64,000 bases of DNA from Halorubrum sp. F4 (GTDB lineage: Archaea > Halobacteriota > Halobacteria > Halobacteriales > Haloferacaceae). Below the pieces are notes generated by a model, which was not told where the DNA came from, did not search any database, and worked only from the letters and a program-made list of their open reading frames with translations. The stretch is taken from the NCBI RefSeq assembly GCF_027257195.1, contig NZ_JAPDFS010000005.1, forward strand, positions 44,442-108,441, read 5' to 3'. A program made the position numbers and the translations under genes. Of this stretch, positions 1 through 64,000 are shown piece after piece (the first letter of the stretch is position 1; each line of letters begins with the position of its first letter).

Positions 1-209
1 GCGATGAGGTAGTTGTCCCACGGGGTCGTGTACGCGAGCGCGACGACCGTGATCACGACCACTCCCGCCCAGTAGTGGCGCCAGCCGTGGAGCCGTTGGT
101 CCGGAGTCCCGACGGCCGATGACCGGCTCACGAAGCCGGTCGCGATCAGGAACAGCACCGCCGGGACGAGGAACGCGAGGTGGAACTGGAGATAGGTGAA
201 CGGGATCAT
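1..209 (-). CDS. crtY: Lycopene beta-cyclase (CrtY-type), N-terminal part
   Basis: Only the first 69 codons are in the window; the gene runs off the left edge. The ATG at 209 opens a hydrophobic protein whose first helix begins MIPFTYLQFHLAFL, and a second helix ends in a TTPWDNYLI-type segment. That PWDN element is typical of the small membrane-bound lycopene cyclase domains (CrtYc/CrtYd family) that are fused into one protein in haloarchaea. The enzyme cyclises lycopene to beta-carotene, the precursor cleaved to retinal. Lying just downstream of bop on the same strand, it would supply the chromophore pathway. I see no clear TATA box in the 197 bases before it, so it may be co-transcribed with bop. 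Family assignment rests on a short fragment. Confidence 0.75.
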   Translation of the reverse strand, partial: MIPFTYLQFHLAFLVPAVLFLIATGFVSRSSAVGTPDQRLHGWRHYWAGVVVITVVALAYTTPWDNYLI

Positions 210-406
210 CGTGGATCGTCGTTGTGGTGGACGTGGCGTTGCGGGAGTCGTGGCGGTCCGCCGTCGCGGGAGCCGTGGCGATTCGTCGTCGATCCGTCTC
301 GGGACGGCGTTCGTGGATCGGGCGTGAGCGATCCGGACGCGTCCCGAACGATGGTCCGCGTGTCGTCGACTCCGACGCGGTCAGTCGGCCGGAATCGCCG
401 ACGCGA

Positions 407-1144
407 TCAGTCCGCGGGGGACGCCGATCCCGCGGCGTCGAGCACCTCGCGGCTCGACAACAGAATGATCCCGAACCCGACCTTCGCGACCAGGTCCAGT
501 ACCATGAATCCGGCCGTCTCGATGTTCAGCGAGACGATCCCGAGGCCCTCGGTTCCGAGGATCCACCAGACCGGATAGACCAACCAGATGACCACGATCA
601 GCGTCCGCAGGGTGCTGAACGTCGAGGCCGCCCCACCGGACAGCCGGCTCGCCTTCTCGTCGAGCGAGCCGTACAACATGTACAACAACACGAGCAGGAA
701 GCCGGTCGAGACGCCCCACCAGATCAGCCGCTGGCCGCCGGCCGAGAGCACGGCGGCGCTGGTCGACAGCGTCGCGACCGCGCCGGTGCCGATCATGAGC
801 ACGTCGAGCCCGACCAGCGAGGCGAGTTGGTTTCGGTTCGCCCCGACGAGGAGGCCGAGGTCGATGAGCAACAGCGGCGTCGTGAACAGCCAGTCGGTGT
901 ACCGCGCCCAGTAGATGGGCACCTCCTCGCCGCCGAGTTCTATCGTGGTCAGCCCGAAGCCGAGCGCCATCGCGAGGTAGTTGACGAACGCGATGGCGGT
1001 GATGAATATCGTGACGATGTAGAACTCCTGACGACGTCTGTCAGTCTCGCCCCAGCCCCTAGCGATGAAGTACAGCATCCCCAGGAACATGCCGAGCGTA
1101 CCGATCCAGAGCCATACGCCTTCGGTGCCGGGTTGTGCTGTCAT
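407..1144 (-). CDS. bop: Bacteriorhodopsin, light-driven proton pump
   Basis: A seven-helix retinal protein of 245 residues. The helix C segment [17 protein letters not shown] carries Arg81, Asp84 (Schiff-base counter-ion and proton acceptor, Asp85 of Halobacterium) and Asp95 (proton donor, Asp96). The retinal lysine is Lys221 in helix G (DLVAKVGFG). The extracellular release glutamates are present in GTEGLG and IETAG. This set specifies an outward proton pump rather than a halorhodopsin or sensory rhodopsin. From memory it resembles Haloarcula HmBRI more than Halobacterium Bop, including the short N-terminus ([13 protein letters not shown]). I chose the ATG at 1144 over an in-frame ATG at 1159 for that reason and because the promoter spacing fits a nearly leaderless start. 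Confidence 0.96.
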
Positions 1145-1171
1145 ACGACGATCGATCATACGAATTCGTCG

Positions 1172-1201
1172 CTAGTAAACGAAGTACACAACTGGTTAGG
1201 T
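1172..1201 (-). promoter_or_regulatory. bop promoter with Bat-type upstream activator sequence
   Basis: Read on the minus strand, 1201-1187 is ACCTAACCAGTTGTG. The published Bat activator consensus of Halobacterium, as I recall it, is ACC-N2-ACTAGTT-N-GG; this site differs at two positions. It is followed by a TATA-like box TTTACTAG (1179-1172) placed about 26 bases before the bop ATG at 1144. The arrangement, activator box directly upstream of TATA and a near-leaderless start, matches the characterised Halobacterium bop promoter. Confidence 0.8.
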
Positions 1202-1268
1202 ATCTCCCGATCCGCGGCAACCAGCCTCCTTCCCGGCGGCCAACCACCCTCCCGACGGCCGGTCCCGC

Positions 1269-2960
1269 CTATCGCTCGAACAGCGCCGTCGCGAGCTTTC
1301 GCTGTGCCGCACGGAGATGCTGGTGGAACGTCGAACGGGAGACACCCATCGACTCGGCGAGCTCGTCGCCGCTCGTTCCGTGAGGCCACTCGAAGTACCC
1401 GGCCGTATGTGCGCGAACGAGTGCGGCTCGCTGTCGCTCCGTCAGTCGCGACTCGATCTCGGCGACGAACTCGTGGCGGGTCTCGTGACGCCGCTCGTGG
1501 CGACGATACTCGACGAGATCCGCCGTCTCGAACCGATCCATCGCGTCGTTTGCGAGCGAGCGTGCGAGCTCTTCCCGGCCGACTTCGACGGTCGTGGTGG
1601 CGATTCCCCTCTCGAGTTCCCAGCCACACAGCTCGCCGCTGTACTCCCGGAGCAGGTCGCGGAGCGACGCGTCACCGACCGACAGCTCGATGACGGGTAC
1701 GTTGGTCCCCTGAGCGAGCACCGCGTGGACCACGATCCCCGTCTCCTCGGCAGCCGCGTGGATCGTCTCGACGTCGACGTCCCCCGCGTCCGCGAGTTCG
1801 AACAGCAACGACCGCTCCTCACGGTCGCCGACCCGCCCGACGTACTGGAGCCCACGGGACAGCGCCTCGGCGAAGGCGGCGAGTGGATGGCCATCGATCG
1901 CGAGCCGAAACTGGACCACTTCGTCACCGTGGAGCGTTCGCTGGCTCTCGAGGGCATTGAGACCGATCGCCACGATCCGGCCCACCGTCGCCAACACGTC
2001 GCGTTCGTGCTCCCGGAACTCCGCGGTCCGGACGTACACGGCGATGGCGCCGTACGTCGCCGTTCCGAAATACAGCGGCACGCCGGCGACCGCGGCGGCC
2101 GCAGTCGACTCCGCCGACTCGATCGGTTCGAGATGGACGGAGCGATCGTCAAACGCCGCCGTGATCGCGGCCTCGACTCCCCGATCGCCGGGGCCGTCGA
2201 TCGCCACCTGGAGCGTCTCGGCGTCCGAGCCGGTCGATCCCGCGGCGACTCTCGAGGCGATCGTCTCCGAGGCGGGATCGTACGTGCCGATCCACGCGCC
2301 GGCATAGGTGTTCGAGAGGCTCCGGACGACCGCCCGTTCGAGCTCCGTTCGCGAGGAGGCGCGAGCGACGGCCTCGCTGACGTCGGCGACCACACCGTCG
2401 AGGCGTTCCAGCAAGCGTCGCTGGACGTTCCGTTCGTGTTCGATCCGGGAGGCCCGGTCCGCCGCCGCCTGCTCGGCGCGCTTTCGACGCGTGACGTCCT
2501 GTTGGAAGCCGACGTAGTAGACGATCTCGTCGGCGTCGTTCCGTAACGGAGCGATGGTCACCTCGTTCCAGAACAGTTCCCCGCTTCGCCGATAGTTGCG
2601 GAGTTCGACGGTCGTGGCCGTCCCGTCCTCGATGGCGGTACGCATCCGTCTGACGGGCTTCTCGCGGGTCGCCTCACCCTGGAGGAACCGACAGTTCCTC
2701 CCGACCGCGTACGACGGAGGATAGCCGGTGATACGCTCGAAGGCGGCGTTCGCGTAGATCAACGGCATGTCCGGCCGCGTCGCGTCCGCGACGGTGATCC
2801 CCACCGGGGCTTCGTCCATCGTGCGGGTCTTCAGCGACTCGTCGACCGCGTCGGTGCTCGCCGACGTCGTCGGATCTCCCTCCCGTGAACCTCGATCGAG
2901 CGTCGGCTCCGGCCCGAGGTTCGGCTCCGAATCGACGTCCGGCTCGCTCGACCGTGTCAT
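1269..2960 (-). CDS. bat: Bacterioopsin transcriptional activator Bat (PAS/LOV-GAF-HTH)
   Basis: A 563-residue soluble regulator. Residues about 45-165 form a PAS domain followed by a PAC segment. It contains GRNCRFLQG with Cys90, then LRNYRRSGELFWNE and FQQDVT, the pattern of flavin-binding LOV domains. A GAF-like domain follows (about 195-340), then a haloarchaeal output domain, and a C-terminal HTH_10 helix-turn-helix (LTERQRAALVRA, then GDELAESMGVSRSTFHQHLR). Bat activates bop in low oxygen and light. The start at 2960 was chosen because the upstream extension overlaps atpB and has shadow-like composition. It ends 67 bases before the bop activator site, so regulator and target are adjacent on the same strand. 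Confidence 0.93.
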   Translation of the reverse strand: MTRSSEPDVDSEPNLGPEPTLDRGSREGDPTTSASTDAVDESLKTRTMDEAPVGITVADATRPDMPLIYANAAFERITGYPPSYAVGRNCRFLQGEATREKPVRRMRTAIEDGTATTVELRNYRRSGELFWNEVTIAPLRNDADEIVYYVGFQQDVTRRKRAEQAAADRASRIEHERNVQRRLLERLDGVVADVSEAVARASSRTELERAVVRSLSNTYAGAWIGTYDPASETIASRVAAGSTGSDAETLQVAIDGPGDRGVEAAITAAFDDRSVHLEPIESAESTAAAAVAGVPLYFGTATYGAIAVYVRTAEFREHERDVLATVGRIVAIGLNALESQRTLHGDEVVQFRLAIDGHPLAAFAEALSRGLQYVGRVGDREERSLLFELADAGDVDVETIHAAAEETGIVVHAVLAQGTNVPVIELSVGDASLRDLLREYSGELCGWELERGIATTTVEVGREELARSLANDAMDRFETADLVEYRRHERRHETRHEFVAEIESRLTERQRAALVRAHTAGYFEWPHGTSGDELAESMGVSRSTFHQHLRAAQRKLATALFER

Positions 2961-3079
2961 GTATGCAGACGGTGCCGAAGCCACAAAACGTGTGCGGCGG
3001 ATACGGAGGAGACGCGTCGCTCGTGGGCGTACGGCGTCCCCGATCCGAAGTCGTGCCGATGAAAAGTGGGTCCGGAGCG

Positions 3080-4504
3080 TCAGTCCGCGGCTTCGACGAC
3101 TTCGCGCTCGGAGTCGTCCTCGCGGTAGTACTCCTCGATGAACTCCTCGTCGACGCGGTTGAGTTCCTCCTTCGGCAGCATCGAGAGGAGGTCCCAACCG
3201 ATCTCGAGTGTCTCCTCGAGGTCACGGTTCGTCTCAAAGCCCTGGTCGACGAACTCCGTCTCGAAGGCGTCCGCGAAGTCGAGGTACTTGTTGTCACGCT
3301 CGGAGAGCGCCTCGCGACCGACGATGTTCACGAGGTCGCGGAGGTCCTCGCCCTCCGCGTACGCCGCGTACATCTGGTCGGAGACGCCGCCGTGGTCCGC
3401 GCGGGTCAGCCCCTCGCCGATCCCGTCGTCCATCAGCCGTGAGAGGCTTGGGAGGACGTTCACCGGCGGCTCGAGTCCCTGACTGTTGAGGTCGGGGTCG
3501 ACGTAGATCTGTCCCTCCGTGATGTACCCGGTCAGGTCCGGGATCGGGTGGGTGTCGTCGTCGCCGGGCATGGTGAGGATCGGGATCTGCGTGACCGAGC
3601 CCTCGCGGCCCTGGATCCGTCCCGCCCGCTCGTACAGCTGTGCCAGGTCGGTGTACATGTACCCGGGGTAGCCACGCCGGCCCGGGACCTCCTCGCGTGC
3701 CGCGCCGATCTCACGGAGCGCCTCGCAGTAGTTCGTCATGTCCGTGAGGATGACGAGCACGTGGTAGTCCTTCTCGAAGGCGAGGTACTCGGCCGTCGTC
3801 AGGACCATCCGCGGGGTGACCGTCCGCTCGACCGCGGGGTCGTCCGCGAGGTTCATGAAGACGACGGAGCGCTCGAGCGCGCCGGTGCGTTCGAAGTCCT
3901 CCATGAACTCGTTGGCCTCCTCGGCGGTGATCCCCATCGCGCCGAAGATGACGGCGAACTCGGAGCCCTCCTCGTCGTCGCCGCTCTCCTCCTCTTCCGG
4001 CACGCTCGCCTGCCGGGCGATCTGCATCGCCAGTTCGCTGTGCGGCTGGCCCGAGCTCGAGAAGATCGGGAGCTTCTGTCCCCGAACGAGGGTGTTCATG
4101 CCGTCGATGGCGGAGACGCCCGTCTCGATGAACTCCTCGGGATACTCCCTCGAGTACGGGTTGATCGCCGCGCCGACGATGTCCTGTCGCTCCTCCGGGA
4201 CGATCTCCGGGCCGTCGTCGATCGGGCGGCCGGAGCCGTCGAGCACCCGCCCGAGGAGGTCCTCGGTGACGGGCATCTTCATCGTCTCGCCCAGGAACCG
4301 GACGGACGCGTTCTGGTCGATACCGGAGGTGCCCTCGAAGACCTGGATGGCGACGACGCCCTCCGAGGACTCGAGCACCTGACCGCGCAGCGTCTCCCCC
4401 TGTGCCGTCTCGATCTCGACGATCTCGTCGTAGCCGATGGCCTCGTCGACCTCGGCGTACACGAGGGGGCCGCTGATCTCGGTGATGGTTTGATACTCTT
4501 TCAT
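3080..4504 (-). CDS. atpB: A-type ATP synthase subunit B
   Basis: The 474-residue non-catalytic regulatory subunit of the A1 head, alternating with subunit A in the hexamer. It shows the usual family landmarks: [16 protein letters not shown] at the N-terminus, [31 protein letters not shown], and the [12 protein letters not shown] segment. As expected for subunit B it lacks a Walker A loop. It starts 3 bases after the atpA stop, so the two are translated together. It is the last atp gene here; the next gene downstream on the strand is bat, where most haloarchaea have atpD. An acidic insert ([12 protein letters not shown], around residues 168-182) is a plausible salt adaptation. Confidence 0.97.
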
Positions 4505-4507
4505 GGT

Positions 4508-6280
4508 TCAGTAGAGGCTCCGAAGCTCCTCCGTGATGTCCGCTTTCAGCTCCTCGACGTACTCCTCGTAGTCCTCCTGGACGCCGATCCGGTTGATCCG
4601 CGGGACGGACTCGATGTCGATGATCTCCTCGACGGGGACCCCCGCCTCCAGCGCGTCGAACGCCTCGTCGTTGAACGTCTCGATCGTGGTCAACATGAGG
4701 TACGTCTTCTCCGGCGGACAGTAGGTGTCAACCGGGTGGAACGCGTTCTGCTGGAGGTATGCCTCGCGCAGATAGCGGGCGACCTCGAGGGTGAGCTGCT
4801 GGTCGTCCGGCAGCGCGTCCTTGCCGACCAGCTGGACGATCTCCTGGAGCTCCGTCTCCTCGTCGAGCACGTCGACGGCCCACTGGCGCTTCTCGGGCCA
4901 GTCCTCCTCGACGTTCTCCTGGAACCAGGGGTCGAGCTGGTTCTTGTACAGCGAGTACGACTCGTTCCAGTTGATCGACGGGAAGTGCCGCCGTTCGGCC
5001 AGGTCCGCGTCGAGCGCCCAGAACGTCTTCACGATGCGCAGCGTGTTCTGCGTGACCGGCTCCGAGAAGTCGCCGCCGGGCGGGCTCACCGCGCCGATCG
5101 CCGAGACGGAGCCCTCCGTCCCGTTGACGTTCTCGAAGTAGCCGGCCCGCTCGTAGAACTGCGCCAGGCGGGCGGCGAGGTACGCGGGGTACCCCTCCTC
5201 GCCGGGCATCTCCTCGAGCCGCGAGGAGATCTCGCGCATCGCCTCCGCCCACCGCGAGGTGGAGTCGGCCATGAGCGCCACGTCGTATCCCATGTCGCGG
5301 TAGTACTCCGCGATCGTGATCCCCGTGTAGATACAGGACTCACGCGCCGCGACGGGCATGTTCGACGTGTTCGCGATGAGCGAGGTCCGGGCCATGAGCG
5401 GGTTGCCGTTGGCCGGGTCCTCGAGCTCGGGGAAGTCCTCGATGACCTCCGTCATCTCGTTGCCGCGCTCGCCGCAGCCGACGTAGACGATGATGTCGGC
5501 GTCGGCGTACTTCGCGAGCTGGTGTTGGGTGACCGTCTTCCCCGAGCCGAACGGCCCCGGGATGGCGGCCGTTCCGCCCTTCGCGATGGGGAACAGCCCG
5601 TCGAGGATGCGCTGGCCGGACACCAGCGGCGTCCGGGGCGTCTTCTTGTTCGCGGAGGGTCGGGGCTCGCGAACCGGCCACTCCTGGTGCATCGTGACTT
5701 CCGTCCCGTTGGAGAGTTCCGCCACCGGCTCGGTGACGTCGAAGGAGCCGGCCTCGATGGTGACGACCTCCGCGGTCTCACCCTCCTCGAGGGCGTCCGG
5801 GGGCACCATGACCTTGTGGTCGATGGTGACCGTCTCCTCGACGACGCCGACCACGTCGCCGCGGCCGACCTCGTCGCCGACCTCGACGAGCGGCTCGAAC
5901 TCCCACTCCTTCTCGAGGTCGATGCCGGGCGCGTCGACCCCGCGATCGAGGTAGGGACTTCCCATCTTGCCCTCCAGCACGTCCAGGGGTCGCTGGACGC
6001 CGTCGTAGATGGCGTCCAGCATTCCCGGACCAAGGTCGACCGACAGCGGCTCGCCCGTGTTCTCGACGGGTTCGCCGGGGCCGACCCCGGAGGTCTCCTC
6101 GTACACCTGAACCGTCGTGATGTTGCCCTCGATCTCGATCACTTCCCCCATGAGGCCTTCGTCGCCGACGTAGACGACGTCGTTCATGCGGGCGTCGAGA
6201 TCGCGAGCGCTCACGACCGGACCGCTCACGCTTTGGATGACACCGTCACCGGTGGTCTCCGTGGATTCTGCTTTGCTCAT
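4508..6280 (-). CDS. atpA: A-type ATP synthase subunit A (catalytic)
   Basis: The 590-residue catalytic subunit. Walker A GPFGSGKT lies at residues 242-249 with Lys248; the following [13 protein letters not shown] and the [10 protein letters not shown] segment (Walker B and arginine-rich region) are intact. The long non-homologous region typical of A/V-type A subunits is present around residues 120-190. Cytoplasmic, part of the A1 head that converts proton gradient into ATP. Length fits the family and I see no intein, although catalytic A/V subunits are a known intein site. One base separates it from the atpF stop. Confidence 0.97.
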
Positions 6281-6281
6281 G

Positions 6282-6611
6282 TTAGTCGTCCTCCTCCATC
6301 AGGTCGATACCGATGGCTCGTTTGATCTGGTCGCGGAGCCCGCCGCTACCGGCGCCGCCTGCGCCGAGCGTCACGAGCACGGGTTCGATGCTTCCCTCGA
6401 CCCGCTCGCGGGTCCCCCGCGAGAGGTGATCGAGGTCCGCGTCGTGCATCACGATGATGCCCGTCTTCTCGTCCTCGAGCGTCCGTTCGACGGCGTCGTC
6501 GAGCCGCTCGTCCTTCTCGTCGTCCGGCACGTTCTCGAACTTGCGGACGCCGGCGAGCCGGAATCCCGTCGTGAACTCCGGACTGCCGACGACGGCGATC
6601 TCCTGGCTCAT
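6282..6611 (-). CDS. atpF: A-type ATP synthase subunit F
   Basis: A 109-residue central-stalk subunit. [21 protein letters not shown] and the [12 protein letters not shown] segment match archaeal AtpF, a CheY-like fold that sits with subunit D in the rotor shaft. Its ATG overlaps the end of atpC by four bases, a translational coupling arrangement. Because its usual shaft partner AtpD is not in this window, D must be encoded elsewhere. Confidence 0.94.
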
Positions 6612-7654
6612 GTTATCACCAGCTCCGATTCGATGTCGTCGGCCGACAGACCGGCCTCCTTCCCGCGGGCGATGGCGCGGATGTTCTCCACCTCGCGCTC
6701 CTTCGCGAGGATGTACGAGATGACCGGCGTCACCGACACCGGGTGAACCGTGCCGAGCCGGTCGCCGTACGCCAACAGCGCGGCGTCGGTCGCGTGCTCG
6801 AACGCGATCAGGCTGTTCGCCTCCTCGAGTTCGCGCAGCGCCGGACCGAGCTGGTCGGCGTACCCGCTCTCCGCGATGTACTCGACGAGCTCGTCGACGT
6901 TCCGGGCGAGCCGGGCGAGCGTGTCACGGGTGAACAGCTCGCCGCCCTCGATGAAGTACTCCGCGGGGTCTATCTCGGCGCCCGAACGGGCGAGCCGGAG
7001 CGCGTTCGTCGCGTTCCGGAAGTCGACCTCCGCCTTGAGGAACGCCTCGTACTGCCGGATCGGCTCGCCGCCGGGCAGGTTCTCGAGGAGACGCTCGTAG
7101 AAGACGCGGTCGACCGCGTTCTCGAGGGGGACGAGCACGTCCGACTCCTCGTACTCCGCGTACGCGTCACGGAGCGGGTCTCCGTAGATCGTGTCCTCGA
7201 GGACCTCGACGACGGCGTCGATCGAGTCCGCCTCGAGCAGCCGCCGGATCCGGCGGTCGTCGAACTCGCCGGCCCGGATGAGGTCGGACTCGATCTCCCC
7301 CTGGCTCGCGCCGGTGTAGACGCCGCGGATCACGGTCTTCACGTTCCACGCGTCGAACTTCCGGAGGTACCGGGCGATCAGGTCGTACAGCGCGCCCTCG
7401 CTCCAGTCGAGGATCCCCTCGAACTGCTTCGCGAGGTTCGCGTTCAGCGCGTACTCGATGAGGTCGACGCCGCCGTGGCGGCTCCCCAAGGCGTTGATCT
7501 CGGCCTCGTAGCTCGATTCCTCCATGAACCGGGCGATCTCGGCGGGCGTCATCCGGACCAACTTGCGGTACTCCTCGTCCCCGTAGAGCTGGCCGCGGCG
7601 GGCGCGAACCCGCGCGACGACGAACTCCGGGTTCGAGCTGCCGGCGGCGCTCAT
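6608..7654 (-). CDS. atpC: A-type ATP synthase subunit C
   Basis: A 348-residue, largely helical protein of the V-type subunit d / archaeal AtpC family, the socket linking the central stalk to the membrane c-ring. Evidence is its position between atpE and atpF, its length, and conserved elements such as YGDEEYRKLVRM near the N-terminus and the LLAYGDRLGTVHPVSVTPVI segment near the C-terminus. It overlaps atpE and atpF by four bases on each side. Confidence 0.93.
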   Translation of the reverse strand: MSAAGSSNPEFVVARVRARRGQLYGDEEYRKLVRMTPAEIARFMEESSYEAEINALGSRHGGVDLIEYALNANLAKQFEGILDWSEGALYDLIARYLRKFDAWNVKTVIRGVYTGASQGEIESDLIRAGEFDDRRIRRLLEADSIDAVVEVLEDTIYGDPLRDAYAEYEESDVLVPLENAVDRVFYERLLENLPGGEPIRQYEAFLKAEVDFRNATNALRLARSGAEIDPAEYFIEGGELFTRDTLARLARNVDELVEYIAESGYADQLGPALRELEEANSLIAFEHATDAALLAYGDRLGTVHPVSVTPVISYILAKEREVENIRAIARGKEAGLSADDIESELVIT

Positions 7655-8229
7655 TGGTCGAACAGTCGCTCCGAGACGTGTTTCAACTCGTCGTCCCAGA
7701 CCGTCTCCAGGACCGAGTCGAACGTGTTGTTCACGCGGACGCGGGAGGTGTCGCTCTCGGCGATAACCCCGCCGAGACAGTCGACCTCGCCGTCGACCTG
7801 CGCGTTCCGATCCGCGACGAGCTCCTCGAGGAGGTCGACGTCCTCCGCGCGGGTGTAGACGGCGACGTCCGCGTCGTCGTCGAACTCCGCGAGGCTGGCG
7901 TCGAGGGCCGCCTCGGTCAGCTCGCGCCGGCGGTCGTCCTCGAGGCCGGCGATCGCCTCCTCGACGCCGTCGTAGACGTCCTGAAGGACGTCACGACGCG
8001 CACCGAGCCGCTCCTGTTTGGCCTCGAGCTTGGCCGAGGAGAGCGTCTGCTCGCGCTCCTGGTCGATCTGTCGGTCGACCTCGGCGAGCCGCTCCTCGCG
8101 GATGCGCTCGGCGTCGGCCTCCGCCTCGGCGACGATCTCCTCGGCCTCGGCCTCGGCTTCCTCGCGGATCTCCTCCGCACGCGCGCGGGCTTCGTCTCGA
8201 ACGTCCTCAACGACGGTTTCCAAACTCAT
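7651..8229 (-). CDS. atpE: A-type ATP synthase subunit E
   Basis: A 192-residue peripheral-stalk subunit. The first 100 residues are a highly charged coiled coil rich in Glu, Ala and Arg; the C-terminal half is a compact domain containing CLGGVIAESDTSRVRVNN, which matches archaeal AtpE. It forms a heterodimeric stator with AtpH and binds the top of the A1 head. It starts 21 bases downstream of the atpK stop and overlaps atpC by four bases. Confidence 0.94.
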   Translation of the reverse strand: MSLETVVEDVRDEARARAEEIREEAEAEAEEIVAEAEADAERIREERLAEVDRQIDQEREQTLSSAKLEAKQERLGARRDVLQDVYDGVEEAIAGLEDDRRRELTEAALDASLAEFDDDADVAVYTRAEDVDLLEELVADRNAQVDGEVDCLGGVIAESDTSRVRVNNTFDSVLETVWDDELKHVSERLFDQ

Positions 8230-8250
8230 TGGTGTGAAAGGGAGTGCCGC

Positions 8251-8502
8251 TTAGACGATGAAGACGACGACGAGCGCGAGAATGACGATCGTCTCGGGAA
8301 GGACCGTCAGGATGAGCCCGTTGACGAAGAGGTCGTCGTCCTCGGCCATCGCGCCGACGGCAGCCGAACCGATACCTCGCTCCGCGTATCCCGCACCGAG
8401 AGCGGCGAGCCCGACGGCGAGCGCGGCCGCGGCGCTGGGGTCAGTGAGCGTTCCTCCGGTGGACAGTACGGCGTTCCCGAGTGCGTTGGTAGCTTCAAGC
8501 AT
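8251..8502 (-). CDS. atpK: A-type ATP synthase subunit K (rotor c-ring)
   Basis: An 83-residue proteolipid with two transmembrane helices. Helix 1 contains AAALAVGLAALGAGYAERG, then a polar loop (AEDDD), then helix 2 with the ion-binding Glu70 in LPETIVILAL. Many copies assemble the rotor ring that turns as protons cross through AtpI. The first 20 or so residues are weakly hydrophobic and may be a removable leader or a short periplasmic extension. The gene has a separate TATA-like box upstream, which could raise its expression over its operon neighbours to suit the ring stoichiometry. Confidence 0.95.
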   Translation of the reverse strand: MLEATNALGNAVLSTGGTLTDPSAAAALAVGLAALGAGYAERGIGSAAVGAMAEDDDLFVNGLILTVLPETIVILALVVVFIV

Positions 8503-8693
8503 TGGTAGTAGTTGCGGTTGCTCGTCTCCGAACAGTAGCTAGTTGCCGCCACAGTGGACATAAAGCTTCCCAAAACGACCGACGAGAACCACCGCGAGGA
8601 GACTCAGAAGGGCGATAGAACACGCTCTAGGGAACCGAACGAACGGAGAGGGTACGTCCCGAAACGGCGGGTGACTCGACGTCGACGAACCGG
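8503..8693 (-). promoter_or_regulatory. Spacer between atpI and atpK with a candidate internal promoter
   Basis: The only sizeable gap in the atp operon (191 bases). On the minus strand GCTTTATG at 8566-8559 is a TATA-like box that would start transcription near 8535, leaving a leader of about 33 bases before the atpK ATG. No convincing ORF occupies the gap. A separate start for atpK is an inference from position and box sequence. Confidence 0.5.
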
Positions 8694-10937
8694 CTACTCC
8701 TCGGTGTGTTTCCGGTCGTAGCCGAACGGCGTGTACGCGTCGCCGCCGCCCTCGTAGAAGTTCCCGAAGAACTCCACGTACTCGAGGCGCACGGCCTGAA
8801 TGCCGGCGGACGTGATCCCGAGCGCGAGGACGACGACGTGGCCGACGATCGCCACGACGATCCCGCCCACGAGCGCGAGGATCCCGACGGCCCCGATGGA
8901 GGCCGGATCGAACGCGGTCGTCATCCCCGCGAAGACGAGCTCGTAGTCCTCGGGGTGGCTCCGCACGTACTCCAGGTAGTCGGCGCTGAAGATGAAGTGG
9001 AAGCTCCCCTCACCGCTCTCGTCGATGTACGCACCGAACGCGAGCAGGTTCACGGCGAGCGCCATCCCACCCTTCGCGAGCAGCACCGCCATGATCCGTG
9101 CGTACGAGATGACGTTGACGATCGGCGAGAGCACCTCCGCGAGCTCCGGGGGTTCCCCGATCGCGAGCAGGACGATCCCGAGCACGATGGCCACGATGGC
9201 GGCGTACCCGACCGCGACGGGGAAGCCGGCGAACGACACCGCGCCGAACGTGAGGATCGAGAACGACTCGAAGAGGAAGTCGGGCTTCGGGCCGGGGAGG
9301 TGCTGGCTGAAGATCCAGATCCACGCGCCGTTGAGGATCAGCAGCCACGAGCCGCCCTCGTACAGCGCGTGTTTCAGGTCGTGCTGCTGGTAGTTGCTCA
9401 CGAACGAGAGGACGTGCCCCACGTTCAGGTGGGCGAGCCCGAACAGCACGCTCGCGACGAGGAACGACAGCGCCCAGTCGATGTCGGCCGGCGAGAGCCC
9501 CTTGCCGTCGACCGGCCAGTGGACGTCGCCCGGCAGCAGCTGGTAGGCGTGGTAGCCGAACACGTCGATGCCGAAGTAGATCCCGAACAGGACCGTGAAG
9601 CCGCCGGCCCACAGCGCGACGGCGCCGAGTTCGCGGAACGTCCCCTCGTAGTTGCTGTACAGGAAGTAGCCGATCGCGGCGTACAACACCCCGTATCCCA
9701 CGTCGCCGATCATGAACCCGAACATGAGCGGGAACGTGAGGAAGACCAGAAGCGTCGGGTCGAACTCCGAGTACTTCGGCCGCCCGAAGCCCTGAACGAG
9801 CAGCTCGAACGGACCGGCCGCGCTCCCGTTGTCCTGGACGACCGGCGGGTCGTCGCTCCCGTGGGTCGCGTGTCCGCCGTCCGTGGCCGCCTCGCGGTCG
9901 GCATCGTCGGTGGCGTCCGCCGCGGACGCCGACCCGGCCGCCGCGCCGCCCGAGGATCCGCCGTCGGCGACCGCCTCGACGTGGTGGTCGCCGTCGGGGG
10001 TAAAGGAGGCCCGTTCCAGCTCCTCGACCTCGGCGTGGTCGCCGACGGCGTCGGCGATGACCGCCTCGAAGTCCGCGACCGTCGCGGTCGGGATCCATCC
10101 CTCCGCGATGAACGCGTTCTCGGTGGTCGCAAAGGAGAGCGGCGCCTGTTTCTTCTGCGCCTCGATGGTGAGCTGCTCTTCGGCGCGCAACAGGAACCCC
10201 GCGGCCTCCGTTTTCACCTCCTCGAGCTCGGCGTCGACCGCGTCGAGCTCCTCTCCGAGGTCCGCCCGCTCGCCCTCGAGCTCGGCGACGTAGTCGGCCG
10301 GGCTCGCGTCCGCGTCGGGCACCTCGAGGAACGCGACGTCGACGCCCACGAGCGCGTCCTGGAGGACGCCCGCCTCGGCGTCGTCGGCGGGCGCGGCGAA
10401 CGCGGCCACGACGTTCCCGCCGGAGAAGACCTCGAAGGCGTCGACCCCGTCGGCCGCCTCGAGGGCGTCCTCGATCGCGTCGGGTTTCGCCTCGCCGACG
10501 ACGACCTCGAGCGAGTCGTACCCGCCGAGGAGGTCGAGCTCGATGCCGAGCTCGGCGAACGGCTCCATCCGATCGATCTCCTCCTGCCGGTCGCGTATCT
10601 CCCCGCGGAGGTCGTCGCGCCGGTCGTTGAGTTCGTTGACGCGTTCGCGGGTCTCCTCGAGCTCGGCCGTGAGGGCGTCGTCGCCGAGTTTCCCCGGACC
10701 GTCGGCGTCCTCGGCGCTGACGTCGAGGATGCTCTCGAGCGAGCGTACCGTGACGAGCCGCTCGTTGACGTCCTCGGCTCCCTCCAGCGACGTTCCGGGT
10801 TCGAAGCCCTCGTAGCGGTCGTCGTAGTCGGTGACGTGAAGCGAGTGGTGGTCGTACGCCGCCTCGATCACGTCGTCGATGACGCGCTTCGAGCCCGTCA
10901 CCGACACCTTGCTCATTCGCTCCGGTCTAAGCGCCAT
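8694..10937 (-). CDS. atpI: A-type ATP synthase subunit I (membrane stator)
   Basis: A 747-residue protein of the V-type subunit a family. The N-terminal 380 residues are cytosolic with two coiled-coil stretches; the C-terminal half has about eight transmembrane helices that carry the proton half-channels against the c-ring, including the arginine-bearing region near ISYARIMAVLLAKGG. A Gly/Ser/Ala/Asp-rich linker of about 50 residues (about 320-368) interrupts the cytosolic part and looks disordered. Its ATG directly abuts the atpH stop. An internal ATG eight codons in (MSKVSVTG) is an alternative start and resembles the usual family N-terminus more closely. Confidence 0.95.
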   Translation of the reverse strand: MALRPERMSKVSVTGSKRVIDDVIEAAYDHHSLHVTDYDDRYEGFEPGTSLEGAEDVNERLVTVRSLESILDVSAEDADGPGKLGDDALTAELEETRERVNELNDRRDDLRGEIRDRQEEIDRMEPFAELGIELDLLGGYDSLEVVVGEAKPDAIEDALEAADGVDAFEVFSGGNVVAAFAAPADDAEAGVLQDALVGVDVAFLEVPDADASPADYVAELEGERADLGEELDAVDAELEEVKTEAAGFLLRAEEQLTIEAQKKQAPLSFATTENAFIAEGWIPTATVADFEAVIADAVGDHAEVEELERASFTPDGDHHVEAVADGGSSGGAAAGSASAADATDDADREAATDGGHATHGSDDPPVVQDNGSAAGPFELLVQGFGRPKYSEFDPTLLVFLTFPLMFGFMIGDVGYGVLYAAIGYFLYSNYEGTFRELGAVALWAGGFTVLFGIYFGIDVFGYHAYQLLPGDVHWPVDGKGLSPADIDWALSFLVASVLFGLAHLNVGHVLSFVSNYQQHDLKHALYEGGSWLLILNGAWIWIFSQHLPGPKPDFLFESFSILTFGAVSFAGFPVAVGYAAIVAIVLGIVLLAIGEPPELAEVLSPIVNVISYARIMAVLLAKGGMALAVNLLAFGAYIDESGEGSFHFIFSADYLEYVRSHPEDYELVFAGMTTAFDPASIGAVGILALVGGIVVAIVGHVVVLALGITSAGIQAVRLEYVEFFGNFYEGGGDAYTPFGYDRKHTEE

Positions 10938-11279
10938 TCATTCCCCCGTCGCCTGCCCTTTCACCGCCTCCTCGAACCGTTCGACCGCGTAGTCGACGGC
11001 GTCGTCGACCCGCTCGCGGGCGGTCGATTCGAGCGCTTCGCGGTCCTCGCGTCCCTCGGCGAGGATCTCCTCGCGGCGTTCCTCGAGCTCCTCGCGGGCG
11101 GACTCCAGCCGAGCCTCGGCCTCGGCCGCCGCCTCCTCCTCGGCCTCGGCGCGGATCTCGTCCGCGCGCGATCTGGCCTCGGCGAGGCGCTCGTCGGCGT
11201 CCGATTCCGCCTCCGCGATGATCTCGTCCGCCTCCGTTTCAGCCTCCTTGATCCGGTCGAGCACCTCTGGTCTCGCCAT
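10938..11279 (-). CDS. atpH: A-type ATP synthase subunit H
   Basis: A 113-residue coiled-coil protein, nearly all Glu, Ala, Arg and Asp in heptad-like order after MARPEVLDRIKEAE. It forms the right-handed coiled-coil stator with AtpE. It is the first gene of the atp operon. The start was set at 11279 because it lies about 35 bases below a good TATA box and because the open frame upstream is a shadow of the divergent MinD-like gene. Confidence 0.9.
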   Translation of the reverse strand: MARPEVLDRIKEAETEADEIIAEAESDADERLAEARSRADEIRAEAEEEAAAEAEARLESAREELEERREEILAEGREDREALESTARERVDDAVDYAVERFEEAVKGQATGE

Positions 11280-11310
11280 TCTACTGATCGCGTGAACGTC
11301 CACGAGCGAC

Positions 11311-11318
11311 GTATAAGG
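11311..11318 (-). promoter_or_regulatory. Promoter of the atp operon
   Basis: CCTTATAC on the minus strand, about 35 bases before the atpH ATG, predicting a transcript with a leader of about nine bases. Confidence 0.6.
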
Positions 11319-11395
11319 TGTTTGCGGAACCGCTCGGCGAGCCGGCGGAGAACGGCGAGCGCGGTGGAACGGGCGGTCCCGCCTCTCGCCGCCTA

Positions 11396-11403
11396 CATTT
11401 AAG
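11396..11403 (+). promoter_or_regulatory. Promoter of the MinD-like gene
   Basis: CATTTAAG lies 25-32 bases before the ATG at 11428, giving a predicted leaderless transcript. It is divergent from the atp promoter about 80 bases away. Confidence 0.6.
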
Positions 11404-11427
11404 TACCAGTCGCCGGACCCTGACGGT

Positions 11428-12804
11428 ATGGCAACGGTGTATGCGGTCGCGTCGGCGAAGGGTGGCGTCGGGAAGACCACCACGACCGCGGCGATAGCGA
11501 CGGTCCTCGCGGAGTCGGGCGCCGACGTCGTCGCGATCGACGCCGACGTGGGGATGGCGAACCTCGCCGACGCGCTGGGGATGGTCCCCGGCGAGACGAC
11601 GATCCACGACGTGCTCGCCGGGCGCGCGGAGCCGACCGAGGCCGTCCACGACGGCCCCTCCGGGCTTCGGGTCGTTCCGGGTGATCCCGATCTCGACGCG
11701 TACGCGGCCGCCGATCCGACCGAGCTCGCCGGGATCGTCGAGGCGTTCGCGGACGCCGAGTACGTGTTCCTCGACTCGGGGGCGGGGCTCTCACACGACT
11801 CGACGCTTCCCGTCGGGCTGGCCGACGAGACGCTTCTCGTCTCCACGCCGGACCGGAGCGCGCTCGGCGACACGGAGAAGACCCGGCAGCTCGCCGAGCG
11901 CATCGGCGGCCACGTCGCCGGCGCGGCGATCACCCGCATCGGCGGCGACGGGGACGAATCCGGGGACCTCGGCGAGGACGACGGGACGGCTGGGTCGGAG
12001 GACCCGACCGTCGACATCGTCGACGAGATCCTCGCGGCGGAAGTGCTCGGACGGATCCCCGAGGACCCGACCGTCGCCCGCGCGAGCGCGGCCGGAGAGC
12101 CCCTGACGACCTTCGATCCGAGCGCGCCAGCGAGTGGCGCGTACCGTGAACTCACGCGGATGCTGACGGGGTTCGACGTCGCGGAGCCGGAGGCGACGGG
12201 GACCGAAACGGGATCGGACCCGGAAACGGATGCGGATCCGGAGATGGAGACGGACCCGAAACTCGATGCGGATTCGGAAACCGATCCGGAGACCGAAGCC
12301 GATTCGGATCTACAGTCGGCGTCGGAGACGGGGTCGGTGGCGACGACCGGGACGGAGACGGACGAGACGGAGACGGACGAGGGGACCGGAACGAAGGAAG
12401 ACGCCGACGATGCTGCGGACGACGACGTCGCCGTGGCCGAGACGGAGACCGTCGTCGAGGAGTCAACGGAGAACGACGATGAAAACGAGGGATCGGCCGA
12501 ACTCATCGGGGAGGCGGAGCCGGAGACTGACCCCGACGACGAGGGAGACGCTGATGCCGACGAGGGAGACGCCGATGCCGACGATGGGGATGACATTGAC
12601 GAGGACCTCGCCGGAAGCGTCCCGTTCCGCGACGACGACACCGGAACGATGGACACCGCGCTCACGGGCGCGAGCGACGATGAGCGGAAGACGGGCGACG
12701 GCGACGAGCGAGGCGACGACCACGAAGGCGGCGACGGCGACGAGGGAGACGGGAAGGACGACGACGGGAAGCGCGGGTTCTTCAGTCGGCTGCTCGGCCG
12801 GTGA
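11428..12804 (+). CDS. MinD/ParA-family ATPase with long acidic C-terminal tail
   Basis: A 458-residue protein. Residues 1-250 are a MinD-type P-loop ATPase: deviant Walker A KGGVGKTTT (about 11-19), DADVGMAN switch, and FLDSGAGL in place of the usual DxPAG. Residues about 255-445 are a low-complexity tail made mostly of Asp, Glu, Thr, Gly and Ser in short quasi-repeats. The protein ends in a basic amphipathic motif KRGFFSRLLGR, like the membrane-targeting helix of bacterial MinD. The likely role is spatial organisation at the membrane; haloarchaea have several MinD homologues and I cannot say which this is. The tail is the odd part, acting as a 190-residue tether between ATPase and membrane anchor. 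Confidence 0.85.
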   Translation: MATVYAVASAKGGVGKTTTTAAIATVLAESGADVVAIDADVGMANLADALGMVPGETTIHDVLAGRAEPTEAVHDGPSGLRVVPGDPDLDAYAAADPTELAGIVEAFADAEYVFLDSGAGLSHDSTLPVGLADETLLVSTPDRSALGDTEKTRQLAERIGGHVAGAAITRIGGDGDESGDLGEDDGTAGSEDPTVDIVDEILAAEVLGRIPEDPTVARASAAGEPLTTFDPSAPASGAYRELTRMLTGFDVAEPEATGTETGSDPETDADPEMETDPKLDADSETDPETEADSDLQSASETGSVATTGTETDETETDEGTGTKEDADDAADDDVAVAETETVVEESTENDDENEGSAELIGEAEPETDPDDEGDADADEGDADADDGDDIDEDLAGSVPFRDDDTGTMDTALTGASDDERKTGDGDERGDDHEGGDGDEGDGKDDDGKRGFFSRLLGR

Positions 12805-12831
12805 CGGTCGGTCGAACGCCCCGCGACCCGA

Positions 12832-13803
12832 CTACGCTTCCGACGGGGCTTCCGCGCGGTCGCGGATCAGTTCGCGGATCGTCTCGGGGTCGCTGACGTT
12901 CTCTATCTCCGCACAGGAGACGATCGCGGTGCCGTCGACGGACTCCCGGTCCTCGGACTCCTCGGTGAAGTACACCGATCGCGTGTGAGCCACCTCGCCG
13001 ATGGATGACATGATCCGCGCACGCTTCTTCGCGGCGGGCGTGAACGCCGAGTGACCGGTGAGCAGCCGCATTACGGGGTCGTCGTCGTCCTCGGAGACGG
13101 CCTTGAACGGCGCGCGAGCGGTCGGGTGGACGGTGAAGCCCGCGGTGGTGAGCACGTGGACGACGTGTTCGTCGTCCGGATCGGCGTCCGGCGCGGAGGG
13201 AGTCGGGTCCGCGTCGCGGACGTCGTCGGCCCCCTCCAGTACGTCCACCGGGCTGGAGAACGGCTCGTCGAACAGCTCCTCGAGCTGGATCGCGACCTCG
13301 ATGGAGGCGTTCATGCCGTCCTCGTACTTCGAGACGGTCCGCCGGGAGACGCCGAGCTCCGTCGCGAGCCGGCCGAGGGACCAGCCGCGCTCCTCGCGTT
13401 CGTCCGCCAGCAGGTCGCCGTCCAGACTGACGTAGAGTCCGCCGGGGGCCGCGTAGATGAGCGGCGGCATCTCCTCGATGAACAGCTCGTAGGCGGTGTC
13501 GGGGTTGATCACCGGGACGCCGTGTCTGAAGTAGACGACGCCCGGCTTCAGCTCCTCGTCGCGGGTCCGGATCCCGATCACCATCGGCGTGGCGTCGAGA
13601 TACTCGCCGAGCCGCCGCATCTCCGCGCCGGTCGCCGCGTCGAGCGCGTCGACGTTGCCGAGGATCTTCAACAACAGGAGGTCCTCGCCGCGCCGGATGG
13701 CCACGTCGAAGCTCTTGGGCCGGACCGCACACCGGTCGCTGACGAGGAACCCCGCGTCCTCGAGCATCGCGGTGACGTTCTCGATCAGCGCAGTCCGGGA
13801 CAT
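12832..13803 (-). CDS. HTH-type transcriptional regulator (archaeal conserved family)
   Basis: A 323-residue protein. Residues 1-120 resemble a restriction-endonuclease-like or archaeal Mrr-type fold ([18 protein letters not shown]). A Cro/C1-type helix-turn-helix follows ([20 protein letters not shown], about 135-160). The C-terminal region contains the [15 protein letters not shown] and [13 protein letters not shown] segments seen in the family annotated as putative HTH-type regulatory proteins across euryarchaea. The target is unknown. The start at 13803 gives a leaderless transcript from a TATATATA box, and an imperfect inverted repeat just above that box could be its own operator. Confidence 0.8.
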
Positions 13804-13825
13804 ACCCGAGATAAGCGGCTCGGAG

Positions 13826-13860
13826 CATATATACGTTGTGTCGGCGGGTTTCGCCGATAC
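13826..13860 (-). promoter_or_regulatory. HTH gene promoter with adjoining inverted repeat
   Basis: A TATA box (ATATATG core, 13826-13835) sits about 25 bases before the ATG at 13803. Directly upstream on the minus strand is an inverted repeat, GTGTCGGCG / CGCCGATAC (13838-13860), nine-base arms with one mismatch and a five-base loop. Position suggests an operator or activator site, possibly for autoregulation. Confidence 0.5.
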
Positions 13861-13901
13861 CCGTGCCACCTTGCGTTTTTCCGAACCACTGCGGACGATA
13901 C

Positions 13902-14000
13902 GGTTATATAGGTGTTCCCGCCACGGGCGGCGGGCGGTCGAAACCAACCCGTCCGCCGAAGGGTCGAAACCGGCTTGTCCGCCGGCACGAAACCCCGACC
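13902..14000 (+). promoter_or_regulatory. tiaS promoter and leader with tandem repeat
   Basis: GGTTATATAGG near 13902-13912 is a strong TATA-like box about 95 bases before tiaS, so the transcript would have an unusually long leader of about 65 bases. That leader carries a 26-base tandem repeat: GGTCGAAACC-N5-GTCCGCCG at 13936-13958 and again at 13962-13984, with a third CGAAACC at 13988-13994. Most neighbours are leaderless, so this leader stands out. Confidence 0.5.
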
Positions 14001-15410
14001 ATGCCGATCGTCGCCGTCGACGACACCGATTCGCGGGACCGCGGCATGTGTACGACGTACGTCGGGGTCCGGCTCGGAGAGCGGCTCGAGGCGGCCGGCG
14101 GCCGGGTGTCCCGGCGGCTGCTCGTGCGGCTCAACCCCGCGGTGAAACACAAGACGCGGGGGAACGCCGCGGTGGCGACCCACGTCGCGGGCGTCGACGC
14201 CGACGCGGCGTTCCGGATCGCGGGAGAGACCGTCCGGGAGTACGCGGCCGCCGAGGACCCGCGAACCTCACCCGGCGTCGTGGTGGCCGACGTGGAGATC
14301 GCCGACCGCGACGTCGGCGCGGGGTTCGCCGACGGCGTGGACGACCTCGCGGGGCGGATCCCCGACGACGTCGCGGCCTTCGCCCGCCGCGCGCTCCGCG
14401 AACGGCTGGACCTCGCGGAGGGCGTCGCGCTCGCGGACCGCCACGGCTTCCGCCACGCCGGGTTCGGTGCCGGCGGCGCGGACGGAGACGAGACCGAGGG
14501 TCGCGGACGGATCGGCGCGCTCGCCGCGGTCGGCGCGCCCGCCGCCCACGACGAGTGGACGTTCGAGCGGATCTCCTACCGGGAGTTGGACCGCTGCGGA
14601 ACGCCCCGCGACGTCGACGCCGACAGCGTCTTCGAAGCCGCGGACGAGGGATATCCGGCGGTATGGGACACCGTCGACCGCGGAACCGGCGAGGTCGTCT
14701 GCGTCCCGAACGCTCCGGGCCCGATCCTCCACGGGATCCGCGGCGACGACGCGGCCGCCTGTCGGCGGGTGGCGGGTGCGATCGACTCCGAGCTGGTCGA
14801 GCGCGCCGCGACGTTCGTGACCAATCAGGGGACGGACGCCCACCTCGCCGACGGCTCCCTCGGCGACCTCCGCGACGGGGCGGGCTACCGCGTGACCGGC
14901 GTCGTCGCGGACGAGCCGGAGACGAAACGAGGGGGTCACGTCCACGTCGCGGTCGCCGGCGTGGACGACGACGGCGACGAAGACGACGGGGCGGAGGTCG
15001 GTCCGGCCCTCCGGGCGGTCGCGTTCGCGCCGACCGGGCGGTTCCGTGACCGCGTGCGCGCGCTCCGCCCGGGCGACCGCGTGACGCTGTGTGGCGAACA
15101 CGAGGTCCGCGAGGGGGCGTCGGGCCCGGAAGCGACCCTGAAACTCGAGAAGTTCGCCGCCCGCGAGCTGGTCCGGACGGAACCGACCACGCCGACCTGT
15201 CCGGAGTGCGACCGGAGAATGTCGTCGGCCGGAAGAGGACAGGGATACCGCTGTCGCGACTGCGGAACGACGGCCCCCGGGAAGGTCGAGGAGCCGATCG
15301 ACCGGGAACTCGAGCCGGGCTGGTACGAGGTTCCCCCGAGCGCCCGGAGACACGTCGCGAAGCCGCTCGTCCGCGGCGGGTTCGACGCGCCGACCCACCC
15401 GGAGCGGTAG
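14001..15410 (+). CDS. tiaS: tRNA(Ile2) 2-agmatinylcytidine synthetase TiaS
   Basis: A 469-residue enzyme that attaches agmatine to C34 of the tRNA-Ile CAU anticodon so that it reads AUA; the modification is essential in archaea. The N-terminus [20 protein letters not shown] carries the DDTDS kinase-like motif. The central region has the [11 protein letters not shown] segment, followed by an OB-fold (about 295-385) and a C-terminal zinc ribbon CPECDRRM...CRDCG (about 395-425) used for tRNA binding. The ATG at 14001 was chosen because the family begins with this motif. An acidic loop (DDDGDEDDG, about 315-330) is a likely salt-adaptive insert. Confidence 0.95.
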
Positions 15411-15437
15411 GGCGTCGAGCGCGACCCGGTCCGGCAT

Positions 15438-15692
15438 CGGCGCGCCCGGGAGCGGGCCGTCGGCCCGCGACCGGACCGCGAGGGAGTCGGCCGCCTCCGG
15501 GCGGCCGACGAGGCTGGGGAGGCGTGAGGTGCGGGGCCGTGCGGTGCCACGAGCGTGAGAGAGCGGGTGGAGGGAAGTCGCAGCCCGCGCAGCGAAGCGA
15601 GCAGGAACGTCTTCGGTAGTGCGGTCGCGGAGGGCGGGACTCAAAGGGACAGTTGTGAGGCTTTGGAGACGGTCACCGCGCGAGCAACGATC
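15438..15692. repeat. Structured interspersed element, copy 1
   Basis: Non-coding element in the gap after tiaS. In order: box CGGCGCG at 15438; a 7-bp hairpin GCGGGCC-GTC-GGCCCGC (15452-15468); CCGCGAGGGA; a perfect 10-bp stem GTCGGCCGCC / GGCGGCCGAC with tetraloop TCCG (15486-15509); the conserved box GAGGCTGGGGAGGCGTGAGG continuing to about 15545; and a distant box CACCGCGCGAGCAACGATC near 15674. Two more copies lie at 20823 and 48922 in the same orientation. The second stem differs in sequence among copies but stays paired. Strand of any transcript is unknown. Confidence 0.75.
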
Positions 15693-15892
15693 CCGTTCTC
15701 ATCACCCGCGTCTCCCTCGAAACAGCCGTCCTACAACACCCTTCATCGCTCGGCCGTTTCGCTCTGTTTTGTATTCGAAGAATAGGATCTCAACGGACCC
15801 GAGTGACCTACCGATCGCTTCGTTCCGATCGGGTCCTCGAACCCGTGCGACTCGGCGGAGCGATTAAGTCACTCCGCCGTACCCACGGTACC
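15693..15892 (+). other. Rest of the tiaS-VOC gap with promoter of the VOC gene
   Basis: Below the structured element the gap holds no convincing ORF. GCGATTAAGTC at about 15860-15870 is a TATA-like box 25-30 bases before the ATG at 15893. Confidence 0.45.
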
Positions 15893-16246
15893 ATGTCAGG
15901 GATCGTCTTCTACGCGACGGAGAACCACGACGCGGTCGTCGGTTTCTACCGCGAGCGACTGGGAATGGACGTCTGGCTCGACCAGCCGGACTGCACGATA
16001 CTTCGCCACGGGAACCTCCTCGTCGGGTTCTGTGACCGGGATCGAACCGACGACTGCGGGATCGTGACGTTCGTCTACTCGGACCGTGCGGGAGTCGACG
16101 ACGCCCACGACCGCCTCGGCGAGGCCGCGGACGAGGAGCCACACGAGAATGAGAGATACGACATCTACCAATTCTTCGCGACTGACCCCGACGGACGGAC
16201 CGTGGAGTGTCAGGCGTTCCTGAACGAGGACGTGGAGCTGCCCTGA
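15893..16246 (+). CDS. VOC (glyoxalase/bleomycin-resistance fold) family protein
   Basis: A 117-residue protein with a single-unit vicinal-oxygen-chelate fold. The opening GIVFYATENHDAVVGFYRERLGMDV and the closing FFATDPDGRTVECQAFL are characteristic, with a glutamate in VECQ as a probable metal ligand. Such proteins act as small dioxygenases, isomerases or ligand binders and the substrate cannot be read from sequence. The start at 15893 follows from the TATA box and the family N-terminus. Confidence 0.85.
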   Translation: MSGIVFYATENHDAVVGFYRERLGMDVWLDQPDCTILRHGNLLVGFCDRDRTDDCGIVTFVYSDRAGVDDAHDRLGEAADEEPHENERYDIYQFFATDPDGRTVECQAFLNEDVELP

Positions 16247-16285
16247 TCCGTCCGATCCAGGCGGCACCCCCGCCATAACGACCCG

Positions 16286-16516
16286 TTAATCGTCGAGGTC
16301 GCGTTCCTCACGCCACGCCGCCGCCCGCTCCTCGGCCGCGGCGCGCTCGTCGAGGACGACCCGATCGTACGCGCGGTCGTCGACGGCCTGCTCCATCACG
16401 TCGAGGCGCACGACGAACCGGCCGTCGCCGCGCTCGCGGATCCGGACCGTGGCGTACCCGTCCGACCGTTCCCACTCCGTGATCGTCGCGTCCTCCCGCT
16501 TCAGAGACCAGGTCAT
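16286..16516 (-). CDS. Conserved haloarchaeal hypothetical protein
   Basis: A 76-residue, highly acidic protein with no transmembrane segment. It begins MTWSLKREDATITEWERSDG and has a beta-rich centre followed by an Ala/Glu/Arg helix. I do not recognise a function; the sharp haloarchaeal composition and good start support it as real. It is convergent with the VOC gene 39 bases away. Confidence 0.65.
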   Translation of the reverse strand: MTWSLKREDATITEWERSDGYATVRIRERGDGRFVVRLDVMEQAVDDRAYDRVVLDERAAAEERAAAWREERDLDD

Positions 16517-16577
16517 ACGGGAACGGGGAGTGCCGCGGGGCTAAAACGACGCGATCCCGTCCCGACGAGCCGGAGAT

Positions 16578-16757
16578 TCAGGCGTCGACGACGCCTTCGG
16601 GACCGGCCGAGTACGAGCAGGCGGGACAGACGGCGTACCCGAGGGCGTCGTACGGCACGGACGTCGACGGAACGGTCTCGCCACAGTCGGGACAGCGGAA
16701 CGTCGAGGGGTCGGTGCCACCGCCGAAGTCGAACGACGTGAAGTGATCGGTCGCCAT
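16578..16757 (-). CDS. Small zinc-ribbon protein
   Basis: A 59-residue protein with one zinc ribbon: RCPDCGETV and, 18 residues on, YAVCPACSYS. The N-terminal MATDHFTSFDFGG has no recognised function. Haloarchaea carry many such stand-alone zinc-ribbon proteins, several needed for stress or biofilm phenotypes, but no role can be assigned here. Start at 16757 is the first ATG compatible with the compact protein. Confidence 0.7.
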   Translation of the reverse strand: MATDHFTSFDFGGGTDPSTFRCPDCGETVPSTSVPYDALGYAVCPACSYSAGPEGVVDA

Positions 16758-16823
16758 GGCTCGGATCAGGGGAGAGATCCCTATAGTTACGACCCGCTTG
16801 ATGGGGCGGTAGTCATACCCTGA

Positions 16824-16831
16824 TTTATATG
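16824..16831 (+). promoter_or_regulatory. Promoter of the M24 peptidase gene
   Basis: TTTATATG ends 23 bases before the ATG at 16855, predicting a leaderless transcript and favouring that ATG over the in-frame GTG at 16849. Confidence 0.65.
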
Positions 16832-16854
16832 CTCCCGCCGGGCGGAGGGTGCGT

Positions 16855-17964
16855 ATGACCGACGACGCGTACGCGGCCCGCCGCGACCGGGCGGGAGGGC
16901 GGCTCCGGGCGATCGGGGCCGACGCCCTGATCTGTTTTCCGAGCCGGAACCTCCAGTATCTCACCGGGTTCGCGACGGAGCCGGGCGAACGCCACTTCCT
17001 GCTCGTCGTCCCCGCGGAGGGGGAACCGGGCCTGCTCGTTCCGTCGCTGTACGGGGCCCAACTCCGCGAGGAGACGAGCGTCGCCGACGTGTGGACCTGG
17101 GCCGACGGCGACGATCCGCGGACGGAGGTCCGGAACTTCCTCGAGGCACACGACCTCCGCGACGGACGACTCCTCGTCGACGACACGATGTGGGCGCGGT
17201 TCACTCAGGACCTCCGGGCGGTCGCACCGGACGCGGAGTGGGGGCTCGCAAGCGAGGCGCTCGCCGATCTCCGGGTCCGCAAGGACGGGACAGAGCTGGC
17301 CGCGTTGCGGGCGGCGGCCGCGACCGCGGACGCGACCGTCGAGGACCTCCGGGGGCTCGGCTCCGATGCGGTCGGGATGACCGAGCACGAACTCGCGGAC
17401 CGGATCGCCGACCGACTGGCGGCCCACGGCGGCGAGGGGACCTCCTTCGAGACGATCGTGGGCGCGGGCGCGAACGGGGCGAAGCCGCACCACGGCCACG
17501 GGGACAGGGAGATCCGCGCCGGCGACCCCGTCGTCCTCGACTTCGGGACGCGCGTCGACGGCTATCCCTCCGACCAGACGCGGACGCTCGTGTTCACGGG
17601 CGATCCGCCCGACGAGTACCGGACGGTTCACGCTATCGTCCGGGAGGCACAGGCCGCCGCGATCGACGCCGTCGAGCCCGGAGTCACCGCGGCGGCCGTC
17701 GACCGTGCGGCCCGGTCGGTGATCGAGGCGGCGGGGTACGGCGACCGCTTCGTCCACCGGACCGGCCACGGGGTCGGCCTCGACGTCCACGAGGAGCCGT
17801 ACGTCGTGGCGGGCAACGACCGCGAGCTGGAGCCGGGGATGGTGTTCTCGGTCGAGCCCGGAGTGTACCTCGAGGGACGGTTCGGCTGTCGGATCGAGGA
17901 CCTGGTCGTCGTCACGGACGACGGCGCGGAGCGACTGAACGCGACCGATCGGGGGTGGCGATGA
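16855..17964 (+). CDS. Xaa-Pro aminopeptidase/dipeptidase (peptidase M24)
   Basis: A 369-residue cytosolic metallopeptidase that cleaves peptides next to proline. The N-terminal creatinase-like domain spans about 1-125; the C-terminal pita-bread domain holds the five dinuclear metal ligands: two Asp in VVLDFGTRVDGYPSDQTRT, His in HRTGHGVGLDVHEEP, Glu in FSVEPGVYL and Glu in GCRIEDLVVV. All are intact. The ATG at 16855 is preferred to the GTG two codons upstream because of the promoter. It stands alone, with a small acidic protein gene following. Confidence 0.92.
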   Translation: MTDDAYAARRDRAGGRLRAIGADALICFPSRNLQYLTGFATEPGERHFLLVVPAEGEPGLLVPSLYGAQLREETSVADVWTWADGDDPRTEVRNFLEAHDLRDGRLLVDDTMWARFTQDLRAVAPDAEWGLASEALADLRVRKDGTELAALRAAAATADATVEDLRGLGSDAVGMTEHELADRIADRLAAHGGEGTSFETIVGAGANGAKPHHGHGDREIRAGDPVVLDFGTRVDGYPSDQTRTLVFTGDPPDEYRTVHAIVREAQAAAIDAVEPGVTAAAVDRAARSVIEAAGYGDRFVHRTGHGVGLDVHEEPYVVAGNDRELEPGMVFSVEPGVYLEGRFGCRIEDLVVVTDDGAERLNATDRGWR

Positions 17965-18019
17965 GGAGGAAGGGGGCCGTACCGAAACCGTTACCACCGA
18001 CCGACCGGAATCGCGAGCC

Positions 18020-18325
18020 ATGAGCGAAAGCGACGAGGAGGCCGACGCGGAGGCCGAAGAGGACGCCGAGCCCGCCGTCGAACTCGGCGACGGCCCCGTC
18101 GTCGCGGGCGAGCCGGTCGCCCGCGTCGCCTCCCGGCTCACGTGGCCCGCGACCCGAAGCGACGTGCGCGCCCAGGAGGGTGACGCGACCGTCCGGACTC
18201 CCGACGGACCGACGAGCCTGGACGCCGTCCTCGAGGAGTCGGAGGTCCCGCTCTTCGAGAGCCGCGGCGAGTTCCGCGAGGCGGTCGAGGACGTGGTGGG
18301 GAGCGGCCCGGTCGCCACGGAATAG
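18020..18325 (+). CDS. Haloarchaeal DUF5789-type small protein
   Basis: A 101-residue acidic protein. The first 30 residues are an Asp/Glu/Ala-rich tail; the core contains SRLTWPATRSDVRAQEGD, then RTPDGPTSLDAVL and a closing REAVEDVVG helix. This pattern matches the family I know as DUF5789, which is widespread in haloarchaea and of unknown function. Not membrane bound. Confidence 0.7.
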   Translation: MSESDEEADAEAEEDAEPAVELGDGPVVAGEPVARVASRLTWPATRSDVRAQEGDATVRTPDGPTSLDAVLEESEVPLFESRGEFREAVEDVVGSGPVATE

Positions 18326-18421
18326 ACGGTCCCGAACGTCCCGGCCGGATCGAGCCCCCGGACGCGCCCGCGACGGGCCGACACGCCACCCTTTTTGTCC
18401 GTACCGGTCCGACGGTCGCAC

Positions 18422-18868
18422 ATGACGCTCCCGTTCGATCCCGACGACCTGGACGGCGACGACTTCGGCGAGAAACGCACGACCCTCGAGATGGACCACG
18501 AGACGGCTATCGAGCACGTCCGCGAGGTCTGTGCGGACGTGGGGTTCGGCTTCCCCGTCGAGTTCTCCCCCTCGGAGATGCTGAACGAGAAGGTCGACGC
18601 CGACCGCGATCCCTACTACGTTCTCGGCGCGTGTAACCCCGCCGTGGCCGACCGCGCGCTCGACGCCACCGACGGCCGGATCGGCTCGCTGTTCCCGTGT
18701 AACATGGTGATAGAACAGGTCGAGCCCGGGAGACAGGTCGTCCATCACGTCTCGATCATGAAGATCGCGCGGCTGCTCGGCCTCCCGAGCGACGACGAGG
18801 AGATGGACGCGATAATCGACGACACCGGCGAGATGGTCGGCGAGGTCTTCGAACGCCTCGAGGACTGA
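18422..18868 (+). CDS. DUF302 domain protein
   Basis: A 148-residue protein. After an acidic start (MTLPFDPDDLDGDDFGEKR) it has a single DUF302 domain: EHVREVCADVGFGFPVEFSP, then YVLGACNPAVADRALDA and GSLFPCNMVIEQ. DUF302 proteins are often linked to metal or redox stress but have no established activity. A CTTTTTG box about 28 bases upstream supports the ATG at 18422. Confidence 0.85.
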   Translation: MTLPFDPDDLDGDDFGEKRTTLEMDHETAIEHVREVCADVGFGFPVEFSPSEMLNEKVDADRDPYYVLGACNPAVADRALDATDGRIGSLFPCNMVIEQVEPGRQVVHHVSIMKIARLLGLPSDDEEMDAIIDDTGEMVGEVFERLED

Positions 18869-19063
18869 GCGGTCCGCGACGTCGACGTCCCCGACTCGGT
18901 TCCCGTTCGTCTCCGGACCTTCCTTCTCGTTCGTCTCCGGCTCGTCCGCCGCCGACGGGCCCGCCTCCGCGGCCGCGAGGAGCCGGTCCAGCCGGGCGCG
19001 TCAGCCGTTCACAGGTCCGATCGAAGGGAGTTCGGCTCGCTCGAATCACCGCACGTCCGGGTG

Positions 19064-19276
19064 TTATCGCCCGTTCTCGACGCGCTCGCGGAGCCGGTCC
19101 ACTTCGGACTCCAGTTCCGCGATCCGTTCCTCGAGCGTCGACCGACGGCGAAGGAGGAGGAACACGGCCACGGCGCCGAGCGCGACGGGAGCGGCGAGCA
19201 GCAACAGCACCAGCATGATGATCACGAGTTCCGGACCGCCCGGGACGCCGAACTGCGCGGGGAGGGCAACGAGCAT
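19064..19276 (-). CDS. Small membrane protein with coiled coil
   Basis: A 70-residue protein. A long hydrophobic segment (LVIIMLVLLLLAAPVALGAV, about 17-36) crosses the membrane once, RRR marks the cytoplasmic side, and a 25-residue coiled coil ends the protein. The topology is similar to TatA-like or phage-shock-type small proteins but there is no diagnostic motif. Function unknown. Confidence 0.6.
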   Translation of the reverse strand: MLVALPAQFGVPGGPELVIIMLVLLLLAAPVALGAVAVFLLLRRRSTLEERIAELESEVDRLRERVENGR

Positions 19277-19411
19277 GTCGAACGCTCATCATGACGGGAC
19301 AAAAACCCTCGGTCCGGACCGCCGGATCGACGGGGGCGAGCGTCCGAGCCACGACCACTCCCGACGTGAGCGTCCTCCCCGCGGACGTCCCCGCCGCGCC
19401 CTCTCGAGCGC

Positions 19412-20737
19412 TCAGTCGTCCCGGCCGGTGAAGTCGGCGAGGTTCGCCTGGAGTCCCGCCGCCATCGTCGACTTCCGCCGGAGTCGACCGAGCGAGATCG
19501 GCAGCCGCTCCGTGACGCCGCGAACCGCCTCGCCGAACGTCTCCGCGGTGCCGTGCTCGCCCTCGAAGGCGTTCCGGACGGCCTCGCGGACCTGCCAGAC
19601 CCCGACCGGTCCCCAGTAGTCGTCGGAGACGTGCCGGCAGACGAGGACCTTCGCCTGTCGGCCGCGGTCGTGGAGGTGTTCGAGGACGCCGAGGCGGGCC
19701 GCGTAGTACGCGCCCGCGGTCTCCTCGACGTACCCCGTCCGGCCCTCGCGACCCTCGCTCGCGGCCGCGAGGTAGACGCCGGCGTCGGGGCCGGGGTTCC
19801 AGATCGAGCCGGGGGCCTTCATCTCCACCAGCTCGTACTCCCAGTGTCCGGGCACGAGAACGACCCAGAACGCGTTTCCGAGGTACTCGTTGCGGTGGAC
19901 CTCGATCCGGTCGATCGACGGTGCGTCCCGGATCGACCCGCGGAGGAACTGCCCGATCGTGTCGTCGACGGCGGTGATCGACCAGCGGGTCGGCACGAGC
20001 CGGCGGTCCCGCCCGCGCCCGAGCGCGCCCGCGGAGAGGATAGTGTTGATGTCGTACACGTCGAACCCGCGACGGTAGAGGTACGTCATCGCCCCCTCCG
20101 CGCGCCAGTCGTCGTCCTCCAGGGTCTTCTTCACCGGCCGCGGCACGTGCGGGTTCTCCCCGAGCGACGCGTCCCGCGCCGCCGCCCGCGGCCCGGTCGG
20201 CGTCTTCACGTCCTCGAGGCCGACCTCGAAGTCGAGGTCGGGCGTGCCGTCGAGGCCGATCTCGACGTCGACGGGGCGGTCCGCGATCGCGACCTCGCGT
20301 TGAACGCCGAGCCAGCCGTCCCACGCGTCGTGGACGCTCGCCTCGCTGCTTCCGGTTTTCCCGACCCCGGAACTGCCGATCCCGGCGTCGGTCACGTCGA
20401 CGCCGCGGTTGGCGTTGAGCAGGCTGGTCCGGCGCTCGAAGACGTCCGCGATCGAGACGCCCTCGTCGTACCACGCGCCGGAGGTCCGGAAGCTGGCGGC
20501 GCGCTCCTCGCGACCGACCGGCGAGAGCAGCCCCGTCGAGACGTTCGGATAGTCCGATCGGCCGACGAAGATCGACGGGGAGACGCTGCCGACGACCGCG
20601 TCGTCCGAGACCTCCGCGTCGAACCGCCGCTCGAAGGAGTCGAGGTGCTCTATGATCCCGTAGTCCTTCTCGCGGGCGAGCCGCCGGCGCTCGGCCCGTT
20701 CGCTCGTCTCGAACTCGAGGAACTCGTCGAGCCGCAT
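19412..20737 (-). CDS. nreA: DNA repair protein NreA
   Basis: A 441-residue archaeal NreA. Landmarks are MRLDEFLEFETSERAERRRL at the start, VVGSVSPSIFVGRSDYPNVS, and LGRGRDRRLVPTRWSITAVDD in the centre. NreA works with PCNA in repair of alkylation and crosslink damage. The C-terminal QANLADFTGRDD fits a PCNA-interacting peptide (Q-x-x-L-x-x-F), which is the known mode of NreA docking. Function is from family knowledge. The gene stands alone, with structured element copy 2 lying upstream of its start. Confidence 0.9.
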   Translation of the reverse strand: MRLDEFLEFETSERAERRRLAREKDYGIIEHLDSFERRFDAEVSDDAVVGSVSPSIFVGRSDYPNVSTGLLSPVGREERAASFRTSGAWYDEGVSIADVFERRTSLLNANRGVDVTDAGIGSSGVGKTGSSEASVHDAWDGWLGVQREVAIADRPVDVEIGLDGTPDLDFEVGLEDVKTPTGPRAAARDASLGENPHVPRPVKKTLEDDDWRAEGAMTYLYRRGFDVYDINTILSAGALGRGRDRRLVPTRWSITAVDDTIGQFLRGSIRDAPSIDRIEVHRNEYLGNAFWVVLVPGHWEYELVEMKAPGSIWNPGPDAGVYLAAASEGREGRTGYVEETAGAYYAARLGVLEHLHDRGRQAKVLVCRHVSDDYWGPVGVWQVREAVRNAFEGEHGTAETFGEAVRGVTERLPISLGRLRRKSTMAAGLQANLADFTGRDD

Positions 20738-20822
20738 TCGTCGATCGTTGGCGGCGGGCCGGCTTGAACGTTGCTTCGATCGATGGGTTCCAGTTCGGTC
20801 GAGTCGTACCGCGTTATGCGGT

Positions 20823-21030
20823 CGGCGCGCCCGGGAGCGGGCCTTCGGCCCGCGACCGGATCGCGAGGGACGCGGTGAGCGCTCGAAGAGCGCGAACCGC
20901 GAGGCTGGGGAGGCGTGAGGTGCGGGATCGTGAGGTCGGCTGGGGCTTCGGCGGTGTTCGTAGACACCCTGACGACCGAGTATAGCCGATCGGCTGGAAT
21001 CGTGGAAAGGTTCACCGCGCCAACAACGAT
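20823..21030. repeat. Structured interspersed element, copy 2
   Basis: Fills most of the gap between nreA and tfb. Same order of parts as copy 1: CGGCGCG at 20823; hairpin GCGGGCC-TTC-GGCCCGC (20837-20853); TCGCGAGGGA; a variable stem CGCGGT-GA-GCGCTC with loop GAA and returning GAGCGC-GA-ACCGCG (20871-20901); box AGGCTGGGGAGGCGTGAGG; and the trailing TTCACCGCGCCAACAACGATC (21010-21030) that ends exactly at the tfb stop codon. The stem includes a symmetric GA/GA internal loop, able to form tandem sheared G-A pairs in RNA. Confidence 0.75.
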
Positions 21031-22032
21031 CTACGCGTGGATCCCCATGGCCTCGATCTGCTCCTGATAGCGGTTACGGATGGTGACTTCCGTGACCTGG
21101 GCGACGTCGGCGACCTCGCGTTGGGTCTTCTTCTCGTTACACAGAAGCGACGCGGCGTAGATGGCGGCGGCGGCGTAGCCGGTGGGGGACTTCCCCGACA
21201 ACAACCCCTGTTCGGCGGTGGTCTCGATGATCTCGTTGGCCTTCGACTGGACCTCCTCGCTGAGGCCGAGCTCGGAGGAGAACCGCGGGACGTACTTCTG
21301 GGGGTCGACGGGGCGCATCTCCAGTCCGAGCTCCTGGGAGATGTAGCGATACGTCCGGCCGATCTCCTTGCGGTCGACCCGAGAGACGTCGGATATCTCC
21401 TCGAGCGATCGGGGGATCCCCTCCTTGCGACAGGCGGCGTAGAGGGCGGCGGTGGAGACGCCCTCGATCGACCGGCCGCGGATGAGGTCCTCGGAGAGCG
21501 CGCGTCGATAGATGACCGAGGCGACTTCCCGGACGGATCGCGGGACGCCCAGCGCGCTCGCCATGCGATCGATCTCCGAGAGCGCGAACTGGAGGTTGCG
21601 CTCGCCCGCGTCCTTCGTCCGGATCCGTTCCTGCCACTTGCGGAGCCGATGCATCTGCGAGCGCTTCTTCGAGGAGATGGAGCGCCCGTACGCGTCCTTG
21701 TCCTTCCAGTCGATCGTCGTCGTCAGCCCCTTGTCGTGCATCGTCTTCGTCGTCGGCGCGCCGACGCGGGACTTCGACTGCCGCTCGGAGTGGTTGAACG
21801 CCCGCCACTCCGGGCCGGGGTCGATCTGCTCCTCCTCGACGATGAGCCCGGTCTCCTCGTGTATCAGTTCGCCGTCGGCCGTCCGGGTGAGCTCCGCGGG
21901 GTCGAGGTCGTCGGGGTCCAGCTCGTCGGGATCGACTTCTTCGACGTCCACCTCGTCGGTTTTCGATCCCTCCGCGTCCTCGTCCCGCACGCGCTGCCGG
22001 TCGTGATCCCGTTGCCGGGTGGGCCGTGTCAT
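21031..22032 (-). CDS. tfb: Transcription initiation factor TFB lacking zinc-ribbon cysteines
   Basis: A 333-residue TFIIB homologue. The B-finger/linker region ([19 protein letters not shown], then [20 protein letters not shown]) and both cyclin-fold repeats are intact, including the last-repeat [20 protein letters not shown] recognition helix that contacts the BRE. The N-terminal zinc ribbon region is recognisable ([23 protein letters not shown]) but all four cysteines are replaced and a 45-residue acidic extension precedes it. I recall this variant as conserved in haloarchaea, which carry several TFBs. It is divergent from rnhA. It should still bind TBP-DNA; its docking to RNA polymerase is less certain. 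Confidence 0.9.
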
Positions 22033-22036
22033 CGCA

Positions 22037-22069
22037 TTTATATACTACATTTACCGACTGACTTAAAAG
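22037..22069 (-). promoter_or_regulatory. tfb promoter region with two TATA-like boxes
   Basis: CTTTTAAG (22069-22062) would start transcription about 7 bases before the ATG at 22032. A stronger-looking TATATAAA (22044-22037) lies only 5 bases before the ATG and would start transcription inside the gene, near an in-frame GTG at 21990. Which is used cannot be told from sequence. Confidence 0.45.
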
Positions 22070-22160
22070 TTCGTGAGCGATCGGATCGAGCGGCCGCGGA
22101 GGTATCGCGCCGACCGGCGGACGGACAACGCTTTGGGTCGCCGACACCGACTCCCGAGAG

Positions 22161-22757
22161 ATGCCGACGATCGACTGCGATCCGACCGACGCGCGGGCCC
22201 GTCTGGAGGACGCCGGCGTCCGGATCGACGCCGGAAACACCGCCCACGAGCGGTGGCGTGCCGAGCGCGACGGGGCGGTCGCCGTCGCCTACGACGACAA
22301 GGTGGTCGTCCAGGGAAGCGATCCCACTCGACTGACGAACCTCCTCGCGGACGGGGGCGGACGCGCGCACGTCTACTTCGACGGCGCGTCCAGGGGGAAC
22401 CCCGGGCCCGGCGCGGTCGGCTGGTGTCTCGTCACCGCCGACGGCGTCGTCGCCGAGGGAAGCGAGCGGATCGGTCGCGTCACCAACAACCAGGCGGAGT
22501 ACGCCGCGCTGATCCGCGCGCTGGAGGCGGCGGACGAGTACGGCTTCGACGAGATCGACGTCCGGGGGGACTCCGAACTGATCGTGAAACAGGTGCGCGG
22601 CGAGTGGAACGCGAACGACCCGACGTTACGCGAGAGACGCGTCCGGGCCCGCGAGCTGTTGGACCGGTTCGACCGCTGGTCGATCGCGCACGTTCCGCGG
22701 GAGATAAACGCGCGCGCCGACGACCTGGCGAACGAGGCACTCGATGACGCGAACTGA
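22161..22757 (+). CDS. rnhA: Ribonuclease HI
   Basis: A 198-residue enzyme that cuts RNA in RNA-DNA hybrids. A 65-residue N-terminal domain precedes the RNase H fold. Catalytic acids are visible: Asp in VYFDGASRGNPG, Glu in NNQAEYAALI, Asp in RGDSELIVKQ and Asp in RADDLANEA. The archaeal type (no basic protrusion, DSELI) matches. It overlaps the next gene by 14 bases, so the two form an operon. Confidence 0.94.
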   Translation: MPTIDCDPTDARARLEDAGVRIDAGNTAHERWRAERDGAVAVAYDDKVVVQGSDPTRLTNLLADGGGRAHVYFDGASRGNPGPGAVGWCLVTADGVVAEGSERIGRVTNNQAEYAALIRALEAADEYGFDEIDVRGDSELIVKQVRGEWNANDPTLRERRVRARELLDRFDRWSIAHVPREINARADDLANEALDDAN

Positions 22758-23451
22758 CGACGAGCCACCGGAGTGGGCGAAAGAACGGGCACGAGAGCTG
22801 ATGGCGGCCGAGGACGACGAGGGCGTCGATGACTCGGACGAAGGCCACGAGGACGGCGAAAGCGGGGGCGACACGCCGGGCGAGGACGGGTCCGAACGGG
22901 TTCCCGACGTACCGGTTGAGGTCGTCGACGAGGCCGAACGCCTCACCCGACTCGCGAAAGAGGCGACCGATCCCGCGGCCGCGGAGGGATACCGCGAACG
23001 CCGGGACGACCTGGTGACCGACCACGAGTACACGCCGCGACTCCGCGAGGAGGACGACACGCTCGTGTTGTACCCCGAGGAGTGGATGGAGTCGGGGACC
23101 GTCCGACTCGACCGCATCGAGGACACCGACCGGGCGGTGGAGGTGTCGCTCTCGGGGCCCGGCGACGCCGACCGCTACCGCGAAGTCGCCGCCTACAACG
23201 ACGCGGTCGCCGACGCGGTCGCCGAGCGGGTCGACGGGGTCCACGCCGAGACCGCACGGAGCTTCGCGGCGTTCATGAGCAACCACTACGTGCGCGCGGT
23301 CGACGACGCGACCCCCGAGATGCGCGCGGAGTTCCGCGAGGAGTTCTTCCCGCGGAACGCCTGGCCGAGCGACGAGCAGCGGGCGGCTCTCGAGGAGTCG
23401 CTCGAGACGATCGAGCGCGTCGCGGCCGCGCTCGACGAGCCGGCGCCGTAA
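22744..23451 (+). CDS. RnhA-operon protein, haloarchaeal
   Basis: A 235-residue acidic protein of unknown function that overlaps the end of rnhA. The first 60 residues are a disordered Asp/Glu/Gly-rich tail after PEWAKERARELMAAEDDEG. The remainder is helical with YRERRDDLVTDHEYTPRLRE and FAAFMSNHYVRAVDDATPEM. Homologues in this position are annotated only as rnhA operon protein, so a role with RNase HI is contextual inference. Confidence 0.8.
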   Translation: MTRTDDEPPEWAKERARELMAAEDDEGVDDSDEGHEDGESGGDTPGEDGSERVPDVPVEVVDEAERLTRLAKEATDPAAAEGYRERRDDLVTDHEYTPRLREEDDTLVLYPEEWMESGTVRLDRIEDTDRAVEVSLSGPGDADRYREVAAYNDAVADAVAERVDGVHAETARSFAAFMSNHYVRAVDDATPEMRAEFREEFFPRNAWPSDEQRAALEESLETIERVAAALDEPAP

Positions 23452-23581
23452 CGGACCTCGGTCACGCTCGCAGCCGGTCACGTTCGAAACCGGTCATCCC
23501 CCTCGCTCAGTCGGCCGAGCCGACGAGGCCGGGGCTCCGAGGGTCGAAGAAACGGACCGCGAGGTTCCGCGACGGAACGGT

Positions 23582-23935
23582 CTACTCCTCGATGAGTGCC
23601 CGTACCTCGGCCGCGCGACCCTCGTCGGTGACGAAGCGGTCGAGCACCCACTCCAGCTGGCCGAGGACGACGTCGTGGCCGGCATCGGTGAGCGCGTACT
23701 GGTTCGTACGTTTGTCGAGTTCGCTCTTCTCGATGAAGCCGTCATCGACGAGGTCGTCGAGGTTGGGATAGAGCCGACCGTGGTTCACCTCGGAGCCGTA
23801 GTACGCCTCGAGTTCGCGTTTGACCGCGAGCCCGTACATGGGCTCCTCCGCCAGGATCGTCAGGATGTTCTGTTGAAACGCGGTCAGATCGTGTGCGGTC
23901 GTCGATGCTTCAGGAACCGATCGTGCCTCTGACAT
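23582..23935 (-). CDS. PadR-family transcriptional regulator
   Basis: A 117-residue winged-helix regulator. The PadR core begins LTAFQQNILTILAEEPMYGL, continues YYGSEVNHGRLYPNLDDLVD with the recognition helix, and ends KRTNQYALTDAGHDVVLGQLEW. The C-terminal helical dimerisation tail is short, as in the haloarchaeal subgroup. The ATG at 23935 fits a leaderless transcript from the TTATAA box lying inside a perfect inverted repeat, which suggests autorepression. The target besides itself is unknown. Confidence 0.88.
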   Translation of the reverse strand: MSEARSVPEASTTAHDLTAFQQNILTILAEEPMYGLAVKRELEAYYGSEVNHGRLYPNLDDLVDDGFIEKSELDKRTNQYALTDAGHDVVLGQLEWVLDRFVTDEGRAAEVRALIEE

Positions 23936-23942
23936 GCCGAAT

Positions 23943-23971
23943 AGAAAGGTTCCCTGACTTATAACCTTTCT
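23943..23971 (-). promoter_or_regulatory. padR promoter inside a perfect inverted repeat
   Basis: AGAAAGGTT (23943-23951) and AACCTTTCT (23963-23971) form nine-base perfect arms with an 11-base spacer. The TATA box TTATAA (23959-23964) sits at the spacer/arm border, about 26 bases before the padR ATG. A dimeric regulator bound here would block TBP. Confidence 0.65.
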
Positions 23972-24368
23972 CAACGTTCATCGAATTTACGACCTCTCAA
24001 CGGGATCGATTCCGACGAACGGGCGTTTCGGGCGATCGATCCGGCGTTTCCGTCCGATGGTCCGACGAGGTGTAGAAAACGATCCGTCGGTTTCGATCGT
24101 ATATACACTTACTGTAGACAACGAAACCGGCAATACGCCAACGGATCCACGGTCGAGGATCGGTCCGATCGGGCCCGAATCGGCCCCGATCGGTTAGGTT
24201 CATCCTATGAGAATATCCGAAACGTCTCGGGAGAATATCCCCGGTGCCCCCGGACGACTACTCGGGAGTACTCGTGAAGGAGGACGTCGACGGTCATCGA
24301 GGTGAACGCGCGGTCGGCTCGCCCCGTCCCGAAAGGATTTTCCACGCGTTCGTCGCAGTACCCGATAC
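23972..24368 (+). other. Gap between padR and ppa
   Basis: About 400 bases without a convincing gene; a 68-codon minus-strand ORF here has shadow-like composition. The stretch has lower G+C than its surroundings. A ten-base direct repeat GAGAATATCC occurs at 24209-24218 and 24231-24240, spaced 22 bases (two helical turns), 130-160 bases before ppa. Confidence 0.4.
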
Positions 24369-24905
24369 ATGGTAAACCTCTGGGAGGACCTCGAGACGGG
24401 ACCGGACGCCCCCGACGAGATCTACGCGATCGTGGAGTGTCTCAAGGGCGAGCGAAACAAGTACGAGTACGACAAGGACGTCCCGGGCGTCGTCCTCGAT
24501 CGGGTGCTCCACTCGAACGTCCACTACCCGTACGACTACGGATTCATTCCGCAGTCGTACTACGACGACGAGGACCCCTTCGACGTGATGGTGCTCGTCG
24601 AGGACCGGACGTTCCCCGGCTGCGTGATCGAGGCTCGCCCCGTCGCGCTGATGAAGATGGACGACGACGGCGAGCAGGACGACAAGGTGATCGCGGTGCC
24701 GACCGAGGACCCGCGGTTCGATCACGTCGAGGACCTCGAGGACATCCCCCAGCAGATCCGCGACGAGATAGACGAGTTCTTCTCGACGTACAAGAACCTG
24801 GAGGAGGGGAAGGAAGTCGAGACGTTGGGCTGGGAGGACGCGGCGGCCGCGAAGGAGGCCATCGAGCACGCCCAGGACCTCTACGACGAGGAGTTCGGAG
24901 CCTAA
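24369..24905 (+). CDS. ppa: Inorganic pyrophosphatase (family I)
   Basis: A 178-residue soluble enzyme that hydrolyses pyrophosphate and pulls biosynthetic reactions forward. Family I motifs are intact: KYEYDKDVPGVVLDRVL, YPYDYGFIPQSYYDDEDPFD with the metal-binding aspartates, and EDPRFDHVEDL. Length and acidic surface fit haloarchaeal PPase. Monocistronic. Confidence 0.96.
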   Translation: MVNLWEDLETGPDAPDEIYAIVECLKGERNKYEYDKDVPGVVLDRVLHSNVHYPYDYGFIPQSYYDDEDPFDVMVLVEDRTFPGCVIEARPVALMKMDDDGEQDDKVIAVPTEDPRFDHVEDLEDIPQQIRDEIDEFFSTYKNLEEGKEVETLGWEDAAAAKEAIEHAQDLYDEEFGA

Positions 24906-25040
24906 CGAGGGCGGTCGGGACGCGAACGAGAGCGTTCAGGATCGCCGGAGGATAACCGTCGCGTATGGCGGACCTCGCGTCAATGTTTTATGCGTATGAG
25001 TAATTTTTAGAGGATGGAACCGGTAGTATCGGGTGGAACC

Positions 25041-25181
25041 ATGACGACCACCGCCTCGTCGTTCGGCATGGATCACCCGACGGTCGTGCCGGTCAACTTC
25101 GACCCGGAGCGACGCGAGGGGACGGACGATCGCGAGTCGGGCGCTCGCGGGTCGGACGTCGCCGGAGCCGCCGAACGATGA
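25041..25181 (+). CDS. Possible 46-residue acidic protein
   Basis: A short ORF MTTTASSFGMDHPTVVPVNF followed by a charged, probably disordered C-terminus. TAATTTTTAG at 25001-25010 gives a promoter at fitting distance. Composition is haloarchaeal but there is no recognised domain; it could be a small conserved protein or chance. Confidence 0.35.
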   Translation: MTTTASSFGMDHPTVVPVNFDPERREGTDDRESGARGSDVAGAAER

Positions 25182-25210
25182 CCTTCATCGGAGTCTCGAT
25201 CGACTCCCGC

Positions 25211-26023
25211 TCACTCCTGACTCACTGACGACTCCCGTATCACCGCCGAGAGCGGCGTGGCAGCGCTCGCGAGCGACTCGAACCGTTCGTCCGCCCACTC
25301 GATGACCGTCTCGTCCGTGGTCTCGAAGACGCAGCGCGGGTTGTTTCGCTCGTCGTAGGCGACCACGCAGGCGACGTCGTCGTACCGGAAGAGGCCGTAC
25401 TCGATGGGTTCGGCGGAGACGTACACCGTCGCACCCTCGTCGGACAGGGCCCGGTCGGTCGCGGGCCCGAACTCCGCGATCGACGTCTCCAACACCTCCC
25501 GGTCGATGACCAACTCGATCTCCGCGCCCGCATCGAGTGCGGCTCCGGCCGCCTCGTTGTACTGGGTCGTGACGATCGGCGAGACGGCCCTGACGTCCGA
25601 TCCGCACGTGTCGCGGATCAACTCCACCACGCGGTCGAGCGCGGCCAGCGGATCGCGGTCGGTCGCCGCGGTGAGATCGCCCGTCTCGAGCCCGGCCGCG
25701 GGAAACGCCGCGCCTGCCCGCTGTAAGTCGGCGGCGAATCGCCCGTACCGGTCGCTGCGGTCGATCTCCGAGAGCAAGTCCTCGTAGGCGGCGTGAACGC
25801 GTTCGCCCGTCGGTGTCACGTGGTAGACACCGTCGCGTTTGACGACCCACCGACGCTCGCGGAATCCGGCCAGGATCCGCTGGACGGTGGTCCGCGTCGC
25901 GTCGACCGCGTCGGTCAGGGACGCCGGTCGTCGCGGATTTCGGTCGAGCGCCCGGAGGATCGCGATCCGTACCGGCGATCCGGCGAGGTATCGTGCGTCG
26001 TCGTGTCCGCTGTCGGACGCCAT
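25211..26023 (-). CDS. Winged-helix transcriptional regulator (FilR1-like)
   Basis: A 270-residue protein. Residues 10-85 are a winged helix (YLAGSPVRIAILRALDRNPR, then DATRTTVQRILAGFRERRWV). Residues about 130-250 resemble the methanogenesis-regulator FilR1-type domain: ALDRVVELIRDTCGSDVRAVSPI, IELVIDREVLETS, and LFRYDDVACVVAYDE. Haloarchaea have many such regulators, some responsive to membrane or redox signals; the target is unknown. It is divergent from the small hydrophobic gene across a 304-base gap. Confidence 0.82.
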   Translation of the reverse strand: MASDSGHDDARYLAGSPVRIAILRALDRNPRRPASLTDAVDATRTTVQRILAGFRERRWVVKRDGVYHVTPTGERVHAAYEDLLSEIDRSDRYGRFAADLQRAGAAFPAAGLETGDLTAATDRDPLAALDRVVELIRDTCGSDVRAVSPIVTTQYNEAAGAALDAGAEIELVIDREVLETSIAEFGPATDRALSDEGATVYVSAEPIEYGLFRYDDVACVVAYDERNNPRCVFETTDETVIEWADERFESLASAATPLSAVIRESSVSQE

Positions 26024-26327
26024 CGTCTCTCACTGAGATACGAACACCCGCGTGATAATCGTGTCGTCGGAGCGGACGCCGCCGCGGAGGCACCGTGGAC
26101 GGAGACCCGTACCCGATCCGACGAGAGGCGTGTCTTTGTGACGGGGGAATCGAACCTCGCGGCGACGTGAATCGAGATCTCGTGGCGAATCGCCGTGTCC
26201 GAAGCACCGTCGTGGAACCGTGTGGGCCTTCGAACCAATTTCTTTCAATATAGATGTAATTCAAACATTATAGACGTACCACTTCGCATAAGACTAGAAC
26301 TTAATCTCACGCGCATTCTGGTGTAAT
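26024..26327 (+). other. AT-richer gap with divergent promoters
   Basis: A 304-base gap without a gene. Near its left end GATTATCA on the minus strand (around 26057) is a likely TATA box for the regulator. From about 26220 the sequence becomes markedly AT-richer than the rest of the window. CTTAATCT (26300-26307) lies about 25 bases before the small-protein ATG at 26328 and fits a leaderless promoter. Confidence 0.5.
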
Positions 26328-26459
26328 ATGCCCGAAAGTGTTGCGGCATACCTGGCAGAGCACCCGAAGATGACCGGCGTCCTGTTCACCGCCCTGCTGC
26401 TGTTGACGCAGGCGGCCCCCGCGGCGGCGAACGCGGCACAGGCGACGCCCGGCCCGTAG
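26328..26459 (+). CDS. 43-residue hydrophobic small protein
   Basis: MPESVAAYLAEHPKMTGVLF leads into a single Leu/Ala-rich transmembrane stretch and an Ala-rich end closing in TPGP. The pattern ESVAAYLAEHPKMxGxLF plus a short hydrophobic segment recurs in many haloarchaeal small proteins (I recall them as a DUF7503-like family, not certain). A TATA box at correct leaderless distance supports expression. It is convergent with the CHAT gene, their stops only 13 bases apart. Function is unknown; the size and hydrophobicity would suit a membrane-active peptide or a small membrane anchor. Confidence 0.7.
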   Translation: MPESVAAYLAEHPKMTGVLFTALLLLTQAAPAAANAAQATPGP

Positions 26460-26472
26460 AACCGAAGCCGGA

Positions 26473-28647
26473 TCAAAGCGGCAGCAACTCGTCGCTCCAG
26501 TGGAGTTCGTCCTCGTAAAACACGGGGAGGGTTTCGAGCTGAAGCAACCCGGTTAGCTGCTCGGAACTGATCCCGCCTATTCTCGCGTCGCTCGGAACGG
26601 CATAGTTCTCGGAGATCCCCTCGATCGTGGGACTGTACATCGTTCCGACGCCGTACGGTCCGTTCGGATACGCCGACATCGTGAAGTTCCACGCCGAGCC
26701 GTCCGGCTCGATGTCGACGACGATCGCGATCCCGCTCCGACTCTGACAGATCGTGGTCGCCCCGTCGCCGACGACGATGTACTGGTGGCCGGTGAGCAGC
26801 TCCCGCTTCGCGACGTGGAGCGCGGTCCGGAGGTTGAACCCGCTGTTCATCAGGCGGGCGACGATCCGGCCGAGCTTCGTCGCCGGCGAGTTCGCGACGT
26901 CGCTGAGCGTGACGATCCCGCCTCGGCTCCCGCGGTGGATCAGGGCTTCCCCCTGCTCGTAGGACTGACAGGCGTTGAGGAGGAACGCGCTGACGCTGAC
27001 CTGGAGGTCCTCGCGTGTGAGATCGAGGTAGTCGTCGGTACACTGCATCCCTCGATCGTCGACGTGGCCGACGTAGTGGAGGAAGTCGACGTCGGCCGCG
27101 AGGGCCTCGCGCATCTCCGCGCGGGTGAGGTCGTGGCGCACCTCGATGTCGAACTGGACCATGTCCCGGAGCCCGTAGAGCTCCGACACCTTCCCCTCCT
27201 CGCGCATCTGTTCGTCGTTACAGACGACGAGCACCGAGATGCGCGACTGCTCGACGGCACCCGTCTCCAGCCGTCGGCGGTAGGCGTCGAGCGTGGCCTT
27301 GTTCGCGTCGAGCGGAACCCCGTCGCCGACCCAGGCGTGCTCGACCGTCTCGACCGGATCGGGACGGACGAACTCGGCGGACCCGAGCGCGGCTCCGTGG
27401 TCGCCCGGGGCGTCGGCCCCGCGCGGTCCGGCCCCACGACGAGTCGGATCGCCACCGAGATCGGGACCATCCCCGGGCTCGGGACCGCTTCCGGGATCGG
27501 AACCGCCGCCGACGCCCGTCCCGCCACGGACGAACTCGGCGGGCCCGGGATCGGGCGCTCGGAGGAAACCGATCCCGCCTCCGGGACCGGTGTCGGCCGG
27601 CGTGACCGTCTCCGGCGACCGAACGATGGAGAGCTCGCCGGCCACGAACGGGAGCGCCTCGACGTTATTCGGGTCGGGCCGGACGTCGGTCGTGAGCGTC
27701 CATCGGGGGAGCTCCGGCTCGATCCGCTCGAACGGCACCTCGAGGTACGCTCCGAGCCGCTCGGCGAGCGGAGCCTCGTACAGCGCGGCCCAGTCGAGGT
27801 CGGCGACGGTCGTCTCCCGCTCGTGGAGGTCGACCGGGTAGAACCCCTCCGTCCGGGCGATACAGTCGAAGTGGAACGACTGCCGGAGGGCCTCGGCGGC
27901 CCGCCGCTCGACGTCCGGTTCGAGCGAGTGTACCCAGCCGTCGCCCTCGATCCGCGCGGCGGAACCCGGAACCACCTCGGCCGCGAAGTAGTACGCGAGC
28001 GGGACGACGGGGTAGACGTCCCGGTAGGAGGGAGGGACCACGATCCGCACGCCGCTTTCGGGTCGCTCGATCCGGTCGGGCACGTGGAACTCCGTTCCCG
28101 GCTCGATGAGGGGCGGGTGTCCGCGGAGCGTCGGGAAGGAGCGCTCCGGGCTCGTCGTCTGGAGGGCCGATCCGAGGTGCGAGATCGCGTCCATCAGCGA
28201 CTCCGGGTCCGTCGGCGTCGTGATCGTCCCCGCCGGCCGCTGATGGAGCGACCGGAATCCGAGGGTCACCTCGGTGGGCGTCTCGAGGTCGATCCGGGTG
28301 GTTCGATCGGTCGTCGTGACGGAGAACCCGGACTCGAAGTGCGAGTAGAGCTTCGTGGGCGCGGGGTCGATACCGAGGTGGTACTCCCCCGCGGGCATCG
28401 TGAGGTCGTCGCCGCGCGCGAGCAGGGCTCCGTCGCTGGATCGGGTCTCGACGACCGCGATCCGCGGGATCTCGATGGAGCCGGTCTCGACGGTCACGCT
28501 CGCGTCGACCGGGAAGTAGTGGTCCTCGACGGGAGAGGGCCGCGGGGTGACCGGCCGGTCGGTGTAGAGTTCGAACTGCGTGTTCTCGATGTGGTCCGTG
28601 ATCGTGAGACCGGGCGCGTCACACAGCGGGTCGATGTCGATGCTCAT
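26473..28647 (-). CDS. CHAT-domain (caspase-like) protein
   Basis: A 724-residue protein. Residues 1-340 are a beta-rich region of no recognised family. Residues about 345-430 are a Gly/Pro/Asp-rich linker with repetitive character. Residues about 440-690 form a CHAT-type caspase fold: the catalytic His528 in HYVGH, Cys560 in LLNACQSYEQG, then GGIVTLSDVANSPATKLGRI and ALHVAKRELL in the positions seen in CHAT domains. The His/Cys pair is intact, so protease activity is plausible. CHAT proteins often act in immunity or regulated cell death. The start at 28647 (MSIDIDPLCD) follows the end of shadow-like sequence. Its neighbours are a tiny hydrophobic protein (convergent) and an AstE-like gene (divergent). 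Confidence 0.8.
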   Translation of the reverse strand: MSIDIDPLCDAPGLTITDHIENTQFELYTDRPVTPRPSPVEDHYFPVDASVTVETGSIEIPRIAVVETRSSDGALLARGDDLTMPAGEYHLGIDPAPTKLYSHFESGFSVTTTDRTTRIDLETPTEVTLGFRSLHQRPAGTITTPTDPESLMDAISHLGSALQTTSPERSFPTLRGHPPLIEPGTEFHVPDRIERPESGVRIVVPPSYRDVYPVVPLAYYFAAEVVPGSAARIEGDGWVHSLEPDVERRAAEALRQSFHFDCIARTEGFYPVDLHERETTVADLDWAALYEAPLAERLGAYLEVPFERIEPELPRWTLTTDVRPDPNNVEALPFVAGELSIVRSPETVTPADTGPGGGIGFLRAPDPGPAEFVRGGTGVGGGSDPGSGPEPGDGPDLGGDPTRRGAGPRGADAPGDHGAALGSAEFVRPDPVETVEHAWVGDGVPLDANKATLDAYRRRLETGAVEQSRISVLVVCNDEQMREEGKVSELYGLRDMVQFDIEVRHDLTRAEMREALAADVDFLHYVGHVDDRGMQCTDDYLDLTREDLQVSVSAFLLNACQSYEQGEALIHRGSRGGIVTLSDVANSPATKLGRIVARLMNSGFNLRTALHVAKRELLTGHQYIVVGDGATTICQSRSGIAIVVDIEPDGSAWNFTMSAYPNGPYGVGTMYSPTIEGISENYAVPSDARIGGISSEQLTGLLQLETLPVFYEDELHWSDELLPL

Positions 28648-28736
28648 GTGCGGTGGGCCGCGATCGGCCGTCGGGACGGCGGTAACTACCGTCCGTTCGG
28701 CGGAAGCGGGTGTAAACCTTGTGTCGCCGACTCGCC

Positions 28737-28811
28737 CGTTCGTCGATCCGGCGGAGTCGTCCGCTCGTCGCTCCGGCAGGGTCGTCAGTTCGTCGATCCG
28801 GCGGGATCGCC
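28737..28811. repeat. Three 25-bp tandem direct repeats between divergent genes
   Basis: Units at 28737-28761, 28762-28786 and 28787-28811 share the core TCGTCG-A/C-TCCGGC and end in G-A/G-G-A/T-CG-T/C-C. They sit in the 250-base spacer between the CHAT gene and the AstE-like gene, 90 bases above each start. Exact 25-base spacing without length variation suggests binding sites for a repeated regulator. Confidence 0.6.
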
Positions 28812-28897
28812 CCGGATCGCGCGTCGTCGGCCGACCCGAGGGGCGGAAACCGCCGCCGACCGAACGGATAAAGGGGCCGCCGACCCACGTCCGCGTA

Positions 28898-29854
28898 ATG
28901 ATCACGCTGGGTACGGCGCGAGCGTCCCCGGGCGAGACGGACACCGGCCGTCTCGAGGTGGGCGAGACGCGGGACGGGAGCCCGGTCCGGCTCCCCGTCG
29001 CCGTCATCAACGGGTCCGAGGAGGGGAAGACCCTCTACGTACAGGCGGTCAGCGACGGCGACGAACTCAACGGGTTGGGCGTCGTGAACCGATTCGTTCC
29101 CCGCGTCGATCCGACGGATCTGTCCGGCGTCGTCCTCGTCGTCGGGATCGTCAACTACTTCGCGTTTCAGGTGGCCGAGCACCGGAACCCGATCGACGAC
29201 CGCAAGATGAACCGCGGATACCCCGGCGACGCGGACGGCACGACGAGCGAGCGGATCGCCCACGCGACCTTCGAGGAGGCGAAACGCGCCGACCTGATCG
29301 TCGATCTCCACCAGGGGTCGACGAGCCGCATGATAAACGAGACGCGGGTCCGCTGCGGGATCAGACACCACCTCCACGGGGACTGTCTCGAGCTGGCGAA
29401 GGTGTTCGGCTGCGGGCACGTGCTCGACATCAAGGGGCCAGACGGTCAGCTCGCGCGGGCCGGCCCCGACCAGGGGATCCCGACGATCGATCCCGAGCTC
29501 GGCGGCTGCGTCGGGTGGGACGAGGAGTCGATCCGATACGGCGTCGAGGGACTGTTCAACGTGCTCCGCCACTACGGCTTCCTCGACGGGAGCGTCGAGG
29601 TCGAAGAACAGGTCCGGGCCCGCGGGTTCGACCAGTACGGGTCGCCGGCGGGCGGGCTCGTCCGGTTCGAGGCCGCCCTCGGCGACCGGGTGTCCGCGGG
29701 CGAGACGCTCTTCGAGGTGACCGACACCTTCGGCGAACGAAAGGGTCGGGTGACCGCCGACGCCGACGGCGTGTTCTGGCGGACCCGCCGGCTCCCGCAG
29801 GTCGCCGCGGGCGAGTACGTCTGCTCCGTCGGGACCAACGTCGACCGATACTGA
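28898..29854 (+). CDS. Succinylglutamate desuccinylase/aspartoacylase-like protein
   Basis: A 318-residue M14-like zinc hydrolase relative. The first motif, normally HGDEING, is SDGDELNG here, so the usual zinc-binding histidine is Asp or displaced while the Glu remains. The NRGYPGD arginine motif and DLIVDLHQGS with its histidine are present. The C-terminal 80 residues form a biotinyl/lipoyl-like beta domain as in AstE-type proteins. The substrate is unknown. The stop overlaps the next ATG (TGATG), so it is co-translated with the threonine-synthase-like gene. With one ligand changed, activity is uncertain. Confidence 0.78.
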   Translation: MITLGTARASPGETDTGRLEVGETRDGSPVRLPVAVINGSEEGKTLYVQAVSDGDELNGLGVVNRFVPRVDPTDLSGVVLVVGIVNYFAFQVAEHRNPIDDRKMNRGYPGDADGTTSERIAHATFEEAKRADLIVDLHQGSTSRMINETRVRCGIRHHLHGDCLELAKVFGCGHVLDIKGPDGQLARAGPDQGIPTIDPELGGCVGWDEESIRYGVEGLFNVLRHYGFLDGSVEVEEQVRARGFDQYGSPAGGLVRFEAALGDRVSAGETLFEVTDTFGERKGRVTADADGVFWRTRRLPQVAAGEYVCSVGTNVDRY

Positions 29855-31041
29855 TGCCGGGATCCGACCGCGACGACGACACGACCCGATCCCTGGCGTG
29901 TTCCGACTGTGGGACCACGTTTCCGGATCGTTGGCGCTGTACGTGCGGCTCCCCTCTCGAGTTCGTGGACCGGCCGGTCCCGTCGGGCGGAGCGCCCGAC
30001 CCCGGCGCGTTCGACGCACGACTGGGCCTGTGGACCTTCGAGGACTTCATCGCCGTCGGCGACGACTCGGCCGATCGGGTGACCCTCGGCGAGGGCTCGA
30101 CGCCGCTCGTCGACGCCGACGGGGCCGCGGGCGACGCCCTCGACGACCCGTGGAACGCCGAGTTCAAGCTCGAGTACGTCTTCCCGACGGGCTCGTTCAA
30201 GGACCGCGGCGCGACGACGACGCTCACGCGTGCTCGTGAGTTGGGCGTCGATCGGGTCGTCGAGGACTCCTCGGGCAACGCCGGGGCCGCGATCGCGACC
30301 TACGCGGCCCGCGCGGGGATCGACGCCGAGGTGTACGTCCCCGCCGACGTGAAGGAGGCGAAGCTCCGGGCGATACGTCGAGCCGGCGCGACGCCGGTAC
30401 GGGTGGAGGGGTCGCGCGCGGACGTGACCGACGCGTGCGTGGCCGCGCTCGATCCGGACGCGGAGCGTTCCGATTCCGAGGGAACCGACTCCGCCTGGTA
30501 CGCGAGCCACGCCTGGAACCCGGCCTTCTTCGAGGGGACCGCCACCGTCGCCTACGAGATCGCACGCCAGCGTGACTGGGAGGCACCCGACGCGGTCGTG
30601 ACCCCGCTCGGACACGGCACGCTCTTTCTCGGCGCGTACCGGGGGTTCGAGCGACTCCGCGAGGCCGGCTGGATCGATTCGGTTCCGCGGCTCTACGGCG
30701 CGCAGGCGGCCGGAACCGCGCCGATCGTTCGGGCGCTCCACGGTCCCGAGGCGGCCGATCCCGACGGGAAACGCAACGAGTCGGCGGACGGGATCCGGAT
30801 CGCCGAGCCGGTTCGACGGGAGGAGGTCCTCGAGGCGATACGCGGGACCGGCGGCGACGCGGTCGCGGTCACCGAGGCCGCGGGCGATCGAGAGCTCGAC
30901 CGGCTCCACGCCGCGGGGTTTTACACCGAACCGACGTGTGCGGTCGCGCCGGCCGCCCTCCGCGAGTTCCGCGCTCGCGGGGCCATCGACGCCGACGAGG
31001 ACGTCGTCGTCCCGCTGACCGGGAGCGGGCTGAAGGGCTGA
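29854..31041 (+). CDS. Threonine synthase-like PLP enzyme
   Basis: A 395-residue fold-type II PLP enzyme. An N-terminal zinc ribbon (ACSDCGTTF...CTCGSPLEF) precedes TLGEGSTPLV, the PLP lysine in PTGSFKDRGATT, the phosphate loop SSGNAG and a C-terminal LTGSGLKG. A second, more canonical threonine synthase lies at 44865, so this copy may have a different substrate. It is coupled to the AstE-like gene by a one-base stop/start overlap, suggesting a shared amino-acid pathway. Confidence 0.85.
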   Translation: MPGSDRDDDTTRSLACSDCGTTFPDRWRCTCGSPLEFVDRPVPSGGAPDPGAFDARLGLWTFEDFIAVGDDSADRVTLGEGSTPLVDADGAAGDALDDPWNAEFKLEYVFPTGSFKDRGATTTLTRARELGVDRVVEDSSGNAGAAIATYAARAGIDAEVYVPADVKEAKLRAIRRAGATPVRVEGSRADVTDACVAALDPDAERSDSEGTDSAWYASHAWNPAFFEGTATVAYEIARQRDWEAPDAVVTPLGHGTLFLGAYRGFERLREAGWIDSVPRLYGAQAAGTAPIVRALHGPEAADPDGKRNESADGIRIAEPVRREEVLEAIRGTGGDAVAVTEAAGDRELDRLHAAGFYTEPTCAVAPAALREFRARGAIDADEDVVVPLTGSGLKG

Positions 31042-31132
31042 CGGCTCGGGGCCGACTGAAGAACTGACGGGTCGAGAGCCGGCATCCCCCGGCACCGACA
31101 TCGCTTTTCGACGGCGGGTCGTTCGACTGCGC

Positions 31133-32035
31133 ATGGAGGTCCTCGTGTACGGCGCCGGCGCGCTGGGCAGCCTCGTCGGCGGACTGCTCGCGCGCGCCCA
31201 CGACGTGACGCTCGTCGGCCGGAACCCGCACATGCGACGAGTCCACGAGGAGGGACTGCGGATCGAAGGGCGGATCGACGCGTGCGTCCGGCCGCGAGCG
31301 CTGACGGACGGCCGCGATCGGTCGGCGGACCTCGCGCTGGTGACGACGAAGGCGTACGACACGGACGCGGCGGCGCGGGCGCTCGCGACCGGTGAGTACG
31401 ACGCGGTCTGCTCGCTCCAGAACGGGCTCACCGAGGAGCGGCTCGTCGCGGCGCTCGAGCCCCCCGTCCTCGCGGGGACGGCGAGCTACGGCGCGCGCCT
31501 CCTCGAGCCCGGACGCGTGCGGTGTACCGGGATCGGCGAGGTCGTCGTCGGGTCGCTCGCCGGCGGCGGGAGCGCGCTCGCCGACCGGGTCGCCCGGGCG
31601 TTCGCCGATGCCGGGATCGAGGCGGCCGCCGCCGTCGACATGCCCCGGCGACGGTACGAGAAGCTCGCGGTCAACGCGGGGATCAACGGTCCCTCGGCGC
31701 TCGCGCGGGTCACGAACGGGGAGACGCTCGAGGGGCCGGCGGGGGGCATCGCCCGAGAGGCGGCACGCGAGGTCGCTCGCGTCGCGAAACCGGAGGGGAT
31801 CGAACTGGCGGAGCCGGCGGCGGTCGACGCGCTCGAGCGCGTCGCTCGCGACACGGCGGCGAACCGCTCGTCGATGTGCGAGGACGTCACGGCCGGCCGG
31901 CGGACCGAGGTCGACGCGATCTACGGGGTCGTCCTCGAGCGCGCTGCTCGGCGGGAGGTTCCGGTGCCGACGTGCCGGACGCTGGCGTCCGTGATACGGG
32001 CGTGGGAGGCGGGGCAGGGACTCCGGAGGCAGTGA
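31133..32035 (+). CDS. panE: 2-Dehydropantoate 2-reductase
   Basis: A 300-residue NADPH-dependent reductase that makes pantoate for CoA synthesis. The N-terminal Rossmann motif is VYGAGALGSLVGGLLA; VTTKAYDT and CSLQNGLTEE follow, then the catalytic-lysine region RYEKLAVNAGINGPSAL and ANRSSMCEDVTAGRRTEVD. All match PanE/ApbA. Monocistronic with a TTTTCG-type box upstream. Confidence 0.92.
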   Translation: MEVLVYGAGALGSLVGGLLARAHDVTLVGRNPHMRRVHEEGLRIEGRIDACVRPRALTDGRDRSADLALVTTKAYDTDAAARALATGEYDAVCSLQNGLTEERLVAALEPPVLAGTASYGARLLEPGRVRCTGIGEVVVGSLAGGGSALADRVARAFADAGIEAAAAVDMPRRRYEKLAVNAGINGPSALARVTNGETLEGPAGGIAREAAREVARVAKPEGIELAEPAAVDALERVARDTAANRSSMCEDVTAGRRTEVDAIYGVVLERAARREVPVPTCRTLASVIRAWEAGQGLRRQ

Positions 32036-32075
32036 ATCGACGTACCGATCGAAGGGTGTTAGCGGGTCGTCGCGG

Positions 32076-32297
32076 TCAACACCACTCCTCGAGGACGGTC
32101 GCGTTCTGCTCGTCGACGGAGAGCCACGCGTTCTCGCGGGAGACGTCGGCGATCACGAGTTCCGGTCGCGACGAGGAGGAGTCGATCGACGCCATCACGT
32201 CGGTCGAGGAAGGGCCCGTCGGCTCCGCGTCCGTCGGCAGCGCCGTCCGCCGACGGTCGGGGTCCGGGTCGTCCCAGGGAGTGGAACTCCGTGACAT
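32076..32297 (-). CDS. Conserved haloarchaeal small protein
   Basis: A 73-residue protein with a disordered N-terminal half (MSRSSTPWDDPDPDRRR) and a conserved ending PELVIADVSRENAWLSV, then ATVLEEW. I recall this C-terminal signature in many haloarchaeal genomes (probably a DUF75xx family, number not certain). No function known. It is convergent with panE. Confidence 0.65.
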   Translation of the reverse strand: MSRSSTPWDDPDPDRRRTALPTDAEPTGPSSTDVMASIDSSSSRPELVIADVSRENAWLSVDEQNATVLEEWC

Positions 32298-32623
32298 GAT
32301 TGTGATTAGTTCACAGCCCGTCAAAAGGGTTGCGAACCGCGAACCGAGATCCGTCGGAAGACGCGGCGATTCGTGCCGGGATCGACGACGGAGCCGAGCG
32401 ATCGTCGTCGATCCGACGATCACCACGGCGGTGACGGACGATCGGAGGACGGGAGGAACGGCGGGACGTGATGAACGGCGGGACGGGAGGAACGGTGGGA
32501 GACCGCGGTGACGACGCGACGCCGGGAGGCCGCGATGACGACGCGACGACCGCGTGCCGACGTCGATCCGGGCCGTGATCGCCCTTCGGGGGATACAAGA
32601 GGAGCGACGCTGAAAGACGGGGC
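32298..32623. other. Gap with purine-rich tandem repeats
   Basis: No gene in these 326 bases. Positions 32449-32552 hold degenerate direct repeats: GGGAGGAACGGCGGGAC, GATGAACGGCGGGAC and GGGAGGAACGGTGGGAG follow each other, then CCGCGGTGACGACGCGAC and CCGCGATGACGACGCGAC. GATACAAG near 32591 is a possible TATA box for the CBS gene. Confidence 0.5.
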
Positions 32624-33472
32624 ATGAACGTAGCAGACGCCATGACGCCGCGGACCGATCTCGTCGTCGTCGAGATCCCCGGCAGCCGGAACGACGTGTT
32701 GGAGTACCTCCAGGAGTACGGCTTCTCCTCCGTCCCCGTCGTCAAGGACGTCGGCGGCGAGGAGGTGTACCGCGGGCTCGTCTCCCGGGACGACCTCATC
32801 GACCAGCCGGACGAGGACCAGCTCGCGCTGTTGATGCGCGAGGTGCCGGCGACGACCACGGACGCGACGATCGAGGAGGCGGCCGCGACGATGGTCTCGG
32901 AGCGCTCCCGCCGGCTCCCGGTCGTCGACGGCGACGAGCTCGTCGGGATCGTGACCGTCACCGACGTGGTTCGGGCGATCGCTCGCGGCGAGGTCGACGG
33001 TGACGAGCCGGTCGAGGGACTCGCGACCCGCGAGGTCAACGCCACGCACGTGGAGACGCCGCTGCCGGTCGCGGAACGAGAGATCGGCCTCGCCGGCGTC
33101 CCGTACGCGGTCGTGCTCGACGACGACGCGGACATGGCGGGGATCCTCACCGAGGTCGACGTGCTCGAGGTCGCACGCGTCGTCGAGGGCGAGGCGAGCA
33201 CGGGCGACTCGATCGCGGAGCAGGACTCGGAGTGGTCCTGGGAGGGGATCAAGGCGACGGGCGCGCGCTACCTCCCGACCCGCAACGTCGAGATCCCGGC
33301 GGGCGCGACGCGCCACTTCATGACCGACGAGATCGTTACCGTCGGCGGCACGCGGACCGCGAAGGAGGTCGCCCAGGAGCTGATCTCCAACGACATCGAG
33401 CAGGTCCCGCTCGTGAACGGGACGGAGCTGTCGGGGGTCGTCCGGGACATCGATCTCCTGGAGGGGATCTGA
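32624..33472 (+). CDS. Four-CBS-domain protein
   Basis: A 282-residue cytosolic protein made of two CBS pairs: MNVADAMTPRTDLVVVEIPG..., a second around TDATIEEAAATMVSERSRRLPVVDGDELVG, a third around residues 130-185 and a fourth in the last 60 residues (HFMTDEIVTVGGTRTAKEVA). CBS pairs bind adenine nucleotides and act as energy sensors. Its stop overlaps the glyS start by one base (TGATG), so it is co-translated with glycyl-tRNA synthetase. A role in tuning translation is a guess from that position. Confidence 0.9.
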   Translation: MNVADAMTPRTDLVVVEIPGSRNDVLEYLQEYGFSSVPVVKDVGGEEVYRGLVSRDDLIDQPDEDQLALLMREVPATTTDATIEEAAATMVSERSRRLPVVDGDELVGIVTVTDVVRAIARGEVDGDEPVEGLATREVNATHVETPLPVAEREIGLAGVPYAVVLDDDADMAGILTEVDVLEVARVVEGEASTGDSIAEQDSEWSWEGIKATGARYLPTRNVEIPAGATRHFMTDEIVTVGGTRTAKEVAQELISNDIEQVPLVNGTELSGVVRDIDLLEGI

Positions 33473-35277
33473 TGGCCGGTGCGGAGCTCGTCGAGCTCGC
33501 GAAGCGGCGCGGGTTCTTCTTCGGCGCGAACGGCGCGTACGGCGGCACCGCGGGCTTTTACACCTTCGGCCCGCAGGGCGCGGCGCTCAAACGAAACCTC
33601 GAGGACGCCTGGCGCGACCGGTTCACGCTCCAGGAGGGGAACCGCGAGATCGAGGCCCCGACCGTGATGCCCGAGGCGGTCTTCGAGGCCTCGGGCCACC
33701 TCGAGGGGTTCGACGACCTGCTCGTCGAGTGTGGCGAGTGCGGCGAGTCCCACCGCGCGGACCACCTCGTCGAGGACGCGACCGGGATCGAGGACGCCGA
33801 GGCGCTGCCGGGCGAGGAGGTCGAGGAGCTGATCCGCGAACACGACGTCGCCTGTCCCTCCTGCGGCTCGCCGCTCGCGGGCCGGGACGTCGAGGACTTC
33901 AACCTCATGTTCGCGACCGACATCGGCCCCGGCGACGGCCAGCCCGGCTACCTCCGCCCGGAGACCGCCCAGGGGATCTTCGTCGAGTTCCCGCGGCTGA
34001 AGGAGTACGCCCGCGGGAGCCTCCCGTTCGGGATCACCCAGATCGGTCCCGCCTACCGCAACGAGATCTCGCCGCGGGGCGGACTCCTCCGGCTCCGCGA
34101 GTTCACCCAGGCGGAGCTCGAGCAGTTCATCGACCCCGAGGCGGACGAGCCGCCGCTCGAACGCGTCGAGGACGTCGAGGTCCGACTCTACCCGGCGACC
34201 GCACAGGACGAGGAGGACGGCGAGTACCTCGACACCACGGTCGGCGAGGCGGTCTCGGAGGGGGTCATCGGCTCGCCGTGGGTGGGGTACTACCTCGGCG
34301 TCGCCCAGGAGTGGTACGAGCGGGTCGGCGTCGACACCGACCGGTTCCGGTTCCGCCAGCACCTCGCGGGCGAGCGCGCCCACTACGCCGCCGACTGCTG
34401 GGACGCGGAGAGCGAGGTCGACGGCGACTGGATCGAGATCGCCGGCTTCGCGTATCGCGGGGACTACGACCTCTCGAAACACGACGCGTACGGCGACGAC
34501 TCCTTCACCGTCTTCAAACGCTACGACGAGCCGAAGACCGTCGAGCGCGCGACCGTCGACCCCGACATGTCGGTGCTCGGTCCCGAGTTCGGCGGCGACG
34601 CCGCCGCGGTCGCCGAGGCGCTGGAGACGCTCGCCGGACGCGACCCCGACGCCTTCGAGGACGAGACCGTGACCGTCGAGGTCGGCGAGGGCGACGAGCG
34701 CGAGACCCACGAGATCGACGCGGACGTGGCGAACTTCTCGATCGAGGCGGTCACCGAGAACGGCGAGCACATCACGCCTCACGTGGTCGAGCCGTCCTTC
34801 GGCGTCGGCCGGACCGTCCAGACGCTTCTGGCCCACGCCTACGAGACCGACGAGGTCGACGGCGAGGAGCGGACGTACCTCTCTCTGGCCCCCGAGATCG
34901 CGCCGCGAGACGCCGCGGTCTTCCCGCTCGTGACGAACGACGAACCGCTCACCGACCTCGCCGGCCGGGTCGCCGCCGACCTCCGGGAGGCCGGTCTGGC
35001 GGTCGCGTACGACGACTCGGGCTCGATCGGCCGCCGGTACCGGCGACAGGACGAGGTCGGCACCCCCTTCTGTGTGACCGTCGACCGCGACGGGATCGAG
35101 GGCGACGGGCCGGAGACCGTCACCGTCCGCGAGCGCGACTCCGCGGCACAGGCCCGGGTTCCCGTCGCGGACCTCGCGGACGAACTGGCCGCGCTCCGGA
35201 CCGGCGGGACCTTCGACGACCTGATCGACCGGTACGGGGCCGTGGAGACCGACGTGGAGACGACGACAGAGAACTGA
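33472..35277 (+). CDS. glyS: Glycyl-tRNA synthetase (alpha2 type)
   Basis: A 601-residue class II synthetase. Motif 1 is in the LMFATDIGPGDGQPGYLRPE region, motif 2 in YRNEISPRGGLLRLREF, and motif 3 in VVEPSFGVGRTVQTLL; the C-terminal anticodon-binding domain starts near 480 (LAPEIAPRDAAVFPLV). A CxxC pair in ECGECGESH and another in CPSCGSPL suggest a zinc site in the insertion after motif 1. Start overlaps the CBS gene. The ORF upstream of ATG 33472 is a shadow. Confidence 0.96.
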   Translation: MAGAELVELAKRRGFFFGANGAYGGTAGFYTFGPQGAALKRNLEDAWRDRFTLQEGNREIEAPTVMPEAVFEASGHLEGFDDLLVECGECGESHRADHLVEDATGIEDAEALPGEEVEELIREHDVACPSCGSPLAGRDVEDFNLMFATDIGPGDGQPGYLRPETAQGIFVEFPRLKEYARGSLPFGITQIGPAYRNEISPRGGLLRLREFTQAELEQFIDPEADEPPLERVEDVEVRLYPATAQDEEDGEYLDTTVGEAVSEGVIGSPWVGYYLGVAQEWYERVGVDTDRFRFRQHLAGERAHYAADCWDAESEVDGDWIEIAGFAYRGDYDLSKHDAYGDDSFTVFKRYDEPKTVERATVDPDMSVLGPEFGGDAAAVAEALETLAGRDPDAFEDETVTVEVGEGDERETHEIDADVANFSIEAVTENGEHITPHVVEPSFGVGRTVQTLLAHAYETDEVDGEERTYLSLAPEIAPRDAAVFPLVTNDEPLTDLAGRVAADLREAGLAVAYDDSGSIGRRYRRQDEVGTPFCVTVDRDGIEGDGPETVTVRERDSAAQARVPVADLADELAALRTGGTFDDLIDRYGAVETDVETTTEN

Positions 35278-35279
35278 TC

Positions 35280-35912
35280 GTGGCGCTCCCGGCGGCGGCC
35301 TGGCGCGAGCGCGTGGAGTTCGAGCGGCGGCTCGTCCACGCGAGCGGCACCCTCTATCCCGTCCCGTACCTGCTCGGATGGCTCTCGTGGGCGGAGACCG
35401 CGGCGCTTCTCGTCGCCAGCGTCGTCCTCGTCGGCACCCTGGAGTTCCTCCGGCTCGTCGTCGGGCTCGACCACGCGGTGTACCGGACGCTGACCCGCGA
35501 GTACGAGTCGGACTCGATCGGCGGCTACGCGCTCTATCAGGTCAGCATGGCCGGCGTCGCGCTGCTCGCGAGCACGTCGATCGCGAGCCCGACCCTCGCG
35601 ATCCCGGCGATGTGGATGCTCTCCGTCGGCGACCCGGTGAGCGGCGCGCTCGGCTCGAACGGCCCGCGGGAACCGAAACGCCGGCTCGTGTGGGTCGTGA
35701 TGTTCGTCGTCTGTGTCGCGGTCGCCGTCCCGTTCCTGGTCCCCGCGTTCGGGATGAGCGCGGGCGTCGCCGTCGCGGTCGCCGGCGCGGCGGCGGCGAC
35801 GATCGCGGACGGGGCCCCCACGATCGTCCGCGGGATCGCCGTCGACGACAACCTCACGATCCCGCCGGCGGCGCTCGCCGGGATGGTGGCGGCCGTCGCG
35901 GTCGTCGGGTGA
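35280..35912 (+). CDS. Dolichol kinase-like membrane protein
   Basis: A 210-residue integral membrane protein with about six transmembrane helices. EFERRLVHASGTLYPVPYLLG and WMLSVGDPVSGALGSN match the CTP-dependent lipid kinase/cytidylyltransferase family (dolichol kinase, SEC59-like). It would phosphorylate dolichol used for N-glycosylation of the S-layer. The GTG at 35280, two bases after the glyS stop, is the only start that retains the conserved N-terminus. Exact substrate is inferred. Confidence 0.78.
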   Translation: MALPAAAWRERVEFERRLVHASGTLYPVPYLLGWLSWAETAALLVASVVLVGTLEFLRLVVGLDHAVYRTLTREYESDSIGGYALYQVSMAGVALLASTSIASPTLAIPAMWMLSVGDPVSGALGSNGPREPKRRLVWVVMFVVCVAVAVPFLVPAFGMSAGVAVAVAGAAAATIADGAPTIVRGIAVDDNLTIPPAALAGMVAAVAVVG

Positions 35913-35947
35913 TCCCCGAGCGGGAAGCGTGAACCGCTTCGGGGATC
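35911..35947. terminator. Large hairpin after the glyS operon
   Basis: GATCCCCGA-GCGG (35911-35923), a ten-base loop, then CCGC-T-TCGGGGATC (35934-35947). Thirteen paired bases with a single bulged T, starting at the stop codon of the dolichol kinase gene. It may end or stabilise the CBS-glyS-dolichol kinase transcript. Confidence 0.5.
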
Positions 35948-36009
35948 GAACGGCCGCGAGGTGCGACTTTATCCGTCCTGCCCGTCTTTGAGCGAGCCGA
36001 GCGAGCACC

Positions 36010-37428
36010 ATGAGCACGCGATCAGTGTACGAGACGGTCGAATCGGAGCGGGAGCTACTGTACGACCTCGCGGAGCGGCTCTGGGAGACGCCGGAGTTGG
36101 GCCTCCACGAACACGAGTCGGCGGAGGCGCTCGCGACCACCCTCCGCGAGGAGGGGTTCGACGTGGAGACGGACGTCGCCGGGATGCCGACCGCGTTCGT
36201 CGCGACCTACGGCGAGGGTGACCCGACGATCGGAATCCTCGGCGAGTACGACGCGCTGCCGGGCCTCTCACAGGATGTGAAAGCCGAGCGGTCGCCGATC
36301 GAGCGGGGCGGCCCGGGGCACGGCTGCGGGCACAACCTCTTCGGGACCGCGACGCTCGGGGCCGCGGTCGCGGTCAAACGGGCGATCGAGGACGGGGAAC
36401 TCGAGGGGACGATCCGCTACTACGGCTGTCCGGCCGAGGAGACGCTCGTCGGGAAGACGTACATGGCCCGCGCGGGCGTCTTCGACGACCTCGACGCCGC
36501 GTTGACCTGGCATCCCGGCGACCTGAACACGCCGCGGGTCGGCAGCTCGAACGCGCTCAACTCGCTCCTCTTCGAGTTCGAGGGCGAGGCCGCACACGCC
36601 GGCGGGTCGCCGGATTCCGGCCGAAGTGCGCTCGACGCCGTCGAGCTCACCAACGTCGGCGTCGAGTTCATGCGGGAGCACGTCTCCGACGACGCGCGGC
36701 TCCACTACTCGATCCCGAACGGCGGCGACGCTCCGAACGTCGTCCCCGCGGAGGCGTCGGTGTGGTACTTCGTCCGCGCGCCGACCCGCGAGGAGGTCGA
36801 ACGCAACACCGACTGGCTCCGCGACATCGCGCAGGGTGCGGCGACGATGACGCAGACCGAGGTCAGCGAACGCTTCCTCTCGGGCTGTCACGACTACCTC
36901 GCGAACGGCCCCGTCACGGACGCCATCTGGGAGAACATGGAGGCGGTCGGCCCGATCGACTACGACGACGACGATCGGGAGTTCGCCCGCGAGCTGCTCG
37001 AGACGGTCTCGGAGAGCAATCGGGAGTCCCGACTCGAGGACCTTCCCGAGGACGTCCGGGAGACCGTCGAGCCGCACGCGTTGTACCCGGAACCGGTCCC
37101 GCCGTTCAACGAGGACGTGACCTCCGGCGGGTCGACGGAGGTCGGCGACGTGAGCTACATCGCGCCCACCGGCCAGTTCAACGCGGCGACGTGGCCGGTC
37201 GGCGCGCCGGGGCACTCCTGGCAGGTCGTCGCCGCCAACGGCGACTTCGCGCGGAAGGGGATGATGTTCGCCGCGAAGGTGCTCGCCGGGGCGGCTCACG
37301 ACCTGATGACCGATCCGGAGCGGCTCGAAGCGGCACGCGCGGAGTTCGAGGAGGCGACCGGCGGCGAGCCGTACGAGACGCCGCTTCCGCCGGAGGCGGA
37401 GCCGCCGTTCGACATGACTGCCGAGTGA
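36010..37428 (+). CDS. M20-family amidohydrolase (aminobenzoyl-glutamate hydrolase type)
   Basis: A 472-residue zinc peptidase-like amidohydrolase. The metal site is visible in GEYDALPGLSQ, GPGHGCGHNLFGTA, CPAEETLVGKTYM and, near the C-terminus, APGHSWQVV; the dimerisation domain with EGEAAHAGGSPDSGRSALDA sits between. This pattern is that of the AbgB/HipO group that hydrolyses N-acyl or p-aminobenzoyl-glutamate amide bonds. A TTTATCC box lies about 38 bases upstream. Confidence 0.88.
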   Translation: MSTRSVYETVESERELLYDLAERLWETPELGLHEHESAEALATTLREEGFDVETDVAGMPTAFVATYGEGDPTIGILGEYDALPGLSQDVKAERSPIERGGPGHGCGHNLFGTATLGAAVAVKRAIEDGELEGTIRYYGCPAEETLVGKTYMARAGVFDDLDAALTWHPGDLNTPRVGSSNALNSLLFEFEGEAAHAGGSPDSGRSALDAVELTNVGVEFMREHVSDDARLHYSIPNGGDAPNVVPAEASVWYFVRAPTREEVERNTDWLRDIAQGAATMTQTEVSERFLSGCHDYLANGPVTDAIWENMEAVGPIDYDDDDREFARELLETVSESNRESRLEDLPEDVRETVEPHALYPEPVPPFNEDVTSGGSTEVGDVSYIAPTGQFNAATWPVGAPGHSWQVVAANGDFARKGMMFAAKVLAGAAHDLMTDPERLEAARAEFEEATGGEPYETPLPPEAEPPFDMTAE

Positions 37429-37446
37429 TGGGGATCGGGAGTCGGA

Positions 37447-38697
37447 TCAGTCCCCGGCTTCCGGCCCGCTGCCGGCCGGATCCGGGCCGTCAAGCCACGA
37501 GACGGCCGTGCGCTCGAACGGCCCGGAATAGCCCATCAGCGTGGTCCCGAGGATCGCCATCACGAGCACGTAGCCGACGGCGAAGGCGTTGATCGTCGCC
37601 GCGAGTTCCGGGTCGAACGTCCCGGCGTTCGCGCCGCTTATCGCGATCGTCGCGATGATGAGCGAGAACTCCCCGCGGGTCGTCATTCCGAGGCCGACGC
37701 GCGCCGATCGTCGGGTGTCGAGCCCGAACGCCCGCCCCCCCAGATAGCCGCTGACGAGTTTCGTCGGCGTCGTGACGACCACCGCGAGCAGGATCAGACC
37801 GAGCACGCCGCCGAAGAGCAGCGGGTCGGTCACGAGCCCGATCCAGAAGAAGAAGACGCCGGCGAACGTGTCACGGAGCGGTTCGAGAAGCCCCTCTAAC
37901 TGGTGGGCGTGGTCGGTCGAGGAGAACGCCATCCCGACGAAGAAGGCCGCGACAGCCTCGCTGACGCCGAGCGCGAGCGCCGCACCGGCGATGGAGATGA
38001 GCACGCCGAGCGTCCGGAGCACGACGGACTCGTGGTCGTCCGTCTCGACGAGCCGGGAGAAGAGGCCGGTCCCGGCGGCCACCAGAAGCAACAACGCGAG
38101 GATGAATCCGACCGCGATCCCCACGTCCGTGACCGCCTCCGCGACGCCGCCGCTCCCGAGGACGACCGCCGAGACGACCGCGAGGTACACCGCGATGAAG
38201 AGGTCCTCGTAGACGAGGGTACCCAGCATCGGCTCTGCCTCGTCGTTGGCGATCCAGCCGAGGTCGATGAGCGACTTCGTGATCACCGCCGACGAGGAGA
38301 TGTAGACGATACCGGCGAGGAGGACCGCCGGGAGGAGCGCCCCGAAGACGAGCCACCCGAGGACCAGCCCGGCCCCGAAGTTGATCCCGAGGTCGATCGT
38401 CCCCGAGGCCGTTATCTCCTGGCGTCGCGCGAGCAGTCGATCGAGGTTGAACTCCAACCCGAGAAAGAAGAGCAGGAAGACGATCCCGAGCTCCGCGCCG
38501 AGCGCGACGAACTCCGACTCGGCGACGTACACCTCGCCGAGGACCGGGAGCCCGACGCGACCGAGGACGAACTCCCCGAGCAGCATCCCGGAGACGATGT
38601 AGAAGGGGATCACCGACTGGCCGAGCCGGTTCGCGATCGCTCCGGAGGCGGCGATCGCCGCGAACATGACGCCGACCTCCAGGAGGAGGTCAGCCAC
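37447..38697 (-). CDS. Cation/proton antiporter (CPA2, KefB type)
   Basis: A 416-residue membrane protein with 12-13 transmembrane helices and no C-terminal TrkA-N domain. VGVMFAAIAASGAIANRLGQ, the LFFLGLEFNLDRLLARR segment, and SSSAVITKSLIDLGW are typical of the CPA2 transporter core. It probably exchanges potassium or sodium for protons. The preceding gene on the same strand encodes a separate TrkA-C subunit, so regulation is provided in trans as in KhtTU-type systems. Confidence 0.9.
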   Translation of the reverse strand: MADLLLEVGVMFAAIAASGAIANRLGQSVIPFYIVSGMLLGEFVLGRVGLPVLGEVYVAESEFVALGAELGIVFLLFFLGLEFNLDRLLARRQEITASGTIDLGINFGAGLVLGWLVFGALLPAVLLAGIVYISSSAVITKSLIDLGWIANDEAEPMLGTLVYEDLFIAVYLAVVSAVVLGSGGVAEAVTDVGIAVGFILALLLLVAAGTGLFSRLVETDDHESVVLRTLGVLISIAGAALALGVSEAVAAFFVGMAFSSTDHAHQLEGLLEPLRDTFAGVFFFWIGLVTDPLLFGGVLGLILLAVVVTTPTKLVSGYLGGRAFGLDTRRSARVGLGMTTRGEFSLIIATIAISGANAGTFDPELAATINAFAVGYVLVMAILGTTLMGYSGPFERTAVSWLDGPDPAGSGPEAGD

Positions 38698-38754
38698 GGA
38701 GGATCACCGACGAGGGGGACTCGAAGGGGATTCCGGAGAGCGGGGAGCGCGCCG

Positions 38755-39234
38755 TCATTCGGTGAGGAGTTCCTCGAAGGCCTCGCAGTTCTCGCGGGTG
38801 CCGACGCCGATCACCGTGTCGCCCTCCTTCAGCGTCGTGCTCGCCGGCGGGCTGTCGATGGTCTCGTCGTCGCGTTGGATCGCCACGATCGTGAGTCCGG
38901 TCCGGTTGCCGATCTCCGCGCTCTCGAGCGTCTCCCCGATCAGCCCGGACCCGGGGTGGAGCTCGTACCACTCGAGGAGGATCCCGCCCGGAAGGGTGGT
39001 CTCCTGGGTCGCCGGCTCGAGCGGCTGGAAGTGGGCTCCCTCGATGATCGACCCGATCGTCCGGGCCAGGTCGTCGTCGAACTCGAACACCTTCTGGCTG
39101 TCGGCGCTCGGTTCGGGACGGTAGAACAACTCGCGTTTGCCCGTGTTGTGGATGACGACGATCATTTCGCCGTCGTGGAGTTCGATCTCGAACTTCTTGC
39201 CGACCCCCGGGAGATCGGATTCGGTGATCGTCAT
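38755..39234 (-). CDS. TrkA-C domain regulatory subunit (KhtT-like)
   Basis: A 159-residue cytosolic protein. The N-terminal half (MTITESDLPGVGKKFEIELH) matches the KhtT N-terminal domain; the C-terminal half is a TrkA-C/RCK-C ligand-binding domain ending KEGDTVIGVGTRENCEAF. KhtT binds nucleotides and gates the partner antiporter. It precedes the antiporter by 57 bases on the same strand. Start at 39234 is the ATG that gives the family N-terminus. Confidence 0.88.
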   Translation of the reverse strand: MTITESDLPGVGKKFEIELHDGEMIVVIHNTGKRELFYRPEPSADSQKVFEFDDDLARTIGSIIEGAHFQPLEPATQETTLPGGILLEWYELHPGSGLIGETLESAEIGNRTGLTIVAIQRDDETIDSPPASTTLKEGDTVIGVGTRENCEAFEELLTE

Positions 39235-39381
39235 ACGGAGTGTACGATCGGCCTCGGTAATAGTCCTGTATACCGATCCCGGATCGAGTTCGACGCCGGA
39301 AGCGCTCGCCGGGAGCACCCGTCGGACGGACGTCAGCCGGCGGCACCAAACGCTAAGTAGACCGGGTTCGAGAATGTTCCT

Positions 39382-39678
39382 ATGTGGCGCTCCCCGAGGA
39401 GCCAGGACCGTCGGACCGTGGTCTGTATCGCGTGCGGGGAGTCGGTGTTACGCGAGGACGCGCGCGAGTACGACAAGGAGGGAAACCGCTGGGACCGGCG
39501 GGACAAGGAGTTCGAGTACCTCTGTGTCGACTGTGACGACGATCTCTGTCACCAGCCCCGCGACGGACTCGAGTCGCTCGTCCTCTCCATCGAGTCCGAC
39601 GGCCTCTCACAGGAGGAGTTCCTCGACCGGTACACGGACGCCGTCGCCGACTCCGCGAAGCGACGCGACGACGGCTGA
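39382..39678 (+). CDS. Small zinc-finger protein, haloarchaeal
   Basis: A 98-residue protein with one treble-clef-like zinc site: VVCIACGESVL and, 29 residues on, YLCVDCDDDLCHQPR. The C-terminal half is acidic and helical (EEFLDRYTDAVADSA). I recall it as a conserved haloarchaeal DUF without known function. It precedes the RNase R gene by 67 bases on the same strand, possibly one unit. Confidence 0.75.
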   Translation: MWRSPRSQDRRTVVCIACGESVLREDAREYDKEGNRWDRRDKEFEYLCVDCDDDLCHQPRDGLESLVLSIESDGLSQEEFLDRYTDAVADSAKRRDDG

Positions 39679-39745
39679 TCCGACGACCGTCCCGACCGCG
39701 ACCGTCCCCGACAGGCCTTTCTAACGCACCCCCGTTGGGGTCGGT

Positions 39746-41047
39746 ATGTCAGACGACGAGCCGAAACAGGGCTCCGCCGAGGACCAGGGTCCCGTGACGG
39801 TCACGCCGGAGTTGGCCGACCGCCTCGCCGACAAGCGCGAGGACCTGTTCGAGGAGTTCGAGATCCGTGACGAGTTCCCTCCCGAGGTCCTCCGCGAGGC
39901 CGAAGCCCGGACCGAGGGCGTCTACGACGAGATCGAAGCCGAGATCGACGAGCGGCGGGACCTCCGCGATCTGACGACGTGGACCACGGACCCGATCGAC
40001 GCCCAGGACTTCGACGACGCCATCTCGATCGAGCGCGAGGAGGACGCCTACCGGCTGTGGGTCCACATCGCCGACGTGACCCACTACGTCACGCCCGACA
40101 CCGCGATGTGGGAGGAGGCGGTCGAGCGAGCGAACACCGTCTACCTGCCCGCCTACACGATCCACATGCTCCCGCCGGTGCTCGCCGAGACCGTCTGCTC
40201 GCTCGTCCCGGACGAGGACCGGCTCGCACACACGGTGGAGATGGAGATCGACGACGAGACGCTCTCGTTCGAGGACATCGAGATCTACAAGTCGGTGATC
40301 AACTCCGACGAGCGGCTCACCTACAACGAGTGCGAGGAGCGGCTGGAGGACCCCTCCTTACCCCTCGGTGAGGAGAACGCGCTCGCGTTCGAGCTGGCCG
40401 ACCGGATGCACGAACAGCGCAAGGAGGACGGCTCGCTCGTGTTGAACCCCAGCCGCGACCGCGCACACACCATCATCGAGGAGTCGATGCTGAAGGCGAA
40501 CAAGGCGGTGACACACACCCTGATGTGGGACCGCGGCGTCGAGGCGATGTACCGCGTCCATCCGCAGCCGACGCCCGACCAGTGGAACGAGGCGCTCAAG
40601 GAGATCCAGGAGCTCGACGGCGTCTCCATCCCCGGCTCGGCGTGGGGCGACGACCCGCGCAAGGCGGTCAACGCCGCCTTGGAGGAGTCGCCCGACCGCC
40701 AGCTCAACAAGATCCAGCGGGCCGTGCTCAAGGTGATGCCGCGCGCGAAGTACATGAACGACCCGTTCGGCGGCCATCACGCGCTCAACTTCGACATCTA
40801 CGGCCACTTCACCTCGCCCATCCGCCGGCTCTCGGACACCATCAATCACTGGATCGTCCACGAGAACGACGTGCCCGAGAACCTGATCGAGTTGTGCGAC
40901 CGCGCCAGCGACAAGCAGAAGGACGGCGAGACGGCGGAGCGGCTGTACAAGCAGTTCCTCCAGGAGCAGGGACTCGATCCCTACGCCGTGAACAACCGCG
41001 GATTGGAGGTCGTCGAGGACGCCGACGAGGCGAAACACACGGTCTGA
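39746..41047 (+). CDS. rnr: Ribonuclease R/II (RNB domain) exoribonuclease
   Basis: A 433-residue 3'-5' exoribonuclease reduced to the catalytic RNB domain. The metal-binding aspartates are in DPIDAQDFDDAISIE; the YFTSPIRR-like GHFTSPIRRLSDTINHW motif near the C-terminus is present. Bacterial RNase R has cold-shock and S1 RNA-binding domains on either side; none are here. Haloarchaea lack the archaeal exosome's Rrp41/42 core and depend on this enzyme (family knowledge). Confidence 0.93.
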   Translation: MSDDEPKQGSAEDQGPVTVTPELADRLADKREDLFEEFEIRDEFPPEVLREAEARTEGVYDEIEAEIDERRDLRDLTTWTTDPIDAQDFDDAISIEREEDAYRLWVHIADVTHYVTPDTAMWEEAVERANTVYLPAYTIHMLPPVLAETVCSLVPDEDRLAHTVEMEIDDETLSFEDIEIYKSVINSDERLTYNECEERLEDPSLPLGEENALAFELADRMHEQRKEDGSLVLNPSRDRAHTIIEESMLKANKAVTHTLMWDRGVEAMYRVHPQPTPDQWNEALKEIQELDGVSIPGSAWGDDPRKAVNAALEESPDRQLNKIQRAVLKVMPRAKYMNDPFGGHHALNFDIYGHFTSPIRRLSDTINHWIVHENDVPENLIELCDRASDKQKDGETAERLYKQFLQEQGLDPYAVNNRGLEVVEDADEAKHTV

Positions 41048-41096
41048 AGGGGATTCTCGACGTCGACGCTTCCCGAGCGGACACGGGAGAACAAGA

Positions 41097-41104
41097 GATT
41101 TACT
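41097..41104 (+). promoter_or_regulatory. Promoter of the lipoprotein gene
   Basis: GATTTACT about 25 bases before the ATG at 41127; predicts a leaderless transcript. Confidence 0.5.
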
Positions 41105-41126
41105 TCTGAGTCGGGGATCAGGAGTC

Positions 41127-41894
41127 ATGCGAACTGCCCTCCTCGTTCTGGTTCTTGTTACCGTCCCTCTTGCGGGGTGTAGCGGTCTTCCGGCGGAAGA
41201 TACGCCTTCGTCACCGACTGTCGGTTCTCCTACCACTCTCCCGGACGGTCTCTCCGAGAACGGCACCGTTGACACTGAAACCCTGGTCAACGGGCATGTC
41301 GAGACGCTCCGAGAGGAGAATTACACCGTCGAAAAGCGGATCGACGTCGAGACGGAGAACGGAACGACGCTGGTGAACTACGCGCACGTGAGCAAGGTCG
41401 GGGACGATCGTACACAGGCAGTGGACACACAGACATACGACGACAAGCGCGTTGACTGGTGGCTCAACGGTACCCGCACTGTGAGTCGGACACAGCGATC
41501 GAACGGTACCGAGTACTCCGTGAACAACAACGGTGGAGGGGGCACTCTCGGACTACTGGGTGGCGACGCTCTCCGTCAGGCCTTGGATAACGCCGAAGAT
41601 CCGACGATCACAACGGAAGACGGGACCGTTCAGATCCGCTCTACGACGACACCTGCTGACCTCGTACGGGGATATGAGATCGTCGGTGGAGTGAATATGA
41701 CGAACCAGACGACCACGGTCACGATGACTGAGGACGGTCGAATAACTCGCTACACCACCGAATTTACCGGCCACCCAGCCGATGACCCTGAAACGACTAT
41801 CACAGGCACCTACGATCTTCACTACACTGCATACGGCGAAACGACCGTTGAGCGGCCGAGTTGGGTCGAGGACGCCCGAAACGCATCGACATAG
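41127..41894 (+). CDS. Secreted lipoprotein, probably horizontally acquired
   Basis: A 255-residue exported lipoprotein. The N-terminus MRTALLVLVLVTVPLAGCSG has a signal peptide and lipobox LAGC without twin arginines, so Sec export is likely, unusual for haloarchaea that favour Tat. The mature part is beta-rich and carries many N-glycosylation sequons (NGT, NYT, NMT, NQT). The body has lower G+C and different codon choice from neighbours (more A and T in third positions), suggesting recent transfer. I do not recognise a function; the fold may be LolA-like. Confidence 0.75.
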   Translation: MRTALLVLVLVTVPLAGCSGLPAEDTPSSPTVGSPTTLPDGLSENGTVDTETLVNGHVETLREENYTVEKRIDVETENGTTLVNYAHVSKVGDDRTQAVDTQTYDDKRVDWWLNGTRTVSRTQRSNGTEYSVNNNGGGGTLGLLGGDALRQALDNAEDPTITTEDGTVQIRSTTTPADLVRGYEIVGGVNMTNQTTTVTMTEDGRITRYTTEFTGHPADDPETTITGTYDLHYTAYGETTVERPSWVEDARNAST

Positions 41895-41971
41895 CGGGAC
41901 CAGTAATTCACCAGATAGATGGCGAGAATTTCAACGAACTGATCGGTACGGGAGTCCCCCGTACTGAGCGA

Positions 41972-44710
<2,739 letters not shown>

Positions 44711-44713
44711 CTG

Positions 44714-44748
44714 CTTATATACTCGTGATGCGGTCGGCGTCGTATAGC
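44714..44748 (-). promoter_or_regulatory. leuS promoter region
   Basis: GCTATACG (44748-44741) would start transcription about 7 bases before the leuS ATG. A second TATATAAG (44721-44714) lies only four bases before the ATG, as at the tfb gene. Confidence 0.45.
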
Positions 44749-44864
44749 TTTCCATCCACGGGGAAGCCGACGAACGACGACGGGGGCGTCGACGTCGCGG
44801 CCACCGGGGGTCGATCGTGGTCTGCGGCCGATGGATTCTCCTCCCCGCCCGCGGACTCACCGAT

Positions 44865-46094
44865 ATGGACCACGTCGAAACGTTGGAGTGTACGCTCTGT
44901 GGCGACGAGTACGACCCCGACCAGGTGATCTACACCTGCCCGAACCATCCGGGCGTGAAGGGAATCCTCGAGGTGAAATACGACTACGACCGGGTGCTCG
45001 ATCGGTTCGACGAACCTCTCGACGGGAGGATCGGCTCGCAGTGGAAGTACCGGGCGTTCCTCCCCGTCGCCGACGACGTCGAACCCGTGACGCTCGGCGA
45101 GGGCGGCACTCCCCTGCTCTCCGCGCCCCGACTGGGGGCCGAACTCGACGTCGACCTCCGGGTGAAGGACGACGGCCGCAACCCGACCGGCGTGTTGAAG
45201 GACCGCGCGACCGGCGTCTCGGTGACGAAGGCGAGGGAGTTCGGGATCGACGTCGTCACCTGTGCCTCGACCGGAAACGCCGCCGCGTCGCTCGCCGGCT
45301 TCGCCGCCCGCGGCGGCTTCGACTGCCGCCTGTTCGTCCCCGGCGACGCCCCGGAGGGAAAACTCGCCCAGCCGCTCGTCTACGGGGCGGACGTCCTCGG
45401 CGTCCGCGGCAGCTACGACGAGGCGTACGACCTCAGCATGGAGGTGACCGAGGAGTTCGGCTGGTACAACCGCAACGCCGCGGTCAATCCCTTCCAGGTC
45501 GAGGGGAAACGCACCGTCGGCCACGAGCTGGCCGAACAGACTCGTGGAGCAGCCCCCGACTGGCTGGTGTTCTCGATGGGCGACGGCTGTACGATCGCCG
45601 GCGGCTGGAAGGGCTTCCGCGAGTTCGCCGAACTCGGACTCGTCGACGAAACGCCGCGAATGCTCGGCGTTCAGGCCGAGGGCGCGAGCGCGATCCACGA
45701 CGCGTTCCACGACCACGACGACGTCGACGAGGTCGCCGACACGGTCGCCGACAGCATCTCGGTCGGCCGCCCCCGAAACACGGTGAAGGCGTGTTCGGCG
45801 CTCGCTGAAAGCGATGGAGAATCGCTGCTCGTGAGCGACGAGGAGATCCTCGCGGCGGAGTCGCTTCTGGGACGAACCGAGGGTATCTACGCCGAACCCG
45901 CGGCGGCCACCCCCGTGGCCGGACTCCGGAAGGCCCGCGAGGAGGGGATCGTCGAGGAGGACGAGTCGGTCGTCGTCGTCGTCACCGGAACCGGACTGAA
46001 GGACACGGCGAGCGCGATGCGTGCCGGCGGCGAGGTGGCGGGGATCGATCCGGAGATCGACGACGTGATCGACCGGTACGGCGAGGGCAGCTGA
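44865..46094 (+). CDS. thrC: Threonine synthase
   Basis: A 409-residue PLP enzyme that converts O-phosphohomoserine to threonine. An N-terminal zinc finger (LECTLCGDEY...YTCPNHPG) precedes VTLGEGGTPLL, the PLP lysine in NPTGVLKDRAT and CASTGNAAASLAG. The C-terminal VVTGTGLKD closes the active site. This is the canonical copy; another member of the fold lies at 29854. ATG at 44865 gives the family N-terminus. Confidence 0.93.
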   Translation: MDHVETLECTLCGDEYDPDQVIYTCPNHPGVKGILEVKYDYDRVLDRFDEPLDGRIGSQWKYRAFLPVADDVEPVTLGEGGTPLLSAPRLGAELDVDLRVKDDGRNPTGVLKDRATGVSVTKAREFGIDVVTCASTGNAAASLAGFAARGGFDCRLFVPGDAPEGKLAQPLVYGADVLGVRGSYDEAYDLSMEVTEEFGWYNRNAAVNPFQVEGKRTVGHELAEQTRGAAPDWLVFSMGDGCTIAGGWKGFREFAELGLVDETPRMLGVQAEGASAIHDAFHDHDDVDEVADTVADSISVGRPRNTVKACSALAESDGESLLVSDEEILAAESLLGRTEGIYAEPAAATPVAGLRKAREEGIVEEDESVVVVVTGTGLKDTASAMRAGGEVAGIDPEIDDVIDRYGEGS

Positions 46095-46104
46095 CGCGAC
46101 CGCG

Positions 46105-48402
46105 CTACAGCTTCCCGGCGTCCCGGGCCTGATCGGCTCGGTGGTCGGCCTGTTCCAGCCGGTTTCCGGCCGCGTTCGAGAGCCCGGGCGGAAGCCCGCT
46201 TCGAGCCGCCTCGAGCCGCTCGGAGACCCGCTGGAGCCGCTCGGCGACGACCTCCAGCTGTCGGTCCGTGTTCCCTCGGTCGCCCTCGCGGGCTCGCTCC
46301 TCGGCCCGTTCCGCGGCCTCGACGACGGCCGCGAGCGCGCGCTCGAGCCCCCGAACCGCGTTTTCGGGACCGCCACCGGAGCCGCCCGAGCCACCCGAAT
46401 CATCGGTTCCGGAGGACTCGTTGCTTCCGCCGCTACCATCGTCGTCATCGCCGTCGCCGTCGCCGTCATCGTCGCCGTCATCGTCGTCCGTCGCCGCGAC
46501 CGCCGCGCGCGTCTCCTCCGCGATGTCGGCTAAAAAGCCCGCGAGCGACGCCTTCCCGGTCTCGGGCCGGTCGATCCGGACCCCCTCGTCTGCTTCCACC
46601 TCCGTCGCCGGATCCGGGTTGACTCGGTACGCGCCGATCTCCTCGTCGGCGTCGCGCACCTCGGTCGTGTAGGCACCCCCGGAATGAACGTACACCGCGT
46701 CCGATCCCTCGGTCGGCGACTCGTAGATCCGGCCCGCGAAGTCGTCCTCGATGGCCGTTCCGACCACGTCGGTCTCCGATTCATCGTCCGTGATCTCCAG
46801 TTTCGTCGCGTCCTCGCGCGCGACGAGCGGGATCTCCCCGTCGGCTCCGGCGACCGTCACCGGGTCCGCACCGTCCTCGGCCGGATCGACGGTCAGCCGC
46901 TCGCTGTGCGGGGCCCGCCCCGCGCCGTTGACCGTGAGCCGGTGATCGCCGTCCTCGACGTCTCGAACGACCGCGATCCCGCCGAACGTCGGCACCGCCT
47001 CCGGGTCGCTCTCGAGGAGGGCGACGGACTCGACGCCCGATTCGGTGGTCGTCAGTCCCTCGTTCTCGGGGGCGTCCTCGCTCGTGACGGCGTCCGTGAC
47101 CCGCGCCACGACGGTGTTGACCGGCGCGGGCTCGCCGATCGCGTCGTACCGGTCGGCCAGCTCCGCGCGGTGGTTCGGCGCGGTGATGTCGGCGGCGGGG
47201 TTGTCGTACCGCGGCTGCTCCCACGGCACACCCGTCGTCGTGAGGTGGCCCGCGACCGCGTCCTCGACCGCTTGCGGGACCGCGAACTCGAAGCTCAACT
47301 GCGGGCCGACGAACGCGTCGATGTCCTCGAGTTCCGCGCCGGCGACGAGGTCGTAGGCGACCGTCGTGCTCCGCCCCTCGTTCCCTCCGCCGTCGGCGTC
47401 GTCGTCTCCACCGTCGGCGTCGCCAGCCTCGCCCCCTTCGACGCGTTCGGCGTGCTCGAAGGCGATCCCCGTCTCGCGCAGCGGGAGGTCGGTCGGCGGC
47501 GACGTCAGCGCGTCGAGCGAGCGCACGGTGAGCGCGCCGTCGATCAGCGACTCGGCGTCGACCGCCGGCAGTCGGTCGTGTTCGTAGACGGGCGAGCCCT
47601 CGTACTCCGGAACGACGAACGGGAGCCGCGCGCCCTCGTCTCGGGGCAGCCCGTAGGCGAGCGGCACCTCCGCGAGGTCCGCGATCCCCTCGATCGCGGA
47701 GTTCGTGACGTCCGCGAGCAGCCCGTCACCGGTCACGCGCTGGAAGCGGTCGGCCACCTCGTTGACCGACAGCGTCGAGGAGTGCGAGCCGAGCTCGGGG
47801 AGGATCCGCGGGACTCGGTCGGGGTCCGGGTCGAGGAACTCGTTGTTGGGAACCCGCCTGGAGTGCGAGCTGGCGACGTACAGCTGTGGCTCGTCGGTGT
47901 CGCGGTCGACGAAGACGTGGAGCACCTCCCAGTCGTGCCAGTGGAAGTTGGCCGTGAACTGGTCGAACGCCGAGTAGAACCAGAACTGGACGACGTCGAG
48001 CGGCGAGTCCTCGTACTCCACGCCGTGGTAGAAGGCGGTCGGGTTCGGCGGGGTCGGCGTCCCGTCCGGGTCGCCGGCGGTCCCCTCGAAGCGTTCGTGG
48101 TACCCGTTCAGCGCGTCGAAGCCGTCGACGACCGTGTCACCGTCTCGGTCGCTCGTGTAGGGTCGCGGGTCGGTCGGGAACCACGGCTCGTGGACGTCGA
48201 AGTACAGCGTCGGCGCGAACCGCGTCGCGAGCTCGCGGGCGCGGTCGTCGTCCATCCCGGCCGCCCCGGCGTCGGCCTCCCGTTCGAGGGCCGAACAGCC
48301 CGCGATCGAGGCCGTCCCGGCCCCGCCGACTGCGGCGAGAAGCGCCCGACGGCCGAGAACTGCCCGTCCGTCGGGGACCGATCGGGAGGGCTCCGGAGTC
48401 AT
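46105..48402 (-). CDS. Large Tat-exported lipoprotein with Vps62-like domain
   Basis: A 765-residue cell-surface protein. The signal LGRRALLAAVGGAGTASIAGCS has twin arginines and a lipobox AGC, so Tat export with lipid anchoring. The region about 55-190 (RFAPTLYFDVHEPWFPTD, then NFHWHDWEVLHVFVD) resembles the Vps62/DUF946 fold. A beta-rich middle and an Asp/Gly/Ser repeat stretch (about 640-690) lead to a C-terminal coiled coil. Function unknown; the architecture suggests a surface-exposed adhesin or enzyme on a flexible stalk. Confidence 0.78.
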   Translation of the reverse strand: MTPEPSRSVPDGRAVLGRRALLAAVGGAGTASIAGCSALEREADAGAAGMDDDRARELATRFAPTLYFDVHEPWFPTDPRPYTSDRDGDTVVDGFDALNGYHERFEGTAGDPDGTPTPPNPTAFYHGVEYEDSPLDVVQFWFYSAFDQFTANFHWHDWEVLHVFVDRDTDEPQLYVASSHSRRVPNNEFLDPDPDRVPRILPELGSHSSTLSVNEVADRFQRVTGDGLLADVTNSAIEGIADLAEVPLAYGLPRDEGARLPFVVPEYEGSPVYEHDRLPAVDAESLIDGALTVRSLDALTSPPTDLPLRETGIAFEHAERVEGGEAGDADGGDDDADGGGNEGRSTTVAYDLVAGAELEDIDAFVGPQLSFEFAVPQAVEDAVAGHLTTTGVPWEQPRYDNPAADITAPNHRAELADRYDAIGEPAPVNTVVARVTDAVTSEDAPENEGLTTTESGVESVALLESDPEAVPTFGGIAVVRDVEDGDHRLTVNGAGRAPHSERLTVDPAEDGADPVTVAGADGEIPLVAREDATKLEITDDESETDVVGTAIEDDFAGRIYESPTEGSDAVYVHSGGAYTTEVRDADEEIGAYRVNPDPATEVEADEGVRIDRPETGKASLAGFLADIAEETRAAVAATDDDDGDDDGDGDGDDDDGSGGSNESSGTDDSGGSGGSGGGPENAVRGLERALAAVVEAAERAEERAREGDRGNTDRQLEVVAERLQRVSERLEAARSGLPPGLSNAAGNRLEQADHRADQARDAGKL

Positions 48403-48427
48403 TCCGTTCGGAGACGAGTACAGAGGG

Positions 48428-48460
48428 GTATAAGCCTTCTGACGCCGGGAGAAGATATTT
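48428..48460. promoter_or_regulatory. Divergent promoters between the lipoprotein and SHOCT genes
   Basis: On the minus strand GCTTATAC (48435-48428) lies about 28 bases before the lipoprotein ATG at 48402. On the plus strand AGATATTT (48453-48460) lies about 28 bases before the ATG at 48486. Both predict leaderless transcripts. Confidence 0.55.
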
Positions 48461-48485
48461 GCGCGGGGGAGCGCCACTCACCGGT

Positions 48486-48908
48486 ATGGACACCAAACGG
48501 GCCCTCTACTACGCGGCGATCGCGATCGGGACGCTGATCGCGGTCAGCGTCCTCGTCTCCGTGATCTCGGCGATCCTGAGCCTGGCGTGGGCGGTCGTCT
48601 CCGGGATCCTCACGCTCGCCGTCCTCGCCGGGATCGTCTACGTCGCCTACAAGGCCGGATCGTGGCTGTCGGGAAGCGGTAGCGGCGGAAGCGACTCGAC
48701 CGATCTCGACTCGATCGGCGGATCGCGGTCCACTTCGTCGACCTCGAGCACGACCTCGAGCGACTCCGCCGCGGATCGGCAGGATCGCCTCCGTCGGCAG
48801 TACGTCGAGGGCGAGATCGACGAGACGGAGTTCGAACGACGGATCGCCAAGGAGCTCGAATCGGAGGACCTCGACGACATCGAGCGGGAACTCGAACGGG
48901 AGCGGTAG
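48486..48908 (+). CDS. SHOCT-domain membrane protein
   Basis: A 140-residue protein. Two hydrophobic stretches (about 8-60) anchor it in the membrane; a Ser/Gly/Thr-rich linker follows; the C-terminus RRQYVEGEIDETEFERRIAK is a SHOCT motif, a short helical hairpin found at the ends of many small membrane proteins. Function is unknown. Confidence 0.82.
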   Translation: MDTKRALYYAAIAIGTLIAVSVLVSVISAILSLAWAVVSGILTLAVLAGIVYVAYKAGSWLSGSGSGGSDSTDLDSIGGSRSTSSTSSTTSSDSAADRQDRLRRQYVEGEIDETEFERRIAKELESEDLDDIERELERER

Positions 48909-48921
48909 ACTGGATCGCGGT

Positions 48922-49090
48922 CGGCGCGATCCGGTGAGCGGGCCGGCGGCCCGCGAACCGAGCGCGAGGGAGGGCGAGGCGACCTGTCAGCGGTTCGGCG
49001 GGTCGCCGAGACCGAGGCTGGGGAGGCATGAGGTGCGGGGCCGTGCGGTCGGGTGGGTCCTTGGCAGTGTTCAGCGCGTTAGCAACCACG
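48922..49090. repeat. Structured interspersed element, copy 3
   Basis: In the gap between convergent SHOCT and hisE genes. CGGCGCG at 48922; hairpin GCGGGCC-GGC-GGCCCGC (48938-48954); GCGCGAGGGA; variable stem GGCGACC / GGTCGCC (48978-48984 with 49001-49007, 16-base loop); box GAGGCTGGGGAGGCATGAGG from 49014 continuing to about 49049; trailing TTCAGCGCGTTAGCAACCACG (49070-49090). Stem two is unrelated in sequence to those of copies 1 and 2 but still pairs. Confidence 0.72.
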
Positions 49091-49158
49091 TCTCGCCGAG
49101 CGCCCGGACCATTGGGGACGTTTTCCGCGGGAAGAGGAACCGGTAGGAAGCCGTTCGA

Positions 49159-49497
49159 TCAAAACCGGTCGCGGAGCTCCCCGCGAAGGTCCTCGAGGTC
49201 GAGGTCCTTCATCGAGAGCAACACCAGAAGGTGGTAGACCAGGTCCGCGCTCTCGTAGGTGAGCTCCTCGAGGTCGTCGTCCTTCGCCGCCAGGATCGCC
49301 TCCGTCGACTCCTCGCCGATCTTCTCCAACACGGCGTTATCGCCCTTCTCGTGGGTGAAGAGCGAGGCGGTGTAGGATCCCTCCGGCAGCTCCGCCTTCC
49401 GCGACTCGATCGTCGCGAACAGCTCGTCGAGGACCGCGTCGTCGGGGATGCGCTCCTCGACGCCGTCGCCGATCCCTCCGTCCGCATCGTCGCTCAC
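49159..49497 (-). CDS. hisE: Phosphoribosyl-ATP pyrophosphatase
   Basis: A 112-residue enzyme for the second step of histidine biosynthesis. The MazG-like core is VLDELFATIESRKAELPEGS, then EKIGEESTEAILAAKDDD and ESADLVYHLLVLLSM, with the four metal-binding acids. Start is a GTG at 49497 that overlaps the pdxT stop as GTGA, so it is translationally coupled to vitamin B6 synthesis. There are no other his genes here. The first 18 residues are an acidic, haloarchaeal extension. Confidence 0.93.
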   Translation of the reverse strand: MSDDADGGIGDGVEERIPDDAVLDELFATIESRKAELPEGSYTASLFTHEKGDNAVLEKIGEESTEAILAAKDDDLEELTYESADLVYHLLVLLSMKDLDLEDLRGELRDRF

Positions 49498-50087
49498 GCC
49501 ACCACCTCGCTTTCGGGGAAAAAGGCCAGGTCGTGGACCCGCGAGTCGTCGGTGAGTTCGGGGTGGAAGGAGGTGGCCAGAACGGGACCGTCCCGCACCG
49601 CGACCGGCCGGCCGTCGACCCGCGCGAGCGTCTCGACGCCCTCGCCGACGTCGTCGATGAGCGGCGCGCGGATGAACACCGCGTGGAAGGGCTCGTCCAA
49701 GCCGTCGACGGGCACCTTCGCCTCGAAGGAGTCCTTCTGTCGGCCGAAGGCGTTGCGGTCGACGGAGACGTCGACGAGCCCGAGCGCGTCGACCCGGTCG
49801 TCCTTCGCGTCCCGAGAGAGGACGATGAGCCCGGCACACGTCGCGAGGACGGGTTTACCGGCCTCAACGTGGTCGCGGATCTCGTCCGCGATCCCCTCGC
49901 GGTGGATCAGCCGCGAGATCGTCGTCGACTCCCCGCCCGGCATGAGGAGGACGTCGCAGTCGGGGACGATCCCCGAGTCACGAACCTCGACGACCTCCGC
50001 GGACTCGCCGTGTGCGGTCGCGGCGCGGCGGACCGCCTCGGCGTGTTCGGCCACGTCGCCCTGGACGGCGATGACGCCAGCTTTCAT
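49494..50087 (-). CDS. pdxT: Pyridoxal 5'-phosphate synthase, glutaminase subunit PdxT
   Basis: A 197-residue class I glutamine amidotransferase feeding ammonia to PdxS for PLP synthesis. LLMPGGESTTISRLI precedes the catalytic Cys in VLATCAGLIVLS, and His/Glu in TSFHPELTDD complete the triad. Head gene of the pdxT-hisE unit; a CCCTTTTTGG box upstream serves as promoter. pdxS is not in the window. Confidence 0.95.
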   Translation of the reverse strand: MKAGVIAVQGDVAEHAEAVRRAATAHGESAEVVEVRDSGIVPDCDVLLMPGGESTTISRLIHREGIADEIRDHVEAGKPVLATCAGLIVLSRDAKDDRVDALGLVDVSVDRNAFGRQKDSFEAKVPVDGLDEPFHAVFIRAPLIDDVGEGVETLARVDGRPVAVRDGPVLATSFHPELTDDSRVHDLAFFPESEVVA

Positions 50088-50156
50088 ACCTCCGCTCGGC
50101 GGGGCACGTCCAAAAAGGGCGCGCTACGGCGACCCGTCGCTTTCGGGCCGACCGGC

Positions 50157-50822
50157 TCAGTAGACGACGAGCGCGAGGTACAGCTGGCCGATCCCCGCCA
50201 CCACCATCACCGCGCCGGCGAGCCGCTTCAGTTTCCCCGAGTGGGTCATGATCCGGCCGGCATTCGTGAGCAGGCCCATCCCGGTCGCGACCGTCGTCGC
50301 GACCATCAGCGCGGCGACGACGCCCGCGTAGGTGCCGAGGAGGAGCACCGCCGCGTTGGTCGGCAGCGCGATCGCGCGGGCGATCACGGCGAGGAAGATC
50401 GGTGCGACACAGCCCGCGCCCGCCAGCGCGTACCCCGCGCCGAAGAGCCCGAACCCGAACACGCTCGCCCGGCGCTTCGGGAGGGGGATCGATATCGACG
50501 GGGTTCGCCCCGCGAGGACCACCAGCCCGAAGACGACGAGCAGCCCGCCGACGAGCGACTCGAAGACGGTGATGTTCGCGAGCGTCGCGTTGCCGACCCG
50601 GACGGTCGCGCCCGCCAGCAGCGCGAAGGTCGCCAGCACGCCGATCCCGGCCGCGATCCCCCGGACTCCCGCGCCCGCGATCGAGACCTCGTTCGCGTCG
50701 GTCTGGTTGACGTAGAACCCGACGTATCCGGGCAGGAGCGGGTACGCACACGGCGAGAAGAACGTCGCCACGCCGGAGGCGACCGCGAACGAGAGATCGG
50801 TCGCGAGGGCGGTTCCGGTCAT
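50157..50822 (-). CDS. CcdA/DsbD-type thiol-disulfide transmembrane protein
   Basis: A 221-residue protein with six transmembrane helices. The two functional cysteines are in FFSPCAYPLLPGYVG (helix 1) and AGAGCVAPIFLAV (helix 4), as in CcdA. It moves reducing equivalents across the membrane to an outside thioredoxin-like partner, here probably the TlpA-like protein encoded directly upstream. The start at 50822 excludes an arginine-rich shadow region. Confidence 0.92.
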   Translation of the reverse strand: MTGTALATDLSFAVASGVATFFSPCAYPLLPGYVGFYVNQTDANEVSIAGAGVRGIAAGIGVLATFALLAGATVRVGNATLANITVFESLVGGLLVVFGLVVLAGRTPSISIPLPKRRASVFGFGLFGAGYALAGAGCVAPIFLAVIARAIALPTNAAVLLLGTYAGVVAALMVATTVATGMGLLTNAGRIMTHSGKLKRLAGAVMVVAGIGQLYLALVVY

Positions 50823-50841
50823 CGGCGGAGAGAGCGGTCCG

Positions 50842-51384
50842 TCATCCCTCGAGGACCGCCTCGATCTCCTCGACGAGCGTGTCGGCCGTGTGGACGCCCG
50901 AGTCCGACCATCGGACCCGTCCGGTCCCGTCGATGACGACCGCGGTCGGGTAGCCACCGACTTCCAACTTGGCGGCGAGTTCGGCGGTCCGATCCACCGC
51001 AGCCAACCAATCCCCGCCGGTCTCCTCCCACATCTCGACGACCGCCGATTCAGGGACCGCGTCACCGACGTCCTCGGTCGTCACCGAGACGAACAGCACG
51101 TCGTCGCCGACCCGATCGTTCGCCTCGGCGAGCGCCGGCATCTGTTCCCAACAAGGGTCACACCACGTTCCGAAGAAGTCGACGAACGTGGCGCGGTCAT
51201 CGGCCGGCACCGTCACCTCCCCGTCGCGGCTGCCGGGGGCCTCGATCGTGTCGAGCGTGATCGGCTCGACCGGCTCGACGGAGGAACCACCGAGCACGGC
51301 CGGCACGGTCCCGGTCGCCACGACGCCGCCCGCGCCCAACACGCCGGCGCTCGCGATCCCGGCGAGGAGGTGCCGTCGGTCCAT
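50842..51384 (-). CDS. Exported TlpA-like thioredoxin
   Basis: A 180-residue protein with an N-terminal twin-arginine signal (MDRRHLLAGIASAGVLGAGG) and a thioredoxin domain: FVDFFGTWCDPCWEQMPAL with CxxC and the cis-proline in GGYPTAVVID. It would act outside the membrane as a reductant for cytochrome c or Cu-site assembly, re-reduced by CcdA. It starts one base after the SCO gene stop. No lipobox is obvious. Confidence 0.9.
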   Translation of the reverse strand: MDRRHLLAGIASAGVLGAGGVVATGTVPAVLGGSSVEPVEPITLDTIEAPGSRDGEVTVPADDRATFVDFFGTWCDPCWEQMPALAEANDRVGDDVLFVSVTTEDVGDAVPESAVVEMWEETGGDWLAAVDRTAELAAKLEVGGYPTAVVIDGTGRVRWSDSGVHTADTLVEEIEAVLEG

Positions 51385-51385
51385 C

Positions 51386-52069
51386 CTACCCGTTCACCAC
51401 CCGTTCGAAGTCCTCGACGAGCCGTTCGACGTCCGTCTGCGGTCCTCTCGGGTACACCCGCTCCACGATCCCCCGCTTGTTCGCCAGCAGTATCAGTCCG
51501 TAGTGGGGGAACTGGTACTCCAAGTTCTCGTACTGGTCGGCGGAGGCCTTCTCGATCACGAGCCCGAAGTTCTCGTCCAACAGTTCCTGGCCCCGTTCGT
51601 AGCTCTCCGGGCGGAGGAAGTGCCAGTTTCCGGCGTCGAGGTCCACGCCCTGCTGGCCCGCGTACTCGCGGAGAACGTCCGTGGTGTCCCGCTCCGGGTC
51701 GAACGTGAGCGCGAGGAACGCCGCCTCGTCGCCGTATCCCTCCTCGGCGGCCACCTCCTGTGCGCGCCGGAGCCGGAGGATGAGCGCGGGACAGACGCCG
51801 TCGGGGCAGTTCGTGTAAAAGGAAGTCCAGAGGACGGCCCGCTCGTCCTCGTAATCGGCGGTCGACACCGTCTCGCCGGTGATCGGGTCCGGGACGGACA
51901 CGTGTGGCATCTCGTCGCCGTAGCTCGGATGTGACGCCTCGCTCAGGGCCTGCTCGGGCGGGTCGAGCACCGTTCCCTCGGGCCCGGAGTCACCCAGGAC
52001 GCCGAGACAGCCGGCGCTCCCGGCGACGGCGGGGACGGCGAGCGATCGCAGGTAGTGGCGACGATCCAT
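51386..52069 (-). CDS. SCO1/SenC family copper chaperone lipoprotein
   Basis: A 227-residue exported lipoprotein with twin-arginine start MDRRHYLRSL and lipobox SAGC. The SCO domain has cysteines in FYTNCPDGVCPAL, spaced with four residues rather than the usual three, and the distal histidine in FPHYGLILL. SCO proteins deliver copper to cytochrome oxidase subunit II. Grouped with TlpA- and CcdA-like genes, it completes a CuA-maturation set. Confidence 0.9.
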   Translation of the reverse strand: MDRRHYLRSLAVPAVAGSAGCLGVLGDSGPEGTVLDPPEQALSEASHPSYGDEMPHVSVPDPITGETVSTADYEDERAVLWTSFYTNCPDGVCPALILRLRRAQEVAAEEGYGDEAAFLALTFDPERDTTDVLREYAGQQGVDLDAGNWHFLRPESYERGQELLDENFGLVIEKASADQYENLEYQFPHYGLILLANKRGIVERVYPRGPQTDVERLVEDFERVVNG

Positions 52070-52193
52070 ATCGGAACCCGGGCCCTCGTGAATAAGTCCG
52101 TTTCGTCCGGTCCCAGTCGATGGGGTCGGAGCGGAACGCCGCTACCGCTCGCTCGTCTCGAAAGCGTGAGTCGGACGGGAAGGGGCGGTCGTC

Positions 52194-52358
52194 CTACGCG
52201 ACCGTCAGCGAGAGGACCTGGACGAAGACGCCGAAGAGAACGCAGAACGCGAGGACCGTCTTCGGGTCCATCGCGATCGCGTTCCGGTCCTGCGAGTCGA
52301 AGTATCGAACGAGCCCCGCGCTGGACATCAGTCCGCCGGAGTTGCTGCCGCTGCTCAT
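52194..52358 (-). CDS. Preprotein translocase Sec61-beta subunit
   Basis: A 54-residue tail-anchored protein: [20 protein letters not shown] with the GLVRYFD motif, a short conserved [12 protein letters not shown] stretch and one C-terminal transmembrane helix. These match archaeal Sec61-beta, the small subunit of the SecYEG-like channel. Stands alone. Confidence 0.93.
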
Positions 52359-52501
52359 ATCCGTCAGTTCTCCGTCCGCGGGCCTAAGCGTTTCGTCTCG
52401 AGGAGCACCGCGGGAGCGTCGCGGGAGCGTCGCCGGTCACCCCACCTCCCCGCCGCGTGAGAAACCCTTATCGGCGAGCCGCCGTTACGTGTCGGCGAAC
52501 C

Positions 52502-52771
52502 ATGACCGTTCGAGTGCTGGATTTCTACGCCGACTGGTGCGGCCCGTGTAAGACGCAGGACCCGATACTGGAGGAGGTCGAAGAGGAGCTCGGCGACGCC
52601 TTCGAGCTTCAGAAGGTCGACGTCGACCAGGAACAGGACGTCGCCAACCAGTACCAGGTCCGATCGCTTCCCACGCTGATCGTCGAGAACGACGACGGCG
52701 TCGTCGACCGGTTCGTGGGAGTGACTCAAAAGGAGGACATCACCGCCGCGATCTCGGAAGCCGCCGCCTAG
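52502..52771 (+). CDS. Thioredoxin
   Basis: An 89-residue cytosolic thioredoxin: LDFYADWCGPCKTQDPIL with the canonical WCGPC site, VDQEQDVANQYQVRSLPTLI with the cis-proline, and an acidic surface. Slightly shorter than E. coli thioredoxin because the N-terminal strand is trimmed. TTATCG about 30 bases upstream is a probable promoter. Confidence 0.95.
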   Translation: MTVRVLDFYADWCGPCKTQDPILEEVEEELGDAFELQKVDVDQEQDVANQYQVRSLPTLIVENDDGVVDRFVGVTQKEDITAAISEAAA

Positions 52772-52859
52772 TCGACGGTAGTCGACGCGCACACAACGAC
52801 GGAGCCCACGGCCGAGACGTCTCGCAACCTTTTACAGCGCCCGCGTGCTCACCACGAGT

Positions 52860-53009
52860 ATGGCCAGTTTCGACGCCGCGGAACGCCGCAACCTCGACCG
52901 ACAGATCTGTATGCGCTGTAACGCCCGCAACGCGCCCGACGCCGGACGCTGCCGCAAGTGCGGCTACACCAAGCTCCGCCCGAAGGCGAAGGAACGCCGC
53001 GCGGCGTGA
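52860..53009 (+). CDS. rpl40e: 50S ribosomal protein L40e
   Basis: A 49-residue basic protein with one zinc ribbon, [11 protein letters not shown] and [12 protein letters not shown]. It is one of the few basic proteins in the window, as expected for ribosomal surface contact with rRNA. TTTTACAG upstream gives a nearly leaderless promoter. Confidence 0.96.
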
Positions 53010-53196
53010 GCTAACCGAATCGATACGCCACGGTCCGGCATCCGGTCGGACGGCCTTCCGCGGATCGATCGCCTCGGAACGACTCCTCCACCGTCTCGGA
53101 ACGACCTCGCCACTCCGACCGCTAGGTCTCCGTCGCGTGAAAAGTGGTCGAAAACGGAGTGGTCGATCCGGCGTATGACACCCCTTCCGCGGAGCC

Positions 53197-53895
53197 TCAG
53201 GCGTCCTTCGCGCCCCGAACCGTCTCACGGACCGCGTCGACCCCCTCGTCGTGGAGGAGGTCGCCGACGACGATCACGTCGCTGTGGCGCGCCATCGCGT
53301 TCGCCGACTCGTAGTCGTGGATCCCGCCGCCGTAAAACAGGGTGGCGTCGTCGAGCGCGTCGCCCGCGGCGGCGACCTTCTCGGTGTCGCCGAAGGTGCC
53401 CGAGTACTCCAGATAGACGATCTCCTGGCCGAACATCCGTTCCGCGACCTTCGCGTACGCCGCCACGTCGTCGGCGTCGAGGTCGCAGTTCGCCTCGGTC
53501 AGCTCCGCGACCGAGGCGTCCGGGTTCATCACGATGTACGCCTCGGTGTGGGTCCGGTCCCAGTCGAGGTCGTCGATGCGGACCCACTCCTTGTGTGCGC
53601 CCGTGATCCAGAAGGGGCCACCAGCGTTGAACACCGTCGGGATCAGGTACCCCTCGAGCGCCGGCGAGTCGATGACGACGCCCGGGTTCGACGGCTCCTG
53701 ATAGAGCGGGACGTCGTACTCCGCGGCGGCGTCGATGACCCGCGTCATCTTCTCGGCGGTGACGTCGAGGGTCCCCCCGATCTCGATCGCGTCGGTCCCG
53801 GTCCGGCACACGTCCTCGAAGGTCTCCCCGTCACGGAGGTCCTTGTCGGGATCGACCTTCAGCACGTGGTCCCAGTCGTCCCACGGGTTGCTCAT
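53197..53895 (-). CDS. Geranylgeranylglyceryl phosphate synthase
   Basis: A 232-residue TIM-barrel prenyltransferase that forms the first ether bond of archaeal lipids. [20 protein letters not shown], the [17 protein letters not shown] segment, [22 protein letters not shown] and [13 protein letters not shown] (phosphate-binding) match the PcrB/GGGPS family. A CCTTTTTGG box precedes it. Start at 53895 is the family N-terminus. Confidence 0.94.
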
Positions 53896-53992
53896 CGGAC
53901 GACTGTCCTCCGGGCGGGACCAAAAAGGTGCGGAAGCGCGCCGACGACGGACGACTCCAGGCCGGGGCGCCGCAGTCGGCACCCGGATCGAC

Positions 53993-55072
53993 TCACATCA
54001 GGTCGTCGATCTCGTCGTTCTGAAACGCCATCGCGGGATCCGGCTTCGCCTCCGGCTCGTCGCGGACGGCCTGTCGGGCGCGCTCGAGGAACTCCTCGAC
54101 CCGCGTGGAGCGCTCGACGCCCGCGAGCAACACCACGGCCGCGAGCCGGTCGGAGTCGAGCGGGAAGTCGCCGCCGCGGACCTGCATCGAGCCCGTCTCC
54201 TCTTGAAGCCACTTACGAGCCTTCTCCGCGCCCTTCCGTGAGATCCGGTTCGGATCTCCGGCGACCGCGACGAGTCCGGCGTCGGCATCGGTGGCGTTCG
54301 GCAGGGAGAGCCCGGTCATCACCGCGCTGCGGACCGCGCTCGTCACCGTGTTGACGTTCTCGCCCGGGTCCTCGGCGGCGGGCGAGGAGGCGTATCCGAC
54401 CGCCGCCATTCCGCCGGCCCGGAGCGTGTTGATGACCTCACTGGTGTCGACGACGGACTCGCCGACGCCCTGCGTGGCCTCGCCGGCCGCGAGCAGCAGC
54501 CCGACGCGCTTCGCCATCGACTCGTTGATCGCGGCGTAGCCGCCCTCGACGCTCTCGCCCGCCGAGCGCCAGGCGTCGTTGTCGAGCAGGATCGTGGCGT
54601 CGGCCTCCCTGACGAGCGTCTTCAGCGACCGGCCGGCGTTCACCTGATAGAGCGCGCCCTCGTCGCGGCCGGGGAGCACGCCGAGCGCGTACACCGGCAC
54701 GTCGTACACTCGCGACAGCTCCCGAACGAGCACCGGCGCGCCGCCGGACCCCGTTCCGCCGCCGAGGCCGGCGACGACGACGACGGCCTCTATCTCCGCG
54801 GTCATCCGCGGGGCGAGCGCGTCCAGCACCTCGATCGAGTCCTCGTCCATCACCTCCGCGCCGAGCTCGTTGTCGCCGCCGACGCCGTGACCGTTCACGC
54901 GCGACTGTCCGATGAGAACCGTGTCGAGCGGGAGGGGCTCGAGGTCGGCCGCGGCGGTGTTGACGGCGAGCGCGTCACGGACCGCACCGAACCCCATCTC
55001 CGCGTCGAACTCGGAGAGGGCGGTCGTGAGCTTCCCGCCCGCCTGTCCGACGCCGACGAGGAGGGCCTTCAT
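53993..55072 (-). CDS. cetZ: CetZ, tubulin/FtsZ superfamily cell-shape protein
   Basis: A 359-residue GTPase. N-terminal [13 protein letters not shown], the GTP-binding loop [16 protein letters not shown], and the T7-like [15 protein letters not shown] are CetZ features; Gln in GQAGG is tubulin-like rather than FtsZ-like. CetZ proteins polymerise at the membrane and control shape and motility in haloarchaea. GTAATA upstream (minus strand) gives a leaderless start, divergent from the secretion operon. Confidence 0.92.
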
Positions 55073-55095
55073 GGGTTCACGATGTAGCGCTGACA

Positions 55096-55123
55096 GTAAT
55101 ACTCTTTCCCCGACCGTTTAAAT
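55096..55123. promoter_or_regulatory. Divergent promoters of cetZ and the secretion operon
   Basis: TATTAC on the minus strand (55101-55096) sits about 26 bases before the cetZ ATG. GTTTAAAT (55116-55123) sits about 26 bases before the ATG at 55147. Both fit leaderless transcripts. Confidence 0.55.
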
Positions 55124-55146
55124 GTGAAACCGCACCCAGTCGGCGC

Positions 55147-55722
55147 ATGGCGAACCAGCCGAACGCGAGCGGATCGTCGCGGGACCGCGCCCGACTCGAG
55201 GAGCGGCTCGACGCGGTCGAACGCGCGCTCACCGGGACGGATCGCACGGTCGCGAGCGTCGTCGACGGGGCGGCGGCCGACGCCGAACGCGAGGCCATCG
55301 CGGAGCGGCTCGACGCGGTCGAAGCGCGGATCGAGGAGCTCGAGGCGGCGACCCAGGCGGTCCGCGGATACGCGGGCGCGATCCGCGCGGTCAACCGCGA
55401 AGTCGAGCGCCGGGCCGACCTGGCGCTCGCACGAGCCACGGCCGCTCGAGACGGGTCGTCCCCCGGTCCCGAACCCGCCACGGTCGACGAGACCGTCGGG
55501 GACGAGAGGGCCGGAGTTCACGAGGTGCCGAGCGAGGACGCGCTCGACGCTGCGATCCCGGACGGGGACCGATCCGCGGGAGGCCGTTCGAGCGCGTCGA
55601 ACGTCGACGCGCTCACTTCCGAAACGGGGAACGCTTCGCGAGGAGAGTCCAACGACGGATCGAACGGAAACGGATCGGAGACGAAGGGTAACCCGTTGGA
55701 TCGGCTCCGTGAGGCGCTGTAA
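55147..55722 (+). CDS. Coiled-coil protein at the head of the pilus-like operon
   Basis: A 191-residue soluble protein. The first 100 residues are coiled coil (RARLEERLDAVERALTG... EEREAIAERLDAVEARIEEL-like repeats); the rest is a disordered Gly/Ser/Asp region ending NPLDRLREAL. I recall this family as DUF7310, always next to the haloarchaeal secretion ATPase operon. Role in the machinery is unknown. Confidence 0.75.
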   Translation: MANQPNASGSSRDRARLEERLDAVERALTGTDRTVASVVDGAAADAEREAIAERLDAVEARIEELEAATQAVRGYAGAIRAVNREVERRADLALARATAARDGSSPGPEPATVDETVGDERAGVHEVPSEDALDAAIPDGDRSAGGRSSASNVDALTSETGNASRGESNDGSNGNGSETKGNPLDRLREAL

Positions 55723-55782
55723 CGGACATCTCCGCGGATCCTCTGGCCACCGCAACCCGTCCACCGTCGCGGACGCGGAGCC

Positions 55783-56274
55783 GTGATCCGCGTCGTCCTG
55801 ACGGTCCTCCTCGCGATCGCGCTCCTGGCCGTCTCGATGCCGACGCTCGAGGACGCCAGAACGGACACGACCGTCGAACGACTCGGAACGGAGACGGATC
55901 GTCTCGAGCGTGCCGCGGGAGGACTAGCTGCCGACTCGGTCGCCGTCGGCGATCCGGACCTCGCCGCGCGGACGTCCCTCGTCGTGTCCGCGCCGACCGG
56001 GTTCGCCGCGGCACCGATCGAGCGGCTCGCGCTCGTGAATCCGTCTCGAACCGACGTGGGCGCCGAAGGTCGTCTCTCCGGGGGAACCGTCGTTCTCGTG
56101 TATCGGCTCCGACACGGTCCGGTTCGATCGGTCCCCGTCGCCCCGCCGACGGACGCGATCGGGATCTCCCTCGAGAACGGGCCGATCGAGCTCGAGCCGG
56201 GTGGGGTGACCGGACTCGAACTGCGGTTAGTCGACGACGACGGGCCGACGGTTCGGGTCGTCCGGGTCGCGTAG
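55783..56274 (+). CDS. Single-pass membrane protein of the pilus-like operon
   Basis: A 163-residue protein with an N-terminal helix MIRVVLTVLLAIALLAVSMP and a beta-rich outer part. Starts with GTG at 55783. It corresponds to what I recall as DUF7311, encoded between the coiled-coil protein and the ATPase. Pilin-like topology without a clear prepilin cleavage site. Confidence 0.72.
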   Translation: MIRVVLTVLLAIALLAVSMPTLEDARTDTTVERLGTETDRLERAAGGLAADSVAVGDPDLAARTSLVVSAPTGFAAAPIERLALVNPSRTDVGAEGRLSGGTVVLVYRLRHGPVRSVPVAPPTDAIGISLENGPIELEPGGVTGLELRLVDDDGPTVRVVRVA

Positions 56275-56328
56275 CCGGATCGAGTGATCGGAGCGTTCGG
56301 GTCGCGTAGCCGGTCGTTCGGGCGATCG

Positions 56329-56336
56329 TTTATATA
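56329..56336 (+). promoter_or_regulatory. Promoter of the secretion ATPase gene
   Basis: TTTATATA lies 23-30 bases before the ATG at 56359, giving a leaderless transcript and favouring that ATG over an in-frame start at 56284. Confidence 0.65.
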
Positions 56337-56358
56337 CGATGTCGCGGCCACGACCGCC

Positions 56359-58227
56359 ATGAGTCCGGATCTCCTCTCGATCCCGCGGTTCGGAACCGAC
56401 GACGGGTGCGGCTGTGACGCGTCGTTCGATCGGCCGGTCGGCACGGGCGTCGACGACCGCGTCGTCCTCGCGGTCGACGCGAACGGCTGTCCGGGTCGCG
56501 GGGACCTCGCCGACAGTCCGGCGTGTCTGGCCACCGTGGTCGAGGCGCTCACCGACCGCGACGCCGACGTGGTCCGAACCGAGCACGCCGGCCTCGAACG
56601 CGCGTACGCCGGGCGGGCGGCGGCGTGTCTGCTCGCCGCGGGGCGGTTCCGCGAACGCGTCGAGTTCCACGAGACGCGGCTCGCGGAGCGCGTGACTCGC
56701 GACCCGGTTGGAGCCGCCCAGGAGGCGGACGGACGCGCGGGGGCGGTCGGACGGATCGTCGCCGAGACGGGACTCGCGGCGGCGATCTCGAGGATCGACC
56801 GGACGGCGGACGCACTCAGAGCCCACGTCGGGCCGACCGTGGCGGCGACGCGGATCGCCGCCGACCCGCCGCCGGGAGCGACGCTCGTCGACCGGTGGAC
56901 CCTCGAGACGGGCGCGACGGTCAGACTCTACGAGGGGAGGGGAGCGCTCCGGACGTACCACCTCACGCCGCCGGCGGCGGCGTTCGACGCGGACGCGTTC
57001 GAGACGCTCGACGCCGCGAAGGAGCGGCTCCTCGCCGATCCGACCGGTGGCGATCGCGCACCGGGTCGAGCGGTCAGAGCGGTCGCGGACCCGGACGATC
57101 CGACCGACGCGATCACCGCTACGCTCCGTCGCCACACCCACGGGTACGGCGCGTTCGAACACGTCCTCGCCGACGACCGCGTCAGCGACGCGACCCTCTC
57201 GGCACCGGTCGCGGAGAACCCGCTCCGCGTCGTCCTCGACGGCGAGCGCTGTCACACGAACGTCAGGCTTCCCCCGGAGGGTGCCGCCACGCTCGCCTCC
57301 AGGCTCCGTCGAACGAGCGGTCGGGCGTTCTCTCGGGCGTCCCCGACGCTCGATGCGACCATCGACACCGAGTCGGGAAGCGTTCGGGTGGCGGCGACGA
57401 CCGCACCCGCCAGCGACGGGCTCTCGTTCACCTTTCGGCGCGGCGATCCGGAGGCCTGGACGCTCGCCCGTCTCGTCGACGTCGGGACGCTCTCGCCGGC
57501 GGCTGCCGGTCTCCTCTCCGTCGCCGTCGAGCGCGGCGTCACCGGGCTCGTCGCCGGCGGCCGTGGGGCCGGCAAGACGACCGCGCTCGGTTCCCTGTTG
57601 TGGGAGCTGCCGCCCGACGCGCGCTCGATCCTGATCGAGGACACGCCGGAGCTCCCCGCCCCGGCGCTTGCCGACGCCGATCGGGACGTTCAGCGGCTCC
57701 GGGTCGGCGACGGTGCGGAGCCGACGCCGACCGAGGCGGTGCGCACCGCGCTCCGGCTCGGCGGCGGAGCGCTCGTCGTTGGCGAGGTCCGCGGCGAGGA
57801 GGCGAAGGCGCTGTACGAGGCGATGCGGGTCGGAGCGGCGGGCGAAACCGTTCTCGGGACGATCCACGGCGAGGACCCGGCGGCGGTACGCGAACGCGTC
57901 GTCACGGACCTCGGCGTGGGCCTCTCGTCGTTCGCATCCACCGACCTGCTCGTGGTGTTGGACGATCACCGGGTAGAGATGATCGTCGAAGTGACGAGTC
58001 ACGGCGACGAGGTGAGCTTCGACGCGCTGTTCGATCGAACCCTCGACGGGCTCGAATCCACCGGTCGGATCGAGAGGGGCGAGAGCCGACTCGTCGACGG
58101 GCTCACATCCACCGGCGAGTCGTACGCGGACGTCCGGGAGGCGATCGACCGACGCGCCGATCGGGTCCACACGGCGGCGACGACCGGACGGACGACGCCC
58201 GATCGCTATGCGGGGTGGGGACGGTGA
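56359..58227 (+). CDS. Type II/IV secretion system ATPase (PilB/TadA family)
   Basis: A 622-residue hexameric ATPase for pilus assembly or secretion. The C-terminal domain has Walker A GGRGAGKTT (Lys406), the Asp box ILIEDTPEL, Walker B GGGALVVGEVRGEE, and the His box GTIHGEDPAA. The N-terminal domain contains four cysteines (17, 19, 44, 56) that could bind zinc, which is unusual for the family. It is followed by its membrane partner with a GTGA overlap. Confidence 0.92.
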   Translation: MSPDLLSIPRFGTDDGCGCDASFDRPVGTGVDDRVVLAVDANGCPGRGDLADSPACLATVVEALTDRDADVVRTEHAGLERAYAGRAAACLLAAGRFRERVEFHETRLAERVTRDPVGAAQEADGRAGAVGRIVAETGLAAAISRIDRTADALRAHVGPTVAATRIAADPPPGATLVDRWTLETGATVRLYEGRGALRTYHLTPPAAAFDADAFETLDAAKERLLADPTGGDRAPGRAVRAVADPDDPTDAITATLRRHTHGYGAFEHVLADDRVSDATLSAPVAENPLRVVLDGERCHTNVRLPPEGAATLASRLRRTSGRAFSRASPTLDATIDTESGSVRVAATTAPASDGLSFTFRRGDPEAWTLARLVDVGTLSPAAAGLLSVAVERGVTGLVAGGRGAGKTTALGSLLWELPPDARSILIEDTPELPAPALADADRDVQRLRVGDGAEPTPTEAVRTALRLGGGALVVGEVRGEEAKALYEAMRVGAAGETVLGTIHGEDPAAVRERVVTDLGVGLSSFASTDLLVVLDDHRVEMIVEVTSHGDEVSFDALFDRTLDGLESTGRIERGESRLVDGLTSTGESYADVREAIDRRADRVHTAATTGRTTPDRYAGWGR

Positions 58228-60197
58228 CGGAACCGCGGTCAGCCCGACTCGAGGAAGTCGCGACGAGCGGACGGGACGGCGCGGGACGGAGTCGAAAGGC
58301 GAACCGGGAGGGGAACGACGCGAACGATCCGAAACCACGAGCCGCCACCGACCGCAACGGCCGGGACGGGAGCGACGAACGGTCGGCGGTGGAGCGCGCG
58401 CTCGAGACGTGCTCCGCGGTCGTGAACGGCGACGCCGGGGAACGTGGAGTCGGGTCGGCCGGGACGGGATCGGACGAACTTCGACGAGCGATCGCGTTCC
58501 TCGAGTGGGAGTCGACGGCGGAACGGGTGATAGAGACCGGATATCGCGTCGGAGTCGGCGTGGGACTCGCTTTCGCCGTCGTCGTGCTCCTCGTCGGAGT
58601 CGTTCCCGGGGTGTTCGCGGGCGTCTCGGGCGGGCTCGCGGCGACCCACGTGGTCCACCGGGGACCCGTGTGGCTCGCGGCGCTACGGCGGACCCGTGCG
58701 CTCGGGGCGGCCCCCGGACTCGTCGGACGGCTCGTCCTCCGGATGCGCCTCGATCCGTCGACGGAACGCGCGGTGCGGTTCGCCGCTCGAACCGGTCGCG
58801 GACCGCTCGCGGAGAACCTGTTACGACACGAGCGTCGGTGCGTCAACGGCCCGACTAGCGGGCTCCGCGAGTTCGCCCGTGAGTGGGGTGTATGGTTCCC
58901 GGCGATCGAACGGGCGTCGACGCTCGTCCGGACCGCCGCGGCCGCACCGCCTGAACGCCGCGCCCGATGTCTCGATCGTGCACTCGAGACGACGCTGTCG
59001 GGGACGACGGAACGACTGGCCGAGTTCGTCGGGGACGTCCAGGGACCGGTGTCGGCGCTGTACGCCTTCGGCGTGCTCCTCCCGCTGGCGCTCGTGACGC
59101 TGCTTCCGGCGGCCGCCGCCTCCGGTGTGCCGGTCCCGCCGTCGGCCGTCGCCGGGATCTATCTGGTGGCGCTTCCCGTCGGCCTCCTCGTCGCGGCCGC
59201 GTGGCTCCTCTCGAAGCGGCCGGTCGCGTTCCCGCCACCGACGATCGGGAGCGACCATCCGGACGTCCCGGACGGGCGATTCCACGCCGTTGCCGCCGGG
59301 ATCGCATCCGGCGTGATCGCCTGGATCGCGTCGGGGTCGCTCGTCGCGTCGTGGGCGGCGCCGATCGGCGCCGTCGGCGTCGGGACCGGCACGGGGTTGG
59401 TCGTCCTCGTCCGACCGCGACGGGCGGTGCTCTCGGAGATCACGGCGATCGAGAGCGGGCTCCCGGACGCCATGACGATCGTCGGCGGTGACGTGGCCGA
59501 GGGCGTCTCGGTCGAGCGCGCGGTCGCCAACGCCGGCGACAAGCTCGACGGCGCGACCGGGACCGTCTGCGAGCTGGCCGCACGGCGCAGCGACACGCTT
59601 CGCGTCGACGTTCGAGAGGCGTTCCTGGGCGAGGGAGGTCCGGCGGCGACGGTCCCTTCACCGCGTGTCCAGGGGACGGTCGCCCTGTTGGCGGTCGCTG
59701 CACGGGAGGGACGACCGGCCGGCGACGTGTTGTTGGAGCTCGCGGACCAACTGGAGCGGCTTCGCGAACTGGAGCGCGACGCGCGTCGGCAGCTCGCGAC
59801 GGTGACGGGCACGCTGTCGAACACGGCGGCGGTGTTCGCCCCGCTCGTCGGCGGCGCGACGGTCGCGCTCGCGACCGGCGTCGAGACGATGGGGGCGGAC
59901 GGGCTCGAGACGACCGCCGCGATGGCGAGCGATCCCCTCGCGGCCGACGCGGCCGCCGGGTCGGCTCCGTCGACGAAAGCGGCAGGCGAGGGTGCCACTA
60001 CCGTGCTGTCGGTGCCGGTCCTCGGCCGGATCGTCGGCGTCTACGTGGTCCTCCTCTCCGGGATCCTCACCGCGCTGGGAACGGGGCTCGAGCGGGGATT
60101 CGACGGAACGCTCGTCGCCTATCGGATCGGGATCGCGCTGCCGACGGCGACGACGACGTACCTCCTCGCGTTCGTTGCGGCGGGAGCGTTGTTGTAG
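58224..60197 (+). CDS. TadC/PilC-like secretion membrane platform protein
   Basis: A 657-residue integral membrane protein with two T2SSF-like halves: transmembrane pairs near 120-160 and 280-330, then a second set near 360-410 and 560-655, flanking cytosolic helical domains (ESGLPDAMTIVGGDVAEGVS). It is the platform partner of the ATPase. Starts with GTG at 58224 overlapping the ATPase stop. A 90-residue charged N-terminal extension precedes the first domain. Confidence 0.88.
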   Translation: MTEPRSARLEEVATSGRDGAGRSRKANREGNDANDPKPRAATDRNGRDGSDERSAVERALETCSAVVNGDAGERGVGSAGTGSDELRRAIAFLEWESTAERVIETGYRVGVGVGLAFAVVVLLVGVVPGVFAGVSGGLAATHVVHRGPVWLAALRRTRALGAAPGLVGRLVLRMRLDPSTERAVRFAARTGRGPLAENLLRHERRCVNGPTSGLREFAREWGVWFPAIERASTLVRTAAAAPPERRARCLDRALETTLSGTTERLAEFVGDVQGPVSALYAFGVLLPLALVTLLPAAAASGVPVPPSAVAGIYLVALPVGLLVAAAWLLSKRPVAFPPPTIGSDHPDVPDGRFHAVAAGIASGVIAWIASGSLVASWAAPIGAVGVGTGTGLVVLVRPRRAVLSEITAIESGLPDAMTIVGGDVAEGVSVERAVANAGDKLDGATGTVCELAARRSDTLRVDVREAFLGEGGPAATVPSPRVQGTVALLAVAAREGRPAGDVLLELADQLERLRELERDARRQLATVTGTLSNTAAVFAPLVGGATVALATGVETMGADGLETTAAMASDPLAADAAAGSAPSTKAAGEGATTVLSVPVLGRIVGVYVVLLSGILTALGTGLERGFDGTLVAYRIGIALPTATTTYLLAFVAAGALL

Positions 60198-60233
60198 TCC
60201 GTTCGTGACGTCGGGCGATCGCTCGCACGACAG

Positions 60234-60241
60234 TTTATATG
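60234..60241 (+). promoter_or_regulatory. Promoter of the pilin-like genes
   Basis: TTTATATG ends 22 bases before the ATG at 60264; leaderless. It allows the small pilin-like genes to be expressed independently of the ATPase and platform. Confidence 0.65.
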
Positions 60242-60263
60242 CTAAACCGGGGCCATCCGCCCC

Positions 60264-60746
60264 ATGTTCGAGACACACCTCGATGCCACCTACGCGTGGT
60301 TCGGCCTCGCGCTGGTGAGCGTCGCGGCCGTCGGCGTGGTCGCGACGCTCCCCACGGCCCCGCCGCCCGACGCCGACGGAGCCGCACACACGATCGGGTC
60401 GGTGGCGGAGGGCGAGTACGTCGCGACCGCCGAACACGGTCTCGCCGCCGATCGAATGCGACTCACACCGCGGACGATCGAGCTCACGAGCGGCGGCGGC
60501 TCCGCCCGTTCGACGGTCCGCGGGATGGCGATCACGCCCGTTTCGCCCGGCGGATCCGGTGGCGATCCACGACTTCGTCGGGTGCTGAACGGCGTGCCGG
60601 CACGAACCGCCTTCGAGGATCCCGAGGCGTTCGCCGACGCGGCGGCACGGGCACGAACCCGGGACCATCGATGGCGGACCGCCCCGCAGCGACTGACCGT
60701 TCGGCAGGTTCGATACGGAGGACATCGTGTCACGCTCGTCGGGTGA
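60264..60746 (+). CDS. Pilin-like single-pass protein
   Basis: A 160-residue protein with an N-terminal helix (FGLALVSVAAVGVVATLP, about 13-30) and an exported beta-rich part. Resembles what I recall as DUF7283, a constant member of this operon. The next gene overlaps its end by 20 bases. Confidence 0.75.
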   Translation: MFETHLDATYAWFGLALVSVAAVGVVATLPTAPPPDADGAAHTIGSVAEGEYVATAEHGLAADRMRLTPRTIELTSGGGSARSTVRGMAITPVSPGGSGGDPRLRRVLNGVPARTAFEDPEAFADAAARARTRDHRWRTAPQRLTVRQVRYGGHRVTLVG

Positions 60747-61158
60747 ACGGTTCGGCGAAGAGGACCGCGCCGCGGTGGAGCCGCTCGCCGCGCTGGTCGC
60801 CGTCCTCGCGGTCGGCGCGGCCCTCGGACTGTACGTGACCGCGCTCGACGACGCGGCGCCGTCGACGGAGTCCGAGGAGTACGCGGCTGACGCCGTGCTG
60901 GATCGGGTCGAACGCGACGTGGCGGGCGGCGGGATCGTTCGGCCGAACGAACTGTCTCGGCTCGACGGGGAGACTCCGGCGACCGTCGAGGTCGTGACGG
61001 ATCGGCGTCGGTGGCGCGTCGGTCTCGCCGGGGTCGATCCCGCCGCAGGCGGTCGGATCGACCCCCGATCCGAACGCGTCGCGGAGCGGTCGGTGACGGT
61101 CGCCGTCGCGCCCGGCGAGAACGTTCGCGGGAAACTCCGGGTGGCGGTTCGTCGATGA
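60727..61158 (+). CDS. Pilin-like protein with EP-hydrophobic N-terminus
   Basis: A 143-residue protein starting with GTG. The segment AAVEPLAALVAVLAVGAALG after a charged 15-residue leader is similar to a class III pilin signal, with a Glu at the start of the helix. I recall this family as DUF7285. Probably a minor pilin or pseudopilin. Confidence 0.75.
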   Translation: MSRSSGERFGEEDRAAVEPLAALVAVLAVGAALGLYVTALDDAAPSTESEEYAADAVLDRVERDVAGGGIVRPNELSRLDGETPATVEVVTDRRRWRVGLAGVDPAAGGRIDPRSERVAERSVTVAVAPGENVRGKLRVAVRR

Positions 61159-61712
61159 CGAGCACGGTCCTCGACGTGACGCTGCTGTTGCTCTGCGTCT
61201 CCGCGAGCGTCGTCGTGCTCGGCGGCATCGAGGGGAGATCGGACCCGGGAGCGGACGAATCCGCCGCCGACGTCGCTGCCGACCGGATCGTGACCGAGAC
61301 GGCGACGGTGACGTACGACGTCGCGGGAGGGGACCACGACTCGCGGACGGTTCACGCGACCCTCGCGGAACTCCTCGTCATGGCCGTCGAGGACCGCGGT
61401 ATCGATTCCGGCACGAGCGATCCCGACGCGATCGATCCTCGGGCCGCCGATCGGTTCCGAGCGGGAGCGATCGAGGCCGTCGAACACGCGATGGGGCCAC
61501 GGACCCGTCTCGACGTTCGCTACGACGCGGACGGACGGTCCGAGACCACGGAGGAACACGGGACGTCCGATCGACCGGCACGGACGATCGGGACGGGGCC
61601 CGAACCGCCGGCGGACACGGACGTCTCCGTCGCCGTCGTCACACACCCGTCGTCGAGCGACACCGAGAGTTCCGAGACCGATCGGTTCCGGATCGTGGTG
61701 AGGACGTGGTGA
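61155..61712 (+). CDS. Membrane-anchored pilus-operon protein
   Basis: A 185-residue protein: a short N-terminal helix (LDVTLLLLCVSASVVVLGG) and an acidic exported domain. ATGA overlap with the previous gene. Corresponds to the family I recall as DUF7284. No catalytic motif. Confidence 0.72.
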   Translation: MTSTVLDVTLLLLCVSASVVVLGGIEGRSDPGADESAADVAADRIVTETATVTYDVAGGDHDSRTVHATLAELLVMAVEDRGIDSGTSDPDAIDPRAADRFRAGAIEAVEHAMGPRTRLDVRYDADGRSETTEEHGTSDRPARTIGTGPEPPADTDVSVAVVTHPSSSDTESSETDRFRIVVRTW

Positions 61713-61714
61713 CG

Positions 61715-64000
61715 ATGACGAACACGAAACGTGATCGGACGATGTCACTCGCCGACGACGAACGGGCCCGCGTCCCGTTCGCGCTGATCGGCGTGTTGCT
61801 CCTCGTGACCAGTTCGGCGTACGCCGCCGGCGTCGTCGATCAGGGGCTCGTGAGCGAGGACCGCAGCGTCGAGCGGGCCGTCGAACGCGCCGACGCGGAC
61901 ACGACCGCGGCTCTCAGGCGTGCCGCACGGGCGGCGGCACACGAGGCCGCCGCGCGACCGGTCACCCGGGCACCGACGGCCGATCCCGACGGCGCGGATC
62001 CGGCGGGGAGGGTCGGCGACGCGGACCCGCCGGCCAACGACGACGGAACGGTGTCGACGGGGGCGGTGCGTCCCGTCTCCGCCTTCGAGGACGCGTTCCG
62101 GATCCGGCTCGCGCTGGCCGGCACGGAGGCGTTGGACGGGGTGGCCGCCGAGGTCGGCGACGTCTCTGCGACGGCCGGGTTCGAGCGTATCGACGGCTCG
62201 ATCGCGCCGAGCGACCTCGAGACGCTCCGCGAGACGGTCCGGGTGAGTCCCGTCGCGAACGGGACCGCGACCCGCGTGGTCTTCGAGGACGTGACGGTGA
62301 CCGCGACCCGGGAGGGCCGCACCGTCGCCGAACGGACGCGGAATCGGACCGTCGTCGTCGCCGTCCCGACGCTCACAGCGCACGAACGGACCGAACGGTT
62401 CGAGACGCGGCTGAACCGTGGTCCCGTCGAGGGACCCGGGCTCGGCCGACAGCTGACCGCCAGTATCTACCCGATGGCATGGGCGCGGGGGTACGGCCAG
62501 TACGCGAAGGCGCCGATACGGAACGTGATCGCGAACCGGCACGTGGAGCTGTCGACGAACGCCGGGATCGTCAGGACACAGCGGGACGTGTTCGGCACGA
62601 GCGACCCGGACGCCAGAGGCGGCGTCGCCGCGGCGACGGCGAGAACCGGACTGAATGACCTCCTCGCACCCACACGGCTCGACGAAGCGGCCTGGAGCGA
62701 CGCCGTCCTCGACACGCCGACGCCGGATCCGGACGCCGGTGGCGACGGGTTCGGTCCGGCGAGGAACCACGGCGACGAAACCACGACGGTGTCGGTCGGC
62801 CACGCCGCGGACGTGGCCGCCGTGTCGACTCACGACGACCTCGAGTCCACGATACGGGACAGCTACCGGGTGGAGGCGTCACTCGACGTCTCGGCCGACC
62901 GGTTCGTCGACGGGGGACGGCCGCGACCTCCCCGTCCGAGCGGCGGCGCGGGTCGATGGAGGCGCGTCGGCGTGAGCGTGGACGAGACGACGCGTGTCGT
63001 CCCCGACGATGAGGTTCCGTCGGGCGTTCCGTCGGGTACCGTGGAGCCGGGAGAACGACTCGACCTCGGGGAAACGACCCGCGAGGTCAGGATCGAACGG
63101 GTCGTGACCGGTCGGTGGAAGCGGGTCGTCCGGCGGATGGTGGTCGTCGAACCGGCGGAGATCGGTCCGAACGGAACCGTACTGGAGCCGGCGACTCGCG
63201 AGATGCGTGACGTGGTCGTCGACCGGGAGACGACACACGCGACCGCGACGGATCGGTATCGGGTCGATGTCGACGTGTCAGGAGCGTACGAACCGCGAGA
63301 CGGCGCGCCCGACCACGCCATCGAGACGTTCGGTGCGGGCACCTCGATCGCGGGCGGAGACCTCGTCGACGTGCCCGGGTCCGCCCGGTCGAAGCTCGGC
63401 GTCGACGCCGCCAGTGACGTCGATCGACTGGCACTGGAGGCGGTCGAGGACGGCGACGTGGAGCGCTCGACCGTCGTCTTCGGGGAGCGCTCGACGGCGG
63501 CCGTCGAGCGGGTCGGAGCCGACCTCGACGAGCTGCGACGCGAGGTGCGAACGGTCGAAACCGAACTCGCCATGGAGACGATGGCGGTCGGCGACGCCGA
63601 CCCGTACGGGGAACTCGCCGAAACGCTTCGGGATCGGCGGGACGAACTCGTCGACGCGCCGGAGACCTACGACGGCGCGGTCGACCGGGCGCGGATAGCG
63701 GTCAGGATCGACTACCTCGACGCCGTCATCGACGAACTCGAATCGGCCGACGACGACGAGTCGGCCGCGACGGACGAGTTCATCCAGCGAGTGGAGGGGG
63801 CGTTCGGCGGCCCCTCGCTCGGGGAGATAATCGCGAGTCGCAAGGCGGCACGGGACACGGATCCGTACCGGGTCGGCGAGGACGGCCCGGGCGGGTCCGT
63901 CGCGCTCACGCCGAACGGCTCGCCCGGCTACCTGCCGCGAACCGCCGTCGACGGCGCGGACGTCGGGGCGGTCGACGGGACCACGACGCGGCCGCTCGCC
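61715..64000 (+). CDS. Large pilus-operon membrane protein, partial at right edge
   Basis: At least 762 residues, open to the window end. One N-terminal helix (VPFALIGVLLLVTSSAYAAG) is followed by a long exported domain with repeated beta segments and a coiled coil near 585-640 (RVGADLDELRREVRTVETEL). Recalled as DUF7286. Start could be GTG 61709 (GTGA overlap), ATG 61715 or ATG 61742; the first two fit the tight operon spacing. Probably a structural component or tip adhesin. Confidence 0.75.
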   Translation, partial: MTNTKRDRTMSLADDERARVPFALIGVLLLVTSSAYAAGVVDQGLVSEDRSVERAVERADADTTAALRRAARAAAHEAAARPVTRAPTADPDGADPAGRVGDADPPANDDGTVSTGAVRPVSAFEDAFRIRLALAGTEALDGVAAEVGDVSATAGFERIDGSIAPSDLETLRETVRVSPVANGTATRVVFEDVTVTATREGRTVAERTRNRTVVVAVPTLTAHERTERFETRLNRGPVEGPGLGRQLTASIYPMAWARGYGQYAKAPIRNVIANRHVELSTNAGIVRTQRDVFGTSDPDARGGVAAATARTGLNDLLAPTRLDEAAWSDAVLDTPTPDPDAGGDGFGPARNHGDETTTVSVGHAADVAAVSTHDDLESTIRDSYRVEASLDVSADRFVDGGRPRPPRPSGGAGRWRRVGVSVDETTRVVPDDEVPSGVPSGTVEPGERLDLGETTREVRIERVVTGRWKRVVRRMVVVEPAEIGPNGTVLEPATREMRDVVVDRETTHATATDRYRVDVDVSGAYEPRDGAPDHAIETFGAGTSIAGGDLVDVPGSARSKLGVDAASDVDRLALEAVEDGDVERSTVVFGERSTAAVERVGADLDELRREVRTVETELAMETMAVGDADPYGELAETLRDRRDELVDAPETYDGAVDRARIAVRIDYLDAVIDELESADDDESAATDEFIQRVEGAFGGPSLGEIIASRKAARDTDPYRVGEDGPGGSVALTPNGSPGYLPRTAVDGADVGAVDGTTTRPLA

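Follow-up and report, generated by a model that had tools for sequence, protein, structure and literature searches.

A structured, mosaic intergenic repeat with one conserved strand and lineage-variable occupancy in Halorubrum

Three related elements in the window, the 64,000-nt stretch of the Halorubrum sp. F4 genome analysed here, belong to a family of intergenic repeats that are structured and mosaic, have one conserved strand and vary between lineages in their occupancy. We rate as an even call the reading that Halorubrum-type haloarchaea carry in this family a high-copy, non-coding, non-autonomous mosaic mobile element that works as a folded single strand and may be transcribed.

Anatomy of the repeat

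From 5′ to 3′, the element consists of a box (GCGGTGGCG or GGTCGGCG), the hairpin P1, the box CGCGAGGGA, the hairpin P2, a core, a spacer, box B (GGTGGGAYTCAAAGGGG), an optional hairpin P3 of ~95 nt, the tail CTGGGGCTTTGG and a 3′ box, which sits near CACCGC...CAACGA. P1 has the form N4-GA-stem-loop-stem-GA-N4, and 38 of the 44 copies aligned retain its GA/GA internal loop. P2 comprises several stem classes, with GA adjoining the outer stem on both sides in 23 of 75 cases. In 40 of 42 P3 modules, a GGG/GGG internal loop is bordered by pairing of CAAAG in box B with CTTTG in the tail, a count in which conserved flanks and GGG runs are favoured because the P3 anchors were located by pattern. The boxes outside the hairpins are nearly invariant across the 44 aligned copies, and box B lies on the same side of the core and in the same orientation in 7 of 7 cases within 508 kb. 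In 3 of the 42 P3 modules (L004:1541-1663, L049:1373-1487 and L089:1536-1656), the interior is reverse-complemented; it looks inverted between its own arms, which is a DNA-level event.

All three window copies were confirmed in place and in one orientation, as in the original prediction, and they lie on the + strand; the starts given there did not hold, and the element begins a few bases earlier, at a GGTCGGCGCG-type box. Copy 1 extends from 5′ box to 3′ box at 15436..15692, starting 25 nt past the TiaS stop codon, and has an orthologue in locus L140. Its P1 (CCGG-GA-GCGGGCC-GTC-GGCCCGC-GA-CCGG, 15446..15474), a hairpin for which covariation is described below, is followed by CGCGAGGGA at the P1/P2 junction (15477..15485), where the alignment columns are mostly invariant, by P2 (GTCGGCCGCC/GGCGGCCGAC, 15486..15509) and by the core box GAGGCTGGGGAGGCGTGAGG (15510..15529). 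Farther 3′ lie an extra module (GTCGCAGCCCGCGCAGCGAAGCGAGCAGGAACGTCTTCGGTAGTGCGG, 15577..15624), with similar ones in several other copies, and box B, the tail and the CACCGCGCGAGCAAC box (15634..15692), without a P3 hairpin. Copy 2 occupies the whole TFB-Nre intergenic gap (20818..21030), also lacks P3, and contains P1 (20831..20859), CGCGAGGGA (20862..20870), a P2 with a GA/GA loop (20871..20901) whose final base doubles as the first base of the core box (20901..20920), and the tail box GGCTGGGGCTTCGG (20938..20951). Copy 3 (48918..49090), likewise without P3, starts 9 nt 3′ of a small ORF and is convergent with a hisE-like gene; it contains P1 (CGGT-GA-GCGGGCC-GGC-GGCCCGC-GA-ACCG, 48932..48960), CGCGAGGGA (48963..48971), a P2 of the GGCGACC/GGTCGCC class (48972..49013) and the core box GAGGCTGGGGAGGCATGAGG (49014..49033). 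The three cores were assigned by match to the core pattern.

The GCGGGCC-N3-GGCCCGC hairpin, CGCGAGGGA and the three differing second stems are all as originally described, as is the distant ACCGCG-N4-CAAC box except in copy 3, which reads AGCGCG-N4-CAAC. The first-hairpin pattern alone, at 2 mismatches, is not above chance in the window (26 matches versus 29 expected), and the 20-base core has 3 window matches at ≤3 mismatches versus a mean of 0.01 in 100 shuffles. The non-chance feature is the ordered set of boxes and not the first hairpin alone. The copies share no ORF in frame, in keeping with the earlier description: the length differences from P1 to P2 are not multiples of three, so that no frame is maintained there. 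With lengths of this kind and no match in predicted genes, the element is too short for a transposase.

Additional units were noted, the two-hairpin modules by eye. A further two-hairpin module of ~45-50 nt, with differing stems and at varied positions within the element, was seen in L019, L026, L105, L106, L117, L119, L122, L126, L129 and L130. In L117, ~250-300 nt past position 15711, a 45-nt two-hairpin module lies within a conserved gene, in frame and stop-free; it is lacking in the other loci compared and resembles a separate small mobile palindrome, comparable to the Rickettsia palindromic elements. In L104, L111 and L112, a tail unit with CTGGGGCTTTGG is present 3′ of the repeat in two to three tandem repeats.

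Pairing and covariation of the hairpins

To P1, P2 and P3 alike, the proposal that pairing is retained despite changed sequence was extended on larger sets, and it was confirmed for each. Among the 131 matches that had no N near the core, 83 were kept for P1 and P2 (15 rows were dropped as too long or holding N, and 33 as lacking a clear box); the P1 alignment comprises 44 copies hand-picked from the 55 of ≤118 nt. In this alignment of 13 pairs, 95.4% of the cells are paired versus 77.8% after shuffling, and 93 cells are changed on both sides versus 28.6 (each 0/500 shuffles). The P1 covariation score is 0.428 versus 0.137 (0/500), with slid structures reaching ≤0.079; 9 pairs are changed on both sides versus 5.7, and 24 further pair types are seen versus 19.0 (each 2/500). 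For P2, the outer stem averages 6.05 bp over 75 distinct segments, a mean lowered by imperfect parsing, versus 2.65 bp with shuffled partners and 3.27 bp in the top of 1000 shuffles.

Both P3 anchors were located in 111 of 175 copies, and 102 of these have ≥40 nt between the anchors. Over these 102 copies, the P3 arms pair for 12.4 bp versus 5.9 bp, with 6.75 bp in the top of 1000 shuffles; the 5′ arms, 48 of them distinct, vary widely yet pair. The P3 alignment (19 pairs) holds 42 of 66 size-selected modules, hand-picked from the first 46. In it, 97.6% of the cells are paired versus 86.8%, 88 cells are changed on both sides versus 23.6, and the covariation score is 0.316 versus 0.119 (each 0/500 shuffles), with slid structures at ≤0.091; the pair 11-125, for example, is AU in 35 modules, GC in 6 and GU in 1. 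The structures were derived from the same sequences, which favours them over the slid controls, and related copies are non-independent; the margins are large nonetheless. The helices thus covary, and they are accompanied by conserved unpaired motifs.

Folding energy was dropped as the main test, since GC-rich shuffles fold nearly as well for two of the three window copies (z of −0.71 for copy 1, −2.84 for copy 2 and −0.47 for copy 3). The full-length copy in L060 has a z of −2.49 when folded as RNA (0/200 shuffles as good) and −2.01 when folded as DNA (7/200).

The retained pairing had been described as leaving little explanation other than structural selection. The pairing stands, and the exclusivity is too strong, because much of the variation among copies takes the form of whole hairpin cassettes, so that a single event can alter both arms. 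Selection on the folded strand is still indicated by the loops that are kept, GA/GA and GGG/GGG, and by the invariant boxes.

Distribution, placement and turnover

At ≤2 mismatches, the genome that holds the window gives 67 matches to the core box GAGGCTGGGGAGGCNTGAGG, divided 35 to 32 between the strands, and 0 to its reversed pattern. Two of these matches, in one stretch of 225 identical bases, lie at the end of contig C12 and one at the start of C40; the three are probably one copy split by assembly. At ≤1 mismatch, the core is found in 53 of 53 genomes of the genus, with 8-184 matches in each and 4,244 in total. In an even sample of the class, 55 of 293 genomes carry it, namely all 36 of the genus and 19 of the 257 from elsewhere; the latter mostly have few matches, with G226 (64) and G197 (84) as exceptions. 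The search of relatives with a covariance model, suggested along with the original prediction, was carried out with a model of the 5′ half (R1): with 25 candidates scored per genome, it recovered the repeat in at least 61 of 149 genomes of the family and at least 12 of 28 genera. The family extends well beyond the three window copies, and outside the genus its occurrence is patchy.

Several observations were made in the course of these searches. A degenerate copy at L208:16287-16401, followed by a tail box, was found by the covariance model and missed by the core pattern. In G005, the ends of contigs C10, C15, C31, C36 and C14 hold several matches at low coordinates, some of them sharing the same model score, which may be recent near-identical copies in that genome. 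Several own-genome contigs start or stop within a copy, and runs of N or of a single base occur within copies in L001, L010, L016, L021, L027, L032, L044 and L051, which suggests that sequencing or assembly fails at the hairpins. No match was found in phage and plasmid records, with one copy each as query, or in viral contigs, with the exact core. Rfam gave 0 matches in the window and, for four loci at E up to 1, only two sub-threshold hits, both outside the element. A literature search, mostly without subscription papers, returned no description or name for the repeat, nor the core string; the AT-rich virus repeats of PMC7230728 are unrelated to the element.

In the own genome, all 67 matches fall outside genes, as predicted by a codon-based gene caller made for the purpose. 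Neighbouring genes take any orientation: for the 57 copies with both neighbours called, 22 gaps are convergent, 24 tandem and 11 divergent. The convergent share (22/57) is significantly above that of element-free gaps, of which 17% are convergent when counted by number (p 1.3e-4) and 14% when measured by length (p 3.5e-6). This background is 508 kb drawn from G012 and the own genome together, and of the 14 copies within it 3 are convergent. Facing pairs of copies, separated by 1.2-1.7 kb, were seen at L012/L063, L014/L015, L001/L002 and L056/L057.

Occupancy is lineage-specific. At the copy 1 site, the element is present in 1 of 43 TiaS loci examined, namely L140 of G012, the nearest relative, where TiaS is 94% identical. 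(L140 lies on NZ_RDQE01000001.1, recorded as Halobellus captivus; its sequence matches G012, of the window's genus, and the name may not fit.) Where both genes of the TFB-Nre gap were found, the element is present in 6 genomes, 18 loci are empty (66-141 nt) and 4 hold ~1 kb without a core; L103 and L106 also hold it in this gap. Against 400 kb of G012, copy 3, the C12/C40 contig-end copy and the copy in L052 are absent, and G012 has an unrelated 1.6 kb at the copy 3 site.

The hairpins themselves are also exchanged. Eight sites are common with G012, in blocks that align at 89-97%; P1 is different in 5 of them, and P2 is also different in 4 of those 5. P1 and P2 are both kept at L013, L014b and copy 1, and both are different at L012, L014a, L057 and L063, with P3 retained at L012. 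At copy 2, P2 is identical in G012, the P1 at the same site is different and the two copies differ by an entire P3. Between modules of own-genome copies, Mantel r is 0.17 (p 0.051, n = 46), −0.03 (p 0.52) and 0.19 (p 0.11; n = 20 for the last two), versus 0.89 for a control of the two P3 halves, a value inflated by the pairing of their own arms. The nearest neighbours of P1 and P2 coincide in 4 of 46 copies. The hairpins behave as cassettes, and P1, P2 and P3 combine almost independently.

Candidate mechanisms and known systems

In the mobile-repeat reading, copies would spread through a folded single strand, either DNA or RNA, and an enzyme supplied in trans would recognise the purine-loop hairpins and the boxes. 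Copies that carry a TATA-like motif may be transcribed from a start close to the P1 5′ arm. Hairpin cassettes would be swapped between copies by gene conversion within the boxes they have in common, and this exchange could spread new stems with their pairing unbroken; selection would hold the purine loops and boxes, leaving the stems free to change while paired. Several observations weigh against this reading. Neither an insertion scar nor a target duplication or an excised intermediate was observed, and the intergenic flanks are diverged. No linked transposase was found, and the folding of two of the three window copies is no better than that of their shuffles. The strand domains expected of replication-linked insertion are inconsistent across three genomes: copies on contig C1 of G000 are nearly all + at 83-608 kb and all − at 626-869 kb, and the strand-domain p is 0.0005 in the own genome (54 of the 67 matches used), 0.03 in G022 (the first 84 among the matches listed) and 0.4 in G043, or 0.02, 0.28 and 0.81, respectively, by a second measure. 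Finally, the TATA-like motif discussed below could instead mark a host RNA gene. The best paralogue identity in the own genome has a median of 84%, and no near-identical full-length pairs were found there save the apparent assembly duplicate; the mobility claim therefore does not extend to recent movement.

Modular repeats of boxes and hairpins are known from pneumococcus, where BOX elements combine box-A, box-B and box-C units; the present repeat resembles them in this modular build. The nearest published kinds are BIME/REP and the PATE and SMR elements of Haloquadratum. Among the options originally listed, a REP-like mobile element fits best. BIME/REP sequences are outlined in PMC2817692 as high-copy palindromes that form composite arrays and are bound by several factors, and a GTAG/CGTC tag beside the REP palindrome is named in PMC3733652. 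The present repeat shares with them high-copy intergenic palindromes combined as a mosaic. In contrast to REP/BIME, it is archaeal and without a tie to a Y1 transposase, its three hairpin domains contain purine/purine loops, and its boxes are long and invariant. The proposed linkage to a REP-associated transposase was not found: the own genome, at 96% completeness, has no Y1_Tnp hit, and Y1_Tnp is absent from 12 of 53 genomes of the genus, where the median core count is 69.5 versus 69 in the rest. Core copy number and Y1_Tnp are not correlated (Spearman −0.04, p 0.76), and the IS200/RAYT route is therefore not needed for keeping the family. The SMR-A elements of Haloquadratum, as described in PMC3119063, are ~110 bp long, have inverted ends without target duplication and insert into the palindromes of other elements. 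P3 resembles them as an optional ~95-nt hairpin with an interior in either orientation; it differs in that SMR copies are commonly >95% identical according to the same paper, whereas the P3 arms vary widely but pair.

The strongest alternative, tentative in our view, is a host-serving family of structured non-coding RNAs, transcribed from a TATA just upstream, with the boxes and purine loops as a putative binding site. The structured-RNA option is likelier than first judged, given a TATA-like motif at constant spacing from the element in relatives. There, 37 of 88 copies (a non-independent sample that includes orthologue sets) have TTWWWA starting 13-19 nt ahead of the 5′ box; these copies occupy several sites that are unrelated, and between −200 and −80 the motif is almost missing (0-1 per 20-nt bin). 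It also occurs 20-45 nt past the last tail box in 27 of 80 copies of relatives. The invariant unpaired boxes, the covarying helices, the GA/GA loops, the strand asymmetry, the folding of L060 and the keeping of the copy 2 site in 6 genomes are likewise consistent with an RNA. In the own genome, however, one copy out of 51 has the motif ≤25 nt from its 5′ box (1/53 and 1/55 by slightly different selections). An earlier conclusion of no promoter, from the own genome alone, was withdrawn after the motif emerged in relatives. The AT-rich 5′ and 3′ flanks compare at 0.43 within copies and 0.41 between copies (p 0.17, n = 26), so that the motif is not a long target duplication; this comparison would miss a duplication of motif length. 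The motif would be either an element-borne promoter, with a start that the usual archaeal spacing from TATA would place near the P1 5′ arm, or an AT-rich target, and an AT-rich insertion target would give the same picture. Against a host RNA are also the variable orientation to genes, the gain and loss of copies between lineages, the inverted P3 interior in 3 of 42 modules and the lack of an Rfam match. On balance, the motif in relatives raises the RNA reading and lowers both the mobile-repeat and the terminator readings.

A terminator or a nucleoid/topology site at gene ends, as proposed for bacterial REP/BIME, is unlikely. This option from the original prediction is weakly suggested by the excess between convergent genes noted above; insertion tolerance between gene ends would yield the same excess, however, and 11 of the 57 copies are divergent, 24 are tandem, and only 3 of the 14 in the 508-kb background are convergent.

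It is more doubtful still that the repeat is a PATE, a remnant derived from an IS200/IS605-type element and mobilised by the TnpA of that element. PATEs of Haloquadratum walsbyi are described in PMC3119063 as lacking inverted ends, target duplications and a transposase, and as having near-terminal palindromes and a short terminal target oligonucleotide. The host group is the same, and the present repeat is, like the PATEs, haloarchaeal, short, non-coding for a transposase, palindromic and heterogeneous among copies; a TTTATAA flank could be the terminal target oligonucleotide. The repeat is set apart from that description in that no link to IS605-type ends was found, and the Y1_Tnp results given above argue against this origin. 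A link to IS605/TnpB was also sought and not found: TnpB gives 5 hits in the own genome, at a minimum distance of ~2.9 kb to a copy, and the core is absent at these 5 loci and at 6 Y1 loci of relatives.

That template-switch repair and gene conversion alone keep the palindromes perfect, with no structural selection, would agree with whole arms changing and cassettes passing between copies and is nonetheless very improbable, since palindrome repair would remove the mismatched loops that persist here (GA/GA in 38/44, GGG/GGG in 40/42, the latter with anchors set by pattern) and the boxes outside the hairpins are invariant too.

To return to the mobile repeat, a bolder form of this reading, which we put forward tentatively, is a new class of archaeal mobile element in which the hairpin cassette is the evolutionary unit. 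Its own TATA-driven transcript, or its single-stranded DNA, would be read by a non-Y1 enzyme through the GA/GA and GGG/GGG loops and the G-rich boxes, possibly with G-quadruplex-like contacts in a cytoplasm with molar potassium. Identification of the enzyme would reveal whether a REP-like system beyond the known transposase family exists in archaea, and the TATA-like motif in relatives renders the RNA reading directly testable. Covariation among the copies of a repeat need not equal stepwise compensatory mutation, as structure can be held while cassettes turn over. In this respect, the 4,244 core matches of one genus form a natural series in which hairpin structure is constant and sequence changes.
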